From Punica granatum (Eukaryota > Streptophyta > Magnoliopsida > Myrtales > Lythraceae), in assembly GCF_007655135.1 (NCBI RefSeq), contig NC_045132.1, forward strand, positions 21,322,354 to 21,386,353: DNA of 64,000 nucleotides, given 5' to 3'. How positions within the stretch are numbered: position 1 is the stretch's first letter; each line of letters begins with the position of its first letter. Positions 1 to 64,000 of this stretch are shown one piece after another. The translations under genes and the position numbers were made by a program. The notes beneath the pieces are model-generated. The model had not been told where the DNA came from. It did not search any database and saw only the letters and a program-made list of their open reading frames with translations.

Positions 1-1015
1 TTAAGAAATCTAGAATATTCCATTCAGAAATCGGGATCTAACCAGGCTCATAAAATCTAATATAATTTACATAATATCTATAAAATATTATCTAATTTAA
101 AATTTCAGAAGATTTTGTTGATAATTTTATAATTTAAAATAATTTAAAATTTTTAAAACTGAAAATATCGAGAAAATCTCTTTTTGAAATGAAGCGTTCC
201 GAGACCATTTGGCCTGGTCAATCTCATACCTTGCTTTCATATGTATATATAGATTTATGTGATGAAATAAATTACTTTTTATTTTAAAAAATTCAAGATC
301 CATAAATAATATCTATATCTATATCTCTATCTATATAATAAAATCTTATCATTTATTTCAAATACATTTTCCGTTATGTAGATATAGATTATAAAAATTA
401 AAGAAATGAAGAAAGCGGATTTTATGATGAGATATCGCTAAAAACATATTTTATTAAAAATAATTTCGAAAATTAAAATTTAAGAGATCTATAAAATTTT
501 ATTTTAAAAAGGAGCATTCTATAACTGTTTGGTCAGACCCATGTCATATCTTGCTTTCATATGTATATATAGATTTATTTTGATGAAATACTACTTTCTA
601 TTTCAAAAAAAACCAAGATTATTAAATAATATCTATATATAATAAAATCTTCTCATTTATTTCAAATATATTCTTATTATATAGATATCGATATAGATAT
701 AGATTATAAAAATGAAAGAAATCAAGAAAGTGGATTTTAGAAAATTCTATTAAAAAATCGAGATCTAACCGGGCTCACGGAATCTAAATAAAATATAATC
801 TTTTTTTTTCCAGTGAACAAATTTTGTTTTTTTGGAAAGAAAGTATAATTTATAAAATACATATAAAATATTATCTAATCTATAATTTTCAAAGATTTTG
901 TTACTAATTTCATAATAAAAGATAATTTTAAATTTTAAAAACTCAATAAACGGAAAAAATTTCATTCATAAATGGAGGATTATCCGACCAAGGCCACCTC
1001 GTATCTTGCTTTCAT

Positions 1016-1049
<34 letters not shown>

Positions 1050-1060
1050 CTTTTTAATTT
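1..1060. repeat. AT-rich degenerate tandem repeat block
   Basis: No gene is seen here. A phrase around ccttgctttcatatgtatat occurs at about 226-258 and 545-577, and a shortened copy ending in a CA/TA run occurs at about 1001. A second shared phrase, close to atctaacc(a/g)ggctca, occurs near 35 and 762, and a third (gaaag[c/t]ggatttta) near 411 and 725. This indicates two to three diverged tandem copies of roughly 320-450 bases. The family was not recognised. Confidence 0.6.
1016..1050. repeat. (CA)n/(TA)n microsatellite
   Basis: A short CA run passes directly into about eleven TA units. It sits at the right edge of the AT-rich tandem block. Confidence 0.85.
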
Positions 1061-1377
1061 AAATTAGTGTCATTTTCGACATTGTAACATTAATAAAAAT
1101 AGCTAACAACTAATAGTTATAATTTTTAAGATTTTGGACCCATGCATTGCACAGGTGTATTAATCTATAAAAAACAAAAACACAATATCCTAATCGTACA
1201 AGTAATTTCTGCCCTCCATGATTCTCGAAGCATCGCTAAGCCAATGGTGGTATCATTCCAACACCTTAGAGTTGGTTCGCGTCAATATGAAAATCGACTA
1301 ATAAAATTTCTCATTCTTTTATTGCCACATGAAACAATCTTTTTTTTTTTTTTGTAAATATAGGATGTTCATTAGCA

Positions 1378-1782
1378 CTAACCATTCGTGTGCAATGCGC
1401 TTACAATTTTTAGAGTCGATAACCCCATAATGTCATCAAACAAGAACTTCCTAACTGAGGAAGGTGGAAAGGATAAAGTAACAAAACCATCAGTCATCTC
1501 ATCTCCGAGGCTAGTAAGGTGATTTGCACATTTGTTAACCTCCCTATAAGCATGCTCGGGAATGATCGCATCAAATTGTTGGCATATAGTCCTGCAATCA
1601 TCGATTAGGTTCTTTAGAGCAACATTAGAGGAGTTGCTCCACACCCAATTGATAACTAACTTTGTATCAAGTTCCACTATGAGCTCTTGAATCTCGCATT
1701 CATGGGCTAGCATCAACCCTTGACGTAGAGCCTTAAGCTCAACAACAGGACTTCCTGTTCTTCCTAGGTTCATCAGACACAC
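1378..1782 (-). pseudogene. RNase H-like fragment of a non-LTR retrotransposon
   Basis: The minus-strand frame encodes about 134 residues resembling the plant RVT_3/RNase H-like domain found at the end of LINE polyproteins. Visible parts are an E-x-K/R-A-L-x-x-G-L helix (VELKALRQGLMLAHE), a strand ending in VELDTKLVINWV, and a late segment with a conserved Asn and Ala (REVNKCANHLTSLG). No reverse transcriptase or endonuclease is present on either side, and the frame does not begin at a convincing gene start. It is most likely a dead 3' piece of a LINE. A domesticated RNase H-like gene is possible but less likely. Confidence 0.6.
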
Positions 1783-2342
1783 GAAACAATCAAACCATGA
1801 TTAATATCATTCTCATTCCTATTAAGGGCATTCACTAGTACAATAAGAAACATGTCATTCGTAAAACTTCACGGACTTTGCATTAGATCTATCGGGACTC
1901 TTTCGGCATTTGACTCTCTTATTTGCTTCTATAAACACGATAGGCTCCGAGTTCGATTACTATTACTCGATTTCCAATGTCCCTTTATTTCTTATCAGTC
2001 CAAGAGCTTAGAATTTTATGAATTTTTCTGAAGGCCCTTAAACTGAAAATACCATTAATCGCCCGGATCAGCCCATTATGAGATCCGACCCATTTCAGTA
2101 CCCGAATTATGACCCGTTTGCGAGATGTCAGACAGCCACCGGTTACAAAAGCACGAACAATCGAGCCGCCCCTTCGTTTCCATCGACAAATTCGTTCTTT
2201 TCGGATCCCAAATTCTATCGGGGGAAATTTTCCGTTCTCGATTCAATTGATTTGATATCTACACCTCATAATTGTAGTATCCTCTCGTTTCTCTATCGAT
2301 TGATACCTCCTTCGTTGCCAGATTTTCGATTCGAAGTTATCT

Positions 2343-2358
2343 AGGGTTAGGGTTTTTG
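2343..2358 (+). promoter_or_regulatory. telo-box-like AGGGTTAGGGTTTTT element
   Basis: A double AGGGTT motif lies in the leader/promoter of the ELM2/SANT gene, and a second copy (tagggttagggtttc) lies near 2622-2637. Telo-boxes of this kind are common near the transcription starts of plant housekeeping and growth genes. The function here is inferred. Confidence 0.45.
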
Positions 2359-3015
2359 ATCTCCCAATTCACCCAATTTTCCTTCCGATCTGTTGATTTA
2401 TTGTATAATTCTCTTGATTTCTGCCGAAACCCCCTTTTAAATTGGGTTAATTTAGCTGGGTCTGCCGATCGGTCCCTCAATTAGGGATTCGAATTCTTCG
2501 ATAACCTTTGCTTCAACGATTTTGAAGGATTCCTTGGGGTTGAGCTTTTCAAAGTTCTGCTGTGACGATCTTTGTCCTCATTCTTTTGTAATTTTGAGAT
2601 ACCTCCTCCGAATTGAGAAACTAGGGTTAGGGTTTCTCTGAAATTTGGGAGCCCCTCCGTTTCGTCTAATTGGTTTGGGAATTTGCACTCTCAGTCCTCA
2701 ATTTACTGTTTCCCCAACCTCCTCGTGGGTATTGCTCAATTTGGGTGTCGCTTCGGGCGTATTTGGATCTCCACTGGGTTTTGCTCTTGGCGCCAGTACT
2801 GGTTTGAATTTGGTGGATTCGTAAGAGGTATACTATATAATTTGTGCTATATGACTTTTGTTTATGAATGTTAATTTTATCGCTTTTGAACTATAAGGGC
2901 TAGTTTAATTGCCTTTTATTTAGCTAAGCAATTCGGGTTAGCAGCAGAAGCTGTGAACTCATTACTCGAGCAATTGGCCCATTATGGTATCGTTTGTCAC
3001 TGAAGGTATCATAAT

Positions 3016-4500
3016 ATGGGACTTAAGAGACCTTTTGAAATCGAGGATTTGCAAGAGCCTCAGAAGCATTCAAAACAGGCTGAACCTGATTTCAAGGAAG
3101 CTGGTCAAGTTCATGGCATATTTTCAGAACCTGATATCTCAGGTAATAAGACGATTAATCTGCACTGCGGTGTATGTTCCTATATGTTTGTATAACAAGA
3201 TTAAGTGAGAGCTGTGAGGTGTTATGTTACCTTGATGTGAGGGCTAATGGGCAATGCTAAATGTATGACAGATGGGGACAAGTATGTATTTCCTAATTAT
3301 TCACCTCTCAAGGAAATTGGGAATGATTTCATCTTTGACATTCCATACTTCGATATTGAAGTCGCGACAAGTGGTGCCTCATCATTGGTCACCCATGGTT
3401 CTAGTGAGGAAGACGTGGAGTCTGAGACAGTGGGTCATTTTGAGGATGTCTCCTCTTCCTTGGACTGCTCTCCTGAAAGGATTGTTCCAATTGGATCAAA
3501 TCATCAGGCTAGGCTTCCACCTTGGGTTGGCCAAATGTACATGTCTGAGCTGTACAATTTTGATAAGGAGGATACTGAAGAGAACTACCTGGGGACTTGC
3601 ATTATCCCCATGCCTGATGAAAGTACCTTTGAACTTGATCAGGGAATCGTAGGAGGGGGAAGGAAAGATTGCAGCTGTATAGATAAGGGGTCTATGAGGT
3701 GCGTGAGACAACATATTACTGAATCTCAGGAGGACGTGAGAACCAATCTTGATGATGAAAAGTTTGTCCTTCTGGGGCTAGCTGACTTGGGAGAGGAGGT
3801 GGCTTGTGAATGGAGTGAGGAAGAGGAGCAGTTATTCAATGAGGTTGTCTTCTCAAACCCAGTGTCAGCTGGCAAGAACTTCTGGAAGCGTTTATCAGCT
3901 ACATTTTCTTCGCGAACAAAAAGGGAGCTGGTGAGTTATTACTTCAACGTGTTTATGCTTCGGAAGCGGGCCACACAGAACAGGTGCAGGTTTCTGGATA
4001 TTGATAGCGATGATGATGAATGGCACAGAAATATGTATGAAATTCCTAAGGAAGTTGATGTGTTCCAGAGTGCATCTCTCGGCTATAATAATCAATGGGC
4101 TGAGCATGGCAACATTTGTATTGAACAAGATGAAGATGGAGATGAAGGTGAAGATGATGAATATGAATATGAATATGGGGATGTAGACAATGATGAAGAA
4201 GGAATCCGATGTCACAATGAAGAAGCATTTCCAGTCAAGTCGTTTGCTGAGAATACGTTTGGGAATTGGGATGAGAGAACTGATGTTATTGGAGACTTCT
4301 TTGGTCTTCAAGATGATTCATGCACATCCTTCGATTATCTGTTGACTTCACCTGTTGATACTCATGGGCCAGTCAACGGAGACACAGCTGTACATGCCAA
4401 GGCCAGAAGCAGCAAATCGTGTGAGGAAACTGATGGTTCGAGAGGAGTGGATGATGCAAAAGGCATAGTATTCCAGGAATCAAAGGAATCCAACAAATAG
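3016..4500 (+). CDS. ELM2/SANT (Myb-like) domain protein
   Basis: Two coding exons, 3016-3142 and 3272-4500, join in phase 1 to give 451 residues. The first exon starts MGLKRPFEIEDLQE, the typical N-terminus of this plant family, so the intact downstream ATG at 3247 is not the real start. An ELM2-like segment begins near residue 124 (LPPWVGQMYMSELYNFDKED). A SANT/Myb-like fold covers about 222-272 (CEWSEEEEQLFNEV ... ELVSYYFNVFMLRKRA). A very acidic stretch lies at about 325-352. ELM2-SANT proteins usually bind histone deacetylases in nuclear co-repressor complexes; that role is inferred here. The closest remembered relatives are Arabidopsis At1g26580, At2g03470 and At1g13880. The leader (about 2080-3015) probably has an intron at about 2821-2945, and a long poly-T run follows the 3' end. 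Confidence 0.88.
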
Positions 4501-4680
4501 TTTCGATGCATGGCTTGGAGCATAATTGAGGGATATTTCCTCTCTGAAGTGGAAGTTGGGATGAGGCGCAGAATGATGGCTTGTACAGTAACTGTCTCGT
4601 TTTTAGCAAGCTTAGTTCATCAGTAGAGTCTCAATCCAATTCCCTTGATTAATTTCTGCACAAGTTGTGACTTCAGGTCC

Positions 4681-4708
4681 TGTTTTTTTTTTTTTTTTTT
4701 TTTTTTTT
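4681..4708. repeat. poly-T run
   Basis: About 28 consecutive T lie in the 3' flank of the ELM2/SANT gene, interrupting what is probably its 3' UTR. It may be the tail of an old retroposed insertion, but no retroposon body was recognised beside it. Confidence 0.8.
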
Positions 4709-4709
4709 G

Positions 4710-6000
4710 GGCGCCCTAAGCACTAAGTGCCTGTCCTTCCGTCTTACAATGGAATGCAACATCTTTTTTTTATGCAAGCAATTCCTTGTATATTTTCTGT
4801 AATGAGTTTTGGTTATACGTGAGCTGAGTGTAGATTGTCCGAAAATTTGAAAATTGAACTTACTTAGTATCGATCTTATTGAATAAAATAGAGTTCAGGG
4901 TTGAACTTCTTAGCGTGATCTGAAGGCATTCGAGGAGATACAAATGTCAAATTCTGATAGCTGATGATGAGGTTTAATCTGTTGGATTGCGCACTGCTGC
5001 AGGATATTCAATACTTTTGTGTTGCTATTACTAAGCAAATTTTGGTGATCTACCCCTTTGGAGCATCTGATTAAAGTTTCAATTGTGCTTGTCTGAGTTC
5101 ATTACAAAGCTCGGGGCGCCTTGCAACTCCAATCGGGGTTTAAGGTTGAAAATTGCCAAGGAAAAGGGAATGAGGCTTAATGTCCCCTAAGGCCCAGCTA
5201 ATTTCATGCTTCTGAATGTTGACAGTATCTTTTCTCGAACCCAAGAATAATGATCAAGTAAAAAATACATATATATTTTAAAAAGAAAACCTTTAAAAAA
5301 CCAATCGTTTAAATAGTTGGTGTACAGGGAAAGGTCAAACTCTTGCCATTGGGAATGATTCATTGGAGATGTTCGATTATTACAATGCATCTTAAGGCAA
5401 AATCTGGATAATTCTATAGAAATGTTGGGAATAAAACCATCAGAATGTGATTGGTGCCGCTTCCATCTCGCAAAATGACATGCCTCAGCTAAGCCAAGAA
5501 GCATACTTATCCGGTAATTCCTCGTAGGTTTTGCTAGGTCCAATCCAATAAATATAGTATCGTATTAACTTTCAAATCGCGGCAACTGTGTTATCTTTAT
5601 CTACTTAGGCTAAAGATGCACACCACTGGTAAGATGCAATGAGAATGACACGTTTTCCGGATCATAACAAGTTTATAACTCACACAGGGTACAATAACAA
5701 AGCCGAGCACGAACTGCGGGTGGTCTTGGCTGTCAAGGAGGGAAAGCCTGCAGGTGCAGAGCCTCGACGGAGACAAGGGAGGGTCCCCTAAGCTCTCAGC
5801 ATTTCACTTGGGGCCTAAAAAGCCCAGCTAGCCGAAGAAGACAAAACAGGGCATAAAGCTCAGAGAGATCTCGGGATGTTTGTTTAAGTTTCGAGTCTGT
5901 GTTGGAGGCAGAATCTAGTACTCCACGCACCTTAGAATCCTCAAAGCATCTCCTACAGCCGATCTGAGCCGTCCGATAGGGGCAGAGAGGATCACTCTCC
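4710..6000. other. intergenic spacer
   Basis: No protein or RNA gene was recognised between the ELM2/SANT gene and the zinc-finger gene. Open frames such as the minus-strand one at 5187-5543 have no domain-like content. Confidence 0.6.
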
Positions 6001-6099
6001 TCTCTACACGTGCTGTCCTCTCTTTTCTCCCCCGCACCCTATGAAATCTTTTTGCTTCCATGCATGGAATTCTCCTCCTCCAACTACACAAACAAGAGG

Positions 6100-6152
6100 G
6101 AGAGAGTTTATAGAAAGAGGGGGAGAGAGAGGGAGGGGGAGAGAGAGAGAAG
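6100..6152. repeat. GA-rich low-complexity tract in the zinc-finger leader
   Basis: A GGGAGAGAGAGGGAGG-type purine tract in the presumed 5' UTR or core promoter of the downstream C2H2 gene. Such tracts are frequent in plant leaders. Confidence 0.6.
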
Positions 6153-6578
6153 AGTCAGTCATGACCTCTGCTTTGCTGTGATTGCTCACCCTTCAGCACT
6201 GGTCTCCATCTCCCCCATAAAGTTCTGATCTTTCCGATTTGGATATTCATTTTCCAACCTAGACAATGGGAGCTCTGTCGGGTCTCCTCACCCGGGTCGG
6301 ATCTTGAAGCTTGGTCCTCCCCGAGCAGTCGCCTGTGGCAAAAAGTTGCGAGCTTTGGTGATCTTCAGGAACAAGGTTACACCTTTCAGCTTCTTCTTGA
6401 TCTGCGTTCCTCTCTGCTAGTGGACCAGAAATGCAGCAGCGTTCGTTAGTTCCTTAGAAGAAGTTCGACTCTTCCGAGGTAAGTTTTTTAGTCTGCTGAT
6501 CTTTTCTTGCTCGCTGGGTGTTTGCCCTTTGCTGGTATAACTGAGTGATCGATCGATTTCACACGAGATTAGAAGGTG

Positions 6579-7997
6579 ATGATGATGGCGACGACGACAA
6601 AGTTTGTCTGCAAATTCTGCAACAAGAGGTACCCTTGTGGCAAATCCTTGGGTGGCCACTTGAGGTCCCACAGGTTTGGGACCAATCTGAGCGAGGACGA
6701 TTGCAGTAGAGCTAGTGGGAGCAGCAACCATGAGAAGAGGGAGTTGGGCCCCGAGGTCGGTGGGAGCTCAGGTTACGGCCTCAGGACGAACCCGAAGAAG
6801 ACGCGGAGGTTCCGGGATTCGAGCTCTGTTGCTTTTCACCAGCAGGGTTATAGCAATGTGTGTAAGGAATGTGGTAAAGGGTTCCAATCGATGAAAGCTC
6901 TGTGTGGTCACATGGCTTGTCACTCTGAGAGGGAGAAGACAAGTGATTGCTTTGAAGAAGAAGAAGATGATGACGACGATGACGAAGAGGGAGAAGAGGA
7001 AGAAGATGTTACTGATCAGACTGGTTATCAGAGTAAGCAGTTTAAACCTGTAGTGGAGAGTGATCAATCTAATGGGTACTCCTCCGTCTCGGAGATCGAG
7101 CAAGAACAAGAAGAATTGGCTAGGTGCTTGATGATGCTATCAAGGGACGATCGTAGCCGGCGAATTCCGAATTCAAGTGTTTCATTGGTTCTGGAGTCCA
7201 AATCTTCCCCAATTCGTGTTAGGGTCAGAGCTGTCGAAGGCCTGAACAGTGCTGGGCACAATGAGATTATGGAGACGAAGAAACAGCAAGGTAGAGATTG
7301 TAAACTAAAATCAGCTGAGATTCTCCTAGGTTCCGATAAATCTGATTCTGGGTATATGATGTACGAAGAGCAGAACTCCGACAGCTCCATTGATGAGCGC
7401 ATAAAGATCAAAGAATTGGCCAAGCCCAAAAGGGTGAGAGACATGACTGATTTTACTCATCTGGGAAAGAAACTTGACAAGAAAATTGATTACATGGCTG
7501 CAGGTAAGAGAATCCGAAATGATTCCGAAAGTCCCAAGGACGGTCCTTCATGTGCTGGAGGAATTGATTTCGCTCTCATTGCCAGCAAGCAAAATCATCA
7601 GTGCAATGTCTGTTACAAGCTGTTTGACTCTCGCAAAGCGCTCTCGGGACATAGATCGGCATCATCCTGCTACAGGAAAGTCGAACCTCTTCCTCCTTCT
7701 GAGTCCAATATGGATGTAAACAGACAATGGACCAGCAAGAAACTGAGCAGTGACTTGAAGAAGAAACTTGTCGGCACTAAGAAGAGCTATAGGCATGAGT
7801 GTCCGATCTGCTTCCGGGTCTTCAAGTCGGGCCAAGCGCTTGGGGGCCACAAGAGATCCCACTTCTTGGGAAGTTCGGAAGAGAGATCAATGGCCATTCA
7901 TCAGGACATCAATAAGGTCCAGGGTCTTATTGATCTGAACCTTCCTGCTCCGCTCGAGGAAGATGGCAACGAGGATTGCCGGTTCGTGCTGTGCTAG
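6579..7997 (+). CDS. C2H2 zinc-finger transcription factor, ZAT type, with EAR motif
   Basis: A single coding exon gives 472 residues. Translation starts at the first ATG of an ATG triplet; the preceding GTG is not a start. There are four C2H2 fingers: residues 9-31 (CKFC ... KSLGGHLRSH), 94-116 (CKEC ... KALCGHMACH), about 340-364 (CNVC ... KALSGHRSASSC, last ligand Cys) and 406-430 (CPIC ... SGQALGGHKRSH). Only the last has the canonical plant QALGGH helix. An acidic D/E run lies at about 124-145. DLNL at 452-455 is an EAR repression motif. This order fits a nuclear repressor of the ZAT1/ZAT4/ZAT9 group; target genes cannot be read from sequence. The leader seems to contain an intron at 6479-6572 (gtaagt ... 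ttag) ending seven bases before the start. Confidence 0.93.
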   Translation: MMMATTTKFVCKFCNKRYPCGKSLGGHLRSHRFGTNLSEDDCSRASGSSNHEKRELGPEVGGSSGYGLRTNPKKTRRFRDSSSVAFHQQGYSNVCKECGKGFQSMKALCGHMACHSEREKTSDCFEEEEDDDDDDEEGEEEEDVTDQTGYQSKQFKPVVESDQSNGYSSVSEIEQEQEELARCLMMLSRDDRSRRIPNSSVSLVLESKSSPIRVRVRAVEGLNSAGHNEIMETKKQQGRDCKLKSAEILLGSDKSDSGYMMYEEQNSDSSIDERIKIKELAKPKRVRDMTDFTHLGKKLDKKIDYMAAGKRIRNDSESPKDGPSCAGGIDFALIASKQNHQCNVCYKLFDSRKALSGHRSASSCYRKVEPLPPSESNMDVNRQWTSKKLSSDLKKKLVGTKKSYRHECPICFRVFKSGQALGGHKRSHFLGSSEERSMAIHQDINKVQGLIDLNLPAPLEEDGNEDCRFVLC

Positions 7998-7999
7998 AC

Positions 8000-10240
8000 T
8001 GTCCATTACTATGGAAGTATCTCCTTGTTTCTATTTTTTGAGGCTTATTATTTCCATTTTTAATTCTTACCGGTTCTTGTTAAATGGTAGACTTCAACTT
8101 GTCAACGTCAGCTTCCCCATTATTTCATTGAATTCCAATGCTTTCCTTCCACACAATGTTCAGGTGCACCCCTTTGATTGCAGCACAAAGCTTAAGAGTC
8201 TATGCTTCTAAACTAGACTTCCATAATACACTTCATTTTCCATTTTGTCCAATTTATATTTACGTCACAAATCATTAGATCATATGCGCTATCATCTATC
8301 GTCCATCGACAAGTACAAGTGATAAATAAGAGTACGTGTGGAACATTTTTCTCAATTAGTATATATATTGTGTAATGTGACTAGCCTCGTCCCTCTATGT
8401 AGTTCGTATCATTGTAATAGTTTGCTCATGGAAAGGGGCCCCACAACAGGGCCACCTGCTTTATTAGGCTCTAAAGTGCCACGGCCAAATTTTAGGGTAG
8501 GAAGAGAAGTTTCCCTCCTGTCTGATAAAAGGCAATTAAATCGACCTTTGCCATGACAATGGGAAAAGGGATCATTAGGGGCAAACCCAAAAGGACAATT
8601 CAGCTGTTATGTTTATAGAAGAACAGCATGGTCCACTGTTCTTTACTGATATATTAGGAGAGGAGGGGAAGGGGAAGGAGAAAAAGGAAAAAGGTGAACA
8701 GTGCTGTTCTTCACAATAAATAAGGTGGATGTCTTTCGTTTCCTTTGCTATGGCATTGTCCCTATCCCCCACATTTAGTTCACTCTTCACGAGCTGTTGG
8801 CTTATTTGACATCCTCGGCTGCTCTCACAGCCCTTCAATTACTACGAGGTAATAACAGCATTGTCTGGTATTGTTCGGGTAAAGACATGGGATGGCGTCG
8901 TAGAATGTTATGATCTACAGTACAAGACAATCTCGCAGCTATCTGCTATACATCATAAGATCTATCGAAAGGTCTAATTATGTACATATCTTGTTTGTAT
9001 AATGGGATTACAGTTACAGATAAAACATTGCCGTAACTTATCATGCTGCTTAATATACATGACTGATCTTCTTGGCATGGATATTTAGTAGTTGGCAAGT
9101 CTTTTTTTTTTTTTTTCCCTGCTGGATTAGTTGGCAACTCTTTAATGTGAAGATTTGGGCTAGAAATGTTGTGTGTATGTGTGTTGGGAGGAATAGTGAG
9201 GAAGAGATGTCCACTTCTATTAATTGCTCATGAAGAAAATGGGCTCAAAGGTAGTTGTACATCACCTAACATTAGCCACTCTGCTTTTGTCCCATAGCTT
9301 CCGAGGTTCGCTTTTGATAAAAATAAATTCCATAACCCATCCAATCCTACATTACTTCCCATAATTAGTACTCTTTTACTTAGCCATCGACGTACAGGAT
9401 GCAGCCGCTCAAACGATTGATCTGAGCGTAGTATTGACTGTCGTGATTCATCCGGTCTGCACGGATCGGATCTGGATCAGATATCTTTCTGCCAAGGAGT
9501 TCGTTCGAGAATTTTGCGGAACTGTTTTGTTTTCGAGTAGGACATGTGGAGTTCAAGTAGGGATAGGTTTGGCTCTTGGAAAGAAATCTTCTAACAACTT
9601 AAGCACTAGATTTATGTTGCTTCTCCATTCTCTACTGACTACTGACTTGGTCTTCTCTTAGCTTGTGGCCACAAACAGGTGCAATGTGTTGGGTTCAGGT
9701 GGGGGCCAGCTCAAATATGTGGGATCTATGAGATACCTGAAAGGAGAACTCTACGGTCTAATTCTTGGACAGTTTATGAGTCCCTCCACAGTCGATACAT
9801 AGTAGGTCCCATGTTGATCCAATGGTCTTTCGATGTTTATGAACGGTCGATGAATCGGGTGGAAGAACTTCCTTACATGTGAAAAAGCGCTTTCATGTTG
9901 ATTACTTGTGGGTTTCACCGAATGCTTCCTTTCGCGCAACTTCACTTCCATTGCGCTTGCTCGTATCCGAATCCAAACGCTCAATTCTGTACTCTTCAGA
10001 GATCCTCAAACCAACCGCTAGTTCATTCCTTGTAACGTAATTAACAGAGAACATGCCACACATTGCATCTGCTGAACGACTTTATGTTTTCGGACAACCG
10101 ATGAGCCATGAACCAAACTCTAAGAACATTAAAAATTAGGCATCGCTAGCCCCTCATGTAATTGGAAAAAATAAAAATAAAAAACCCATAAATAAAAAAG
10201 TATGTTGAGCGTGAAATTACCATTCTAGCCCCTTACTAAT
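8000..10240. other. intergenic spacer
   Basis: This is the 3' UTR of the zinc-finger gene followed by a spacer of about 2 kb. The open frames here (for example 8575-8838 minus and 9751-9984 minus) look non-coding: no domain, no splice partners and no consistent start. A short T run at about 9103-9117 is the only low-complexity tract noted. Confidence 0.6.
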
Positions 10241-10325
10241 TCACAAAGCTCTGATGAGTCCCAAAGCACGTACACGACAATACTTTGTATACATGTCGGA
10301 ATCGTTCGTTCCACAGTTAGACTCA

Positions 10326-10342
10326 GAGAGAGAGAGAGAGAT
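10326..10342. repeat. (AG)n run upstream of the LRR gene
   Basis: A short AG dinucleotide run 50-70 bases upstream of the LRR protein start, probably in its leader. Confidence 0.7.
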
Positions 10343-10393
10343 AGAAATCTATACAGGCAAAATGGCGCGTGTCGATTCGCACTGTTCACTGCA

Positions 10394-12410
10394 ATGCTCG
10401 TCGCTGCCGTGTTGGACGGCGTTCTCTGCAAGACGCTGAAGCGAGATGGTAATAACATCACAGACACACGCTTACTCCTCTCCAGACGCGAATATTTTTA
10501 GTGTGTCGGGCTCTTGTTCTGTTTTGAGCAATGGTTGAGACTCGAGAACGTTGTGAAGCGCAGTGAAGGCACTGAATGAGATCAAGGCATCCCTGGGATG
10601 GAGAGTGGTGTACGCATGGGTGGGGGATGACCCGTGCGGGGAGGGCGACCTGCCGCCTTGGTTTGGCGTCAAGTGCTCCACTCTGGGCGATTACAGCGTT
10701 GTGACCGAGCTGTAAGCTTCGTAAATACTGATGTTAAGAGAAAACTTTTGTTGGAATTTCGGAATGAGTGGAGATCTTCGTATGCGCAGGGAGGTTTATG
10801 CGGTGTCCATTGTAGGGCCATTTCCTACTGCAGTCACCAACCTACTTGATCTCAAAAGATTGTAAGATTTCTCATATTGCCATTGATATGATTGAAACTT
10901 TGAATATGAGCTGAGTCGGGTCGGTTTTCTATAAAATGATAGGAGTTTATGGAGAGACGAATGATTAATAGGTTCGCAAATGTTTCGGAACTGCAGCATT
11001 CTTGTGGAAAAAATTGTGATCTCTCGGTTTTCTTGGCATGCAGAGATCTGCACAATAACAAACTGACCGGTCCCATCCCTCCCGAGATTGGACTGCTGAA
11101 GCATCTCAAAATATTGTATGACTCTTCACTCCCATTGTCTTGTTATGCTTTATATGTATCCTGATGTCATTTACGTTTACTACTTGATTCGATCCCGGCA
11201 ATTTTAGCAGCAAATGGATCTGTTTATTTCTGTCCCGTTAGTTGTTATGCCTCTGAAGCTCTTCTGTTTGCCAGGAATTTAAGATGGAACAAGCTGCAAG
11301 ATGTCATCCCCCCGGAAATAGGCGAACTGAAGAGTCTGACACATCTGTGAGTGAATACAGCCTTTCCTACAGAAACTTCGATCAATTTAGGTTCCCATTC
11401 GTACTTAATCAATCCATTCTTCGCCAAATTGTTATGAGACCTGATCTATCCGTAGGTATCTAAGCTTCAACAACCTTAAAGGTGAGATCCCCAGGGAGCT
11501 TGCAAATCTTCCAGAGCTTCGCTATCTCTATCTGCAGGAGAATCGTCTTATCGGTCGGATTCCTCCAGTACTTGGAAATTTACCCTATCTCCGGCACCTG
11601 TAACACTCCACTTTGTGCTTATCTTGTTAACTCCCAACAGAACATGCCTCTTAATTGCCGCTGTGCATCCTTGGATATGCTGCATGTTCATTCTCAGGGA
11701 TGTCGGTAACAATCATCTCGTTGGTACGATAAATGGACTGTTACAGTTGGATGGCTGCTTCCCAGAACTAAGGAACCTGTAAGCCAATTGTTCATTCTGC
11801 TTTCTCTGAGTCGAATTATTACCGGATTCGTGTTGCTAACTGATTTTGCTTTATCCATGATCTGGTATAGTTACCTTAACAATAATTACCTTACCGGAGT
11901 AATCCCCACACAGCTCGCAAACTTGACCAGTTTGGAAATTCTGTAAAGCATCTTTCTTTGCCTTTTAACCGTACTGATCTTGGTCTATGATAGCAACTCT
12001 GTTGTTCTTGACTGTTCTTCTAATGCAGGTACTTGTCGTACAATAAAATGGTCGGGCAAATCCCGTCTTCGCTTGCTAATGTTCCTAAATTAACTTACTT
12101 GTAAGCGTCCTCCCTAAACAGGCAAATAACTGATCCTATGTTGGAGAATTTCGTCTCGGAGGAATGATTTGTGAATTGAAGTGTTCTGCAATCTGAATTC
12201 AGGTACTTGGATCACAACCAGTTCACCGGAAGAATTCCCGACGATTTCTACACGCACCCTTTCCTGAAAGAAATGTGAGTGCATGTATAACTTCAGCTCC
12301 ACGCTGAATGTTGCTGCAGGTATATTGAAGGGAATTCATTCCGGCCCGGCGAAAGGCCAATAGGCGTCCACAAAGTCCTCGAACTTGCCGAGTCGGAGTT
12401 TCTGTTTTAG
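10394..12410 (+). CDS. secreted leucine-rich-repeat protein (LRR only, no kinase)
   Basis: Eleven exons: 10394-10448, 10564-10711, 10790-10861, 11044-11115, 11275-11346, 11456-11599, 11698-11778, 11871-11942, 12029-12100, 12203-12274, 12320-12410. Together they give 316 residues with all junctions in phase. The mature part starts KTLKRDVKALNEIKASLGW and has the cap sequence DDPCGEGDLPPW, then about ten LRRs of the LxxLxLxxNxLxGxIPxxLxxL plant type, ending YIEGNSF ... KVLELAESEFLF. There is no transmembrane helix or kinase. The best remembered relative is Arabidopsis At5g61240; function unknown, probably apoplastic. The open start leaves only 12 residues before KTLKRD, whereas the frame continues upstream with a hydrophobic signal-like stretch that is out of frame with the ATG at 10362, so the leader may carry a small indel. 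The gene converges on the PPR gene with about 310 bp between stops. Confidence 0.9.
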
Positions 12411-12719
12411 ATGAAGAGATACCCTCACATTCTTTATTCGTTGAGAACTTGTGTCCTCTCATGAGGAGAATAAGGTTTAACCAAGGATGACAAATAGACT
12501 TCGAGGGCTCGTTGGGTCCGGCTACTACCAATTTCTCGCTTAAGCCAATTTTGTGTAGCTTTACAGTTCTTCGTCCTTTGTTCAGTTCTCTGTTGGAAAT
12601 TCAAAGACATCGACCGAATACGAATTGCTATGTATAAGCTCTACATCCTCGAGGATAAGGTTAGTAGCGTAAATTGTCTAGAGAGCTTCTATGGCCTGCA
12701 ATATCAAAATGAATCCAAC

Positions 12720-14315
12720 TCAATAATCAGAATGCCGATTCAACTTCTCGAGGAGGAGACAAATCTCTTCCATCTGAGGATGCATCTTTTCCCCGGCTAC
12801 AAACTCAAAGCCGACCCCGCCGATCTGAACCGAACTGCAGCCAGGAGCCTTCTTATCAACTGCTCCATTCCTCATCTTCATCCTGACTTTCTGAGCCTCT
12901 TCCTGTTTCCCCTTCGCCGCGTAGAAGTTCGACAGCAGGACATAGGCTCCACTGTCATGTTCGATATGCAGAAGCCTCTCTGCTGCCAGCTCAGCGAGCT
13001 TGATATCTCCGTGGCTGCAGCAGGCATTCAGTAACGCCCTCCAAGCTACGGCGTCATCTTCGGGGGAGCCATTGTTGTTCTTGCTGGAATCTCTGAGGAG
13101 TAAAATCTCCTTGGCTTCTTCCAGTAGTCCTGCTCGGCCAAAAAGCTCGACTAAACAGCCATAGAGTTCGCTCTGCAGCTCGATGTTGTAGTCCCTAAGC
13201 AATCTCTGTAAAATCCTGAGGCCCTCACAAGCCATTCCTGAGTAGGAACACGCGATGAGAACAGCAATGAGGGTAACATTGTCAGGAACAATCCCCTCTT
13301 TCTCCATATCGCAGAACAGTCTCAAAGCAGCTCCGCCGACCCCATTCATCGCGAACCCTGAAATCATTGCATTCCAACAGATGGTATCCCTCTGCGGCAT
13401 CTCATCAAACAATCTCTTCGCTAATCCTAAGAACCCGCATTTCGCATACATATCTATGAGCCCGGTCCAAAGACGGGTTGTGGGCCTGAGCCGCCGTCGC
13501 TCCACGAGCCGGTGGATCCATACCCCAGTCTCGAGGGTCCCCAGGTGTGCGCAGGCGCAAAGCACGCTCACCAGAAGGGCCTCGTCGGGCTCGATATAAG
13601 GGACCTCTAATTGCATCAACTGGAACAAGTGGAGCCCTTCCTTGAAGCAATTGTCCTGCACGTAACCCGAAATCATCGCACCCCACACGCCCAGATCCTT
13701 GACAGGGGCCTTGTCGAACAAAGCCCTCGCGGCCTCGACATCACCCGCCTTTGCAGACCCCGAGATCGCCAGTGTCCACGATACGGCGTCTCGGTCAGGC
13801 ATTTCATCGAACACCTTCCCTGGGGCCGCCTGTTCGCCGTTGAGCGCAATGTAGAAGGCTATCAGAGCATTGCCCACGAAAAGATTACTGACCAGGCCCA
13901 GCTTGATTCCCTGGCCGTGGACGGACTCCCCGAGAGAGCGGGGGATGAGCTTCGCGCAGGCCTTGAGAATGCAGGGGAGGGTGTAGTGATCGGGGCGGAC
14001 GGCGTCCGCCAGCATGCGGGAGTACACGTGGATGGCGGCGGCAGGGCGGTCGTGGAGGAGGAGGGCGTGGAGCATTGTGTTATAGATGCAGGCGGTTGTG
14101 GGGCGTTCGACGCGGGAGAAGACGGCCCAGGCGTAGTCTACAGAGTGGCGGTCGAGGGAGGAGTAGAAGGCCAAGAGGCGGCTGAGGGCGAAGGGACTGC
14201 GGCCGAGGCCGGAGGCGATGAGGAGGGAGTGGGACTGCTTGAGCTGCTTCAAGGTCTTGGAGGTCTCGAGGAGCTTGAGGCACCTCCATCGCCTTCTGCT
14301 ACTTAAGCTCGGCAT
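12720..14315 (-). CDS. pentatricopeptide-repeat protein, PLS class with E/E+ tail
   Basis: One uninterrupted exon gives 531 residues from ATG (MPSLSSRRRW). Tandem PPR units of about 35 residues are clear, for example CIYNTMLHALLLHDRPAAAI, LWTGLIDMYAKCGFLGLAKR and ICWNAMISGFAMNGVGGAAL. The last 120 residues match E and E+ motifs (VAWRALLNACCSHGDIKLAE, GAYVLLSNFYAAKGKQEEAQ, APGCSSVQIGG). The protein stops before a DYW deaminase domain. Proteins of this class bind organelle RNA one base per repeat and recruit C-to-U editing factors in mitochondria or chloroplasts; the target cannot be told here. The N-terminus is short, so organelle targeting is inferred from family. GC content is visibly higher than in neighbouring genes, which also creates long antisense open frames. 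Confidence 0.93.
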   Translation of the reverse strand: MPSLSSRRRWRCLKLLETSKTLKQLKQSHSLLIASGLGRSPFALSRLLAFYSSLDRHSVDYAWAVFSRVERPTTACIYNTMLHALLLHDRPAAAIHVYSRMLADAVRPDHYTLPCILKACAKLIPRSLGESVHGQGIKLGLVSNLFVGNALIAFYIALNGEQAAPGKVFDEMPDRDAVSWTLAISGSAKAGDVEAARALFDKAPVKDLGVWGAMISGYVQDNCFKEGLHLFQLMQLEVPYIEPDEALLVSVLCACAHLGTLETGVWIHRLVERRRLRPTTRLWTGLIDMYAKCGFLGLAKRLFDEMPQRDTICWNAMISGFAMNGVGGAALRLFCDMEKEGIVPDNVTLIAVLIACSYSGMACEGLRILQRLLRDYNIELQSELYGCLVELFGRAGLLEEAKEILLLRDSSKNNNGSPEDDAVAWRALLNACCSHGDIKLAELAAERLLHIEHDSGAYVLLSNFYAAKGKQEEAQKVRMKMRNGAVDKKAPGCSSVQIGGVGFEFVAGEKMHPQMEEICLLLEKLNRHSDY

Positions 14316-14437
14316 GCATTACCAGAGGAAACCTTCATCTGCAAACTGAACTTCACGGTCGCCATGAAAACGAAGGATAAGCTTGGCTACTGATGAAGCA
14401 GCCATTGAATGTTTTAAAGAGAAAATCGTTGCAAACG

Positions 14438-14511
14438 GCTTTCGTAGCTCAGTTGGTTAGAGCACCCGTTTAGTAAGCGGGAGGTCTTGAGTTCGACTCT
14501 CAACGAAAGCA
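14438..14511 (+). tRNA. tRNA-Thr (anticodon AGT)
   Basis: 74 bases fold as a full cloverleaf: a 7-bp acceptor stem (GCTTTCG with CGAAAGC, discriminator A), D stem GCTC/GAGC with loop AGTTGGTTA, anticodon stem CCCGT/GCGGG with loop TTAGTAA, so the anticodon AGT is at 14472-14474. The T stem is TTGAG/CTCAA with loop TTCGACT. The internal A box (TAGCTCAGTTGG) and B box (GAGTTCGACTC) are intact, there is no intron, and a T5 run for polymerase III termination follows at about 14532. It lies just upstream of the PPR gene on the opposite strand. Confidence 0.97.
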
Positions 14512-14587
14512 GATAGGTTTGTCCGTCTAATTCTTTTTCAAAATTATTTACATTATAGTTTTCCAGACAAGGTTCGATCGAGATCGG

Positions 14588-15735
14588 AACATATTCTGCT
14601 ATATAGTTCGCCCTCTCTGCCACCATTGTTGCCTCAGTTGCCCTCGCGGCATGATTTTCCTCTTTTATTAATATCCTGAAACAACGATAACGACATGGCG
14701 TTCATAATTGTGAAATTAGGTTAGATTGGAATAAATGACATGCTACACATTCTAGATAACATTTTATTCCATCCGAATTCGTGATATCATTTATTATGTA
14801 GTCATGGCCCGGGGGACGAGCCTACGACTTCCAAGAACTTGAAAGGGGGCAATAATATGTTGGTAATAACCCTGAGCCTTGTCATAATAGTCGAGGATTC
14901 GACCCCGTGGTGTAGAATTTGATAGTATAGATGGGATAAGAATTCCCAAAAAAAAAAAAAGATTCCTCATAATTGATGTAATGTCCAATATTTTTGTTTG
15001 ACATCAATTTGAATCATGTTTGTAGGATGAGCAGCGGATTAGGCGTTTGGAGTTTCATAAAAATATTTCGAAACATGATCATAAGATCGCGAGATATTAT
15101 AGAAAAATCTGCTATGTAGTTCGCCCTCTCTGCCTCTATCACTGCCCGATTGCCGTGACGACACGAAGGCTCCTTCCTTCACCACCGTCTTTCGAATGTG
15201 TTTTATGTGATAGTCATTAACGAGCGTAGAGCTTAAGATAGCTTGAATTGGAGAGACAACTTCAAAATTGATATTTTCCTCTTTTATGAATATCTTGAAA
15301 CAACGATAACGACATGACGTTCATAATTGTGAAATAAGGTTAGATTGGGATAAATGACATACTACTCGTTCTAGATTACCTTTTGTTCCATCTGAATTCG
15401 TGACATGATTTATTATGTAGTCATGGCCCAGGGGACGAGCCTACGACTTCCAAGAACTTGAAAGGGGGCAATAATAAGTTGGTAATAACCTTGAGCCTTC
15501 TCATAAAAATCGATGATTCGGCCCCATGGTGTAGAATTTGATAGTATAGATGGGATAAGAATTCCAAAAGTAAAATAAAAAATAAAATCCTCATAATTGA
15601 TGTAATTTCCAATATTTTCGTCTGAAATCAATTTGAAAGTGCGAAAATCATGTTTGTAGGATGAGCGGAGGATTAGGCGTTTGGAGGTTCATAAAAATAT
15701 TTCGAAACATGATCATATGATCGCGAGATATTATC
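14588..15735. repeat. direct duplication of an about 0.6-kb unit
   Basis: Two similar copies lie head to tail with an offset of about 620 bases, roughly 14588-15085 and 15105-15735. Shared blocks include tagttcgccctctctgcc, ataacgacatg[g/a]cgttcataa, ggacgagcctacgacttcc and gatgggataagaattcc. The second copy has about 100 extra bases near 15165-15270. The first copy has an A13 run at about 14948-14960 after ggataagaattccc, replaced in the second by an AAAATAAAA stretch, which hints at a retroposon tail inside the unit. No coding capacity is seen. The duplication occupies the region upstream of the GH79 gene. Confidence 0.8.
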
Positions 15736-16136
15736 GGAAAATCTTACCTGAGATTATTATTCTTCTTCGACTATCAACTTGACTCTTACACGAAGTGATT
15801 CCAATGGCTTTCGACTTTGAAAAGCTTCAAATTTGAAGAAAAGGTATAATCCTGAAAGGCATGTGCAGAGAAAGATATCATATCATATGAAATGGATTTA
15901 TTTGGTAATTTATATCAAATATTAGTAGTCTCAGCATAAAATCCACAATATTAGTGGACGATTTGCACAAATAGTTAACAAATAAATCCCTTCGGAGTCG
16001 AGATAAGCTATCCTCGAATGAGAATTCGTCTCATCTAATAGGCTGATGATCTCACCGAAAATCTTGGAAATCTTCTGTTCATATCAAGCACGAACTGAAA
16101 ATTAGGAGTCCTTATGTCAGTGATATAAGAATCTTC

Positions 16137-16144
16137 TATAAATA
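16137..16144 (+). promoter_or_regulatory. TATA box of the GH79 gene
   Basis: TATAAATA stands 66 bases upstream of the start codon, leaving room for a leader of about 40 bases. It is the best TATA element in the interval. Confidence 0.65.
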
Positions 16145-16209
16145 CGATAGCCAAGCTGCTTCTCTCAGACTTTTAACATAATTCACATAGAGCTAGCCAT
16201 ATCTCAACC

Positions 16210-18944
16210 ATGGGGGCCGAGTCGAAAGTGATCCTGTCGAGCATCATCCTGGTCTTGTGGCTTTCACCGCTTTCTTCTGCAGAGGATGTGACCGTCACAG
16301 TGAAGAGCGTGACGCACATTGCAACAACTGATGATAACTTCGTGTGTGCCACGCTCGACTGGTGGCCCGAGGACAAGTGCGATTATGGCCAGTGCCCGTG
16401 GGGGAGAGCTGGCATTCTTAACCTGGTAAAGTGTCTGGCCCTTCCCGCGATCCATCACAAAACTTACGATGTATTTGTCGGAACGCTAAGCAGAAACTTG
16501 ATGTATAGTCCGAGACAATTTTCCCTGTTATTTAACGAATGCAAGGCATATGACACCATATCAAATTAATGATCTTTCAAAGTGTCCGTAGTTTTTACTT
16601 TCAGGAATCGCTTTATGATACAAATCTCTCTAATTTATTTATGTGACGAATGAAAAACATATTATCTTCCCTTTGGCATGACCTTTTATGATTATATAAA
16701 TTTTTGAAAAAATATATATTCAAGTTTATATTTAACAATATTTATTGTTTTCATATGTTCAGGATCTGGACAATACGATCTTGTCCAATGCCATCAAGGG
16801 TAAGTTCTAATTTCATGAAAACAAATTAAACTCTTGCAATTATTGATATTTCTCACCTATATGTGGCTTTTTATAACGTTTTATTTATTTGTTTCGTAAT
16901 AATCTATTGCGGAATTTTGCAGCTTTCAACCCGCTGAGGATCAGAGTGGGAGGTTCCCTACAAGATCAGGTAGTTTACAAAATTAACTGGCCGGGGGGTT
17001 TATACTGTCCGCAGTTCAAGAAGACGGCAGATGGCAGGTTCGGCTTCAGCCAAGGTTGCCTCGACCAGGACCGATGGGACCAGATCATTCACTTCTTGAA
17101 CAAGACGGGGTATAATAATCCATCTTTTAGTTTTCATACTGAATGTTTGTGATACATATGTTAGGACGGGGACAGTTTCGATCTGCAATGTATCTAGTTA
17201 ATTCGACCTGTAATCCGGTTGGCTTGCTCGTGGCTTTTACTTCCTTAGCAGTAGTATTGTGGCCCTCTTCTCTCCCCACAAGCCTTTTGTTGATCTGATA
17301 AGTTTTTCTTTCAGAGCTGTAGTGACCTTCGGCTTGAATGCTCTCTACGGGAAGAGCCGGTCAGAGTATGATAAAAACACTTATGTCGGTGTCTGGAATC
17401 CTTGGCATGCTCATCACCTCATGAAGTACACGGCCGAGAAAGGATACAAGATCGACTCTTATGAACTTGGTACACTTAAAATTTTCTAGCACATACATTA
17501 CGCATCGTTCAGGTACATGCTTATGTTGCCTCAATATATTGTGCTGTGCCAGGGAATGAGTTGAGCGGGTCTGGTGTCTCGGGGAGGGAAGATGCAGAGC
17601 GTTATGGGAAGGATATGATCATGCTCAAGAAGATCGTGAATTCCATATGGTACCCTGACCCCAGCAACCGACCGAAGATTCTGGGTCCCGGTGGATTTTA
17701 CGACCAGCAATGGTTCCAGACCCTGCTTGAGGTCACTGGACCTGGCGTCATAGACGTGCTGACCCACCACATATACAACCTTGGACCCGGTAAGAGGATG
17801 GAACAATCTCTCAATCAACTGGATCCAGATCTCGCAAAGAAAAGCTTTTCACTAGGAATTTATATTTCTGTGCAGGCGTTGATAGGAATCTAATCAACAA
17901 AGTCCAAGACCCATACTTCTTGGATCAGGTTGCTCAGACGTATGCCGATGTTAAGGAAACCGTGGCAAGGTTTGGGCCAGGGACCAAGGCATGGGTTGGA
18001 GAGTCGGGTGGAGCTTACAACAGCGGAAGCAAAGATGTTTCCCACACCTTTGCTGATGGATTCTGGTGAGAAAAAAAATCCTCGTTCATAACAAATCTCT
18101 AAGCTTTAAACACTTACATGACTTATGGAAAGAATTACTTGATCACGGAATCGGAAATCTTGATCAGGTACTTGGATCAACTAGGCATGACTTCAACATT
18201 CGACCACAAGGTTTTCTGCAGACAATCTCTGATCGGTGGCAACTATGGTCTTCTTAACACCATGACTTTCATACCCAACCCAGACTACTATGGGTCAGTA
18301 ACGTACTTGAACATTTTGAACAGATTCTAGTAGGCAATCCTTCCGGGATTCTATCACATAATGTCTAACTTATCGTGATTTCAGTTGTGATGTGTGGTTT
18401 TGCTGACTTGTGTGAATCTCTAATTCAGTGCTCTTTTGTGGCATCGCCTGATGGGAAAGAACGTTCTCTCAATCACTCACTTCGGCTCCCCAAAGCTTCG
18501 TGCCTATGCTCACTGCTCAAAGCAAAAGGTAATAAACGTTGCATCTTATATCTTTGATCGTCTCGATGTTTGTACCATGGTGCACTCGAAACGTCTGTAA
18601 CTGGTTAATCACCGTTATTGCAGCCGGGTGTGACAATGCTTCTGATCAACATGTCGAACTCTACTTCCTTCAATGTTTCTGTCACCAACGACCTGAACCT
18701 CTACCCGGACCTTAAGAACTTGGGAGGCGGCCAGAAGAGGGAAGAGTACCATCTGACCCCGAAGGATGGGAACATCCAGAGCGACGTTGTGCTTCTGAAC
18801 GGAACACCTCTGCAGCTCACAGAGTCTCAGGACATTCCAGAAATGAAGCCGAAGCTTGTGGACCCCTCCACTCCGATCACCATCGCGCCCGACTCCTTTG
18901 TCTTCGTGACCATCAGAGACTTCAATGCTCCTGCCTGTGCTTAA
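16210..18944 (+). CDS. heparanase-like protein (GH79 beta-glucuronidase family)
   Basis: Nine exons: 16210-16425, 16763-16799, 16923-17109, 17315-17469, 17553-17789, 17876-18065, 18168-18293, 18429-18528, 18624-18944. They give 522 residues with all junctions in phase. A signal peptide of about 24 residues (SKVILSSIILVLWLSPLSSA) directs it to the secretory pathway. Family signatures are LRIRVGGSLQDQV, ELGNELSGSG with the acid/base Glu near residue 201, and WVGESGGAYNSG with the nucleophile Glu near 320. Several N-glycosylation sequons lie near the C-terminus (for example NMSNSTSFNVS). Plant members (AtGUS1-3 type, baicalinase) remove glucuronic acid from arabinogalactan or flavone glucuronides in the wall or vacuole. 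The exact substrate is not readable. Both catalytic residues are present, so it looks functional. Confidence 0.94.
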
Positions 18945-19430
18945 TTTTTTTTTTATTTTTTTTATATATAGTTTCTAGTTCTGGTATATTTAAGTCCTTA
19001 GGCTTAGGTTTAGGCTTAGTTCTTAGTTAGGATTCCCAATCTTCTTTAGCACATACCTTTCAATGTCCAAGCAATTAGCATTGATTTGCACAATCGAAAC
19101 TAATCTCAGGAGGCGAGTCACGATTTCTGATGAACGAGCTGCAAATAAAACAGCAATACCCGAAGACAGAGTATTACTCGATGTGGAGTTTCATTACGCA
19201 CCGAAGAAAAGAAACTGTTTGTAATTCCGACTCGGAACATCAACAGCGAGCTTGTCGTGACTAGTAATAATGTACATACATCTGTCCCACAAGTGGACAA
19301 TGGCCAATGTTGATATAATGACCACATAGTGGCACACAGGTTTCAACATAAATATGGAAGAGGAAGCCATAGCCTGCTCTTAAATATATTCACGGCACTT
19401 CCTCTTCTATGTCTGCCCTGATCCAAAGAA
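18945..19430. other. 3' UTR of the GH79 gene and presumed MIR398 promoter
   Basis: A T-rich run (about 18945-18970) begins the 3' flank of the GH79 gene. A TATA-like ttaaatatatt lies at about 19380-19390, some 50 bases ahead of the hairpin. One GTAC core, the SPL7 copper-response binding core, occurs at 19272-19275. Assignment of either as a promoter element is inference. Confidence 0.4.
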
Positions 19431-19433
19431 CAA

Positions 19434-19544
19434 GTGGGGCACCCTAAAGGGGTGCTACCTGATAACACAGGAAATTGCCCTCTGATATCTTCTCCCCTCT
19501 GCATTTTTCCTGTGTTTTCAGGTCACCCCTTCGGGGTACCCCTT
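19434..19544 (+). ncRNA. MIR398: MIR398-like microRNA precursor hairpin
   Basis: The 21-mer at 19511-19531 (start TGTGTTTTCAGG, end TCACCCCTT) differs from Arabidopsis miR398a as I remember it at one position (T for C at base 7). It lies on the 3' arm, as in known MIR398 precursors. The opposite arm at about 19447-19471 pairs with it almost fully: 22 of 23 positions from 19509 to 19531 pair, with one T:T mismatch and one 2-base bulge. Pairing continues below the duplex through ggggcaccc/gggtacccc. The loop is about 37 bases (19472-19508). miR398 guides cleavage of Cu/Zn superoxide dismutase, CCS and COX5b mRNAs and is induced through SPL7 when copper is short. No target lies in this window. 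Confidence 0.85.
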
Positions 19545-19659
19545 TGCCACCCGTCGGTCCCGGCCCAACCGGACAAGTTCTCGGTTCGACTTCCACAAGG
19601 TCTTCAGATGATCTCTGACCGACTGTGCAAATGCAATTTGGTAAGAAAGGGTTCATAGG

Positions 19660-20085
19660 TTTGTGAATAATATTATGTCACCGGATTGCACCCAAGTGCA
19701 TACCCTGCTTAAGTGGATGGTGGCAGGCCAATGGCTCGCGGTAAGTAAGCTATCGGATGGTCCACACTTTGGTGCTGCCGGATAATATTGTAGGAAGGTC
19801 TAGTCGATTTGGTGGCGTTCGTGTAAACGGATCCCATGTCGGCCTTTAACGTTTTCATAGTGGATTGCTCCCTGTGGAGATAACTATGTTGACCGAAACT
19901 GTCGGCTTCGGTGTCATTTGGTACTCAGTAAATATTACTTAACCACTCCTATAATACCCGATCAAATGGTTGAAAGTGAAAAACTGGCCCACGGTTGGTT
20001 CATAAATTCGCACTTATAAACATTCTGATTGGTTATTCCTCGTCCAAAGTGAATAAGTAATACTAAACTAATATTCCATTTAAAT
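19660..20085. other. intergenic spacer
   Basis: Between the MIR398-like hairpin and the SINE-like element I see no gene, domain or strong repeat. Confidence 0.5.
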
Positions 20086-20089
20086 AATA

Positions 20090-20215
20090 TCTCGATTCAG
20101 GTCTCGTGCTTAATAAGGAGAGTTTTCCCCCTTAATGAATCGATTCGATTCCACCTATATTAGTTGGAGCCATTGGATTTCCGGATACGAGAGTACCCAC
20201 CGAATAAAACCCGGA
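20090..20215 (+). mobile_element. SINE-like element, 3' part (copy 1)
   Basis: The segment reads B-box-like ctcgattcagg, then gagagttttcccc, then tagttggagccattgg, then tttccggatacgagagtac, then caccgaataaaa. The same order of phrases, diverged, occurs in reverse orientation at about 52895-53095. The shared order and the tRNA-like boxes of the second copy suggest a tRNA-derived SINE family. The 5' end of this copy is not clear. Confidence 0.5.
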
Positions 20216-20401
20216 GCCCCTAATTCTTTTTACCAAAAAAAGAAATTTCAATTTTTTTGGTCCTTTTTTTTTGTTGCTATTTTGTGTTTTTTTTCTTTAA
20301 AAAAATAATTTTATATTTTTCATCTTCTTCCTGCCCATTCTCTCTCGCTCTCTCATTGCTTACTCCATCTTTCTCCACTGTGCCGTACTGGGAGCAGAGC
20401 A

Positions 20402-22233
20402 ATGGAGATGGAGATCGACGCTCCGATGAAAGACGATGACCTCTTCAGAGCCGCCGAGACCGGGAATTCTTCAGTGTTCCGGTCTCTCTCGCCGGAGCAG
20501 CTTACCCAGGCCCTCTCTCTCACAAACGAGGACGGCCGGTCTCTCCTCCACGTCGCCGTCTCGTCCGGTAAATCCGAGGTGAGATTTGGCGTCCATAGTC
20601 TCTCTCTCTCTCTCTCTCTCTCCCCTTCTGAAGAAACTTGTTCAACTCTGCTTCTGCTATGGTCTGCAGGGGCATATATTCAGCGTCTTTAGTTGCTCTT
20701 GCTGCGATTTGCAGGAATTGTTACTGTGATTGGATTGTGCTTTACTTGCTGAATCAAGAATCAAGAGTGCAGTGTCAGTCGAGATGAGTCTTCGTATTGT
20801 GATTTGATCAATTTGTTATTCGGGCAGCAGAGTTTTGAGCTCAAAGGGTATGAAGTTTTAGTTGTTTCAAAAGATTGAGAGAGTTGAAGCCTAATCTTTT
20901 GCGATTGAGCTTTTTGTTGAACTTACTTGAAAGAGATGCCTACACTGTTTGCAAGTGTAAGGTAAAAAAATTCGAGGCAGAAGCTGCTTCTTTTGCATCA
21001 AACTTGTGGGCTGTGACTTGCCAGTTTTCTGTGTGATGCTGTTCTTTTGATGTCTACACTTATCATTGCGTCTTTACACCATTGCGCTGTTTCAGGTTGT
21101 TAATATACTATGTGAGGCTGATCAGTCGAGAAGTTTCATAAACAAGAAAGATGAAGAAGGTTGGGCCCCGTTACACTCTGCTGCTAGCATAGGAAACCCA
21201 CAGATATTGGAGACTTTGCTAAATAATGGTGAGTACTTTTACAAGCAGAGAGATATTTTCATGTTGCATTGAAGTTTCCTTGTTTTTAGGGTTCCATTTT
21301 CTTGCTTGCTCACATGTTCAAAGAAGGAGAAGATTAAATCCATTTTCTTGAAAAGATATTCCCTGAGACTAGGCATTGTGCAAATGTCTTCACAGGGGCT
21401 GATATCAATGTACAGAATGATGGGGGTCGCACTGCTCTTCACTATGCTGCCAGCAAAGGATGGAGAAAAATCGCTGTTCTTATTTCTCATGGAGCAAAGA
21501 TCAACATGAAAGATAAGGTCGCTGTTTTCATATTTGAGAAACTTGTGCCTCTTTGTATGACTCCTTGCAATGCCCTTTTCAGTTTGTGCTGTTTCCACGA
21601 TTATTTGTTTGACACGATTAGTTGTTACATGAATTGGATGCAGTATGGATGCACTCCACTGCATCGTGCAGCCAGTACAGGGAACTCAGAAATGTGTGAG
21701 CTTTTGATTGAGGAAGGAGCCGAGGTTGATTCTGATGATAAGGCTGGTCAAACTCCTCTTATGACTGCTGTGATTTGCGATAATAAAGAGGTCAGTAGAC
21801 TCAATATGAGCACAATTCTTTGACATGAATAACATCTATAAGGCAATTATATTTGTCATCCTTTTGATTGTTTTATAATACTGAGCACTACTTCAGTTCA
21901 ACTGCTATTAGTGTTTTGACCCCCATTTTTGCATCATGTTCAAGAATTAGGACTTATTTCATCTTGAATATGATATAGTATTGTTCACTCAATCTCCTGG
22001 ATGACTTCCAAAATGCATCTAAAGCATACATTTCCCGAAAGAAAAGGATTTCCTGTGATTAATACATGCGCTTTCTGTTTGTGTCAATACATGTACAGGT
22101 AGCTCTCCTCTTGATACGGCATGGGGCGGACCTAGATGTAGAAGACAAGGAAGGGTACACTGTTCTCGGCCGGGCAGCAGATGCCCTGAGACCAACACTA
22201 ATCGATGCTGCCAAAGCCATGCTCGAAGGATGA
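20402..22233 (+). CDS. ankyrin-repeat protein, PSMD10/gankyrin-like
   Basis: Five exons, 20402-20578, 21096-21228, 21396-21517, 21644-21790 and 22099-22233, encode 237 residues with phases kept. After an N-terminal helix (DDLFRAAETGNSSVF) come about six ankyrin repeats: GRSLLHVAVSSGKSE, GWAPLHSAASIGNPQILETL, GRTALHYAASKGWRKIAVLI, GCTPLHRAASTGNSEMCELL, GQTPLMTAVICDNKEVALLL and a last degenerate one. Length and organisation match gankyrin (26S proteasome non-ATPase subunit 10), an assembly chaperone of the proteasome base that binds the RPT3 ATPase. The closest remembered plant relative is At2g03430. Exon 1 is followed by a CT-rich intron start (20602-20622). The chaperone role is inferred from family. 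Confidence 0.92.
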
Positions 22234-22239
22234 AAATAT

Positions 22240-23400
22240 CTGGCCTTTCAAGAACTGCTGTAGTCAGTGGTGTTGATGTGAAGTTTTGGTGTTAAGCAGC
22301 TTTCGAGTTAGAGACATTTTCTTGTCCAGTTGAAATTCCAAATGCAGAATCGGATTTCTACGATTCTGCGGAATATCTGAAAACATGAAACCAAATGTAG
22401 GGTGGTTTTGACCATGTCTAATCTTTGTTATAGACTCCCGTAGAGTTCGATCATCATATTCTTTTACCATTGTTGAATTGGCTTCTTTTCATGGCAAAGT
22501 AAAGAAAGTTGTACATGTCTTCTGGTATTGACTTCATGTGACAGCACAGAAGAGCATGTCCTGACATCTATATTCGACTTCAGCATTTATATGTTACAAT
22601 GATTCAGTTCCTCCCAGCTTCCAAAACAAGTATCGACTTTGACAAATCTTTCGGGGTCAATACCGTACCAACAACAAAGAGGAGCCTAATCAAGCAGGAC
22701 CGATTTAGTTTAGCGCGGGGAAATGCATACCGATACATTCAGTGTAAACTTGTGGCTGTGGAATTATTCAGAAATTCATGAGCGCATTAATAGTTGAAAG
22801 ATAGGATCCTGTGACATTTGAAGAGGATCACAACCGATTGTAATGAAAGGTCGTAAAAGGTCCAACTTGTTAGATAAGTGTGATTTATTTGTTAATAAGA
22901 ATTTTCTCTAGTAAACGGAAGCAAAAGGAACACGTCTATGTGAATTTGAAGCAGGTAAGTCGAGATCAATCATTAACTTCTGGTTTGCATCATAAGCAAC
23001 TCATGATTTCAGTCACTTCATAACTAATGATGTAAGAATAATGGCCATCGAGTGACCATGGGAAGAATGAAAATGTTAAACCCGTAAAATTTACAGCGAA
23101 TGAAACGAAATTACCGAATCAGATGAATTTTTACTTTTTACGATGAAGGAAGTGAAAGGAGCTTCCAGTGGACAACTAGTTACACTCATACACAGTAACA
23201 GAGATTTCTGTCATCTAGCCCCCATATCCTCATACGATATGTCGTCTAAAACTCAAAATTAAAGCAGTTTAAAAGCAACGAGAATCAGACTCGACATATG
23301 GTAACATGAAAGCAGACGAGGGAGAAGTTCTCGTGTACCGACTGAATGAACAACACTCAGATCTCTTAAGAGTCAGTTTATTGCTGACAAACTTGAGACG
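22240..23400. other. 3' flanks between convergent genes
   Basis: This interval holds the 3' UTR of the ankyrin gene and the 3' UTR of the convergent ClpF-like gene. No further gene was recognised. Confidence 0.6.
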
Positions 23401-23404
23401 GGCC

Positions 23405-25979
23405 CTAAACACTCTCACCGCCGTCCTCATCCTGAGGGTCAATAGGCACTTCGTGCCGAGGCCTGTTGTACTTTTCTCTCAGTTGCTTGATCGGGATGAA
23501 GTCTCCAACAGAATCTGTCCCGTAGAATAGGATGGAAACATAGGGATGATCTAACCTCCTCTGCCATATCACATTGAAAAAGATATAAACCATTAACAAG
23601 AGACAGTGAGAAGGAATGGGGATTCAATCACAAAGGCATGTTTTAGCTTTATCCGGTTTCTTTTTGCACTCACCAAGTCTGGCTTTTCGGGTGCAACCAA
23701 GTTCTCCTCAGCAACTGCAATACGGAAAAAATTTATAAAAGGAAAAAAAAAGCTCACAAGGAGATTTCCTTCGTCATTAATTCACATGTTTAATCCCGTA
23801 CCATAAGTCACTAGTAGGTTGGGAGCATCATGCACATCGACCAAGACCTGCAAAGGAGAGAGGACAAGATGAAGAAGAAATTCAGGAACATCCTGGAACA
23901 GCCAATGGTTTCCCTGAGGTGAAAATAACTGTTGAATTTTCAAAAAGCCCCACTAATTTCATATCATTAACAGCAAACGGAAGAACAACCAATTGATAAT
24001 ACAGAAAATGTAATAATGTGAAAAATGAAACGTGCCAAGAAATTGTCACGTATAATAGCTATGCTGGGGGATGTTAATGACCTGGTAAAATGGTTGACTA
24101 GAACCCTGGACGAGCTTTTCAACTTGTGCCTTTTCCATCCATTCAGTCGATTCACAGCAAACTGGATCCATCCCACAAACAACAGCTCGATAACCTAAAG
24201 ATGGTACTTTATCAATCTGACACTGTAAAGAATGCAAAACTGAATAGCTCATCTACTGAAAGAAGTGACTATTTGGTAACAGGAAGAAAGAATATATGAA
24301 AGAAGATAGTCCATCATAATCTCGCCGTTTGTTATACAAATTCAAAGGAGAGCTCCCGAATATACAACTTCAATCAAACAAAATATACACGCAGAAGAAA
24401 GGAAGGTATAAGTCAAATCTCAAAACAAATCACCCGCTAAAAGACAATGTATTTCAGAATAATCTAAAGAAAGTACAACAAAAGAGAAATCCGTTTCTTT
24501 CTTTATTTCTTTTTTCTCTTCCACATTTTAGATGAAATAACTATTAGTTGAAGTACTCTAATATGCTTGATGAAACACAAAACTCTAATTCTAATGCAGT
24601 TAGAACAGTATAAATGACAAGGTGATGCATTGATTATCTACCGTATACTTTATGCCTCACTTTCTGGCCCAAGCGAAATGCATACTCGGCCTTTTCAAAT
24701 GCCAGAGCTTTAGCTGCAGGCAGCTAAGGACTCTGCCTCCATATTAGAAATTTCGTCCCGCAGCTTAGCAGCCAATGCATAGTTTTCGCCTTCAATTGCT
24801 TTTTGCAAATCTGCACTGGAGACATGGAAACAGCACAGAACCTACAACTAAATCGAGAGATTAATCGTCATCTTTATTCAAAAATACTGATTAACATAAA
24901 AGTTACCGCAGTCTTATAAGGCTTATAGCCTTATCCTGAGCCTCACTCTTTGAAGAAGATCCCCTTTTCGCTTCTTGCAGCTTAACCACTTCCGCTTCAA
25001 CCTTCAAATAAGGCAATCTTATTTATGGGTGGGGTAAAAATTTTAAAAATAAAATAAATTAAAGGATCTAAGTATTTGCATGCTTGATATTATTAGAAAT
25101 ATTCTATAATCGAATAATTTGGAATTAGAAAATAACACTTATAAACTCCCCCCCCCCCCCAAAAAAAAAAAAAAAGGAGAGAGAGAGAGAGAGAGAAACA
25201 GTGTACATTGAATTAGACAAGAAATAAGATTCAGACTTTAACATTTCCGTAACATTATGGAACAAACATGAATCTGCTCATGAGTCAAGAAGAAAGATTG
25301 TCTTGAAATCAACTGATATAAGCCTGGGCTTTGGAGCCTAACCTCAGTTAGTTTGTTCCTCAATTGTTGCGCAATTTCATACTCCTCCACATTTAAAGCA
25401 TACTGCCATTATAAAACATGAGAACAGTTAAAATTCTGAGCACAATTGGAGGAAACCTCATACAGTTCAATAAATAGTTTATATCCAAGAAAAGATTCCC
25501 AGCGGTAAAAGAAACTGTACCCTTTCATTGCAATTTTAGATTCTAAATGTATGCCTGAAGATTAAAGATAAAATCCAATTTAGATGACCCATAGTAATAA
25601 CTGCTAATGGAGACAATCGAAATCTGAAGATGGTACTAACTTAACCAACCTGTACACGAGTGGCCAGGTCCAGCTGGAAAAAGAAGATGAGTATATCCTC
25701 ATTAGCACTCTCACTACGCTCTGAGCTCGCGTCCAAACCCTTATCACCCCCTTTAAAGAGCCACCCTGCTCTAACCTTAAACTTGTTTTGTCTTTGTACA
25801 TTGGGATTACCAAAAGAAGATAACCTCTGCACACACTGGTTCCAAAGGCATTGCCTGTCAAACGTAGAGACCATAAAGCTGCTCTTCGTTGGCTTGAAAT
25901 GTCGACTTGTTGAAGAGTTTGTTCCATATACTCCACTACCACCAGAAGCTGTCACCGTGCTCGATGACAACCCTTGCAT
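23405..25979 (-). CDS. CLPF: ClpF-like chloroplast UVR/YccV protein, frameshifted in this sequence
   Basis: Eight exons on the minus strand: 25650-25979, 25343-25402, 24907-25001, 24642-24815, 24082-24194, 23802-23847, 23674-23714, 23405-23560. Ignoring one lesion they give 336 residues. The first about 60 residues are Ser/Thr-rich like a chloroplast transit peptide. UVR-type helices follow (YALNVEEYEIAQQLRNKLTE and GENYALAAKLRDEISNMEAE), then a YccV/hemimethylated-DNA-binding-like domain (GQKVRHKVYGYRAVVCGMDP ... LDHPYVSILFYG ... REKYNRPRHEVP). This is the architecture of ClpF (At2g03390), which works with ClpS1 to deliver substrates to the stromal Clp protease. Exon 4 has GCAGGCAG at 24716-24723 where one GCAG would keep the frame; as written, translation stops at TAA within about 10 bases. 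All other junctions are consistent, so a sequencing slip or a recent mutation is equally possible. The leader probably has an intron ending just before the start codon. Confidence 0.85.
25150..25198. repeat. (C)n(A)n(GA)n low-complexity tract in a ClpF intron
   Basis: About ten C, then about fourteen A, then a GA run, within the intron between exons 2 and 3 of the ClpF-like gene. Confidence 0.85.
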
Positions 25980-27094
25980 CTTTTCTTACTGCACCACAGT
26001 GATATCACTCTTACTCTTCCCCTTCCAACCAGTTCTAAAACTGTTTTTGCATCTGCACTTTAGACACTGCCTCAGAATAGAAAGACAAGGAGCAGATTTT
26101 ATCAATATATCCAATAACGAATATCTGTTAAGTGAATTTTGATCAGTGTTCTGATGATGAATCCTACACAAAACTTAATCACTTAGCATGCATGATTCAG
26201 CGTTCCTGATTATTAGAACAACATTTCTTGGCAGCTTATGGTCTTATCTGGGAGGCGGAAATGAAATATCTCAATGTTCTGTTATGGTATAACTTCTCTT
26301 CATGGAAGATGGTAAATATCAACTAAAGAAAAGAACCAGTATCTCCATCATTAACAATTATCAAATTTTATCTTTTTCTCGGGTGCAAGTAAAAGGATAA
26401 GCTCGAATCTCTCATTCCCATAATTCTGGCTTTTAAGACTTGAAGGGGCGATTCTCGCCCAGGCAGGGGTGGGAAAAAATTTCCTCCAAAAGACTTCCAT
26501 CGTAGCAGTTGATTCGCGTCGAACTTGTCACAATCAAAGCGAGGACGTGCCAAGACCAAACCAGCAGCACAGATTTCCCTAATAAAGATGAATCTTTTCT
26601 ACACCCAATAAAGGGGACAGCTTTCTGCTTGTGGGTAACTGGGGAAGGGGAACGCCTATCGAAACTAACACCCCAATTGAACACAGAGAAATGCACAGTC
26701 AGGCGCCAAGCAATATGACAATGACAAAACATGACTTCGGGCCGGATGTCAATGGTAATTTGAATGCTATAGCAAAACCCACAACCATGATTACTTCCTT
26801 TTCCGCCATACAATCAACAGCCGCAGCAAAAATTAACAAAGAAATTCAAAGGGATGAAGAAAATCGCGTTGCTGAACTTGAAACTCTCTCAAGAAGGGTT
26901 ATCGAATGCAGAGAACCCCTGGGGCTTTGCCAGAAGGGTCGAGCTAAGAACTGAACTCACCAAGCTGAGCTTTGATCATGGAGAACATGTACCGAATGAA
27001 TGAGAGATTATTACCGGAGAAATGAGAGCGGCGACTTCAGTATCAGTAGGGCCGGAGCTCCATCATCATCGTCCTCACATCACAGCACTGAATA

Positions 27095-27122
27095 GGAGAG
27101 GAGAGGAGAGGAGAGGAGAGGG
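27095..27122. repeat. (GGAGA)n tandem run
   Basis: About five GGAGA units at the presumed 5' end of the ClpF-like transcription unit (minus strand), so a CT-rich leader or core promoter when read in gene orientation. Confidence 0.8.
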
Positions 27123-27199
27123 CCGAGAGGCAGAGGCGAGTGCCGAGGGAGTGAGTCAGTCTCCGCCACGTGGATCCCCGCTAAACTCAGCTCAGGCTT

Positions 27200-27960
27200 G
27201 AATCAGAACGAATCAAACCGTAAATTAAATATTATGTATTGACATCTATTATTTTCTTCTAAAAATAAAATATGTAATGAATTTTCTTTCAAAAAAATTA
27301 ATCGCCGAATATCTTTTTTTTTTTGGTAAATAAATCATGTATCTATTAAATACATATAAGCCATCCTATGTCGGTTTCAATTCAAATTACATAAATTATA
27401 GTCATGTAAAAAAGTTGTACAACGCATGGGAACAAAAGCTAGAATTTTCCACAAATTATTCAGATATTAATATAAAAAAACCTCTTTACTATTATAGTGC
27501 AATTTAATATTCAATATATTCTTATTTTTTCATAAATTATTCGAAAATATATTCTTATTTCCAATGCAATCATTTTTTGAACTGTTATATTGCAATTGTT
27601 GATGAGTAAAGAAATAATTAATTGATTATCCTACGATCAAAAACTCATTGCACCGTACAATGATCGCCGAGCCTTTTCTATATGCTTCTATCTATGCTCC
27701 GACCGGTTATGAGTAAACCCTCTCTAATGATAGTATGAACTGATAGCAAGCAAGTGCCCTCATTGAAGGCGATGGACATGAATTCAGAATTTTTTTTTTT
27801 TATACATTAACACTTGGACAAAAAAGATTCAGAAAAAAATGGTGACTTCTTTATTTCTTCAATCATACAAATACAGACCGTGGACATATTTAACCAAAAG
27901 GGGGAAAAAGGATATCAATGAAAGAATATTGATACAAATAATTTAATATCGATTCGTTCA
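27200..27960. other. AT-rich intergenic spacer
   Basis: The spacer between the ClpF-like gene (5' side) and the macro/Sec14 gene (3' side) is AT-rich with A and T runs. No gene or clear repeat family was recognised. Confidence 0.6.
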
Positions 27961-28002
27961 CGGAAGGTCCCGATCAGATCTTTAACTCCGATAAGTGAAT
28001 AC

Positions 28003-31000
28003 TCATTGTCGAGGATTCACGACAAACTTCGTTCTGGGGTCCACAACGAGCCCCTTCCCTCCATTCACTTCGATATCGTGCCTGCAATTTTTTAATAAAC
28101 GTTGGTAGGAGCTTAGAGTTTCGTTTAGTGAATAGGAACACCACAACAGCTCAAAAGCGGTTCATAGGGAGCGACACAAATGAAGAACTCAACTGGAATA
28201 CAAAGTCGGGAATAGTCAGCTGCTCACGGGGTACGTATTTGAACAGTTGGAGGAGCCAATCAACATATACCACTTTCTTCCACACCTAGAGCTTAATTTT
28301 ATCAGTTATATTCACAAGCAGTGTTGCTTACAAAGGAAGGCGCATAATAGATTCGAGGAGTGCATAAAGTAGAAAGAGCAGAAGTTGAACGCACCGCACT
28401 GTCCACAAACAACTGTAGGGCGAAAATTGAGGCCTTTAGGTGGAAAGTTGGGTGAAGAACATATATTGCCTACAAAAGAGCGAAAATAAATAAATAAGAT
28501 GTGTTTTGAGTTGCATTCAGAGGGGGAGGAAGCAATGTGATGCATACATGTAAGTTACGCTGGTGTTTACGACCGAGTATTTGTTGTAATCTCCTTATCC
28601 ATCCCAGATCAGGTCGACTTTTGTTCGATAAGATCAACAGGGTTAGGAAAATTTACATTGACCATCTCATATTTGCATGGAAGGGAAACCGACGCAATAA
28701 AATGCAATAGGAAAAAAAAAAAGAGGGAAAAGAAGCACTATGCTTCTCATTAGGAAAATTTTGCTATTTATTTTATTCATAAATGTTTGTTACCCGATGC
28801 TTATTTTGAAAGTTCATCCGATACTTACAGCTGTAAAGATGCTGCAGAGTGAAAATAGACTATTGAGTAAGGTTTCTGTATCAAGGGCTCGAACTCCTGA
28901 AACACAGAAATCAACAAAATTTAGTTCTTTATCACATGGAGCATGAGTGAAATCTAACACACGGCCTTACGGCCCCATTAGCTCGGGGATAATTACATAA
29001 ATAATCTCCATGAAAGGCTAAACCATGTAACTTTCTTAAGGATCTCTCAGACAATTCAAACAAACCAAAAAAAATTTCTTTCTATTAAAATGTCTCCTCG
29101 TGAAGAAAGAATGGTTGTATGATAATTACCTTCACAACATAATGAACAAATCGCTCCAGATTGAGGCAGCGCAGCAAAAAATGAGCTCCCACCACTACCA
29201 TTATTGGCCGACCTTCACTATCTACCCCTCCACGGTATCTGGAAAGATATAGTAGGCCAATTTTGAGTCAATACTAGAACTCTTTCAGGCATAGAAATTG
29301 GACCAGTAGAAAGACTTGAAGAACATAACCAAAAGGAGCTTCTTGTGAATTATCGTGTTGGACGGTCCTGTCCATCTTTATGGTATTAATAAGTTGCAAA
29401 CTATTCGATGTAACTGTCCTCAAGTTATCAGTATATAAGATAGAAGTATTAGTATAAGTAGAAGAAAACTGATTAAATGCTTACAAAATTTTCATCTCTG
29501 CAATATCAGAGAGATTAAGAGAATTAGCTCTAGAAAGGTATCTTGAATGAAGAGAATATTCTTCAACTGGGGATAACAAGAGGCCTCCAAAGTTGCCAAA
29601 TCCAAGCATTTTGAAACAATTCCATCCACTTTGTGATTGGGCTGATTTTTCCCATAGCTCCTCCCGTCTTTGATCTGGATCTCTAATCGGGGACATGAAA
29701 GCAGGATCTAAATATGAATCCAAGTAGGATGAGTTCCTAAAAAAATGGCAAGATTGATGGTGCTCAGTACAGAAGGCAATATGGCATGTGCAAAATCCTT
29801 CATGCAATTATCATTCAAGGTGTTATCTATGACCTTCTTATCAAGCCAACATTGCTGGCAGGAAGATCTACTGGGGCTCGAGGAGGCTTCGAAGGTGCCT
29901 TCTTTGGCAAAGGTTGTATTCGTATTTTACGTTCATCTATAATTGCCCCACCGTTCTCATCCCCCACATCTGCAGGAAGCTTCGATATTGCTGCCTGCTC
30001 TTCATCTTTATCACGGGGAAAGTAAAACGGAAGCAATCTACGTCGCAACACAAAGAGAAGACACTGTCATACGCATGTATCAAAGACAAAGCATGAACCT
30101 TCAAAGAAAGAATAAAAATTCAAGCAATCTGAAGGCTTCACATCATCCCTTTCGAACTCCCAAAATTAAACCCCAGAAGGATAGAATAACATTAACAACC
30201 TTTGGTAGATCTCTGTATCGGAAGCTTTTGTTGTGCAGAATACAACAGCTGTGATTTTATCCTTTTGTTTCTCAAGGAAACGGCGAACAGTTCCTGAGAA
30301 ATGAAAAATAAAGATAAATATGTATGTAATAAAGAAAACAAGCAAACATTATTTAGCAACTGTGGAGATTAGTTTGTAGCTGCAAGATTAAAGCTGCATA
30401 AAGCAGCAAACGTAACTCACTGATAGCAACATGGGCAGCTGATTCACGAGGATAGTTCTTTGCTTCAGTGTATATGCAATCCATAGCAATGCTGCATTTT
30501 ACATGTCAATCAAGATCCAGCATAGCCAAAAATGATGGAAGACGAGAAAAATTATGGAAGGGTAATCTGAGCATCCGCCCTCTAACAACCTCTGAAGCCC
30601 CTCCTCAATGAGAAGTTCAAGGCAAGATCTATAGCAATGACTTAAAGCATTCTCTGCAGCAGTATGATATTTCGCTGCATATTTTGGACCAACAGTGTGC
30701 ATCACCCTCCTGAAAAATTACAATGGAAAACAAAATTTTCTGTTCTTAGCCAGAAACCTATAGATGAATGAAGTATTGATTTGAAGCAAACATAAAACTT
30801 CATTTTTGCAAACCTTGCTGGAAGATCGTGTCCACTTGTAACTTTAGCCATTCCTGTTCGACATCCACCCTAATTTCCAAAAGAACATCATATAGAAGTG
30901 AGGAGTTAGGCTCCAGAAAATCCTTTATCAACAAAAGCAACAATTTACTAAGCAATGCTTAGAACAAAACCGCATCAGGAAATATGCATATTGCTCAGAC

Positions 31001-32086
31001 TGAAAAATTATGCCACCAAAGACGCATAGTAATGTTTCGCATTTATTGAGCAAACCCATATATATTTTGCAACGTGCCAGCTCATCCATATTAGTATAGG
31101 ATTTCGCCTGAAGTAAAAGATTCTGGTTCATTCCATTGCTAATAAGCCAATTAACTTACCAGAGTAGCACACTCTTCAGCAAGAGTGGGCCCGGCTGTGG
31201 CATGCAAACCAGGACTACTGTGGTCTTCATCCAAATTCTGTTGATTGGAATAACAAAATTGAAAAGAATTTCAGACATGTTTCTCTTCAAGGGAAAACCA
31301 CTAATAGTTTTTGACGAGATCAGTATTGCATAAAGTGTACATTAAAAAATAAAAGGGTTTGCATGATAGAGAATACACAATGGATACCGTACAATGAGTT
31401 AACTAAATCGATATGTGGTCCAAAAACAGTAAACCCCGTCCTTTTTTAGTTACTTAACCAGAATATTGACTGAACAACCTTCAAGTGATCTTTGAATCCA
31501 ATTTCATAGAGAGGTATAGTAAAATTTTTAACTGAGGCAAATGATTATTTTTCATCAAGATCGATGTTTTTCTAAGTTTGAGAAGGCAATATTTCAATAG
31601 GCCAGGTGACTATGTCTTTATAATCTTGCACGATCAGCAGACCTCAGATGAGGAATCACACACTCAAGGGAGGTAGAGCCAGAGCTTTGATCTCATCAAT
31701 AAAATCCCATCGTGTTTGACAGATAACTAAAGGGGTTAAAAGTGATGTATCACCTCATTTGTAGAGTTCACAACAGCATCAACTTCAAGATTCCATGGGA
31801 CTCCCCTCCAAATATAAATCTTGGAGTTAATCTCATGGTCCACCGGGAACTTCGAAGGCGTCCCATAGCTTGTGCTTGCCACACTAGTAATAGATGCAAG
31901 AGGATCAGCAGAATCAGATGTGGATAACAAAGGTTCTTCGCTCTCATAAGCCACGGAATTCCTATGCCCGGCATCACCCCACCGAGGCACTTGACTCAGA
32001 CTGACAACACGAACCCTGCTCTCACTCGTTGATTCGGACAAGGACGTGGCCACAGCGCGATAAGCATTTGCCACTTTAACCGACAT
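28003..32086 (-). CDS. macro domain plus CRAL-TRIO (Sec14-like) protein
   Basis: Fourteen exons on the minus strand: 31754-32086, 31160-31237, 30814-30869, 30590-30709, 30421-30491, 30200-30293, 29834-30037, 29485-29736, 29130-29238, 28829-28896, 28548-28617, 28395-28469, 28194-28285, 28003-28081. They encode 566 residues, all in phase. The macro domain covers about 95-250: WNLEVDAVVNSTNE carries the ADP-ribose-binding Asn, then GGCRTGMAKVTSGHDLPARR and VMHTVGPKY. A charged linker follows. The C-terminal third is a CRAL-TRIO/Sec14 fold (GRPIMVVVGAHFLLRCLNLE, EFEPLIQKPYSIVYFHSAAS, KYVPREQLTIPDFVF). Domain order and length match Arabidopsis At1g69340. Macro domains bind or hydrolyse ADP-ribose and Sec14 folds bind lipid; the combined role is unknown. 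A first non-coding exon probably lies at about 32450-32700. Confidence 0.93.
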
Positions 32087-32663
32087 GCTCGGGCCAACTG
32101 AGTGTGATGTCTTACAATCACGTCACTTATGACACGAGAAGCAAGCTACTCAACAAATTTCACCATTCAGTAACCCACATCATCTCCGTAAACTCAATCC
32201 CAAAATTGAACTGCATCTCCCTGGTAACAAGGACAGTATGAGAATGATTAGTTCAGATCAAACACTAACCCAGGAAATTTCAAAACATCAAAGCCAGCGA
32301 CCAGAATACGATCAATCACAGCAAATACGGAGCTCCCCGGAACAAAGGAGGAGTTTTTCACAGTTTGGGAAACTACCCATCAACAACAGATCCAAGCAAT
32401 AGCTGTGCAAGATCGATTTTTGATATCAAAAGGTTTAAATTTTCTCAGCTCCCAGACATCTATCAATCAAAGAGCTACCGTCGATAGTTCCACCAACACA
32501 GGAACCAGAATCAGGATTGTGATCCTATTGGGTGTGATGAGAAATGGAAGGTGATGAATTCAAATTGAAATAAAATGGCGAAGGAAGATATCACGGAAGA
32601 AGCCATGGCATCGATCTCTAGCTATCGATGGAGGGATGGGTTTTACTCTTACCTGGAGACTTT

Positions 32664-32667
<4 letters not shown>

Positions 32668-32701
<34 letters not shown>
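32668..32701. repeat. (AG)n microsatellite
   Basis: About seventeen AG units at the presumed 5' end of the macro/Sec14 gene, read as CT in gene orientation. Confidence 0.9.
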
Positions 32702-32704
<3 letters not shown>

Positions 32705-33252
32705 CAGGAACGAGAGGATTGAAGGTGTCGTGCACAGGTGACGACGTCGAGCTCCCTATTCCAGACAGCTCATATTTTTGTCCATGTCTTGTCCAGAAAT
32801 AGATGCAGCAGTTCGGGACGGTTCATTTCTTTCTTTCTCGCCTTCTTTTTTCCTTTTCCATTTTCTTCCTTATTTTGGGCTAACATAATTGAATTATTTC
32901 CCCTTTACATCACTTCTATATTATTGATTGATGGAGTTCTTAGAGGTTATTTTTCATGTTGAAATCGGCACATTATCATTAGTTTCGGGTGAGGGACGTT
33001 TCGATGTCGACTTGGAAGATATGCGGTTTCGAATAGTACAACCCACGGTTGCTGTGAACATAACAGGTACAGTGCAGTCAATCGTGCATCAATGTCATGC
33101 CACGACACACTATGCTGGAAGGAAGTACAAGCATACGGTCTCTTTACATTCGGAAATTCGGGATTGTCAATCAAGTTCAGATCTCAGCCCCATCCTGCGG
33201 CTTGGTTTAAGGGTGACTTGTGGGAGCAGACACGAACTGCAGCATAAATCCC

Positions 33253-34883
33253 TCACTGTGCTCCGGTCTTCTGCTTTAACATAGCGATGAACTTCTCTCG
33301 GTCTTCTGCAGACATGCCATCAGTCGAACAATCCCCTACTCCCCACTCTGCACCGCGGAGGCAGTACTTGTCGAGTATCTCTTGCCGGTTCCTAAACAAA
33401 AACATGCCTCATAATCATCGACAACACAGTTTCTGAACAGGTAAATGATCGAATCCAAATAAACAGTACGGGAACATTGGAGCTAAGAATTACAAATTCC
33501 GCTAGTCGATTTGCTGGATATACAAAAGATGGATGGATATATCAAGAAAAAAAGAATACCGTCGAATAATGCATGAGCTAAGCTACCTGCTTTCATCATT
33601 TTACAGGTCTAGATGCCTTCAAATCATTCAATCATCCGGATACAACTACCACCGGATGAATGAGCGTATTACTATTAACGGAAATAGTCTCGACTATGAC
33701 ACATATTAGTTCTTAAGTAAAGCAATTCGAACCAGGTGCTGTCAATGTAAATATATGATGGAATTGCTTGAAAATTACTTCTCTTTGTTCAGCTTTGATT
33801 TCTCAAGAAACTTTTTGAGCAAAGGGGACTCCTTGAACCTCGCATCAAACTCGGCATACTTCTTCTGGTTCTCTTCTGCAAATCAACCAAACTCAGGGAA
33901 GCTTAAGCCCGTGTTATACTCATTGACCTGGTTCAAGAAAATATAGTGAAAGAGAGCCATAATCGTACCGTTAAACTTAGTGAGGAAATCGAGCTGTGGA
34001 AGCTCAGGCCCTGGAACGGATTCTATCCCGGAGAGTCCCGACAAAAATCCCGCTTGCGCTGGAAAGGAAACACGAAGAAATTACAAGAATAAATAGGTAG
34101 ACTAACTGCAAGATGTAGTGAATAAACCCTGTCATCTCTCGAGAATGCGAGAAGGGGAAAAGTGAGCATCCAAAGAAAAGCCTCTGTCCACAAATTTTGA
34201 AGTCTTATCCCCGGCCCAAAAACTTTGCGGAGCCTTCGATTCCAGAACTCGGAATCAAGAACTACCCTCCCGGCAGTAACGATACTTCAAAGAACTTGCC
34301 CAATCGAGGGCCGAATCCTATGCTATTCTCATCTACGCTTAAGAGTATTTGATTTATTATTGCAGCATATGATGCCAGTTCTTATTTTCAGTAGAACACC
34401 CAAAGGATACTCCGGAAACTCAATTTCTGTCACCAGAAGTTGCACATCTTGCTCCTCAAACGTGAGAAGCTGTCATCACCTTGTTTTACTCTCAAGGAAT
34501 TTCAAGCGGATCAAATATGGATACACGCCAGTTCTCTACTCCACCCCAGCGCATGCCATGACCGGATGAAATCTTTAGCTCGTGGGGTCGGAAACCATAG
34601 TCCAATAAATCAGAAAGTTCAGGGATACAGATACTCCATCCATTGAATTACCTGGAGACGACCACAGAAGAATCGCGAGGGAAGCTGCGACCGGAGTAGT
34701 CTTGTACACGATGTTGGTGCGGACACCAGGCGGTGAAGAAGAAGAAGATGAGCAGCGGGGAAGATGAGAACTTGACAGGCTCTTCTTACACCCAATTGAG
34801 AGAGGTTTAATGGGTCGGTCCCCATTTTTGGTGAAGAAGCTCGCTGGTGCAGATTTACTGGGAGGGCTCGAGAGCAAAGACAT
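33253..34883 (-). CDS. small putative chloroplast membrane protein, unknown function
   Basis: Four exons on the minus strand, 34652-34883, 33969-34058, 33779-33875 and 33253-33391, give 185 residues with consistent phases. The start is the ATG giving MSLLSSPPSKSAPASF, because frames starting farther upstream lack an ATG. The first about 50 residues are rich in Ser and basic residues, like a plastid transit peptide. One short hydrophobic segment follows (TTPVAASLAILLWSS). The conserved C-terminal part is soluble and charged: LDFLTKFNEENQKKYAEFDA, SPLLKKFLEKSKLNKEK, YCLRGAEWGVGDCSTDGMS. I do not recognise a named domain. From gene order it could be the counterpart of Arabidopsis At2g03420 (unverified memory). 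A plastid location is inference. Confidence 0.8.
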
Positions 34884-34999
34884 GATTGCTTTGCTCCCCG
34901 TAAAATCTCTCCCCTGAATCCGGGCGGGTAGAGATAAGAAATGACAGTTGTGTAAGGAAACCAACGGCCACCAAGCACCAGGCAATGCTCACATACACG

Positions 35000-36250
35000 T
35001 GTTCATTTAATTAATTTAATTTAGTTTAGTTTAATTTTTTTAATAAATTTTCAGGATAAATCCAGGTATTCTTAAGCCAATTAAGTCCCGATTAATCCAG
35101 TCGAGCCGGGTCGACCTACTACGTGATAAAGCTCTCACAGTGTAGATTTTCTGTATTCATCCTATTTCTAATACTTTATAATTCCAAATATGCCCCTGTC
35201 CCTTCAGATATCTTCCTTCTCATGCTTAGGTTGTGTTTGGTTTTAGAGTTGAGTTTTGGTTTTAATTGATTTATAATGATTGTGTTGTTGAATTATGAAG
35301 AAAAAAATGTGAAAAAGTAACGAGTAGTTGAGAGAATTCGGAAATTTGATTTTGTTGATAATATGATCAATGACAAGATTTTTCTATTTCATTTGGTGTA
35401 AAGATTATAGTTGACATCGTTTGTGACGAGATAGCATACATGCTTTTGCAGTGGATGATATAAGTTACCTTGGTTGCTTTATAGATAGCTTGTACATACC
35501 CGAAACTTCTGCTGTTGTAGATCTCTAAACTGTATGATGATGAAATAGATTTATGGGGCTGAGTTACCTCGGTTTTATGCTGACCTTTGATGGTTAGCGT
35601 GCTTCACTTTAGAGGGATTTATCATTGCAGATTGAGATGAGAGTTCAGTAATCTCATCGATAACAATCGATGAGACTATTCTTAAAGAACAGATTCTACT
35701 CATCAGAAACGGTGTTAATCATCCCGAACTCAACCAGTGCCGCCTCGGCAAGCAACAAGATGCTCCTCGTACTGAGGGATGGCATAATAGACGGTTCCGA
35801 TCCATTCAGAAATGTTTAATTCCAGGCTGGCAATTTTATAACATGAGGTGTTCCTGACACAGCTAATAGTGCTGTCTAAACATATCCAACCAGAGTAACA
35901 TATTTAGATACATTTGAACTTGCATGACATCTCGATCTTTCAATGCACTTTGTAACATGAAACATACCGAATGAATATAGTACTCAAAGGGCTATCAAGA
36001 CTTTCATACTAACTGATTGATTCACCCATGTGCATTATCACCGGCGACGTAAATTGAAGGAAGGAAAGAAGCCTGAATGGTACATCACAAATGGCTAAGA
36101 TGTTACTTGCCATGGAGACGTGAAGTTAAACACCCCAAGTTTCAACTTCACAGCACAACCAAAAGATATGGCAAAGGAATCGAGACAGACTCAAAGAAGC
36201 CTTTCCGAAATGTTTCTCACCTCATGAAACAAGCGGTGGCTGATCATATC
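35000..36250. other. intergenic spacer with a MITE-like fragment
   Basis: At about 35229-35350 the sequence (gtgtttggttttagagttg ... aatgattgtgttgttgaatta ... agtagttgagagaatt) closely follows the left part of the element at about 53170. The rest contains no recognised gene. Confidence 0.5.
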
Positions 36251-36255
36251 TAACC

Positions 36256-36630
36256 TTAACCTCCAAGGTTTATCCACTGTTCTAAGCTTTGTATTCCGCT
36301 TCCATGAGAGACCCATGCCAACATCAAATCGTTCTTAATAAACTGGAGTTTACATCTGCTAAATTGGAATCTGTTGGAGGCAAAGTCAACCAACTCGCGA
36401 GGCTCAAGTTTACTATGACGTCCATGGACATAACCTTGGAGCATTTTGAGTTCAATCCTGAAGATAATGGCGAACAAGTTTCTCGCTTCACATTCTCTTT
36501 GAGTTCGTGCAGCGATGGCGGCAATTCTTTTGCCTTCATCGTCTTCCATTGCACAAGATTCTCCACTGGTGTTAGCACTTAAGTGAATGTACTTGCTCTC
36601 GTACTGTGCATTTTCACTTGACTCAAACAT
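36256..36630 (-). CDS. uncharacterised open frame, 124 residues, doubtful
   Basis: This is an ATG-started frame (MFESSENAQYESKYIHLSAN ...). Its composition is more protein-like than neighbouring frames, with a charged helix (GKRIAAIAARTQRECEARNL) and a Leu-rich stretch. The frame is also open upstream of the ATG for about 20 codons, so it could be the last exon of a longer gene or a pseudogene piece. No domain was recognised, and an overlapping minus-strand frame at 36324-36578 is almost as long. Treat as hypothetical. Confidence 0.25.
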   Translation of the reverse strand: MFESSENAQYESKYIHLSANTSGESCAMEDDEGKRIAAIAARTQRECEARNLFAIIFRIELKMLQGYVHGRHSKLEPRELVDFASNRFQFSRCKLQFIKNDLMLAWVSHGSGIQSLEQWINLGG

Positions 36631-36699
36631 CGTCGACTCCTGAACGGGATTGTCTATTGAGTTTGCCCTTTGATTGCACAAACTCTTCAAAGTTTGCTG

Positions 36700-37750
36700 T
36701 ATCTGCTGGTGTTGTTAAGGTTGTCGTTGTTGCATGCATATTTCACGAGTAAGAGGAGCGGGGTCTTCGCTTGAAGAGCATAAACTATGTGCTTGTTTGG
36801 GGTGATAGTTCTTCAATACTTTCTAAATGTTATGATAAAAAGAATAAAAAAAAGAAAAAAGAAAAAAGAATCGTTTTACATACTAGTCTATAGTATCATA
36901 TAAAGCCAGAAACTCTATTTTCGTCTCACCTTCAAGTTCCCAAAATACCCTTTTCACATAAATTTCAATTTTTATGGCCACTAAATTGAGGTTATTATGG
37001 TAATTAAACAAGAAATAACTACTCAACCTAATGAGAATTCTTTTTTCTTTTTTTGGATAGACACGCTGAGATAATTTTAACCCTTCATTGGCCGACTTGG
37101 TTCAAACTAAATTAGTCGGGGTTCATTTGGTTTTCGTATATCAGAATACACATTGGAAATAATAATAATAATAAAAAAAACGAAATCTTACATAGGAGGT
37201 GAAGCTGGAGGGGATTAGAAAATAATTTGTCGCTGATAAAAATTCTCATGTTGGTTTCGAATTTACAAATTGTGCCATCCATGGAAACTTGGGGACAACG
37301 GCGACTGAGAGGGGTGCTTGAGTCCTTGAACCTAGCCGTCATTGCACCGGTAAGATTAGCAGCGGGTCGCAACCTGACCTGGACAGTGGTGGTTGGCATC
37401 ATATTAGATCAGACTGTTGCTGCCCGAAAATTATTGCACTTCATAAAAGAGAAAGGAGGTGAGGGAGAGAGGAGCGGCGGCGACGCCAGCCACCTCCACT
37501 CGAATCAAGGGTGTTGGCGACCTCCGGTGACCATTATGTTGTTAAATTTTGATATTTGAAGTTTTTGTTTTGTTATTTAACTTTTAAAATGCTATTAATT
37601 AGGATCCATTATATTGATCATTCCATAACATTCTACATAATACTAGTCCAAGCATGCTCCCAACCATTATCTAGGAAATGAACTACACATAGGATTAAAA
37701 ATCTTGTCCAAACTCAATACGAAATCCTATCCTAAACCCCGATTAACAAA
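36700..37750. other. intergenic spacer
   Basis: No gene recognised. Frames at about 37112-37402 minus and 37227-37559 plus overlap on opposite strands and show no family features. Confidence 0.55.
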
Positions 37751-37811
37751 CGCAGCCTTAGGATTTAACGGGCTTGAATGAAGTGAGGTCCCTTGAATGA
37801 TCAAGTTTGTC

Positions 37812-38099
37812 CTAGACAATGGCGTCGTAATCTAGTGTGGTGGCCCCATCCGTCGCCGAGATGATGAGGCGGTAGTTCACACCTTTCACCACTTGGGAAT
37901 CGCCGCTCTTCACACTCACGAACGTTAAGCTCGCCTTTGACCTCTTGTTGTATTGGCTGATGGCGAATTTCGCAATCCCCTGGACGTATGGGTCGTTGAG
38001 GTCCTTCATGCGTGTCCACCCGCCTAAGCCTGTTGCGGAGAGGATGGGGATAGCAGTGGCGAGTAGGAGGACGCAGGCTAGGAGCCGCAGGCACCTCAT
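37812..38099 (-). pseudogene. phytocystatin (cysteine protease inhibitor) with premature stop
   Basis: The frame opens with a signal peptide (MRCLRLLACVLLLATAIPIL) and has the cystatin landmarks in order: LGGW (N-terminal Gly-Gly contact), DPYVQGIAKFAISQYN (plant LARFAV-type motif) and QVVKG (the QxVxG loop that enters the active site of papain-like proteases). At 37812-37814 a TAG stop falls right after YDAIV, where family members have Trp. The same frame then continues for 18 codons (DKLDHSRDLTSFKPVKS, normal family ending) to a TAA at 37758-37760. The product as written is 95 residues; with the Trp it would be 113. The lost tail holds the second hairpin loop, which normally also touches the protease. 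It could be a recent pseudogene, a shortened but working inhibitor, or a base error. Confidence 0.8.
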
Positions 38100-38279
38100 T
38101 ATTAAGAAGCAAGCCCCAAACTTTGAATGAAATTAATCTTAGAACAAAATTTCTTTTTTCTGTGAGAGCCAAGTAAGTTCAAGTAAATTTCGAGAAAACA
38201 AAAAACTAAGTTCAAGTAAATGTGCGAATTTATCGGGGTTTTTTGGATGCTTTGGAAACTGTGATTTGGCACTTTGTTG

Positions 38280-39600
38280 GAACCAAATTAATTTGATTTC
38301 AAAGACTTTTGATTGAATCTATAAATAAATAAAATTTACTTGGGTACATAATAAATTAGAATGGATGCATAACAAATGATTTTAAAAAATTTAGAAAATT
38401 TTAAAAATAAATATAACAATTTTTAATTTTTAAGAAATACAATTAATGTATCTAATCTCCTACTCACTATATATAATAATTAAAAGAAAATTTAAATAAT
38501 ATGGAAAAAAATTTAAAAACAAAGAATAATAATTAAAAATATTTAATAAATGCAATTAAATGTACCTAAATCTCTTACTAAATACAATTAAAAGAAAATT
38601 TATGTTGTAATTTCTTAATTATATATAAGTGATAAATGTATATAAACAATTAAGTTAATGTGACATTATAAAAATTGAGCCTAGCTTATAGAAATTGATA
38701 TAAAAATTTTGATATTCTTACAAAAATTAATTAAGCATATATATAATTTATCATAAAAACTAGATATATATATATATGTATGAGCATATTAAAAAGTAAT
38801 ATTTAACGTGTTAAAAATAATAATCGTGAATCATAGAAATGATTCCATTTTAATAAATTCTAAAACAATAACAAATATGTAAAAAGAGTATATTAAAATT
38901 CGAGCTAATACCTAATATACATATATAAATATATGTATAATGTCTCATTATATAGAACAATAACAATCCTTACACACAATGGAAGATTATACAAATTGAA
39001 AAAATGATATCAGATAAAATAATAACAATCTTTATCTAGAAGTAAGATTCCATAAATTTTAAAATAATATAAAATAATAAAAATATATTTAAAATAATAT
39101 AATTATATATAATACAAACTAAAATCGTGTAGAAATTAAATAAATTTATAAAACATAATAAAAACATTGATAATAAAATTATAATTGAACTATTCAAAAG
39201 TATTCATGCAACTCTATTGAAAATTATTTTTGAAATTTGATTGCTAAGAACTTATATTTTCAATAATAATAATACTAATATGTAAATTAATATCTTAAAC
39301 TGTGATAATTATTATTCGTACAAAATATAAATATATGAACATAAACACGTGCAACGTACAAGATTGAAGACTAATCTATACATGTAGTTGACTTGTGAAA
39401 ACATTGAATGCGCTTCGATCAATGGGAAAAGTAAAATTGACTTGTAACAACAATAAATACACTCCAATTCATGCATTTGAAAAATTATAAATAGATAAAT
39501 CTAAATATAATATATAATAGCGAAATTTAAAAAAAAAACAGATTTAACAAGGCTGCGCCATGTGTCATCGAAAAATTAACAAGGTGGTGCCATATTTCAG
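38280..39600. other. very AT-rich spacer
   Basis: Low-complexity A/T sequence with short TA runs and no open frame of note. No gene was recognised. Confidence 0.65.
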
Positions 39601-39607
39601 ACTCTAA

Positions 39608-40255
39608 GGGCCGTTTGGATTCAAAGTTAAAGTTACTTTGATTTTGATTTTGATTTTGATTGTGGAAAAGGACAAATGAGATGTGATTATAAATTTGACC
39701 TGGGAAACGTGTGTTTTTGTTGTATAGTGTGTTGAGTTAAAGTTAAAGTTAAAATTTTTGAATTGAGAAATGTGTATTTTTGTTGTGTAGTGTGTTGAGT
39801 TAAAGTTAAAGTTAAAGTTAAAATCGGAAATCTTTGAATCCACATAAAACATTGTCAATGTTAAATATCATTGAGGATGGAAAAGTGTTATGTTAACATG
39901 TCAAATGAAATAAGATATTATTTAAATAATATGCTACTAAGGTTACAGTATAAAATTCTACGCATCCACTGGCTTTCATGTCCTAAATTCGTCATCGGCA
40001 GTAGTCTCCATCTCCGAGGGCCTTTTCTCAGGTGTGACTTTGCATTGATGTGCGATGAGAAGAGAGTGTTATGGCCGTTTATTTTCAGGATTAAAATCAC
40101 AAAAATTTTAACTTTAACTTTAACTCAGTCCAGTACACAATAAAAATACACATTTCTCAAGTCAAAAATTTTAATTTTAACTTTAACTCAACACACTACA
40201 CAACATTTGTCATTTTTTACAATTAAAATCAAAATTACTTTAGAGGTTATGAAAG
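39608..40255. mobile_element. MITE-like inverted-repeat element
   Basis: The left arm (about 39608-39835) begins gggccgtttggattcaaag and contains gattttgattttgatt and two gtgttgagttaaagttaaag blocks. The right arm (about 40095-40255) is the inverse, with taactttaactcaacacac blocks and an aattaaaatcaaaattactt end. The arms frame about 250 bases of unrelated sequence. The outermost right few bases match the left end poorly, so exact ends and target duplication are uncertain. Confidence 0.65.
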
Positions 40256-40259
40256 CCAC

Positions 40260-41380
40260 TTTTTTTTTTGTAATGTTTGTTGCTGCAAGCTACATTTATG
40301 ACGCAGTTGCATAGGAAAGGGTAGTTGCCCCAACAACAGCTTCAATAGACGAAGCATGGAATCTTGTGCCGAGCGTCGAAATCCCCATCACTGTCTGAAG
40401 GCTGCCGGTGGCAGTGGGTTTTAGTTGCCGTGATTGGTCTCTCCGTCGTGGTCACTCTGGAGTTGCTTGTGATTGTCTTACTTTCCTTTTACTCGATCAA
40501 ACTCAGGTACTTTAGGTGTCACGGCCGTAGCCTGTTCGGACACTCTAGAGTTCATTGTAATCGTGTCTTTCAGGCCGTTTGGGCTTCTAGGCAGATAAGA
40601 GAGATGAGAGACACGATTACAATTAACTCCCTGTCTCCACATATCTCTCAGACCTTCTCGACTTATGGGTGCCCGAACAGGGTGCGACCGCGACTACGAC
40701 GTCTAAAACTCATATGGATCAAGGGAAAGGCAATTGACGCAATCACAAGTAGCTCGAGGGTCGCCATGACGGTCATACCGATCACCACAGCTATGCACCT
40801 TGACTCGAACGAACTGTGTGCAGTCAATTTAGTAACGTGCAGGACTCTGACGCTCGATGCAAGGGGTTTGTTACAGCAGCTAGGGCAACTCCATTTTCGT
40901 CAGCAGTTGTTGGGCAGAAATCATGCAGCGAAATATCACAATAAAGCTGATTAGGAAGTTTATCCAGTACCGTCCTATACCATCCGGAGACTCAAATGAA
41001 CACAGTCGATTGTATTCAAAAATCCTTGACTCTAGTGGACCGTATTGTATTTTACAGTAAACTGTGTTCATTTAGGCCCATTCCCGAACGATTCAAGGCA
41101 GGACCGTATAAATTTATAGCTGACTACTGCGACTAATTTCATCATCATCATTTTTTACTGTCTCTCTCTCTCTCTTCCATGTGCTTTGATCTCTGTTATA
41201 TTATTATGAAGCTCGAGAATAGCTTTCGTCTCATTTTTACTTTTCATATTTACCCTTAGCAAATAATTTCCTTTAATTGATAACCTTCAAATTTAGAGTA
41301 TTATCGTAAATTTAGTTACGTCATTAATTTTTCTTTCCTTTTACTTACTAATAAGTTTACCGAAATTAAAAATATAAATT
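40260..41380. other. spacer, no supported gene
   Basis: A 196-codon open frame at 40364-40954 starts with TTG and has a hydrophobic run early on. Its first ATG is at about codon 81 and no domain was recognised, so I do not call it a gene. A CT run lies at about 41159-41175. Confidence 0.45.
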
Positions 41381-41382
41381 TT

Positions 41383-42044
41383 AGGAAAAAGTATAAAAAC
41401 TCTCACTGTGATTTGAGTTTAAGATAAATTACACCATGTGATTTTTCTAAGGATAAATAACACCATGTGGTTCACTTCATGAGACATAATGAACCTCATC
41501 GTTAATGTTTTCATCACTTTTGGTCCTCAAACATTTCTTTTATCATTATTACCTTTAAAATTTTGAATTTTTTGCAATTTGATCCTAAAATTCGGAAGAA
41601 AAAAGGGACAAGGGGCTTGGGCCACCGATCGACGACCCCGACCTCACCACCGAGGTTGCCGACACCCACAGAGGACTTCTCGAGATCCTAATCGATTCCG
41701 AGGCAGGGACCTCACCAATCTGCTACCCCGACCCCACCTCCATGGTCTTCGACATCCTCTTTGGGTGCATGCAACCTCGGTGGTGGGGCTGGGGTCACCA
41801 ACTGACGGCTTCGACCCCTTTCCCTTTTCTCTCTGACTTTTAGGATCAAATTAAAAAAAAGTTATAAGTTTGAGGGTAATAATGGCAAAAATAAAAGTTT
41901 GAGGATCAAAAGTGACAAAAAAATTAACGGTGAAATCTATTATATCTCACGAAGTGAATCACGGAATGTTATTTGTTTTTAAAAAATCACAAAATTCAAT
42001 TTGTTTTAAGCTCAAATTATAATGGGAGTTTTGTACTTTTCCCT
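41383..42044. mobile_element. fold-back transposon-like element with GC-rich palindromic core
   Basis: The ends are inverted: AGGAAAAAGTATAAAAACTC on the left, and the right end GAGTTTTGTACTTTTCCCT reads AGGGAAAAGTACAAAACTC in reverse. The arms stay complementary for about 200 bases, for example ttttggtcctcaaac against gtttgaggatcaaaag. A 7-bp direct repeat AAATTTT flanks both ends (41376-41382 and 42045-42051), as a target-site duplication would. The core at about 41600-41830 is GC-rich and itself an inverted repeat (41634-41659 against 41771-41796). No transposase is encoded, so it would be non-autonomous. Confidence 0.85.
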
Positions 42045-42068
42045 AAATTTTATTATGAATACATTGAA

Positions 42069-42089
42069 TATATATATATATATATATAA
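42069..42089. repeat. (TA)n microsatellite
   Basis: About ten TA units just outside the fold-back element. Confidence 0.85.
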
Positions 42090-42099
42090 TATGTGCATA

Positions 42100-43140
42100 G
42101 AGATCACTTTATATAATAAAACTTACCTAGACATATTTTGATTCTAATAGTGGGGCTTAATTTCATAAAATAATATGCACTAACCGTGTTCTAGAATAAT
42201 ATTAGTCCAATAAAATATAGCCCGAGGAGAGTCCTTGTAGAAGAAGCCCATGAGGAGAGGAGAGAGACACGTCCGGCGGGCCCACCAATCATGTGTGATT
42301 TTATTTTTTATTTATTATATAGAAAATCATTTATTTTGTTTAATATTTTTGGGGGGGAAATAGTTTATAAGATAAAAATAAAAAAAAAAGAGTTGAAAAT
42401 GAAATGTGATTGGTCAAGAGAGTATCTAATGACCTGTGGACTCTGACCACACAATCACTTTCTCCTTACCCGACAGCGACCGCATTCTCTCTCCTGCTTC
42501 CTCCCAAAAAGAAAGATCTCCTCTCTCATTCTCCTCTTCACCTACACGCTCCTTCTGAAGCGTCCACTTCACTCGCTTCCATTTCTTTCTCATGTTCTTA
42601 AATGTATTTAATCAAAATCATCCAAGTTCTTTAAATGTAAAAAATAAAAAATAAAAAAAATTTACATGACATAGTGTTGGGGTGACATAAATTCAAATGT
42701 ATAGTATTTTAATCCGATTATTTAGTAATAGATAATTGAATTAAAAACACCAAATGTATTACTGTGATCCATTCTCATATTAAATATATCCTAATTTTAG
42801 ACACTATCCTATAATTTCATTACTAGAACCATAAATAAATAGATATTTCACAATAACGATAGAGTTTCGCATTAACAAGAAACTTTATCACTGGGCGAGG
42901 GGTTGGTGACTGACGAGGACGCTCCCACCCCCTTTGATTTCCCCAAATTTTAGAGCGAGGGGAATCCCAATCTTGAAATCAAGGGGAAAACGAACAAGGG
43001 GGAGGTGCCCCTGCCGACCGCCATCCTGACGGAGGACGAGAGTAGCCAAAATATAAATATTTAGGACAAAAATGTCAAAAGCATCAAAAGTTAAGAAACA
43101 AAAATGTCTTTTTCTTCCATAGCCTTTCACGTTCATATTG
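42100..43140. other. spacer with a GC-rich patch
   Basis: Mostly AT-rich. A GC-richer patch at about 42893-43040 (gaggggttggtgactgacg ... ggaggtgcccctgccgacc) is similar in style to the core of the fold-back element and may be a decayed relative. No gene was recognised. Confidence 0.35.
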
Positions 43141-44000
43141 AATAAGATAAGTTCTGTTTAATTCAGTGCGGAGTTGAGAAAAAAAGGGAAATTCAAAGTA
43201 CCAGAACTCGGCCGTAAGTTGATAGTATGCACTCAATCGACTATGCTATGAACAGCAACTGAAGATCTACAAAAGGATTGTATAGATTATCGAATGAAGA
43301 TCGAAGATAACCGACAGAATTGATTCAACCAACTGGTTTATTTCTCTCTCTTCTAGTTGATCCAGAATTCGAAGTACCAAACTTGAAGCATTAGGAATGT
43401 ATACCCAAAGCTAGCTAAGGATGGAACAGACTGTTTCATCTAGAGTATGGTTAAGATACGCTTAAGCCACCAACCACAACGGGCACTCCCTAAGTCTGAA
43501 CCTCCTCCCACGTTGTCTCCAGCGCAATCAAGACTGAAACATTGGCAAGAGAATTAACTTTTTGAAGTCCCGTTCATAACACTGTGGCTTCGATGATCAC
43601 AAGATTCATGTGTACAATGGAGCCGAATAGAAGCCAAACAAACCCCGTCAAATGTACCTGCCGCAGCTGTTCATCTTCTGCAACTGAAATAGTCCCCTTA
43701 CCCGCCAGATTTTTTCCATGTCTCTGGATCTCTCGGCACAGAAGGAGAAGAACCATCACCCACGAACCCTATCGAGCTTATAAGTCCTTGAGAATGTTGA
43801 TGGACTCACAAATGAATATTAACAAATACTTGCCATCATCCCGACACAATTTTCAGCATTATTCACGAAAGGTAACTTCGAAGACATCCACAGCAAGGCA
43901 CCAGGTTTATGGCAAAAGAATGTACATGAGGAGAACAGATTGTTTCCTCCATAGCAGCCCACAGCAAGCACTCAAATAAACTGCAGCCATCAATCACGAT

Positions 44001-47000
44001 TCACGTTAAGTGGATGATGGGAGGGTTACCGGCAGGACATCTCTGTCTGCGAGGCCTCCTCGTGGTCTTCCCCCACCCAGTGAGGCTTTTCCTCTCCTCA
44101 AGTCCCCCTGTCTCAATGTTATTAAGTTGCTGAATCAGCGGAGTCAGAGTAGGGCCTGGTGAACCAGATCCTGACGAGGGGCTGACGCTGACAGCTACAG
44201 TGGATCTCCGCCTTCCTCTAGCAGGCCCGTTTCTAGACGAGTTCCTCCTTGTCAGGCCTGACTGCCACGAATGGTAGCCCGTGGCCCTCATCAGTCCCCC
44301 AAATGTCTGAAGATCCTCAGTCACCTCGTGCCTCGATAAGGAAGCGAGCCCAGGGAGGATGTCCCTTTGGAAGTCCCTCCTCTGCCTTCCCCTCCTCGCC
44401 TGGCCTCTCCGGGGCCGGGCAGGAGCTGAAGTGGCAGCAGCAGACTCATCCACATCAAAGGTCTCTGGCACAAAAGGTTTAGGAAGGTAGTCCTCAGATT
44501 TGGTCTCAGTCAGCTTTAGGGTCATCAGCTCGAAGAAATCAACCTCTTCTGATGGGGATTCACAGTCATTCCCACCATCACTTTTGCCTCTCCAAGAGCA
44601 TGCTCTGGGCCTGCTCTCATCGGGCACACCACAAGACAAGATCAGATCAACAAACCAGTTAAGCCGGTCTTCCTTGCATTCTGTCAAGTCCTCAACTGTA
44701 TCACTGGCACAATCTTTGAGACAAGCTGACGAGATGGCAACTATTGCCTCTGCTGCTACTTTACAAAGGTCGTCCATTGATTCTTCAGGTTTCTGCACAG
44801 AGGTTTCACGAGGCTGTTCCAAAACCTGTCCTGTGAAAACATCATCCTCGTTCTCTGGGACTGCAGGAACCTCAAGATCTATGATAGGCATGTGCTTTCT
44901 ATCGGTATACAAAACAGGCGGAGCCAAAGAAGTCTCATCCTCACTTAAGCATGAATTCAGATCGATAATCTGATGCCTTGAACAAGAGGACTTTGGAATT
45001 GGATCTGATCCTTTGTTCTGTACAATCTCTGTTCCAGCTGAATTTTCCTCTCTGGTCAACTCAGGAAAGGGGTCGCATGGCAAGTTAATGTCGAGTAGTC
45101 TAACTTTCCTCTCATTTTCCACGACTTTTCCTTCAGATCGATGAGAGAGGGAGTTAAGAGACGATGGCTCATTTTTGGGCCTATCAAAAACTGGCCGCCC
45201 AAAGAGTTTTCTATCACTCAGACATTCGCCCACATCAACCCTCTTTAGATCAGCTTCACTGGAACACTGGCCCCATTTTCCAGCTTCATTTTTGCTGGCA
45301 AGCAAAGGAGGAGATGAATCTAACAGCTTCGGTTCTCGAGAATTGAGATCATTTATGACAACCAGTTCACTCTTACCAACTGCTTTAGCTCTAAGCCAAG
45401 GCAGAGTCACCATCTCATCCTCCCGCTGCTTCCTTTCAACATTAGCAATCCCAAAACCTTGGGTAAGAACAGGATCATTTGGACCACTCCTCGGTATCAC
45501 ATTCAAGTTTACTCCTCCATCATTATGACTCTTAAAGTAGTCGTAGCTGAGAGAGGGAACGTGATTCAAGCCCGACAATTCTTTGGAACCCGAAGAAGAC
45601 CCATGATAAAATCCATTTTGCCTATTAGGCAACTCACCAAAACCTGAGTTCGATGAAGCCACATTTCTGTCTTGCCACTTTTCGCTGAATATTCCATAGC
45701 TCTGAGCTGCACGCTGAGATGCCTCAAACTGATGAATTTCAACTGGCAATGGTTTCTGAGTTAAACTACTGCCTGGCTTTTCCCAAATAGACACCGACTG
45801 AGGCCATGAGGACTTGGACAAATCATCTGAGGAAGCGATCGGCAATTGACTCGGGAATTGAGAGACCAAAACTGATTCTGGGCTTTTAATGCTTTCAGAC
45901 ATTCCAAAACCGCAAAAGGACCTATCCCTGCTAAGGCCAACCTTTTGGTCAGCATGCGAGTAGGACGGAGTCTCGTGAACTTTGTTGAACAGACCTTGCA
46001 TTTGCTGCTGAGGCATGTAACTGTTCGCCCAGACACCTCGAAAAACAGATTTCTTGCCTCTACCGTCCCCTGCAGTCGCAAAGATATCATATTTTATATA
46101 ATTCAACAGGAAATAAGTAAAAGAATGAATGATCCTTGCATAACATTCGGCTCCTCTGAAGAATGAAAATTATGAAATCTCACATCTTAAGGCAACAAAA
46201 ACCTTTACTGCAGCTTCACAACTAAGCTTACCAGGTTCGAGCACATGAGAGAGCCACCCTCTTCCTTTCACATCACTGCCTGAAGGAAAGCTGTTAGCAG
46301 TCTCAGTACGGTTTCCATTATGAGAGTTAAGAGAACTTTCAGGAGGTAAGCCTAGAAAAGATGGCTGTGATTTAGCAGACTCCCCATTAGAGAAAGGATT
46401 TGTGTCTTCAACTGAAACGGGCTCATTCAGATCGGCCATATTTCTGCCCTTCGCATCAAACTCTTTCTTTCCAAAGAAAAGATTTACACCATTCTCAGTT
46501 TTGGCTCTGTGGTCTTGGTCTCCGAAACTACCAAAAGTTCCCTGTGAGTTATCATCCTTGGGTGGGTCCTGTTCATCAGTATCAATGTACTGATCTGCTG
46601 GGAGATGAAGATCAAACATCTTCCTCCTGACCTTGGAGGGTCTTGACTCGGAAGTATTCAAACTACCACCATTTTGGGAAGCAAAAACAGTTTCCCCCTT
46701 TGCAGAACTGACAGGAGAATGCATGAACTCTGATGTAGAAGGCCTCACCTGACTCGGGCTTACTAAGGGCCCACTACTGATTTGCCATTTCCGAGCACCT
46801 TCGCATGTGTTATGAGACATTAAGGAGCTTGATGCTAATGATGTTTCGTTAGGAACCTGACTCTTCTGCAGGTCTTTCCTTTTCCACTTGTCCATCAGGA
46901 CCCTCTGTCTCCCGTATAGACGATGAAGTTCGCATACCTGCAGGATGAATCGATGTGAAAAAAATGGGTTTTCTCAATTGCTGATAAAAGGAACAAACCA

Positions 47001-47575
47001 AAAGATGAACTGCTATACTCATTTGATATGCGTTATCACTGTGTTGTCCTACACATAGTTTTAAGGGTTCATGAGATTTTGGTCTCATCATATAGTAGCA
47101 AACAGTGCGAGTTCTAGTTTTGAATTTTAGCAAACCCTGTCTATGTATTCTGTCTGAATCTGTGCTGTGTTATTCCACACGCGTCAAACCCAAATTGAGT
47201 CCAAAACAAGCTAAACCCATGTAAATTTGACAGAACTAATGTCCAAACAAAAAGCTAAGCCAGCATGAAACCATCACCAAACAATTAAATAAGAAGAGTG
47301 GATATCAGGATAATAGAGAACTAAGGTGAAAGCAATCATACCTGATCCCTGAATATAGCCTCGTGCTCGAGCATTGTCTGTTTCACAATATCTTTGTCAT
47401 ATACAAGGTAGGCATCAGTAGCAGCCCTTGGTAATACACCGTTCTGATATAGCCCATTCTGAAGGGCTTTGTCTCCATAAATTATGGGCCAGCTACAACC
47501 ATTAGAGTCCTCATTAAGGTCCCTCATTGAAAGATACGCTGTCAAGTTGCTTTTGATATGGACTTCTGTTCCCAT
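44001..47575 (-). CDS. DUF863 family plant protein
   Basis: Three coding exons on the minus strand, 47342-47575, 46232-46937 and 44001-46069, give 1002 residues with consistent phases. The start (MGTEVHIKSN) lies three bases after a splice acceptor, so the leader is spliced. Family marks are all near the N-terminus: YLSMRDLNEDSNGCSWP, GDKALQNGLYQNGVLPR, KDIVKQTMLEHEAIFRDQ, VCELHRLYGRQRVLMDKWKR. The middle is Ser-rich and probably disordered, with several short LxDLN/IDLN-type motifs (MADLNEPV, LLDINLP, IIDLNSC). The C-terminal part is Arg-rich (ARPRRGQARRGRQRRDFQRD). The closest remembered relatives are Arabidopsis At1g69360, At1g26620 and At1g13940. Molecular function is unknown; the DLN motifs suggest nuclear co-repressor contact, which is only inference. 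The non-coding first exon probably lies near 49150-49450. Confidence 0.92.
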
Positions 47576-47599
47576 TCCTAGCAGCGGGCAAAAAAACAA

Positions 47600-49150
47600 T
47601 GTGATCAGGAATGTGCATGAAGAAATGCCCTGAAGTTTGAGAGCATACACAAGAACTAATGGATTGCCATATTATATAACAAACAGCAGAATCGGGATGC
47701 CTAAAATCATAATGCATGATATCATTGTTATTAGCTTTGTTTCAAACAGAAACATTGCAAATGAATTTATTATGCTCACTTGACTTATTCTGCAAGCAGC
47801 CAAATAAAGACAGCAAGAAGCAAAGGTATTAAATGAATTAGTAATTCGAAGAACGACAAAAATACAAACACCTAATAAATGCAAACACATGGGAAAAGAT
47901 GATCTTCTTTTCCAGATTGAATTGAAACTTTCCATAAAGAAGGAACCAGAAAACGTTAATGTTCTCAGCAGAGGAAGTAACAGCCCCAAGTATATAAGAA
48001 AATCCTATTCCCCACCAATTATTTAAACCGTGTCATCAATTTATAAAGAAAATGACCGTAGTTCCAAGCTCACACTTTCTCTATATGTCTCACTTTGAGA
48101 CTGGAAAGATACTCATCAGAGGTCTGCATGGTCTTCTCCATCCATTTGCTCAACAACTCCTAGAACTAAATGAAGTCATGTAGTGGAGAAGCTTAAGGAT
48201 TGTTTTTTCCCCAAAAAGAAAGCACAACTTCCCAATTTCCATTCTGTAAAATTGGATTCCTTCTTGATCGGTCCTGCTGCACTTTCTAAGCTTACATTAC
48301 AGCAAGAGAAACAAGTCTCATCTTACCAATTCGTGCATTTGTTGCTTTTAAACTGAAACCCCCACGACTTAACAAAACTAAAGCCCAAGAAAAACCAGAC
48401 ATTTCTGTCGATCTAAAAATAAATAAATTGATGCTGCCCCCCAGACAATTACACGAATACCAAATTTGATTCTAGAGTCTATTAACTCTCCAAGGCCTCC
48501 CAGTCCCCAAAAGCACAGCTGTACAACCTCCCATTTCCTTCACTAATTCACAAGCCCTCTGAGCACAGAGTTACCAAGCAGCAACTTCATTGACTAAGAG
48601 AAGGGCAATACCGGCCCTAGTCATATGCCACCATTTCCTTGTTATCCCTCAACGTGTCGAGCAGAATCGACGAGCACTCATGCAAAGAAGCCAGCCATCT
48701 CACAATCTCTCTAATCCAGTACCAAATTTCATAGAATGCCCGTGGACTCGGAGCTCACTCAAGAGCACTACAAGTTAGGAAGTCCTCAATTTCGGCAGGC
48801 CACATACGGAATTCCAAATTTCCAATCACGCTCGGTAGCATCAGTGAATAGCAGGAGCTGCTGGAGAGCTATAATCGAAGCTTATTCAACAACCAAAGAC
48901 AAACCCAATTTCTGGAAACACCAAATCATCACTGCCGATATATTATCGGAGCAAATCAGAATAGGTGATTCACAGTCAACTGAGCAATCAACCAGATTAA
49001 AGACCGAAACCCAATTCACAGAATCATCTAATCATCACCACCATTAAGATACCACGAAAATAAATCAACAAGTCACCCGAAATAAAAAAGGAACAAAGGA
49101 AAAAAATAAGAAATAGAAAAAATTCATTTTTTAATTTTTTTTAAATTTTT
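47600..49150. other. probable leader intron of the DUF863 gene
   Basis: The coding start follows an acceptor (gctag|ga ATG in gene orientation), so this AT-rich stretch with no recognised coding frame is probably the 5' UTR intron. Confidence 0.5.
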
Positions 49151-49164
49151 ACCTATTATTAGCA

Positions 49165-49192
49165 GCTGCTCCACCTCCTCCTCCTCCTCGTC
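49165..49192. repeat. (CTC)n trinucleotide run
   Basis: Eight or so CTC/CCT units in the presumed leader of the DUF863 gene, read as GAG in gene orientation. Confidence 0.7.
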
Positions 49193-49541
49193 CGCCCGAG
49201 GAAATCCCCCATGGATGGATCCAATCACTCAGCAGAATCTCCACATCAGGGGAAATTTTGGGCTGTGGCTATATTTTAAATGGGGAATGGAGATTTAAGG
49301 GGAAATTGAGGTGATAATAATGGGAAGAAGGATCAGGGGGGAGTGGGTTCCGACACCCAACAACATTGAACGAGCTCAGATCCTCTCCCACGGAACAACA
49401 GCGGGTGAGGGGAATAACATGGTCGAGTCCCCCTCGATCTGCTGCGGGCCACTCTCTCTCCCGTCCCTCCCTCTATCTCTCTCTCTACAACATAACAGGA
49501 GGAGAACAAAAGGGCGAAATGGAAGCTTTTTTTAGGCCTTC

Positions 49542-49560
49542 AGAGAGAGAGAGAGAGAGA
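49542..49560. repeat. (AG)n run
   Basis: About nine AG units just upstream of the presumed DUF863 promoter, followed at 49662-49688 by a mirror CT run. Confidence 0.85.
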
Positions 49561-49661
49561 TCCCAGATAAGAAATCTTGGCACAAACAAACGACGTTCTA
49601 AGAACAGTGACATGAAATTTGTCAACATCCGGTCTCTTTTTATTCTCTGCTTTTTCTTCAC

Positions 49662-49688
49662 TCTCTCTCTCCCTCTCTCTCTCTCTCC
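49662..49688. repeat. (CT)n run
   Basis: An interrupted CT run about 120 bases from the AG run; the two could pair as an inverted repeat of simple sequence. Confidence 0.8.
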
Positions 49689-49766
49689 CCCCCAACACAC
49701 ACACATATTTCTTCTTGCCCCTCTATAGTGTGTGTACATATACGTTATGTAATATATTATTACACA

Positions 49767-49776
<10 letters not shown>

Positions 49777-49801
<25 letters not shown>
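49777..49801. repeat. (TA)n microsatellite
   Basis: About twelve uninterrupted TA units. Confidence 0.9.
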
Positions 49802-50480
49802 CAAAAAAAAGATTAAGTATTATTTATGAAAGCAGAGAAATGAATTTTGTGGGGGGGTTTTCAGGAAATGAAAAGAAATGGGCATTTCTAGATTCTCTCC
49901 TCCTTCCTTCCTTGCTTTTCGTACAGTGTATTATTAAAAAAAAAAACACACGAACAACCCCTCACATCCCCCCCCCATTAAATTACAATACATAATCACC
50001 AATATTATCTACCAATAATATAATAAAAACCTAAAAATCAAACATTTTCACAACTAGATATCACATCTGACAAACTGCATTTTATATGAATCGATTTCAC
50101 GTTATATGGCATTATCTAAAACTTGTTAAAAAGACTACCTGATCAGGACTCAACTGATTAGTTTTAGCTAATAAGTTGATGACGCAGATGATCTGATTAG
50201 AAAAATAAAACCTTTTTCATTCAATTCGTTGGGCCTATTTGAATAATCGTAGAAAAGTTTCAATTTTTAAGCTCGAGATGCAGCTTGACATGTATAGTAT
50301 AAAGGTGGTCGAAGCCGACTGATGAGACCGCAGAGCAGAACAGAACAGGAAACTCGGGCGATCCCGAACTTTCCAATCCAGACGTTCGGTTTCTCGTTCA
50401 TCAAGAGATGAGATGAGCCAGCCCATCATTAATTACCGAATAATGACGGTGTTAATTACCACTTTAAGTAGGGTTTAATC

Positions 50481-50496
50481 GGGGGGGCTGCCCCCC
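50481..50496. repeat. G7/C6 short palindrome
   Basis: GGGGGGGCTGCCCCCC is a compact near-palindrome in AT-rich surroundings. No gene context explains it. Confidence 0.6.
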
Positions 50497-50499
50497 AAA

Positions 50500-52570
50500 T
50501 CTGATATACAACAGACACAGAAGAGGAGGCGTGGGGCCCACCTTGGGGTCTGCTCATCCTGCGGAGAGGATGAGGTTCTGCTCTCTTTATGGAGGGCTAA
50601 GCTAAACAAATGCCCTCCGCGATTGAGTAAAATTACAGGAATGGGATTCATTCTTTTGTTTGCTTCTCATTGGGTGATCCCATCGTCTCTCTGCAAGTCT
50701 ACTCCTTTTTATTTCAATCTTTACTAACTTTCTTTATTATTATATAAGTACTTTAAGTTTTAATTGGTTAAAAAAATAATATATTATCCCAACGTTAATT
50801 ACGTCAAATGGTTTGATGCTAATTCTTCTAAGATCTTGAATTCTTGTCTTGTCAAAAAAAAATTACATTGGGAAGATTTTAATCTTCAATTAAACGATCC
50901 GATTTCATCTGAATTAATCGGGACGATCGGGTTTTTGAATATCATGAGATATTAAAAATATTATATATTATAATTATGAAATATTTTTGTTTTGAAAGCT
51001 CTGTACCTCGTTAAAGGGCCATATAATAATCCCAACACGTGGCCCCTTTTTGCGGACCATGAGAAAAGATCAATACAGTGGGCGCCAGGTCAATCTAGAA
51101 TGTTTAACTCTTTCTTTTTTTTTTTTTTAATTACTCCCAAGGGAAATGTCATGATTGGTAAGTCCTATTAGGAAACAACACCAATCAATGATGCAATTGC
51201 CACTCGACTTCGATACTTTTCTTGCCGAATTACACCCTATGAATATCAGCTATCGGATCTGTAAAAGAGAGGATCCATGATAGTGTTCATGATAGGAAAA
51301 ATTTTTCAATAATCATACCTCAATATGTGATATAAGGAAGTATCATTTAAATTATAATAAATAAAATAATGAGTGTTATTCACTCAATTAATTATAATAA
51401 ATATTTTTAACTGAAACAATTTTATTTATTCTTCTCTATCAAATCATCGTGAGGAATAATCGTTTAAAATTTTCTCTCATGATAGTGTTTTTGAACTTCA
51501 AATGGCCGCAAGAGTTGTAATATGTTCGACTCAACACCTTTTCTTCAGGTCGAGAATGTCTTAAGTATCCATTTCTCACGACAACTTGGTGCAATATGAA
51601 CTATTACTTCCTCAGAAAATCTTTGTCGGAGGTAGAACCATAGCTGCCTCATGCCAACGGACAGTACTCTAAAATGACTTTATTGATATTTCTTTGTTTT
51701 AAATCTCGAGTTAAAATCACCTAAAATGTTGCTTGTTTCAAGTCCAATTCACGCGGTGAAAGAACATTTTCTTGGACTATATGAAGGTAGGATTAAGCCA
51801 TTATTTGTACCCAAATTTTAGTTTATTGACATATATAATATTAGGATAAAGTCAAATGAGTCCTCTCCTTTCCATAATAACATGTCTCGCTAACTTATAA
51901 ATCTCATGGGACTACATTTGTACCCTAAATGGACCCAATAACCATACCAAACAAGATTTGTCGTAATGGATCGAATGATAGAGATATGTAATAGAATCCG
52001 ACACTTAATTAATTAACAAGTGTTTCTCATATAATGATGGCAGGCATCTTGCTGGATTAAGCATGAAAATGGATTCGGATTAAATCTAGATAAGTCAAGC
52101 AGACTCGACGATGTAATTTCCTGAGAAACTTTCCTAAATCTTAATAAAAATATTCGTATAGACCCTAAATATATCCTTATCGGTACTTTATTTTATTAAA
52201 TTTAATTAATCCATGATTATTAATTTACTCCAAACTTATGCCATTTATTGGCCCCTACACTTGAGCTAATTGGGCCTTAATAACGAGTACGGTCCACTGA
52301 AATTAATATTATTTAGCTCTAGCCGTACATTTTTTTATGTATTCGACTTATACATAGGCTTTTCCCTTCAGTACAATAAAAATAAAATACTTTGAAATTT
52401 TTTTTAATGATCTTACCTCATCACACAAGGAACGGAGTTTAATCACTCCAGCAATTGTTATAATTATTCTTAATTAAAACAATCTTACTCATAGATCTTG
52501 GTTATTGCGGGATTATATCGGAGGTTGACTCGAAGCCGGTATAATGTTTGGTTACTGGCCAAGGATGTTC
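50500..52570. other. AT-rich intergenic spacer
   Basis: No gene recognised; only short frames without family features. Confidence 0.6.
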
Positions 52571-52580
52571 TGCACCACTT

Positions 52581-52790
52581 TTGAAGTCATTAGTGGAGCT
52601 GATTCGCACCCTTTTGTCTCGGCAGTGGGTTGTTAATATTATTCATATCTATCAAGGTAACGCTTGGGCAGACTAATTGGCAAGAGCGCAATCTCCATTC
52701 CATTGGGTGCGCAATCCTACCCTCGCACGTCTGTCGATTGGGATCGATCATTTTGGAGATATGATTGGGGCTACAATACCTCACCTATGT
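52581..52790 (+). pseudogene. LINE RNase H remnant
   Basis: A plus-strand frame reads LVELIRTLLSRQWVVNIIHI, YQGNAWAD, then a TAA stop at 52674-52676, then LARAQSPFHWV. This matches the end of the plant LINE RNase H-like domain (helix, VxxIxHIYRExN, and the A-D-x-L-A motif). The in-frame stop sits between AWAD and LARA, so it is dead. Strand and sequence differ from the fragment at 1378-1782, so they are independent insertions. Confidence 0.65.
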
Positions 52791-52894
52791 CTTACAAAAA
52801 AAAAAATCGTATTAATTCTTTTTCACTATATTATTGTGAAACGAGCCATATAATATCTTCCGTAAAAGAAACCCATTATCAGCACTCTATTAAT

Positions 52895-53095
52895 TATATT
52901 TCTTATTCGATGAATACCCCGTTATCCGAATGTCCAACCGGTTTCGACTAATTTAGTTTGAGTTGGATCGGCCTCTAAGGAGATAAAACTCTTATAATAT
53001 GGAATATTTTACATTTATAAAACTCGAATTCGAGACTTTATTTAAAGAGAATAAGTGTCCAGCCGCTTAAACCAGCTCACGTTTGTACTAATTAT
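52895..53095 (-). mobile_element. SINE-like element (copy 2)
   Basis: Read on the minus strand it starts acgtgagctggtttaagcgg (A-box-like), then gtctcgaattcgagtttt (B-box-like), then gagttttatctcc, then tagtcgaaaccggttgg, then attcggataacggggtattc, ending catcgaataag. The phrase order matches the element at about 20090-20215. tRNA-like A and B boxes at its head suggest a polymerase III SINE. Confidence 0.55.
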
Positions 53096-53169
53096 ATTTC
53101 TTCTCTTTAAGAATCACCTGTTTTTATCATTTCTAATTTTAAATTCTCTTGTTTTTATCATATCTATTT

Positions 53170-53436
53170 TTATGGTGTGTTTAGTTTTAGAATTAAGTAG
53201 AGTTGAGTTTGATTTTAATTGGGTTGTAATGATTGTATTGTTGAATTATGATAAAAAAATATGAAAATGTAATGAATAGTTGAGAGAATTTAGTATTAAA
53301 AATTGAATTGAATGGTAAAAAAATTGAAGAAAAATGAAAAAATAATAATTGTGTTGTTGATTTTTATTGTATAGTAAATAAAGTTAAAGTTGAACTTAAA
53401 ATTTTAAAAACTTGATTGCAAAATCAAACGGGCTAT
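53170..53436. mobile_element. MITE-like AT-rich element
   Basis: It begins ggtgtgtttagttttagaa and ends aaaatcaaacgggctatt, so the ends (GTTTAGTTTT / AAAATCAAAC) are roughly inverted. The interior holds aatgattgtattgttgaatta and gttgagagaatttagta, phrases also found near 35260 and 58740. Confidence 0.55.
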
Positions 53437-53439
53437 TAA

Positions 53440-56400
53440 ATTCTCTTTCCTTTCCTTCCTTGATTCAGTACCTGTCTTCAATTACTTTCTTAATCCATGT
53501 AGCTTCCCATTCACGTCCACAATCTCCTGATATCTGCGAATCATAAATTATTGCAAAATCAAGCTATATGGGAAAAGTACAATTTTAGGACATAACACTT
53601 TGGTTACTTTTCTATTTTCTTTATCCTAGCATGCTACTTTAGCCAGTCAAAGTTACGTAAGTTTATCGATTTCGTCCTTTCGTGCTTTGTCCAGTTAAAT
53701 TGAGATAAATATCGATGAAGGACCATTCATGGTTTGCCTTTTTGCCATGTAACATTCAACTACGAAGCAAGAGGGTGACCGTGTTTTCATTTACGCATGT
53801 AGTCATAAGTAATTCATGCGAGTTGCATATGTAAATGGTCGACCAATGGCATATGATGTACACTTGATTATCTTACTTTTGGTCCGATATATGAGTTATT
53901 TAACAAAATGATATTCAAGATTTCACGAAAAAAAAGGATATGAATAGAAGTTGTACAAGGGAAAATATTACCTTCATTTAACAAGATACATTTTTTGAAC
54001 ATTTTGTTGTAATTATTCCTATTCTTCACAGATTTTGATATTTTAAATCAAGCATGTATAAATTAAATGTGCGTCGAGATCGGCCTAAAGAATCTTGTCA
54101 CGAGACTCAAGACCTTCGTTTAAGATTCGTCATTTCTATTGTAAATGTAATTTTTCCCCCAAGATACAAATCCTCTTTGTATAATCTATCTTTAACCATG
54201 AATTAAAACTTCTAGCACTCCTTAGCTTAATTATCCTGATTAAAATACAAGTAATTATATATATGAACGAGCAATAAATTAACGTGGAATATATCCCCCG
54301 AATTTTCCATATTATTGAACAGACAATTAATGCCGGAAATTAAGTCATACATTTTATGCATTACATATTATACATAGATAACACACACACATATGGAGGA
54401 GACGTCGGCCCTAAATGATCACGAACGTTTATCTACCTTTGACCACTTTGCAAGGAATTTTAGTACGTGAAAACGAGATCGATAAAATAATTATAACAAA
54501 TCAATATAAATATTGACTCATTGTGCGTTATGACCGACCAACCGGTAAGATAATAATACAAAAAGGATAAGATTTATATAAAATTTTCATCCACAACGTA
54601 CATCACCCCTAGGAAAAAAAAAAAACTAGTGGGACCTTTCTCTTCTGTGGAGCTCATCGAACATAAAAAGAGCAAAAAGAGAATTATTATAGCATATCGC
54701 ACGATGGTAAAGTTTCATTACACTTCTACGCTAAGCATAAAGTAAGACTAGGCCGACAGGAGTCCATTCACCTCTCCTAAACGTTAGTTTCTGATTTTTT
54801 TGGCAAAAACTAGTGATTTTTGCCCTGTATCGTTTAGAAATTAGATATTAACTTCGTGTTCATCTCTTACGAGGATCTAACTGCTCGGGATCCAAATCGT
54901 AGATCAGTCCCTAAATGGGTCGAACAAATAACAATTGTTCATATGTACATGGGAGAGGGACACATGAACTATGGGAGGTCATTTAATTTTTAACTTGGAA
55001 CCTTTACCAAAGTGGGTAGCCGAAATATAAATGAATCCCACCAATTATAGGTGACGCCAATTACATATCTCTCTCACAAAGTCACATGCACGCCATATTC
55101 AATCATTAACTAAAACAAAGAACGTTATTCTTATTCCAAAACCATTTATGTCTAAATCAAGTTGAATCGATCGCTGAACATAGACAGTATGATAGAAAAT
55201 GTGGAATTAGGAAGATGGTCCAATTGATATTGAGTTCCCATGCCTTAATTAGGTGGTTCGGATAAATGGTATACTCTCCAATTCCGTCGATGGTTTGCCA
55301 TAGGGGCCGGCTACGAAGCTCGGGGTAGACTACATGCCGTGCGAAGGACCAGAGTACCATCTCAGCCAGCCTTGATAATAACAGTTTATCCGACATAAGC
55401 AAGCTATGACTTATCAGAATTCCGAGGTCTCGGCGCCTGAAAACGAAGGAGAGCTTAGCTTTGGTTGGGTTTAAACGAACTTTAGCCCTGTTCGTATTTA
55501 ATCTGTTCCTTCATAATTGTTGAGGATTAATAGCCATGATCCCGTGGACATACCGTACGTCACATACGAACTCATCCATACTATAAATTAATTTATTTAT
55601 GTCTTTTCGTTAATTTTTTTTTAAGTAATTAAGTGAGGGCAAGCAAAGCAGAAAGGACCTGCACAAAAGACAACGACAGACTTGCCAGCGCATGCAACTT
55701 TTCTTAATTAAATATATTCTCCGATTTCATTTCTAAATTATACTTGATTATTAATTTTTATTAGAAAATCACTTCTTCTTCTTCTTTTTTTTTGTGGCCA
55801 AGTTAGAAAATCAGATTAGACTAGCGAAAGAATGAAATAATGAGTCACGCCAGCCTCATTAGTTAGCATCGCCCTCATTCCAGCGAATCGAATTAGTTCC
55901 CAGTCAATTTAACTTGGTTTACCCCAACAAAAAGTTTTTTAAAATACCCCCTTTTTCCGATAAGATTTTTAAAATATTCTCAATATGTTGCTCAAAACTA
56001 ATTCATAATACTCAAAAGCCGACTTGATAATGATCACGAGGTGCTTCCATAATTGATTTGAAACTCCTAAATTACGGTTAAAATCCACGCATAAGAATCG
56101 CGATCTACAAATAATAACAAATTCTCATGTTATTTCGATTTTTTCTTCTTTTTTTTTTGAGAAAAAGGGAATGTAAATTGGGTGAATCTGAGAGATATTT
56201 GTTGTTTTATGGCTAATGCAATGTTAGTGGGGGAGACTTGTGTTGGTCCCATGAGACTTGCTTGCATATTGTATTGCCACAATCATGGAAAAATGTGCGG
56301 AGCTTTCCGAAGTCCCGACCAGCGGAAAGATTTAGTTAACTACGACGTCGTTGGGCCCCCACCCCCTCACCCTGCTTTGATTGAGTATTGACTTAAAATT

Positions 56401-58430
56401 TTAAATAGATGAACGATTATAATTAATTTCTTCTTTAATCATGATTTTATGTTTCGATTTTCAGCCCAGGTTTCCTCTTTTTGCACTATGTTGCATGTAC
56501 AATTCTGTTTTCGTATGGATCGTGTCTCGACGGAATATATTTGCCCGAAAGAATGGATTCAATAATGGTTAGATCGGATAATTAATGTTGATTAATGTTG
56601 TTTGATGTTACATCAACAGGATCAAGCATAGATGGACCGAGCCTAGTTGTGGGGGTATGGGATTTATATAAAAGAGAACAATAGATGCATTCCTCAATTA
56701 TAATTCGGATATATAGAGAACATTTTTTTTTAATGTCGGTCATGAGATGATTTTTTTTGTCGTTCTTCAGGCAAAAAAAGTCATAAACACATAAAGTAAA
56801 AGATAAAATTATTTTTTCTGACCTTTTTTTATATTTCTTTTCAAATCTTTTCCCCTGAAAAGAGCCGAATTTTCAACGTATGTTTCTGGATCACGCCGAA
56901 TTTTCAATGTTTGATTAAGATGTAAAAATCGCAACGATCTCACGGAGAAAGACTCTTGATTTTGAACCAATTAAGTACATGAAAAATATGGAAATTGGGA
57001 GACAAAGATATGAAAGTAAAGTGGCAAATTCCATGGAAAGATGCTCAGAGGCAGGATTTTATAGTCCACTTTGGGCCTTTAAATGCGGACGATTCATGAA
57101 AATGCATGTTTTGGTCCACGAAAGGGTCCATGCCAGGAATTTTTATTTATATTTATTTGTACTAAAAATGAAAGGACCCACAACATCGAATATTGATAAA
57201 CTAAAATAGAAAAAAAAAGAAAAAAAAAGAGTCCGTGTTCCATGGCTTAGATTTTTCACATTTATATGGTATTTATAAATACTAATTCTCAATAAAAATA
57301 TAATTAGTGTATTCTAAATCTATTTTTCTTAATAATATTTAATGTTGACAATTTTTGTAGGTGAATTCATTTCATTTTTTGCTTAACACGCGGATGCATA
57401 GTTATTTTTACATATATGTGCATATGTAATAGGCACATATGTTACGTATTTGTTAGTGTTATGATATTAAATTACTGTTAATGGTTCTCAATTTAATAAT
57501 AGAAATATTAAAATATTGATTATTTAAATAAAAATATCTCAATTATGATTTTCGAAGATTGGAAAATACCCTAAAATTACATATTTAATTAAAATAGACC
57601 AATAATTTGCAAATTACACGAGCAAAATGTTAGTATCTATACTACCATATAAAGGGAAAATTTGATGTCCCCTAATAGTTATTTTTATTATGATTTTACT
57701 ATGCCCTTAAGAACCTTAACTATAATAAAAAAAACAAAAATAATGCATAAAAAGTCGGGACAAAATAGTAAAAATAATTATGCACATCACTCTTCGCAAT
57801 TTTTTTTTCTTTTTTACTAGTGTCTCACTTCGCTCCCCCTTTACTCTTCTTTTCTCTCCTTTTCTTGTTTCTCCTTCCATTTCTTCCCAGTTATTATCCA
57901 TTCCCATTGTTTTTTCAATTTAAATATAACTTTTTTCCTTAAAAAAATTTAATATGACCTCGATTAATTTTTACGATGTGACTGTAAACTCTAGTTTATA
58001 TAAAATTTAAAATTGATTAATGTACGTGGCTCTAATATGGTATTGATGATATTGTAGATGTGACAATTATTGCCTTCTCTCTGGTAGCTGTCACCGCATA
58101 TAAAGCAGAGCAACAGTTGCCTCTTTTGTGCCCCCCCACATGACAAAACACAGAGATCTGACTGGGGAGTGATCAAATCTTCTCGGTAGCTTCTCTTGTT
58201 CCTTACTAGTAGCAGTAGGAGGTAATGCAGTAGAGTAGGGATACACATCATTGCATATCAAGTAAAAGATTTTAATTTTAATTTTCGTGATAAAATTATA
58301 TTTACTTCTCTATTAATTATTTAAAAATTTTATTTTATTATATTAAATTCACGAGTCTCTCTTATCAGAAAAAAAAACTTCTCTTGTTCTTTTAAAGAAT
58401 TGATCGATCATGTAGATCTCCTCTTAAGTT
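53440..58430. other. AT-rich intergenic spacer
   Basis: I see no gene with family features in this 5-kb stretch. The longest frames (55157-55402 minus, 56979-57209 plus, 57991-58251 minus) lack recognisable domains and splice partners. Confidence 0.6.
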
Positions 58431-58439
58431 ATTATGATA

Positions 58440-58805
58440 ACGTTTGGTAAAAGAGTAGAGTATGGTTATACTTAACTCCATGAGATGAAGACAGAAATGG
58501 TTGGGTGAATTTATTATTAAAAAATTAGTTATAATTATGGTTACGAAAAAGCGCGTGAGAGAATTTATTATTAAATTGAAAGAGAAGATAAAAAAATAAT
58601 GATTATATTGTTAAATTGAGAAAAAAGTAATAAATAGTTGAAAACTTTTAATATTAAAAAATTAATCGTAATAATTATTAAGAAAAATTATATGAGATAA
58701 TTAATTATAAATTGAAGAAAATGATAAAAAAAATAATGATTGTGTTATTGAATTGAGATAAAAGTAAAGTAAAGTAAAGTTAAGTAAAGTATGATTTAAC
58801 AAACA
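58440..58805. mobile_element. MITE-like element with internal repetition
   Basis: It starts aacgtttggtaaaagagtag and ends gtatgatttaacaaacaaac. Inside, a block around attattaaa(a/t)aa.. ttagttataat and aataatgattgtgttattgaattgag is repeated two to three times at about 130-base spacing. It shares phrases with the elements near 53170 and 60120. Confidence 0.5.
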
Positions 58806-58985
58806 AACAAAGCTTCCCTCAAGTAAAGGCCCCAGATCCCCTTAAATTGCCAGAGTTGCCTTCTAGCCCCTTTCTTTCTTTCTTCCTTTTCTTTTTGTGA
58901 GATTTATATATGAATTTTCTATTTCTTTATCCGTGAATTTTATTACTTTTAAGCATACTTTTTTTTATCATAATTTAGCCTATTT

Positions 58986-59009
58986 GATATATATATATAT
59001 ATATATATT
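58986..59009. repeat. (TA)n microsatellite
   Basis: About ten TA units. Confidence 0.9.
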
Positions 59010-60020
59010 TATATTCGAGTTCAACAAAGCGTTGTTGCGAGATTGATGTCAGCCAGAATTTATTGGAAAGTTATTTAGATAGAATAGTCACACAATCGTA
59101 CTTCATTGTGAAAGCATTCACTCGATTGGGACCAGATAGTATTCATAAACCATACCTATAAAACTAAAAGTACGTTTTTCCAATAAATAGAGCCGTCAAT
59201 AAAAAAAATATTTATAGTTACTAAAGATCTTTTCTTTTTATGTAGTGAGATCCACAAAACATAAAGTTGATTTAATATAGCGGATTACATATAACTTACC
59301 TGGGAATATTCATTAAAAGAATCAAATGGTTTTCCAGTCTTTTGCCAAGGAAATGTAAGTATCACTAAAAGTGAGAAACTCTTTTCGAAATTATAATTGT
59401 TTTCCTTTTTTTGGAAAAGTAACCCTTAAAATTATGAATAATAATTAATGACAAATTTTATGTTATCTACAATGCATCTACCTAAAAGAAATTATCCACT
59501 GTATATGCAAAAACAATAGAATACGCTTTTTGAAGAGTACATTAATTCGATAAATATATTTAGAAAGATTGGGATCCCCGCAAAATCTACAAGCACGCCA
59601 ATATTCAATAAGGACATTCACTAATTAATTTGTCAGGTCGTTTTCGTGTTTTTGATGGGTTGCATTGCATCAAGTGACAAAGCCTGTAGTAATGGTCAAC
59701 GTCGACGTGTTTATTAGATAGAGGCAAAGGGCAACAAATCAATATTTTTGAAAGTCAGTTTTGGTTAATCAATTCAATATTATATTTGTTCTTCCTATAT
59801 AAGATGATGGCCGAAGTTAATGATATATCATGGCCAAGGTACACATGGAAAGCATGGTCAAAATGAGATATATACACGCCATGCATCTACAAGTATAGAA
59901 ATTTAATTAAAAATAGCTAGAGGTTCGGCCCAATTAACCTTCTAGGAAAATGGTATGTCCAAAAATGTTCATTGCAATGCATTTTAGTATCAAAAAATTA
60001 CAACTACATCGTATAATAAA
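59010..60020. other. AT-rich spacer
   Basis: Nothing recognised. Confidence 0.55.
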
Positions 60021-60029
60021 CTGAGTAAT

Positions 60030-60395
60030 GATTCATTTGATTTCATAGTTGAAATTTTACTCCATCCCGTTCTAGCCTAATAAGGGATAAAAGTGTATAT
60101 TCCATGTATATAATATATGGGGAGTTTATTATTAAAAAATTAGTTATAATAATGATTAGAAATAAATATATGTGAGAAATTATTATTAAATAAAAAAATA
60201 AAAAATATATATATGTTGATGTAATAGTAGATGATAAATTTATAATTAAAAATATAATTATAATAATGATTTGAAAAAAAAGTGTAAGTGCAAATTTCTT
60301 TTAAAATTGGAGAAAATTAAAAAAGCATGAATTAAGGGAAAAATGAAGCGGCATGTAGTGTAATATAATATCATTTTAAAATCAAACGCCACCTA
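60030..60395. mobile_element. MITE-like AT-rich element
   Basis: It contains tttattattaaaaaattagttataataatgatt as seen (with changes) in the element at 58440, and ends aaaatcaaacgccacctaag, like the aaaatcaaacgggctatt end of the 53170 element. Left end not clear. Confidence 0.45.
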
Positions 60396-60399
60396 AGAC

Positions 60400-62400
60400 T
60401 GTCCGTACATGCAAATCCAAGATCATGCGGCTGAGAGAGAGGGAATCTCTCAGATCCCCATGTCGATCTCCGTCCACGAATCTCGGGCTTCAGAAGTCCA
60501 GTAGCTCCTCTTCACTGACTTCACCCTCCATCTTTCCCAAAATATCGAGATAGCCACTGGCATCTCTCAGACAATATTCCTCCCTTGGATCCATTTTTCG
60601 CATTTAAATGTAACTGTCAAAAAGTTTCCCAAAAACTTTGTTTTTTCTACGTAGGACTAAAGCGCCGATTGTCTACCCGGGAAAAAAAAAAATCTGTTGT
60701 AATTGATAATTGGTTAAATTAATATAGTGACATAGGTTGAAATCGAGAAGTTTCAATTTTAATTCTTATTAATAGAAGTTGTTATATTTTTTTTTCCTTA
60801 TTATTATTCTAGAATAACTAGCCTGTCTATTGCATATGCGATGTATGGGTTTTTAATATATGTGTTTTATTCAAAGTTTTACTAAAATACTTTTAGAAGA
60901 CAAATTCCATAATTGAAGCGTTTCTTATTTGATAAATTCGTATTCCAATAGGTCTAATAAAATTAAAAATTTTACGCATAAATTAAGGTCATAAATTTAA
61001 CATAAAATAATCTTTTAGTGAGTGATTTTCTAACAAACACATAATATTTTCAGTTAGAAATCAGACATGTTGATAATTGAACCAATTAACATATAAATTA
61101 TTCTATTTAATTTAATTTTTAGATAAGTAATAAAATAAATAAATTACTAACTAGATATGCCTAATACATTTTTCTAAAATTAACCTCTTTTATGTACCGT
61201 TTAAATTAATAAATTTGGAGATATCTACAAAAAAAATTTACAATCAATATATAAATAAACACATGCGAATTTGCTACTAAAAAATTATTAATATTTTAAA
61301 TTCTTTATAGTGTACATTAAATACAATATTAAATAAGTTATGATATATACGTATTTCTTCATTTGACAAGATTGATGTGAAAGTTATACATTATATATAC
61401 TTAAATTGTTGCAATGTTAATAAGAGCAAAATACCTAAATACAACAATCTCTTTTAAATATTTTAGACCATCATCTCCTATAACAAAAACTTATATTCAT
61501 TTGGTGTATATAAATTCTAAGATTCATTTTGTTGTGAATCATTTTCCAACAAACAAAATTGAATTTGATTTTTATAGAAAAAAATTAATTGTTTATACTA
61601 ATACATTTACTGTATAATAAATTGGCCAATTTCTACTTTATGTTATGTATTATAGATTTGATGTTCTTCCCTTATAATAAAAAAACAAAAGGAAGAAGTT
61701 TGTCATGTGAAATGGATTAAATGGGCCAACCGTTTTGACTGAATGATCAATCGTCCCGTAAAAAGTTTTAACATTTTAAGAAAATTTAACAATTATTATT
61801 CACCTTGTGATGAAATTAATGATAGTCAGAGCATAACTCTAATAATTTACCTCTCTATACACCTCCTGATCAGAAAACCGAGCTTCCCCTTGGTCCAAAT
61901 TTTTGGTATGTCCCTGAATGGAGCAGTACTCTCTAATTCCGACCATGATTCAGAGGCTTGATATTTACCGGTTCTTGTCTATGAAATTTCTTACGTCCCT
62001 TTCATCCATTTCGGCATAATACGCAAAAAACAAAAACAAAAAAGTTACTTTAATACTACTGGGAAATACTTTAACGAATGCGGCAATTTCTCTTCTATTA
62101 TTATTCATTTTAACCACGAGTTGGTGGCCTTTACCCGAGTTTAATTTCGTTAGCCAGTTTCTGTTAAAGCATTATCTAAAAGTGCCCTTGATGATGATAA
62201 TGAAAGCATAAAAGGAATAGATCATTGTGCATGAAAGTAACAACACAGTCCGGGTAAAATTTTATGTTGTCGGGAATGTAAGAGCACGTCATTTTTCACT
62301 ATTCAAAATCTATCGTCAAAATGCATCAATTACATATTGCGGTCGCTATAATAAGGTCCGTAAATATGAATTTCAATAGTATCGAGTTAACTTATCTGTA
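60400..62400. other. AT-rich spacer
   Basis: No gene recognised; frames are short and AT-driven. Confidence 0.6.
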
Positions 62401-62402
62401 GC

Positions 62403-62689
62403 GTGTACCACATTGAAATAACACAGAATGCGATGGATTCCTTAAATGGATCGGAAGAGCTCCTTATTGCTGAGAAGCTTTTGTGCGAATTGGTGGTGAC
62501 AAAAGCGGGAACATGCCCCCTCTCTCCAGCCAACACGCGAAAGGGAATGGCTTTCTTCGAGAAAGTAGCTGTGTCTCAACATTTTACCAGAATCGTCTTA
62601 AAACTATGTATTTGGTGCTATACATAAAAGTGAAAGACATCTGCACTTAAAATTATATATGTGTGGTGCTGCTGATGCATGCTCTCAGC

Positions 62690-62722
<33 letters not shown>

Positions 62723-63095
62723 ATATGGTGCTGTACATGTATCGTGAGCTATATTCTGAATTTTCAACGTGTTATGTTATATCTACTGATTTTCAGTGGC
62801 AAGATGAGCGCTGGATCGTCTCTTTCAGCGAGTTCTCCTGTTCCAGCTCCTCGGTCCAGTCAAAGGGACCCCCAGTGGTAGGTAAAACCCGCAACCGCCT
62901 CCCTCTGGGCGACGATGGACTCCGTCCTTCTGCGGAGCAATTTCGAGCAGAGGAGCTTGCTTCGCAGCATTGTCCATCCGTAGAGCAATGAATGCGTATT
63001 CCACCGAGCAATGATGCCTTTGCTGGGCTACCCCGTTACGGACTTGATAAAAAATGACACATATCCCTTGATTGGCTAGCTTGAAGGTCCACACC
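62403..63095. other. GC-richer island with short open frames, unassigned
   Basis: Two stretches (about 62430-62600 and 62780-63050) are less AT-rich than the surroundings and have open frames on both strands, such as plus-strand MDSLNGSEELLIAEKLLCEL. No domain or convincing splice pattern was found. They may be decayed exons or captured fragments. Confidence 0.25.
62691..62714. repeat. (TA)n microsatellite
   Basis: About eleven TA units between the two GC-richer stretches. Confidence 0.85.
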
Positions 63096-63099
63096 CTTT

Positions 63100-64000
63100 A
63101 ATTTAAATCGGGAGATCTAATGCCTCGGAAAGTCTTCAGACCTCTTCACTTGTTTTTGTCTAGTACCATGATTAGGGGTCCACGAACTCATCCATCATGG
63201 AACATCCTCTTCGAAATAGCTCGTCTTCATGACCACAATTAGAGTTGGGCCCACTTTGTATTTCCTCGGTTGTGGGTTGTTAATGGGCCTTGGCCTCAAG
63301 TGGGTCAATTCCCTTCGATTTTTCCAATTTTGCAAATATTTCAGTTATGTTTCACCAAATTTCAAATTCTCTTCAGATCGGGTTGAAAGAGATGTCGAAC
63401 GCAAGACATGCAAGTAACAATTTCTTGATAAAATTTTCCCCCGCAATCAACATATCAGTCATTAGTATATGGAAAGAATAAACCAGCCTTAGCACGGTCC
63501 AAGCTTGCATGTCTTGTTGATGCTATGTGATGCAAAGCTACTGAACTTATTGTGCGGGTGAGCAGTTGTACCCAACATATGACATATATAATAGTAGCCA
63601 TAAAAGCGTCAAACCGGTCGAGTTTTAATTTACAGGTCACTTTCCATTTCGCTCTCGAATGCATTTGCAATATACGTTCGACGTAATCACTTTGTTAAAC
63701 AGAGTTTCTGATCATCCAATGTTTTACCTCATATGTCATCATGCATGCTTTAATTAATCCCATCAACATCTGCCTAAGTTTGGCCCCGATGACTCTTTTT
63801 TTTTTTTGGGTGTTTTTTTCGTGTCTGGACACATTTATGAGACGCCCATAAATTACATTCCAACTATATTTTATAGTTGGAATTTTTGGATTTTGACTTT
63901 GATAACATATCAATAGAGACAAATAATTGACCCAATTTATGTGGATTTCTGGCCGTCCTTTCTGGCTCGTCGTTTTCCCGACAAAACAGAACTTGGGCAT
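63100..64000. other. spacer at the window end
   Basis: No gene recognised. The minus-strand frame at 63695-64000 runs off the edge and looks non-coding. Confidence 0.5.

Follow-up and report, generated by a model that had tools for sequence, protein, structure and literature searches.

The window, by which we mean the whole 64-kb stretch of Punica granatum DNA that was analysed, carries a predicted microRNA hairpin between two protein-coding genes on the forward strand (Table 1). The last long reading frame of the upstream gene, a GH79 gene, stops at 18944, about 490 nt 5' of the hairpin, while the start codon of the downstream gankyrin-like gene lies near 20402, about 860 nt 3' of it. None of the coding exons found extends into the hairpin. 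The protein obtained by joining the gankyrin-like exons matches a named Punica granatum protein with 100% identity across 237 aa. This identity, the open reading frames and the Pfam GH79 matches agree with the placement of the hairpin between these two genes in the sequence-only reading of this DNA. A similarity search in plasmids gave no match, as expected for a plant.

Table 1. Features at the hairpin and related loci elsewhere in the assembly (window positions unless a contig is named)
Feature	Position	Strand	Evidence or remark
GH79 (heparanase-like) gene, upstream	16210..18944	+	Open reading frames; Pfam GH79 N-terminal domain on two of three frames tested
TATA-like element TATAT	19385..19389	+	Some 50 nt 5' of the hairpin (position -51); weak evidence
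MIR398a precursor hairpin with its lower stem, predicted	19431..19547	+	Fold z -7.1; Rfam MIR398
Rfam MIR398 match (contig C6)	19437..19541	+	63.1 bits; 51.4 bits on the other strand
Predicted star strand (5p), 23 nt	19449..19471	+	Base pairing with 2-nt 3' overhangs; duplex energy -28.4
U7 form of miR398a-3p, predicted mature strand	19511..19531	+	20 of 21 letters of canonical miR398a
Gankyrin/NAS6-like gene (26S proteasome non-ATPase regulatory subunit 10)	20402..22230	+	Open frames, five exons as joined by us
MIR398b/c-type locus	C3:32991910-32992034	-	60.1 bits; 37.5 bits on the other strand
MIR398 copy under cut-off	C8:16605059-16605179		34.8 bits
Intron-bearing CSD1 gene (L017)	C7:8580500-8590000	-	Predicted miR398 site
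Intron-bearing CSD1 gene (L018)	C5:7085500-7094500		Predicted miR398 site
Intronless CSD1 copy (L002)	C5:25654800-25655063	-	Frame damage; miR398 site already joined

We folded positions 19420-19560 and obtained an energy of -61.8 kcal/mol. Shuffled sequences average -37.2 (z = -7.12), and 0 of 200 do as well. In this fold, a lower stem of 13 pairs begins at 19431, its 5' side covering 19431-19445, and the pairing partner of the mature strand is 19447-19469. A 2-nt bulge at 19455-19456 brings the predicted star strand to 23 nt. Besides this bulge, the predicted miRNA/star duplex contains one mismatch, U19517 (position 7 of the mature strand) against U19463. Plant microRNAs are recognized by a duplex with few mismatches and small bulges, and the hairpin has one mismatch and one 2-nt bulge. 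The long, well-paired stem with a near-complete opposite arm and an extended lower stem that had been described from the letters is thus reproduced by the predicted fold, with its 13-pair lower stem and star, and the folding check proposed at the same time places the 21-mer in a stable duplex. Among 4258 segments of 141 nt, taken in 30-nt steps over both strands, the sense hairpin ranks 6th by energy and the antisense 2nd. The fold energy by itself is not unique; the case rests on the family match and the structure rather than on energy.

Positions 19511-19531 (+) hold the 21-mer TGTGTTTTCAGGTCACCCCTT. At three or fewer mismatches, nothing else in the window matches the miR398 pattern, and 0 of 100 dinucleotide shuffles have a match. 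The 21-mer shares 20 of 21 letters with canonical miR398a, the sole change being U for C at position 7 (U7 and C7 forms hereafter). The sequence-only reading had noted a 21-mer on the 3' arm one base away from miR398a, with T for C at position 7, and both points stand on comparison of the letters and, for the arm, on the fold. Members of the MIR398 family have a conserved 21-nt mature sequence that starts with U and lies on the 3' arm (PMC9502370), and these features are present at 19511-19531. The Rfam MIR398 model (RF00695) matches the hairpin above its curated cut-off of 55 bits (E = 4.5e-12; 5.3e-12 in the genome-wide search), and the alignment spans the whole model, positions 1-109 of 109. 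Unlike the model, the window hairpin has a 2-nt insertion in the 5' arm and lacks the pair at mature position 7, where U stands against U and both sides are off consensus.

The genome-wide MIR398 search returned five matches at three places, of which two loci lie above the cut-off; it scored 46 of 45,716 first-look candidates, and weaker copies may be missed. The second locus above the cut-off, on contig C3, resembles the window locus in its family membership and in carrying the mature sequence on the 3' arm. This mature sequence is exactly canonical miR398b/c and differs from the U7 form at positions 7, 15 and 21. The third copy, on contig C8, has 3 of 21 letters changed relative to the C3 sequence, and its arms are unpaired in the minimum-energy fold. 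The surroundings of these two loci (C3:32988500-32995500 and C8:16602000-16609000) share five blocks that are 72-88% alike, one of which contains the hairpin, so that the two look like duplicates, with the C8 copy apparently decaying. At the same setting, the window locus has no block in common with either.

A search of the whole assembly for the mature pattern, allowing 2 mismatches, gave three matches, namely the window, the C3 miR398b/c and the opposite arm of the C3 hairpin, and 0 matches for a reversed control pattern. The canonical C7 miR398a was not found in this search. Within the assembly, the window locus is therefore the only one of miR398a type that was found, and any pomegranate primers, mimics or target predictions built on canonical miR398a use a letter not found in this assembly. 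In print, the U7 form was not found in the main texts covered. Of 34 papers that matched a literature search, 33 have the canonical C7 form, and one, on mouse, has an unrelated DNA match to a 14-letter core. Hence the variant carried by the sole a-type gene found in the assembly was not found in those main texts. This observation, and the fact that the letter is read from one assembly only, would fit an assembly error at an ordinary C7 MIR398a locus. We consider such an error very improbable, as the opposite base on the star arm is also off consensus (U instead of G) and one misread letter would not restore the pair.

MIR398a is an old and well-known plant microRNA gene, a regulator of copper/zinc superoxide dismutase. 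Its neighbour in the window, gankyrin, goes by the name of Nas6 in yeast. The Arabidopsis MIR398a gene likewise has a miR398a-type 3p on its 3' arm, and it differs from the window locus in having C at position 7 instead of U. Arabidopsis MIR398a is AT2G03445 (PMC7582911), AT2G03430 is NAS6 (PMC7125294) and the product of AT2G03430 is an ankyrin-repeat protein (PMC9934357). The closeness of the two Arabidopsis genes is judged from their locus numbers, not from a map, and, read in this way, it suggests that the neighbourhood of MIR398a and gankyrin may be conserved between pomegranate and Arabidopsis. Because gankyrin adjoins the hairpin here and NAS6 is near MIR398a by locus number in Arabidopsis, the window hairpin is likely orthologous to Arabidopsis MIR398a. 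Among the matches listed, the literature on Eucalyptus and other Myrtales does not name miR398.

The antisense strand of the hairpin (19437-19541, -) folds even better than the sense strand, at -69.5 kcal/mol, and resembles the MIR398 family at a score under the cut-off. Any near-perfect inverted repeat would behave in this way, including one that arose by chance or from a transposon (MITE-like) and merely resembles MIR398. However, a search of the 320-Mb assembly with the 141-nt hairpin gave one match at the sensitivity used, the hairpin contains a family-specific 21-mer, and gankyrin lies next to it, as in Arabidopsis judging by locus numbers. We rejected a chance inverted repeat on the Rfam match, the single genome match at that sensitivity and the E value of the genome search, and leave this origin next to no probability. 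At the level of sequence and predicted structure, the hairpin is confirmed as a real MIR398a gene, ordinary in kind, with a minor variant in the seed region of its mature strand.

Searching the genome for Sod_Cu gave 15 exon matches, and predicted miR398 sites are present in two pomegranate CSD1 genes, two CSD2 genes and CCS1. In both CSD1 genes, which bear introns, the site is joined by splicing of a 5' UTR intron (GAG/gtaagt ... ag/ATCACA in both, with slashes at the splice junctions). These spliced sites were read by eye after alignment of an intronless CSD1 copy to both genes; a scan of the unspliced CSD1 stretches found neither. The miR398 site would be present only in spliced CSD1 mRNA, and transcripts that retain the 5' UTR intron would escape miR398. 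For peanut CSD1, loss of the miR398 site by splicing has been described (PMC9502370). The intronless, frame-damaged copy on contig C5 is a CSD1 retrocopy and, if transcribed, is possibly a decoy for miR398. In addition, near-identical CSD1-like exon pieces occur on three contigs (L012 on C2, L013 on C464 and L015 on C1), perhaps carried there by a mobile element. In the two CSD2 genes, on contigs C3 and C6, the site lies over the codons for HAGDLGNI, and CCS1 on contig C4 has a good predicted site for miR398b/c. Three CCS-like copies (L007, L008 and L014) stand close together on contig C1 near 47.98-48.04 Mb; L007 and L014 have a weaker miR398-like site, and L008 has none in the stretch scanned.

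Table 2. Pairing energies (RNAduplex, kcal/mol) of three miR398 forms at seven predicted sites
Site	C7 form	U7 form	miR398b/c
CSD1, contig C7	-30.0	-27.4	-29.5
CSD1, contig C5	-30.0	-27.4	-29.4
CSD2, contig C3	-30.1	-27.8	-29.7
CSD2, contig C6	-26.2	-23.9	-31.6
CCS1, contig C4	-25.1	-22.4	-30.5
CCS copy L007, contig C1	-19.4	-23.5	-24.8
CCS copy L014, contig C1	-19.2	-23.3	-24.6

At five of the seven sites, the U7 form pairs 2.3-2.7 kcal/mol more weakly than the C7 form; at L007 and L014 it pairs more strongly by about 4 kcal/mol, and there miR398b/c is still better (Table 2). The variant letter had been expected to change target pairing at position 7 from C:G to U:G. This expectation holds for both spliced CSD1 sites and for CCS1 on contig C4, and fails at the two CSD2 sites owing to a register shift, in which U7 pairs with A and the predicted bulge follows position 9 rather than position 6. 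Co-evolution as an account of this A in CSD2 was rejected, as the A belongs to a stretch, GGGAAACAUA, that is also found in the Hevea site (PMC3368772). A compensating A opposite position 7 is absent from CSD1, where both genes keep G, and from CCS1 on contig C4, which also has G. L007 and L014 do have A opposite position 7, and in the region of L007 this base changes a codon from Gly to Glu; we set aside a fit to U7 here as well, as miR398b/c pairs better still with both copies. Among the sites computed, no target change looks made to fit U7.

The motif GTAC is recognized as that of SPL7 (PMC9502370). The 500 nt upstream of the window locus contain one GTAC, a count reached by 1671 of 2000 mononucleotide shuffles and hence no more than chance, whereas the 500 nt upstream of the C3 locus contain eight, which 2 of 2000 such shuffles reach. 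Over 1 kb upstream, the counts are 3 at the window locus versus 9 at the C3 locus, and the densest 170-nt stretches hold at most 3 GTAC anywhere in the 64-kb window versus 8 at C3. As no copper-response GTAC cluster was found close upstream of the window hairpin (500 nt and 1 kb), the gene is, judging from its promoter motifs, probably not copper-responsive through SPL7. The contrast between the two promoters offers a simple test of copper-dependent versus copper-independent supply of miR398, and it is this clear contrast, together with the fact that no second a-type gene was found in the assembly, that makes the locus mildly interesting.

From pomegranate pistils, pg-miR398a-3p and pg-miR398b are reported on the basis of small-RNA reads placed on the Tunisia genome with no mismatch; the two are among ten miRNAs picked for stem-loop qRT-PCR, where agreement over the set as a whole was 80% (PMC7013964). 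No other a-type sequence was found in this assembly, so pg-miR398a-3p probably derives from the window locus as its most likely source, with the qualification that this assembly and Tunisia may differ. A form named miR398b is reported from pomegranate seeds (PMC6006261). For Arabidopsis, MIR398a is described as not expressed or extremely low, and its overexpression as raising miR398 and lowering CSD1 (PMC7582911). Given that the Arabidopsis gene is hardly expressed, its pomegranate orthologue may be nearly silent.

Such silence raises the question of a decaying copy, in which the stem still folds while the gene is unexpressed, and in which U7 and the broken star pair would be the first marks of relaxed selection. 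The departure of both mature position 7 and its partner from the family pair points in this direction, as do the promoter lacking a GTAC cluster, the low expression of Arabidopsis MIR398a (PMC7582911) and the occurrence on contig C8 of a decaying MIR398 copy in the same genome. Yet the window locus is unlike that C8 copy: it keeps 20 of 21 mature letters and a stem with a z of -7.1, where the C8 copy scores 34.8 bits with 3 of 21 letters changed and its arms unpaired. Moreover, pg-miR398a-3p has been reported (PMC7013964). A decaying, silent gene is in our judgement distinctly improbable.

From what we computed, that is, the hairpin, the family match, the copies found, the target sites, the pairing energies and the promoter motif counts, we consider it highly probable that the locus is the pomegranate orthologue of MIR398a and makes a U7 miR398a that represses CSD1, CSD2 and CCS1. 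A short independent transcript would fold into the MIR398a hairpin, DCL1 would cut from the base of the stem and free the 21-nt U7 miR398a from the 3' arm, and AGO1 loaded with it would repress the CSD1, CSD2 and CCS1 mRNAs. Because U7 lowers pairing at five of the seven sites, this miR398a is probably a weaker companion of the canonical miR398b/c gene on contig C3, and presumably a copper-independent one. The work of miR398 might then even be split between a copper-responsive miR398b/c from C3 and a weaker, copper-independent U7 miR398a acting on CSD1, CSD2 and CCS1 and pairing better than the C7 form with the two diverged CCS copies on contig C1, such that a one-letter seed change tunes repression; we think this further step rather unlikely. 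The pomegranate MIR398a locus now has coordinates and predicted mature and star sequences.

Elsewhere in the window, a tRNA gene lies at 14438-14511 (+); its anticodon loop, as aligned by Rfam, shows AGU, which we read as threonine. On either side of a stretch absent from the gene model of a Punica granatum protein, a PPR protein encoded in the window agrees with that protein in every letter.
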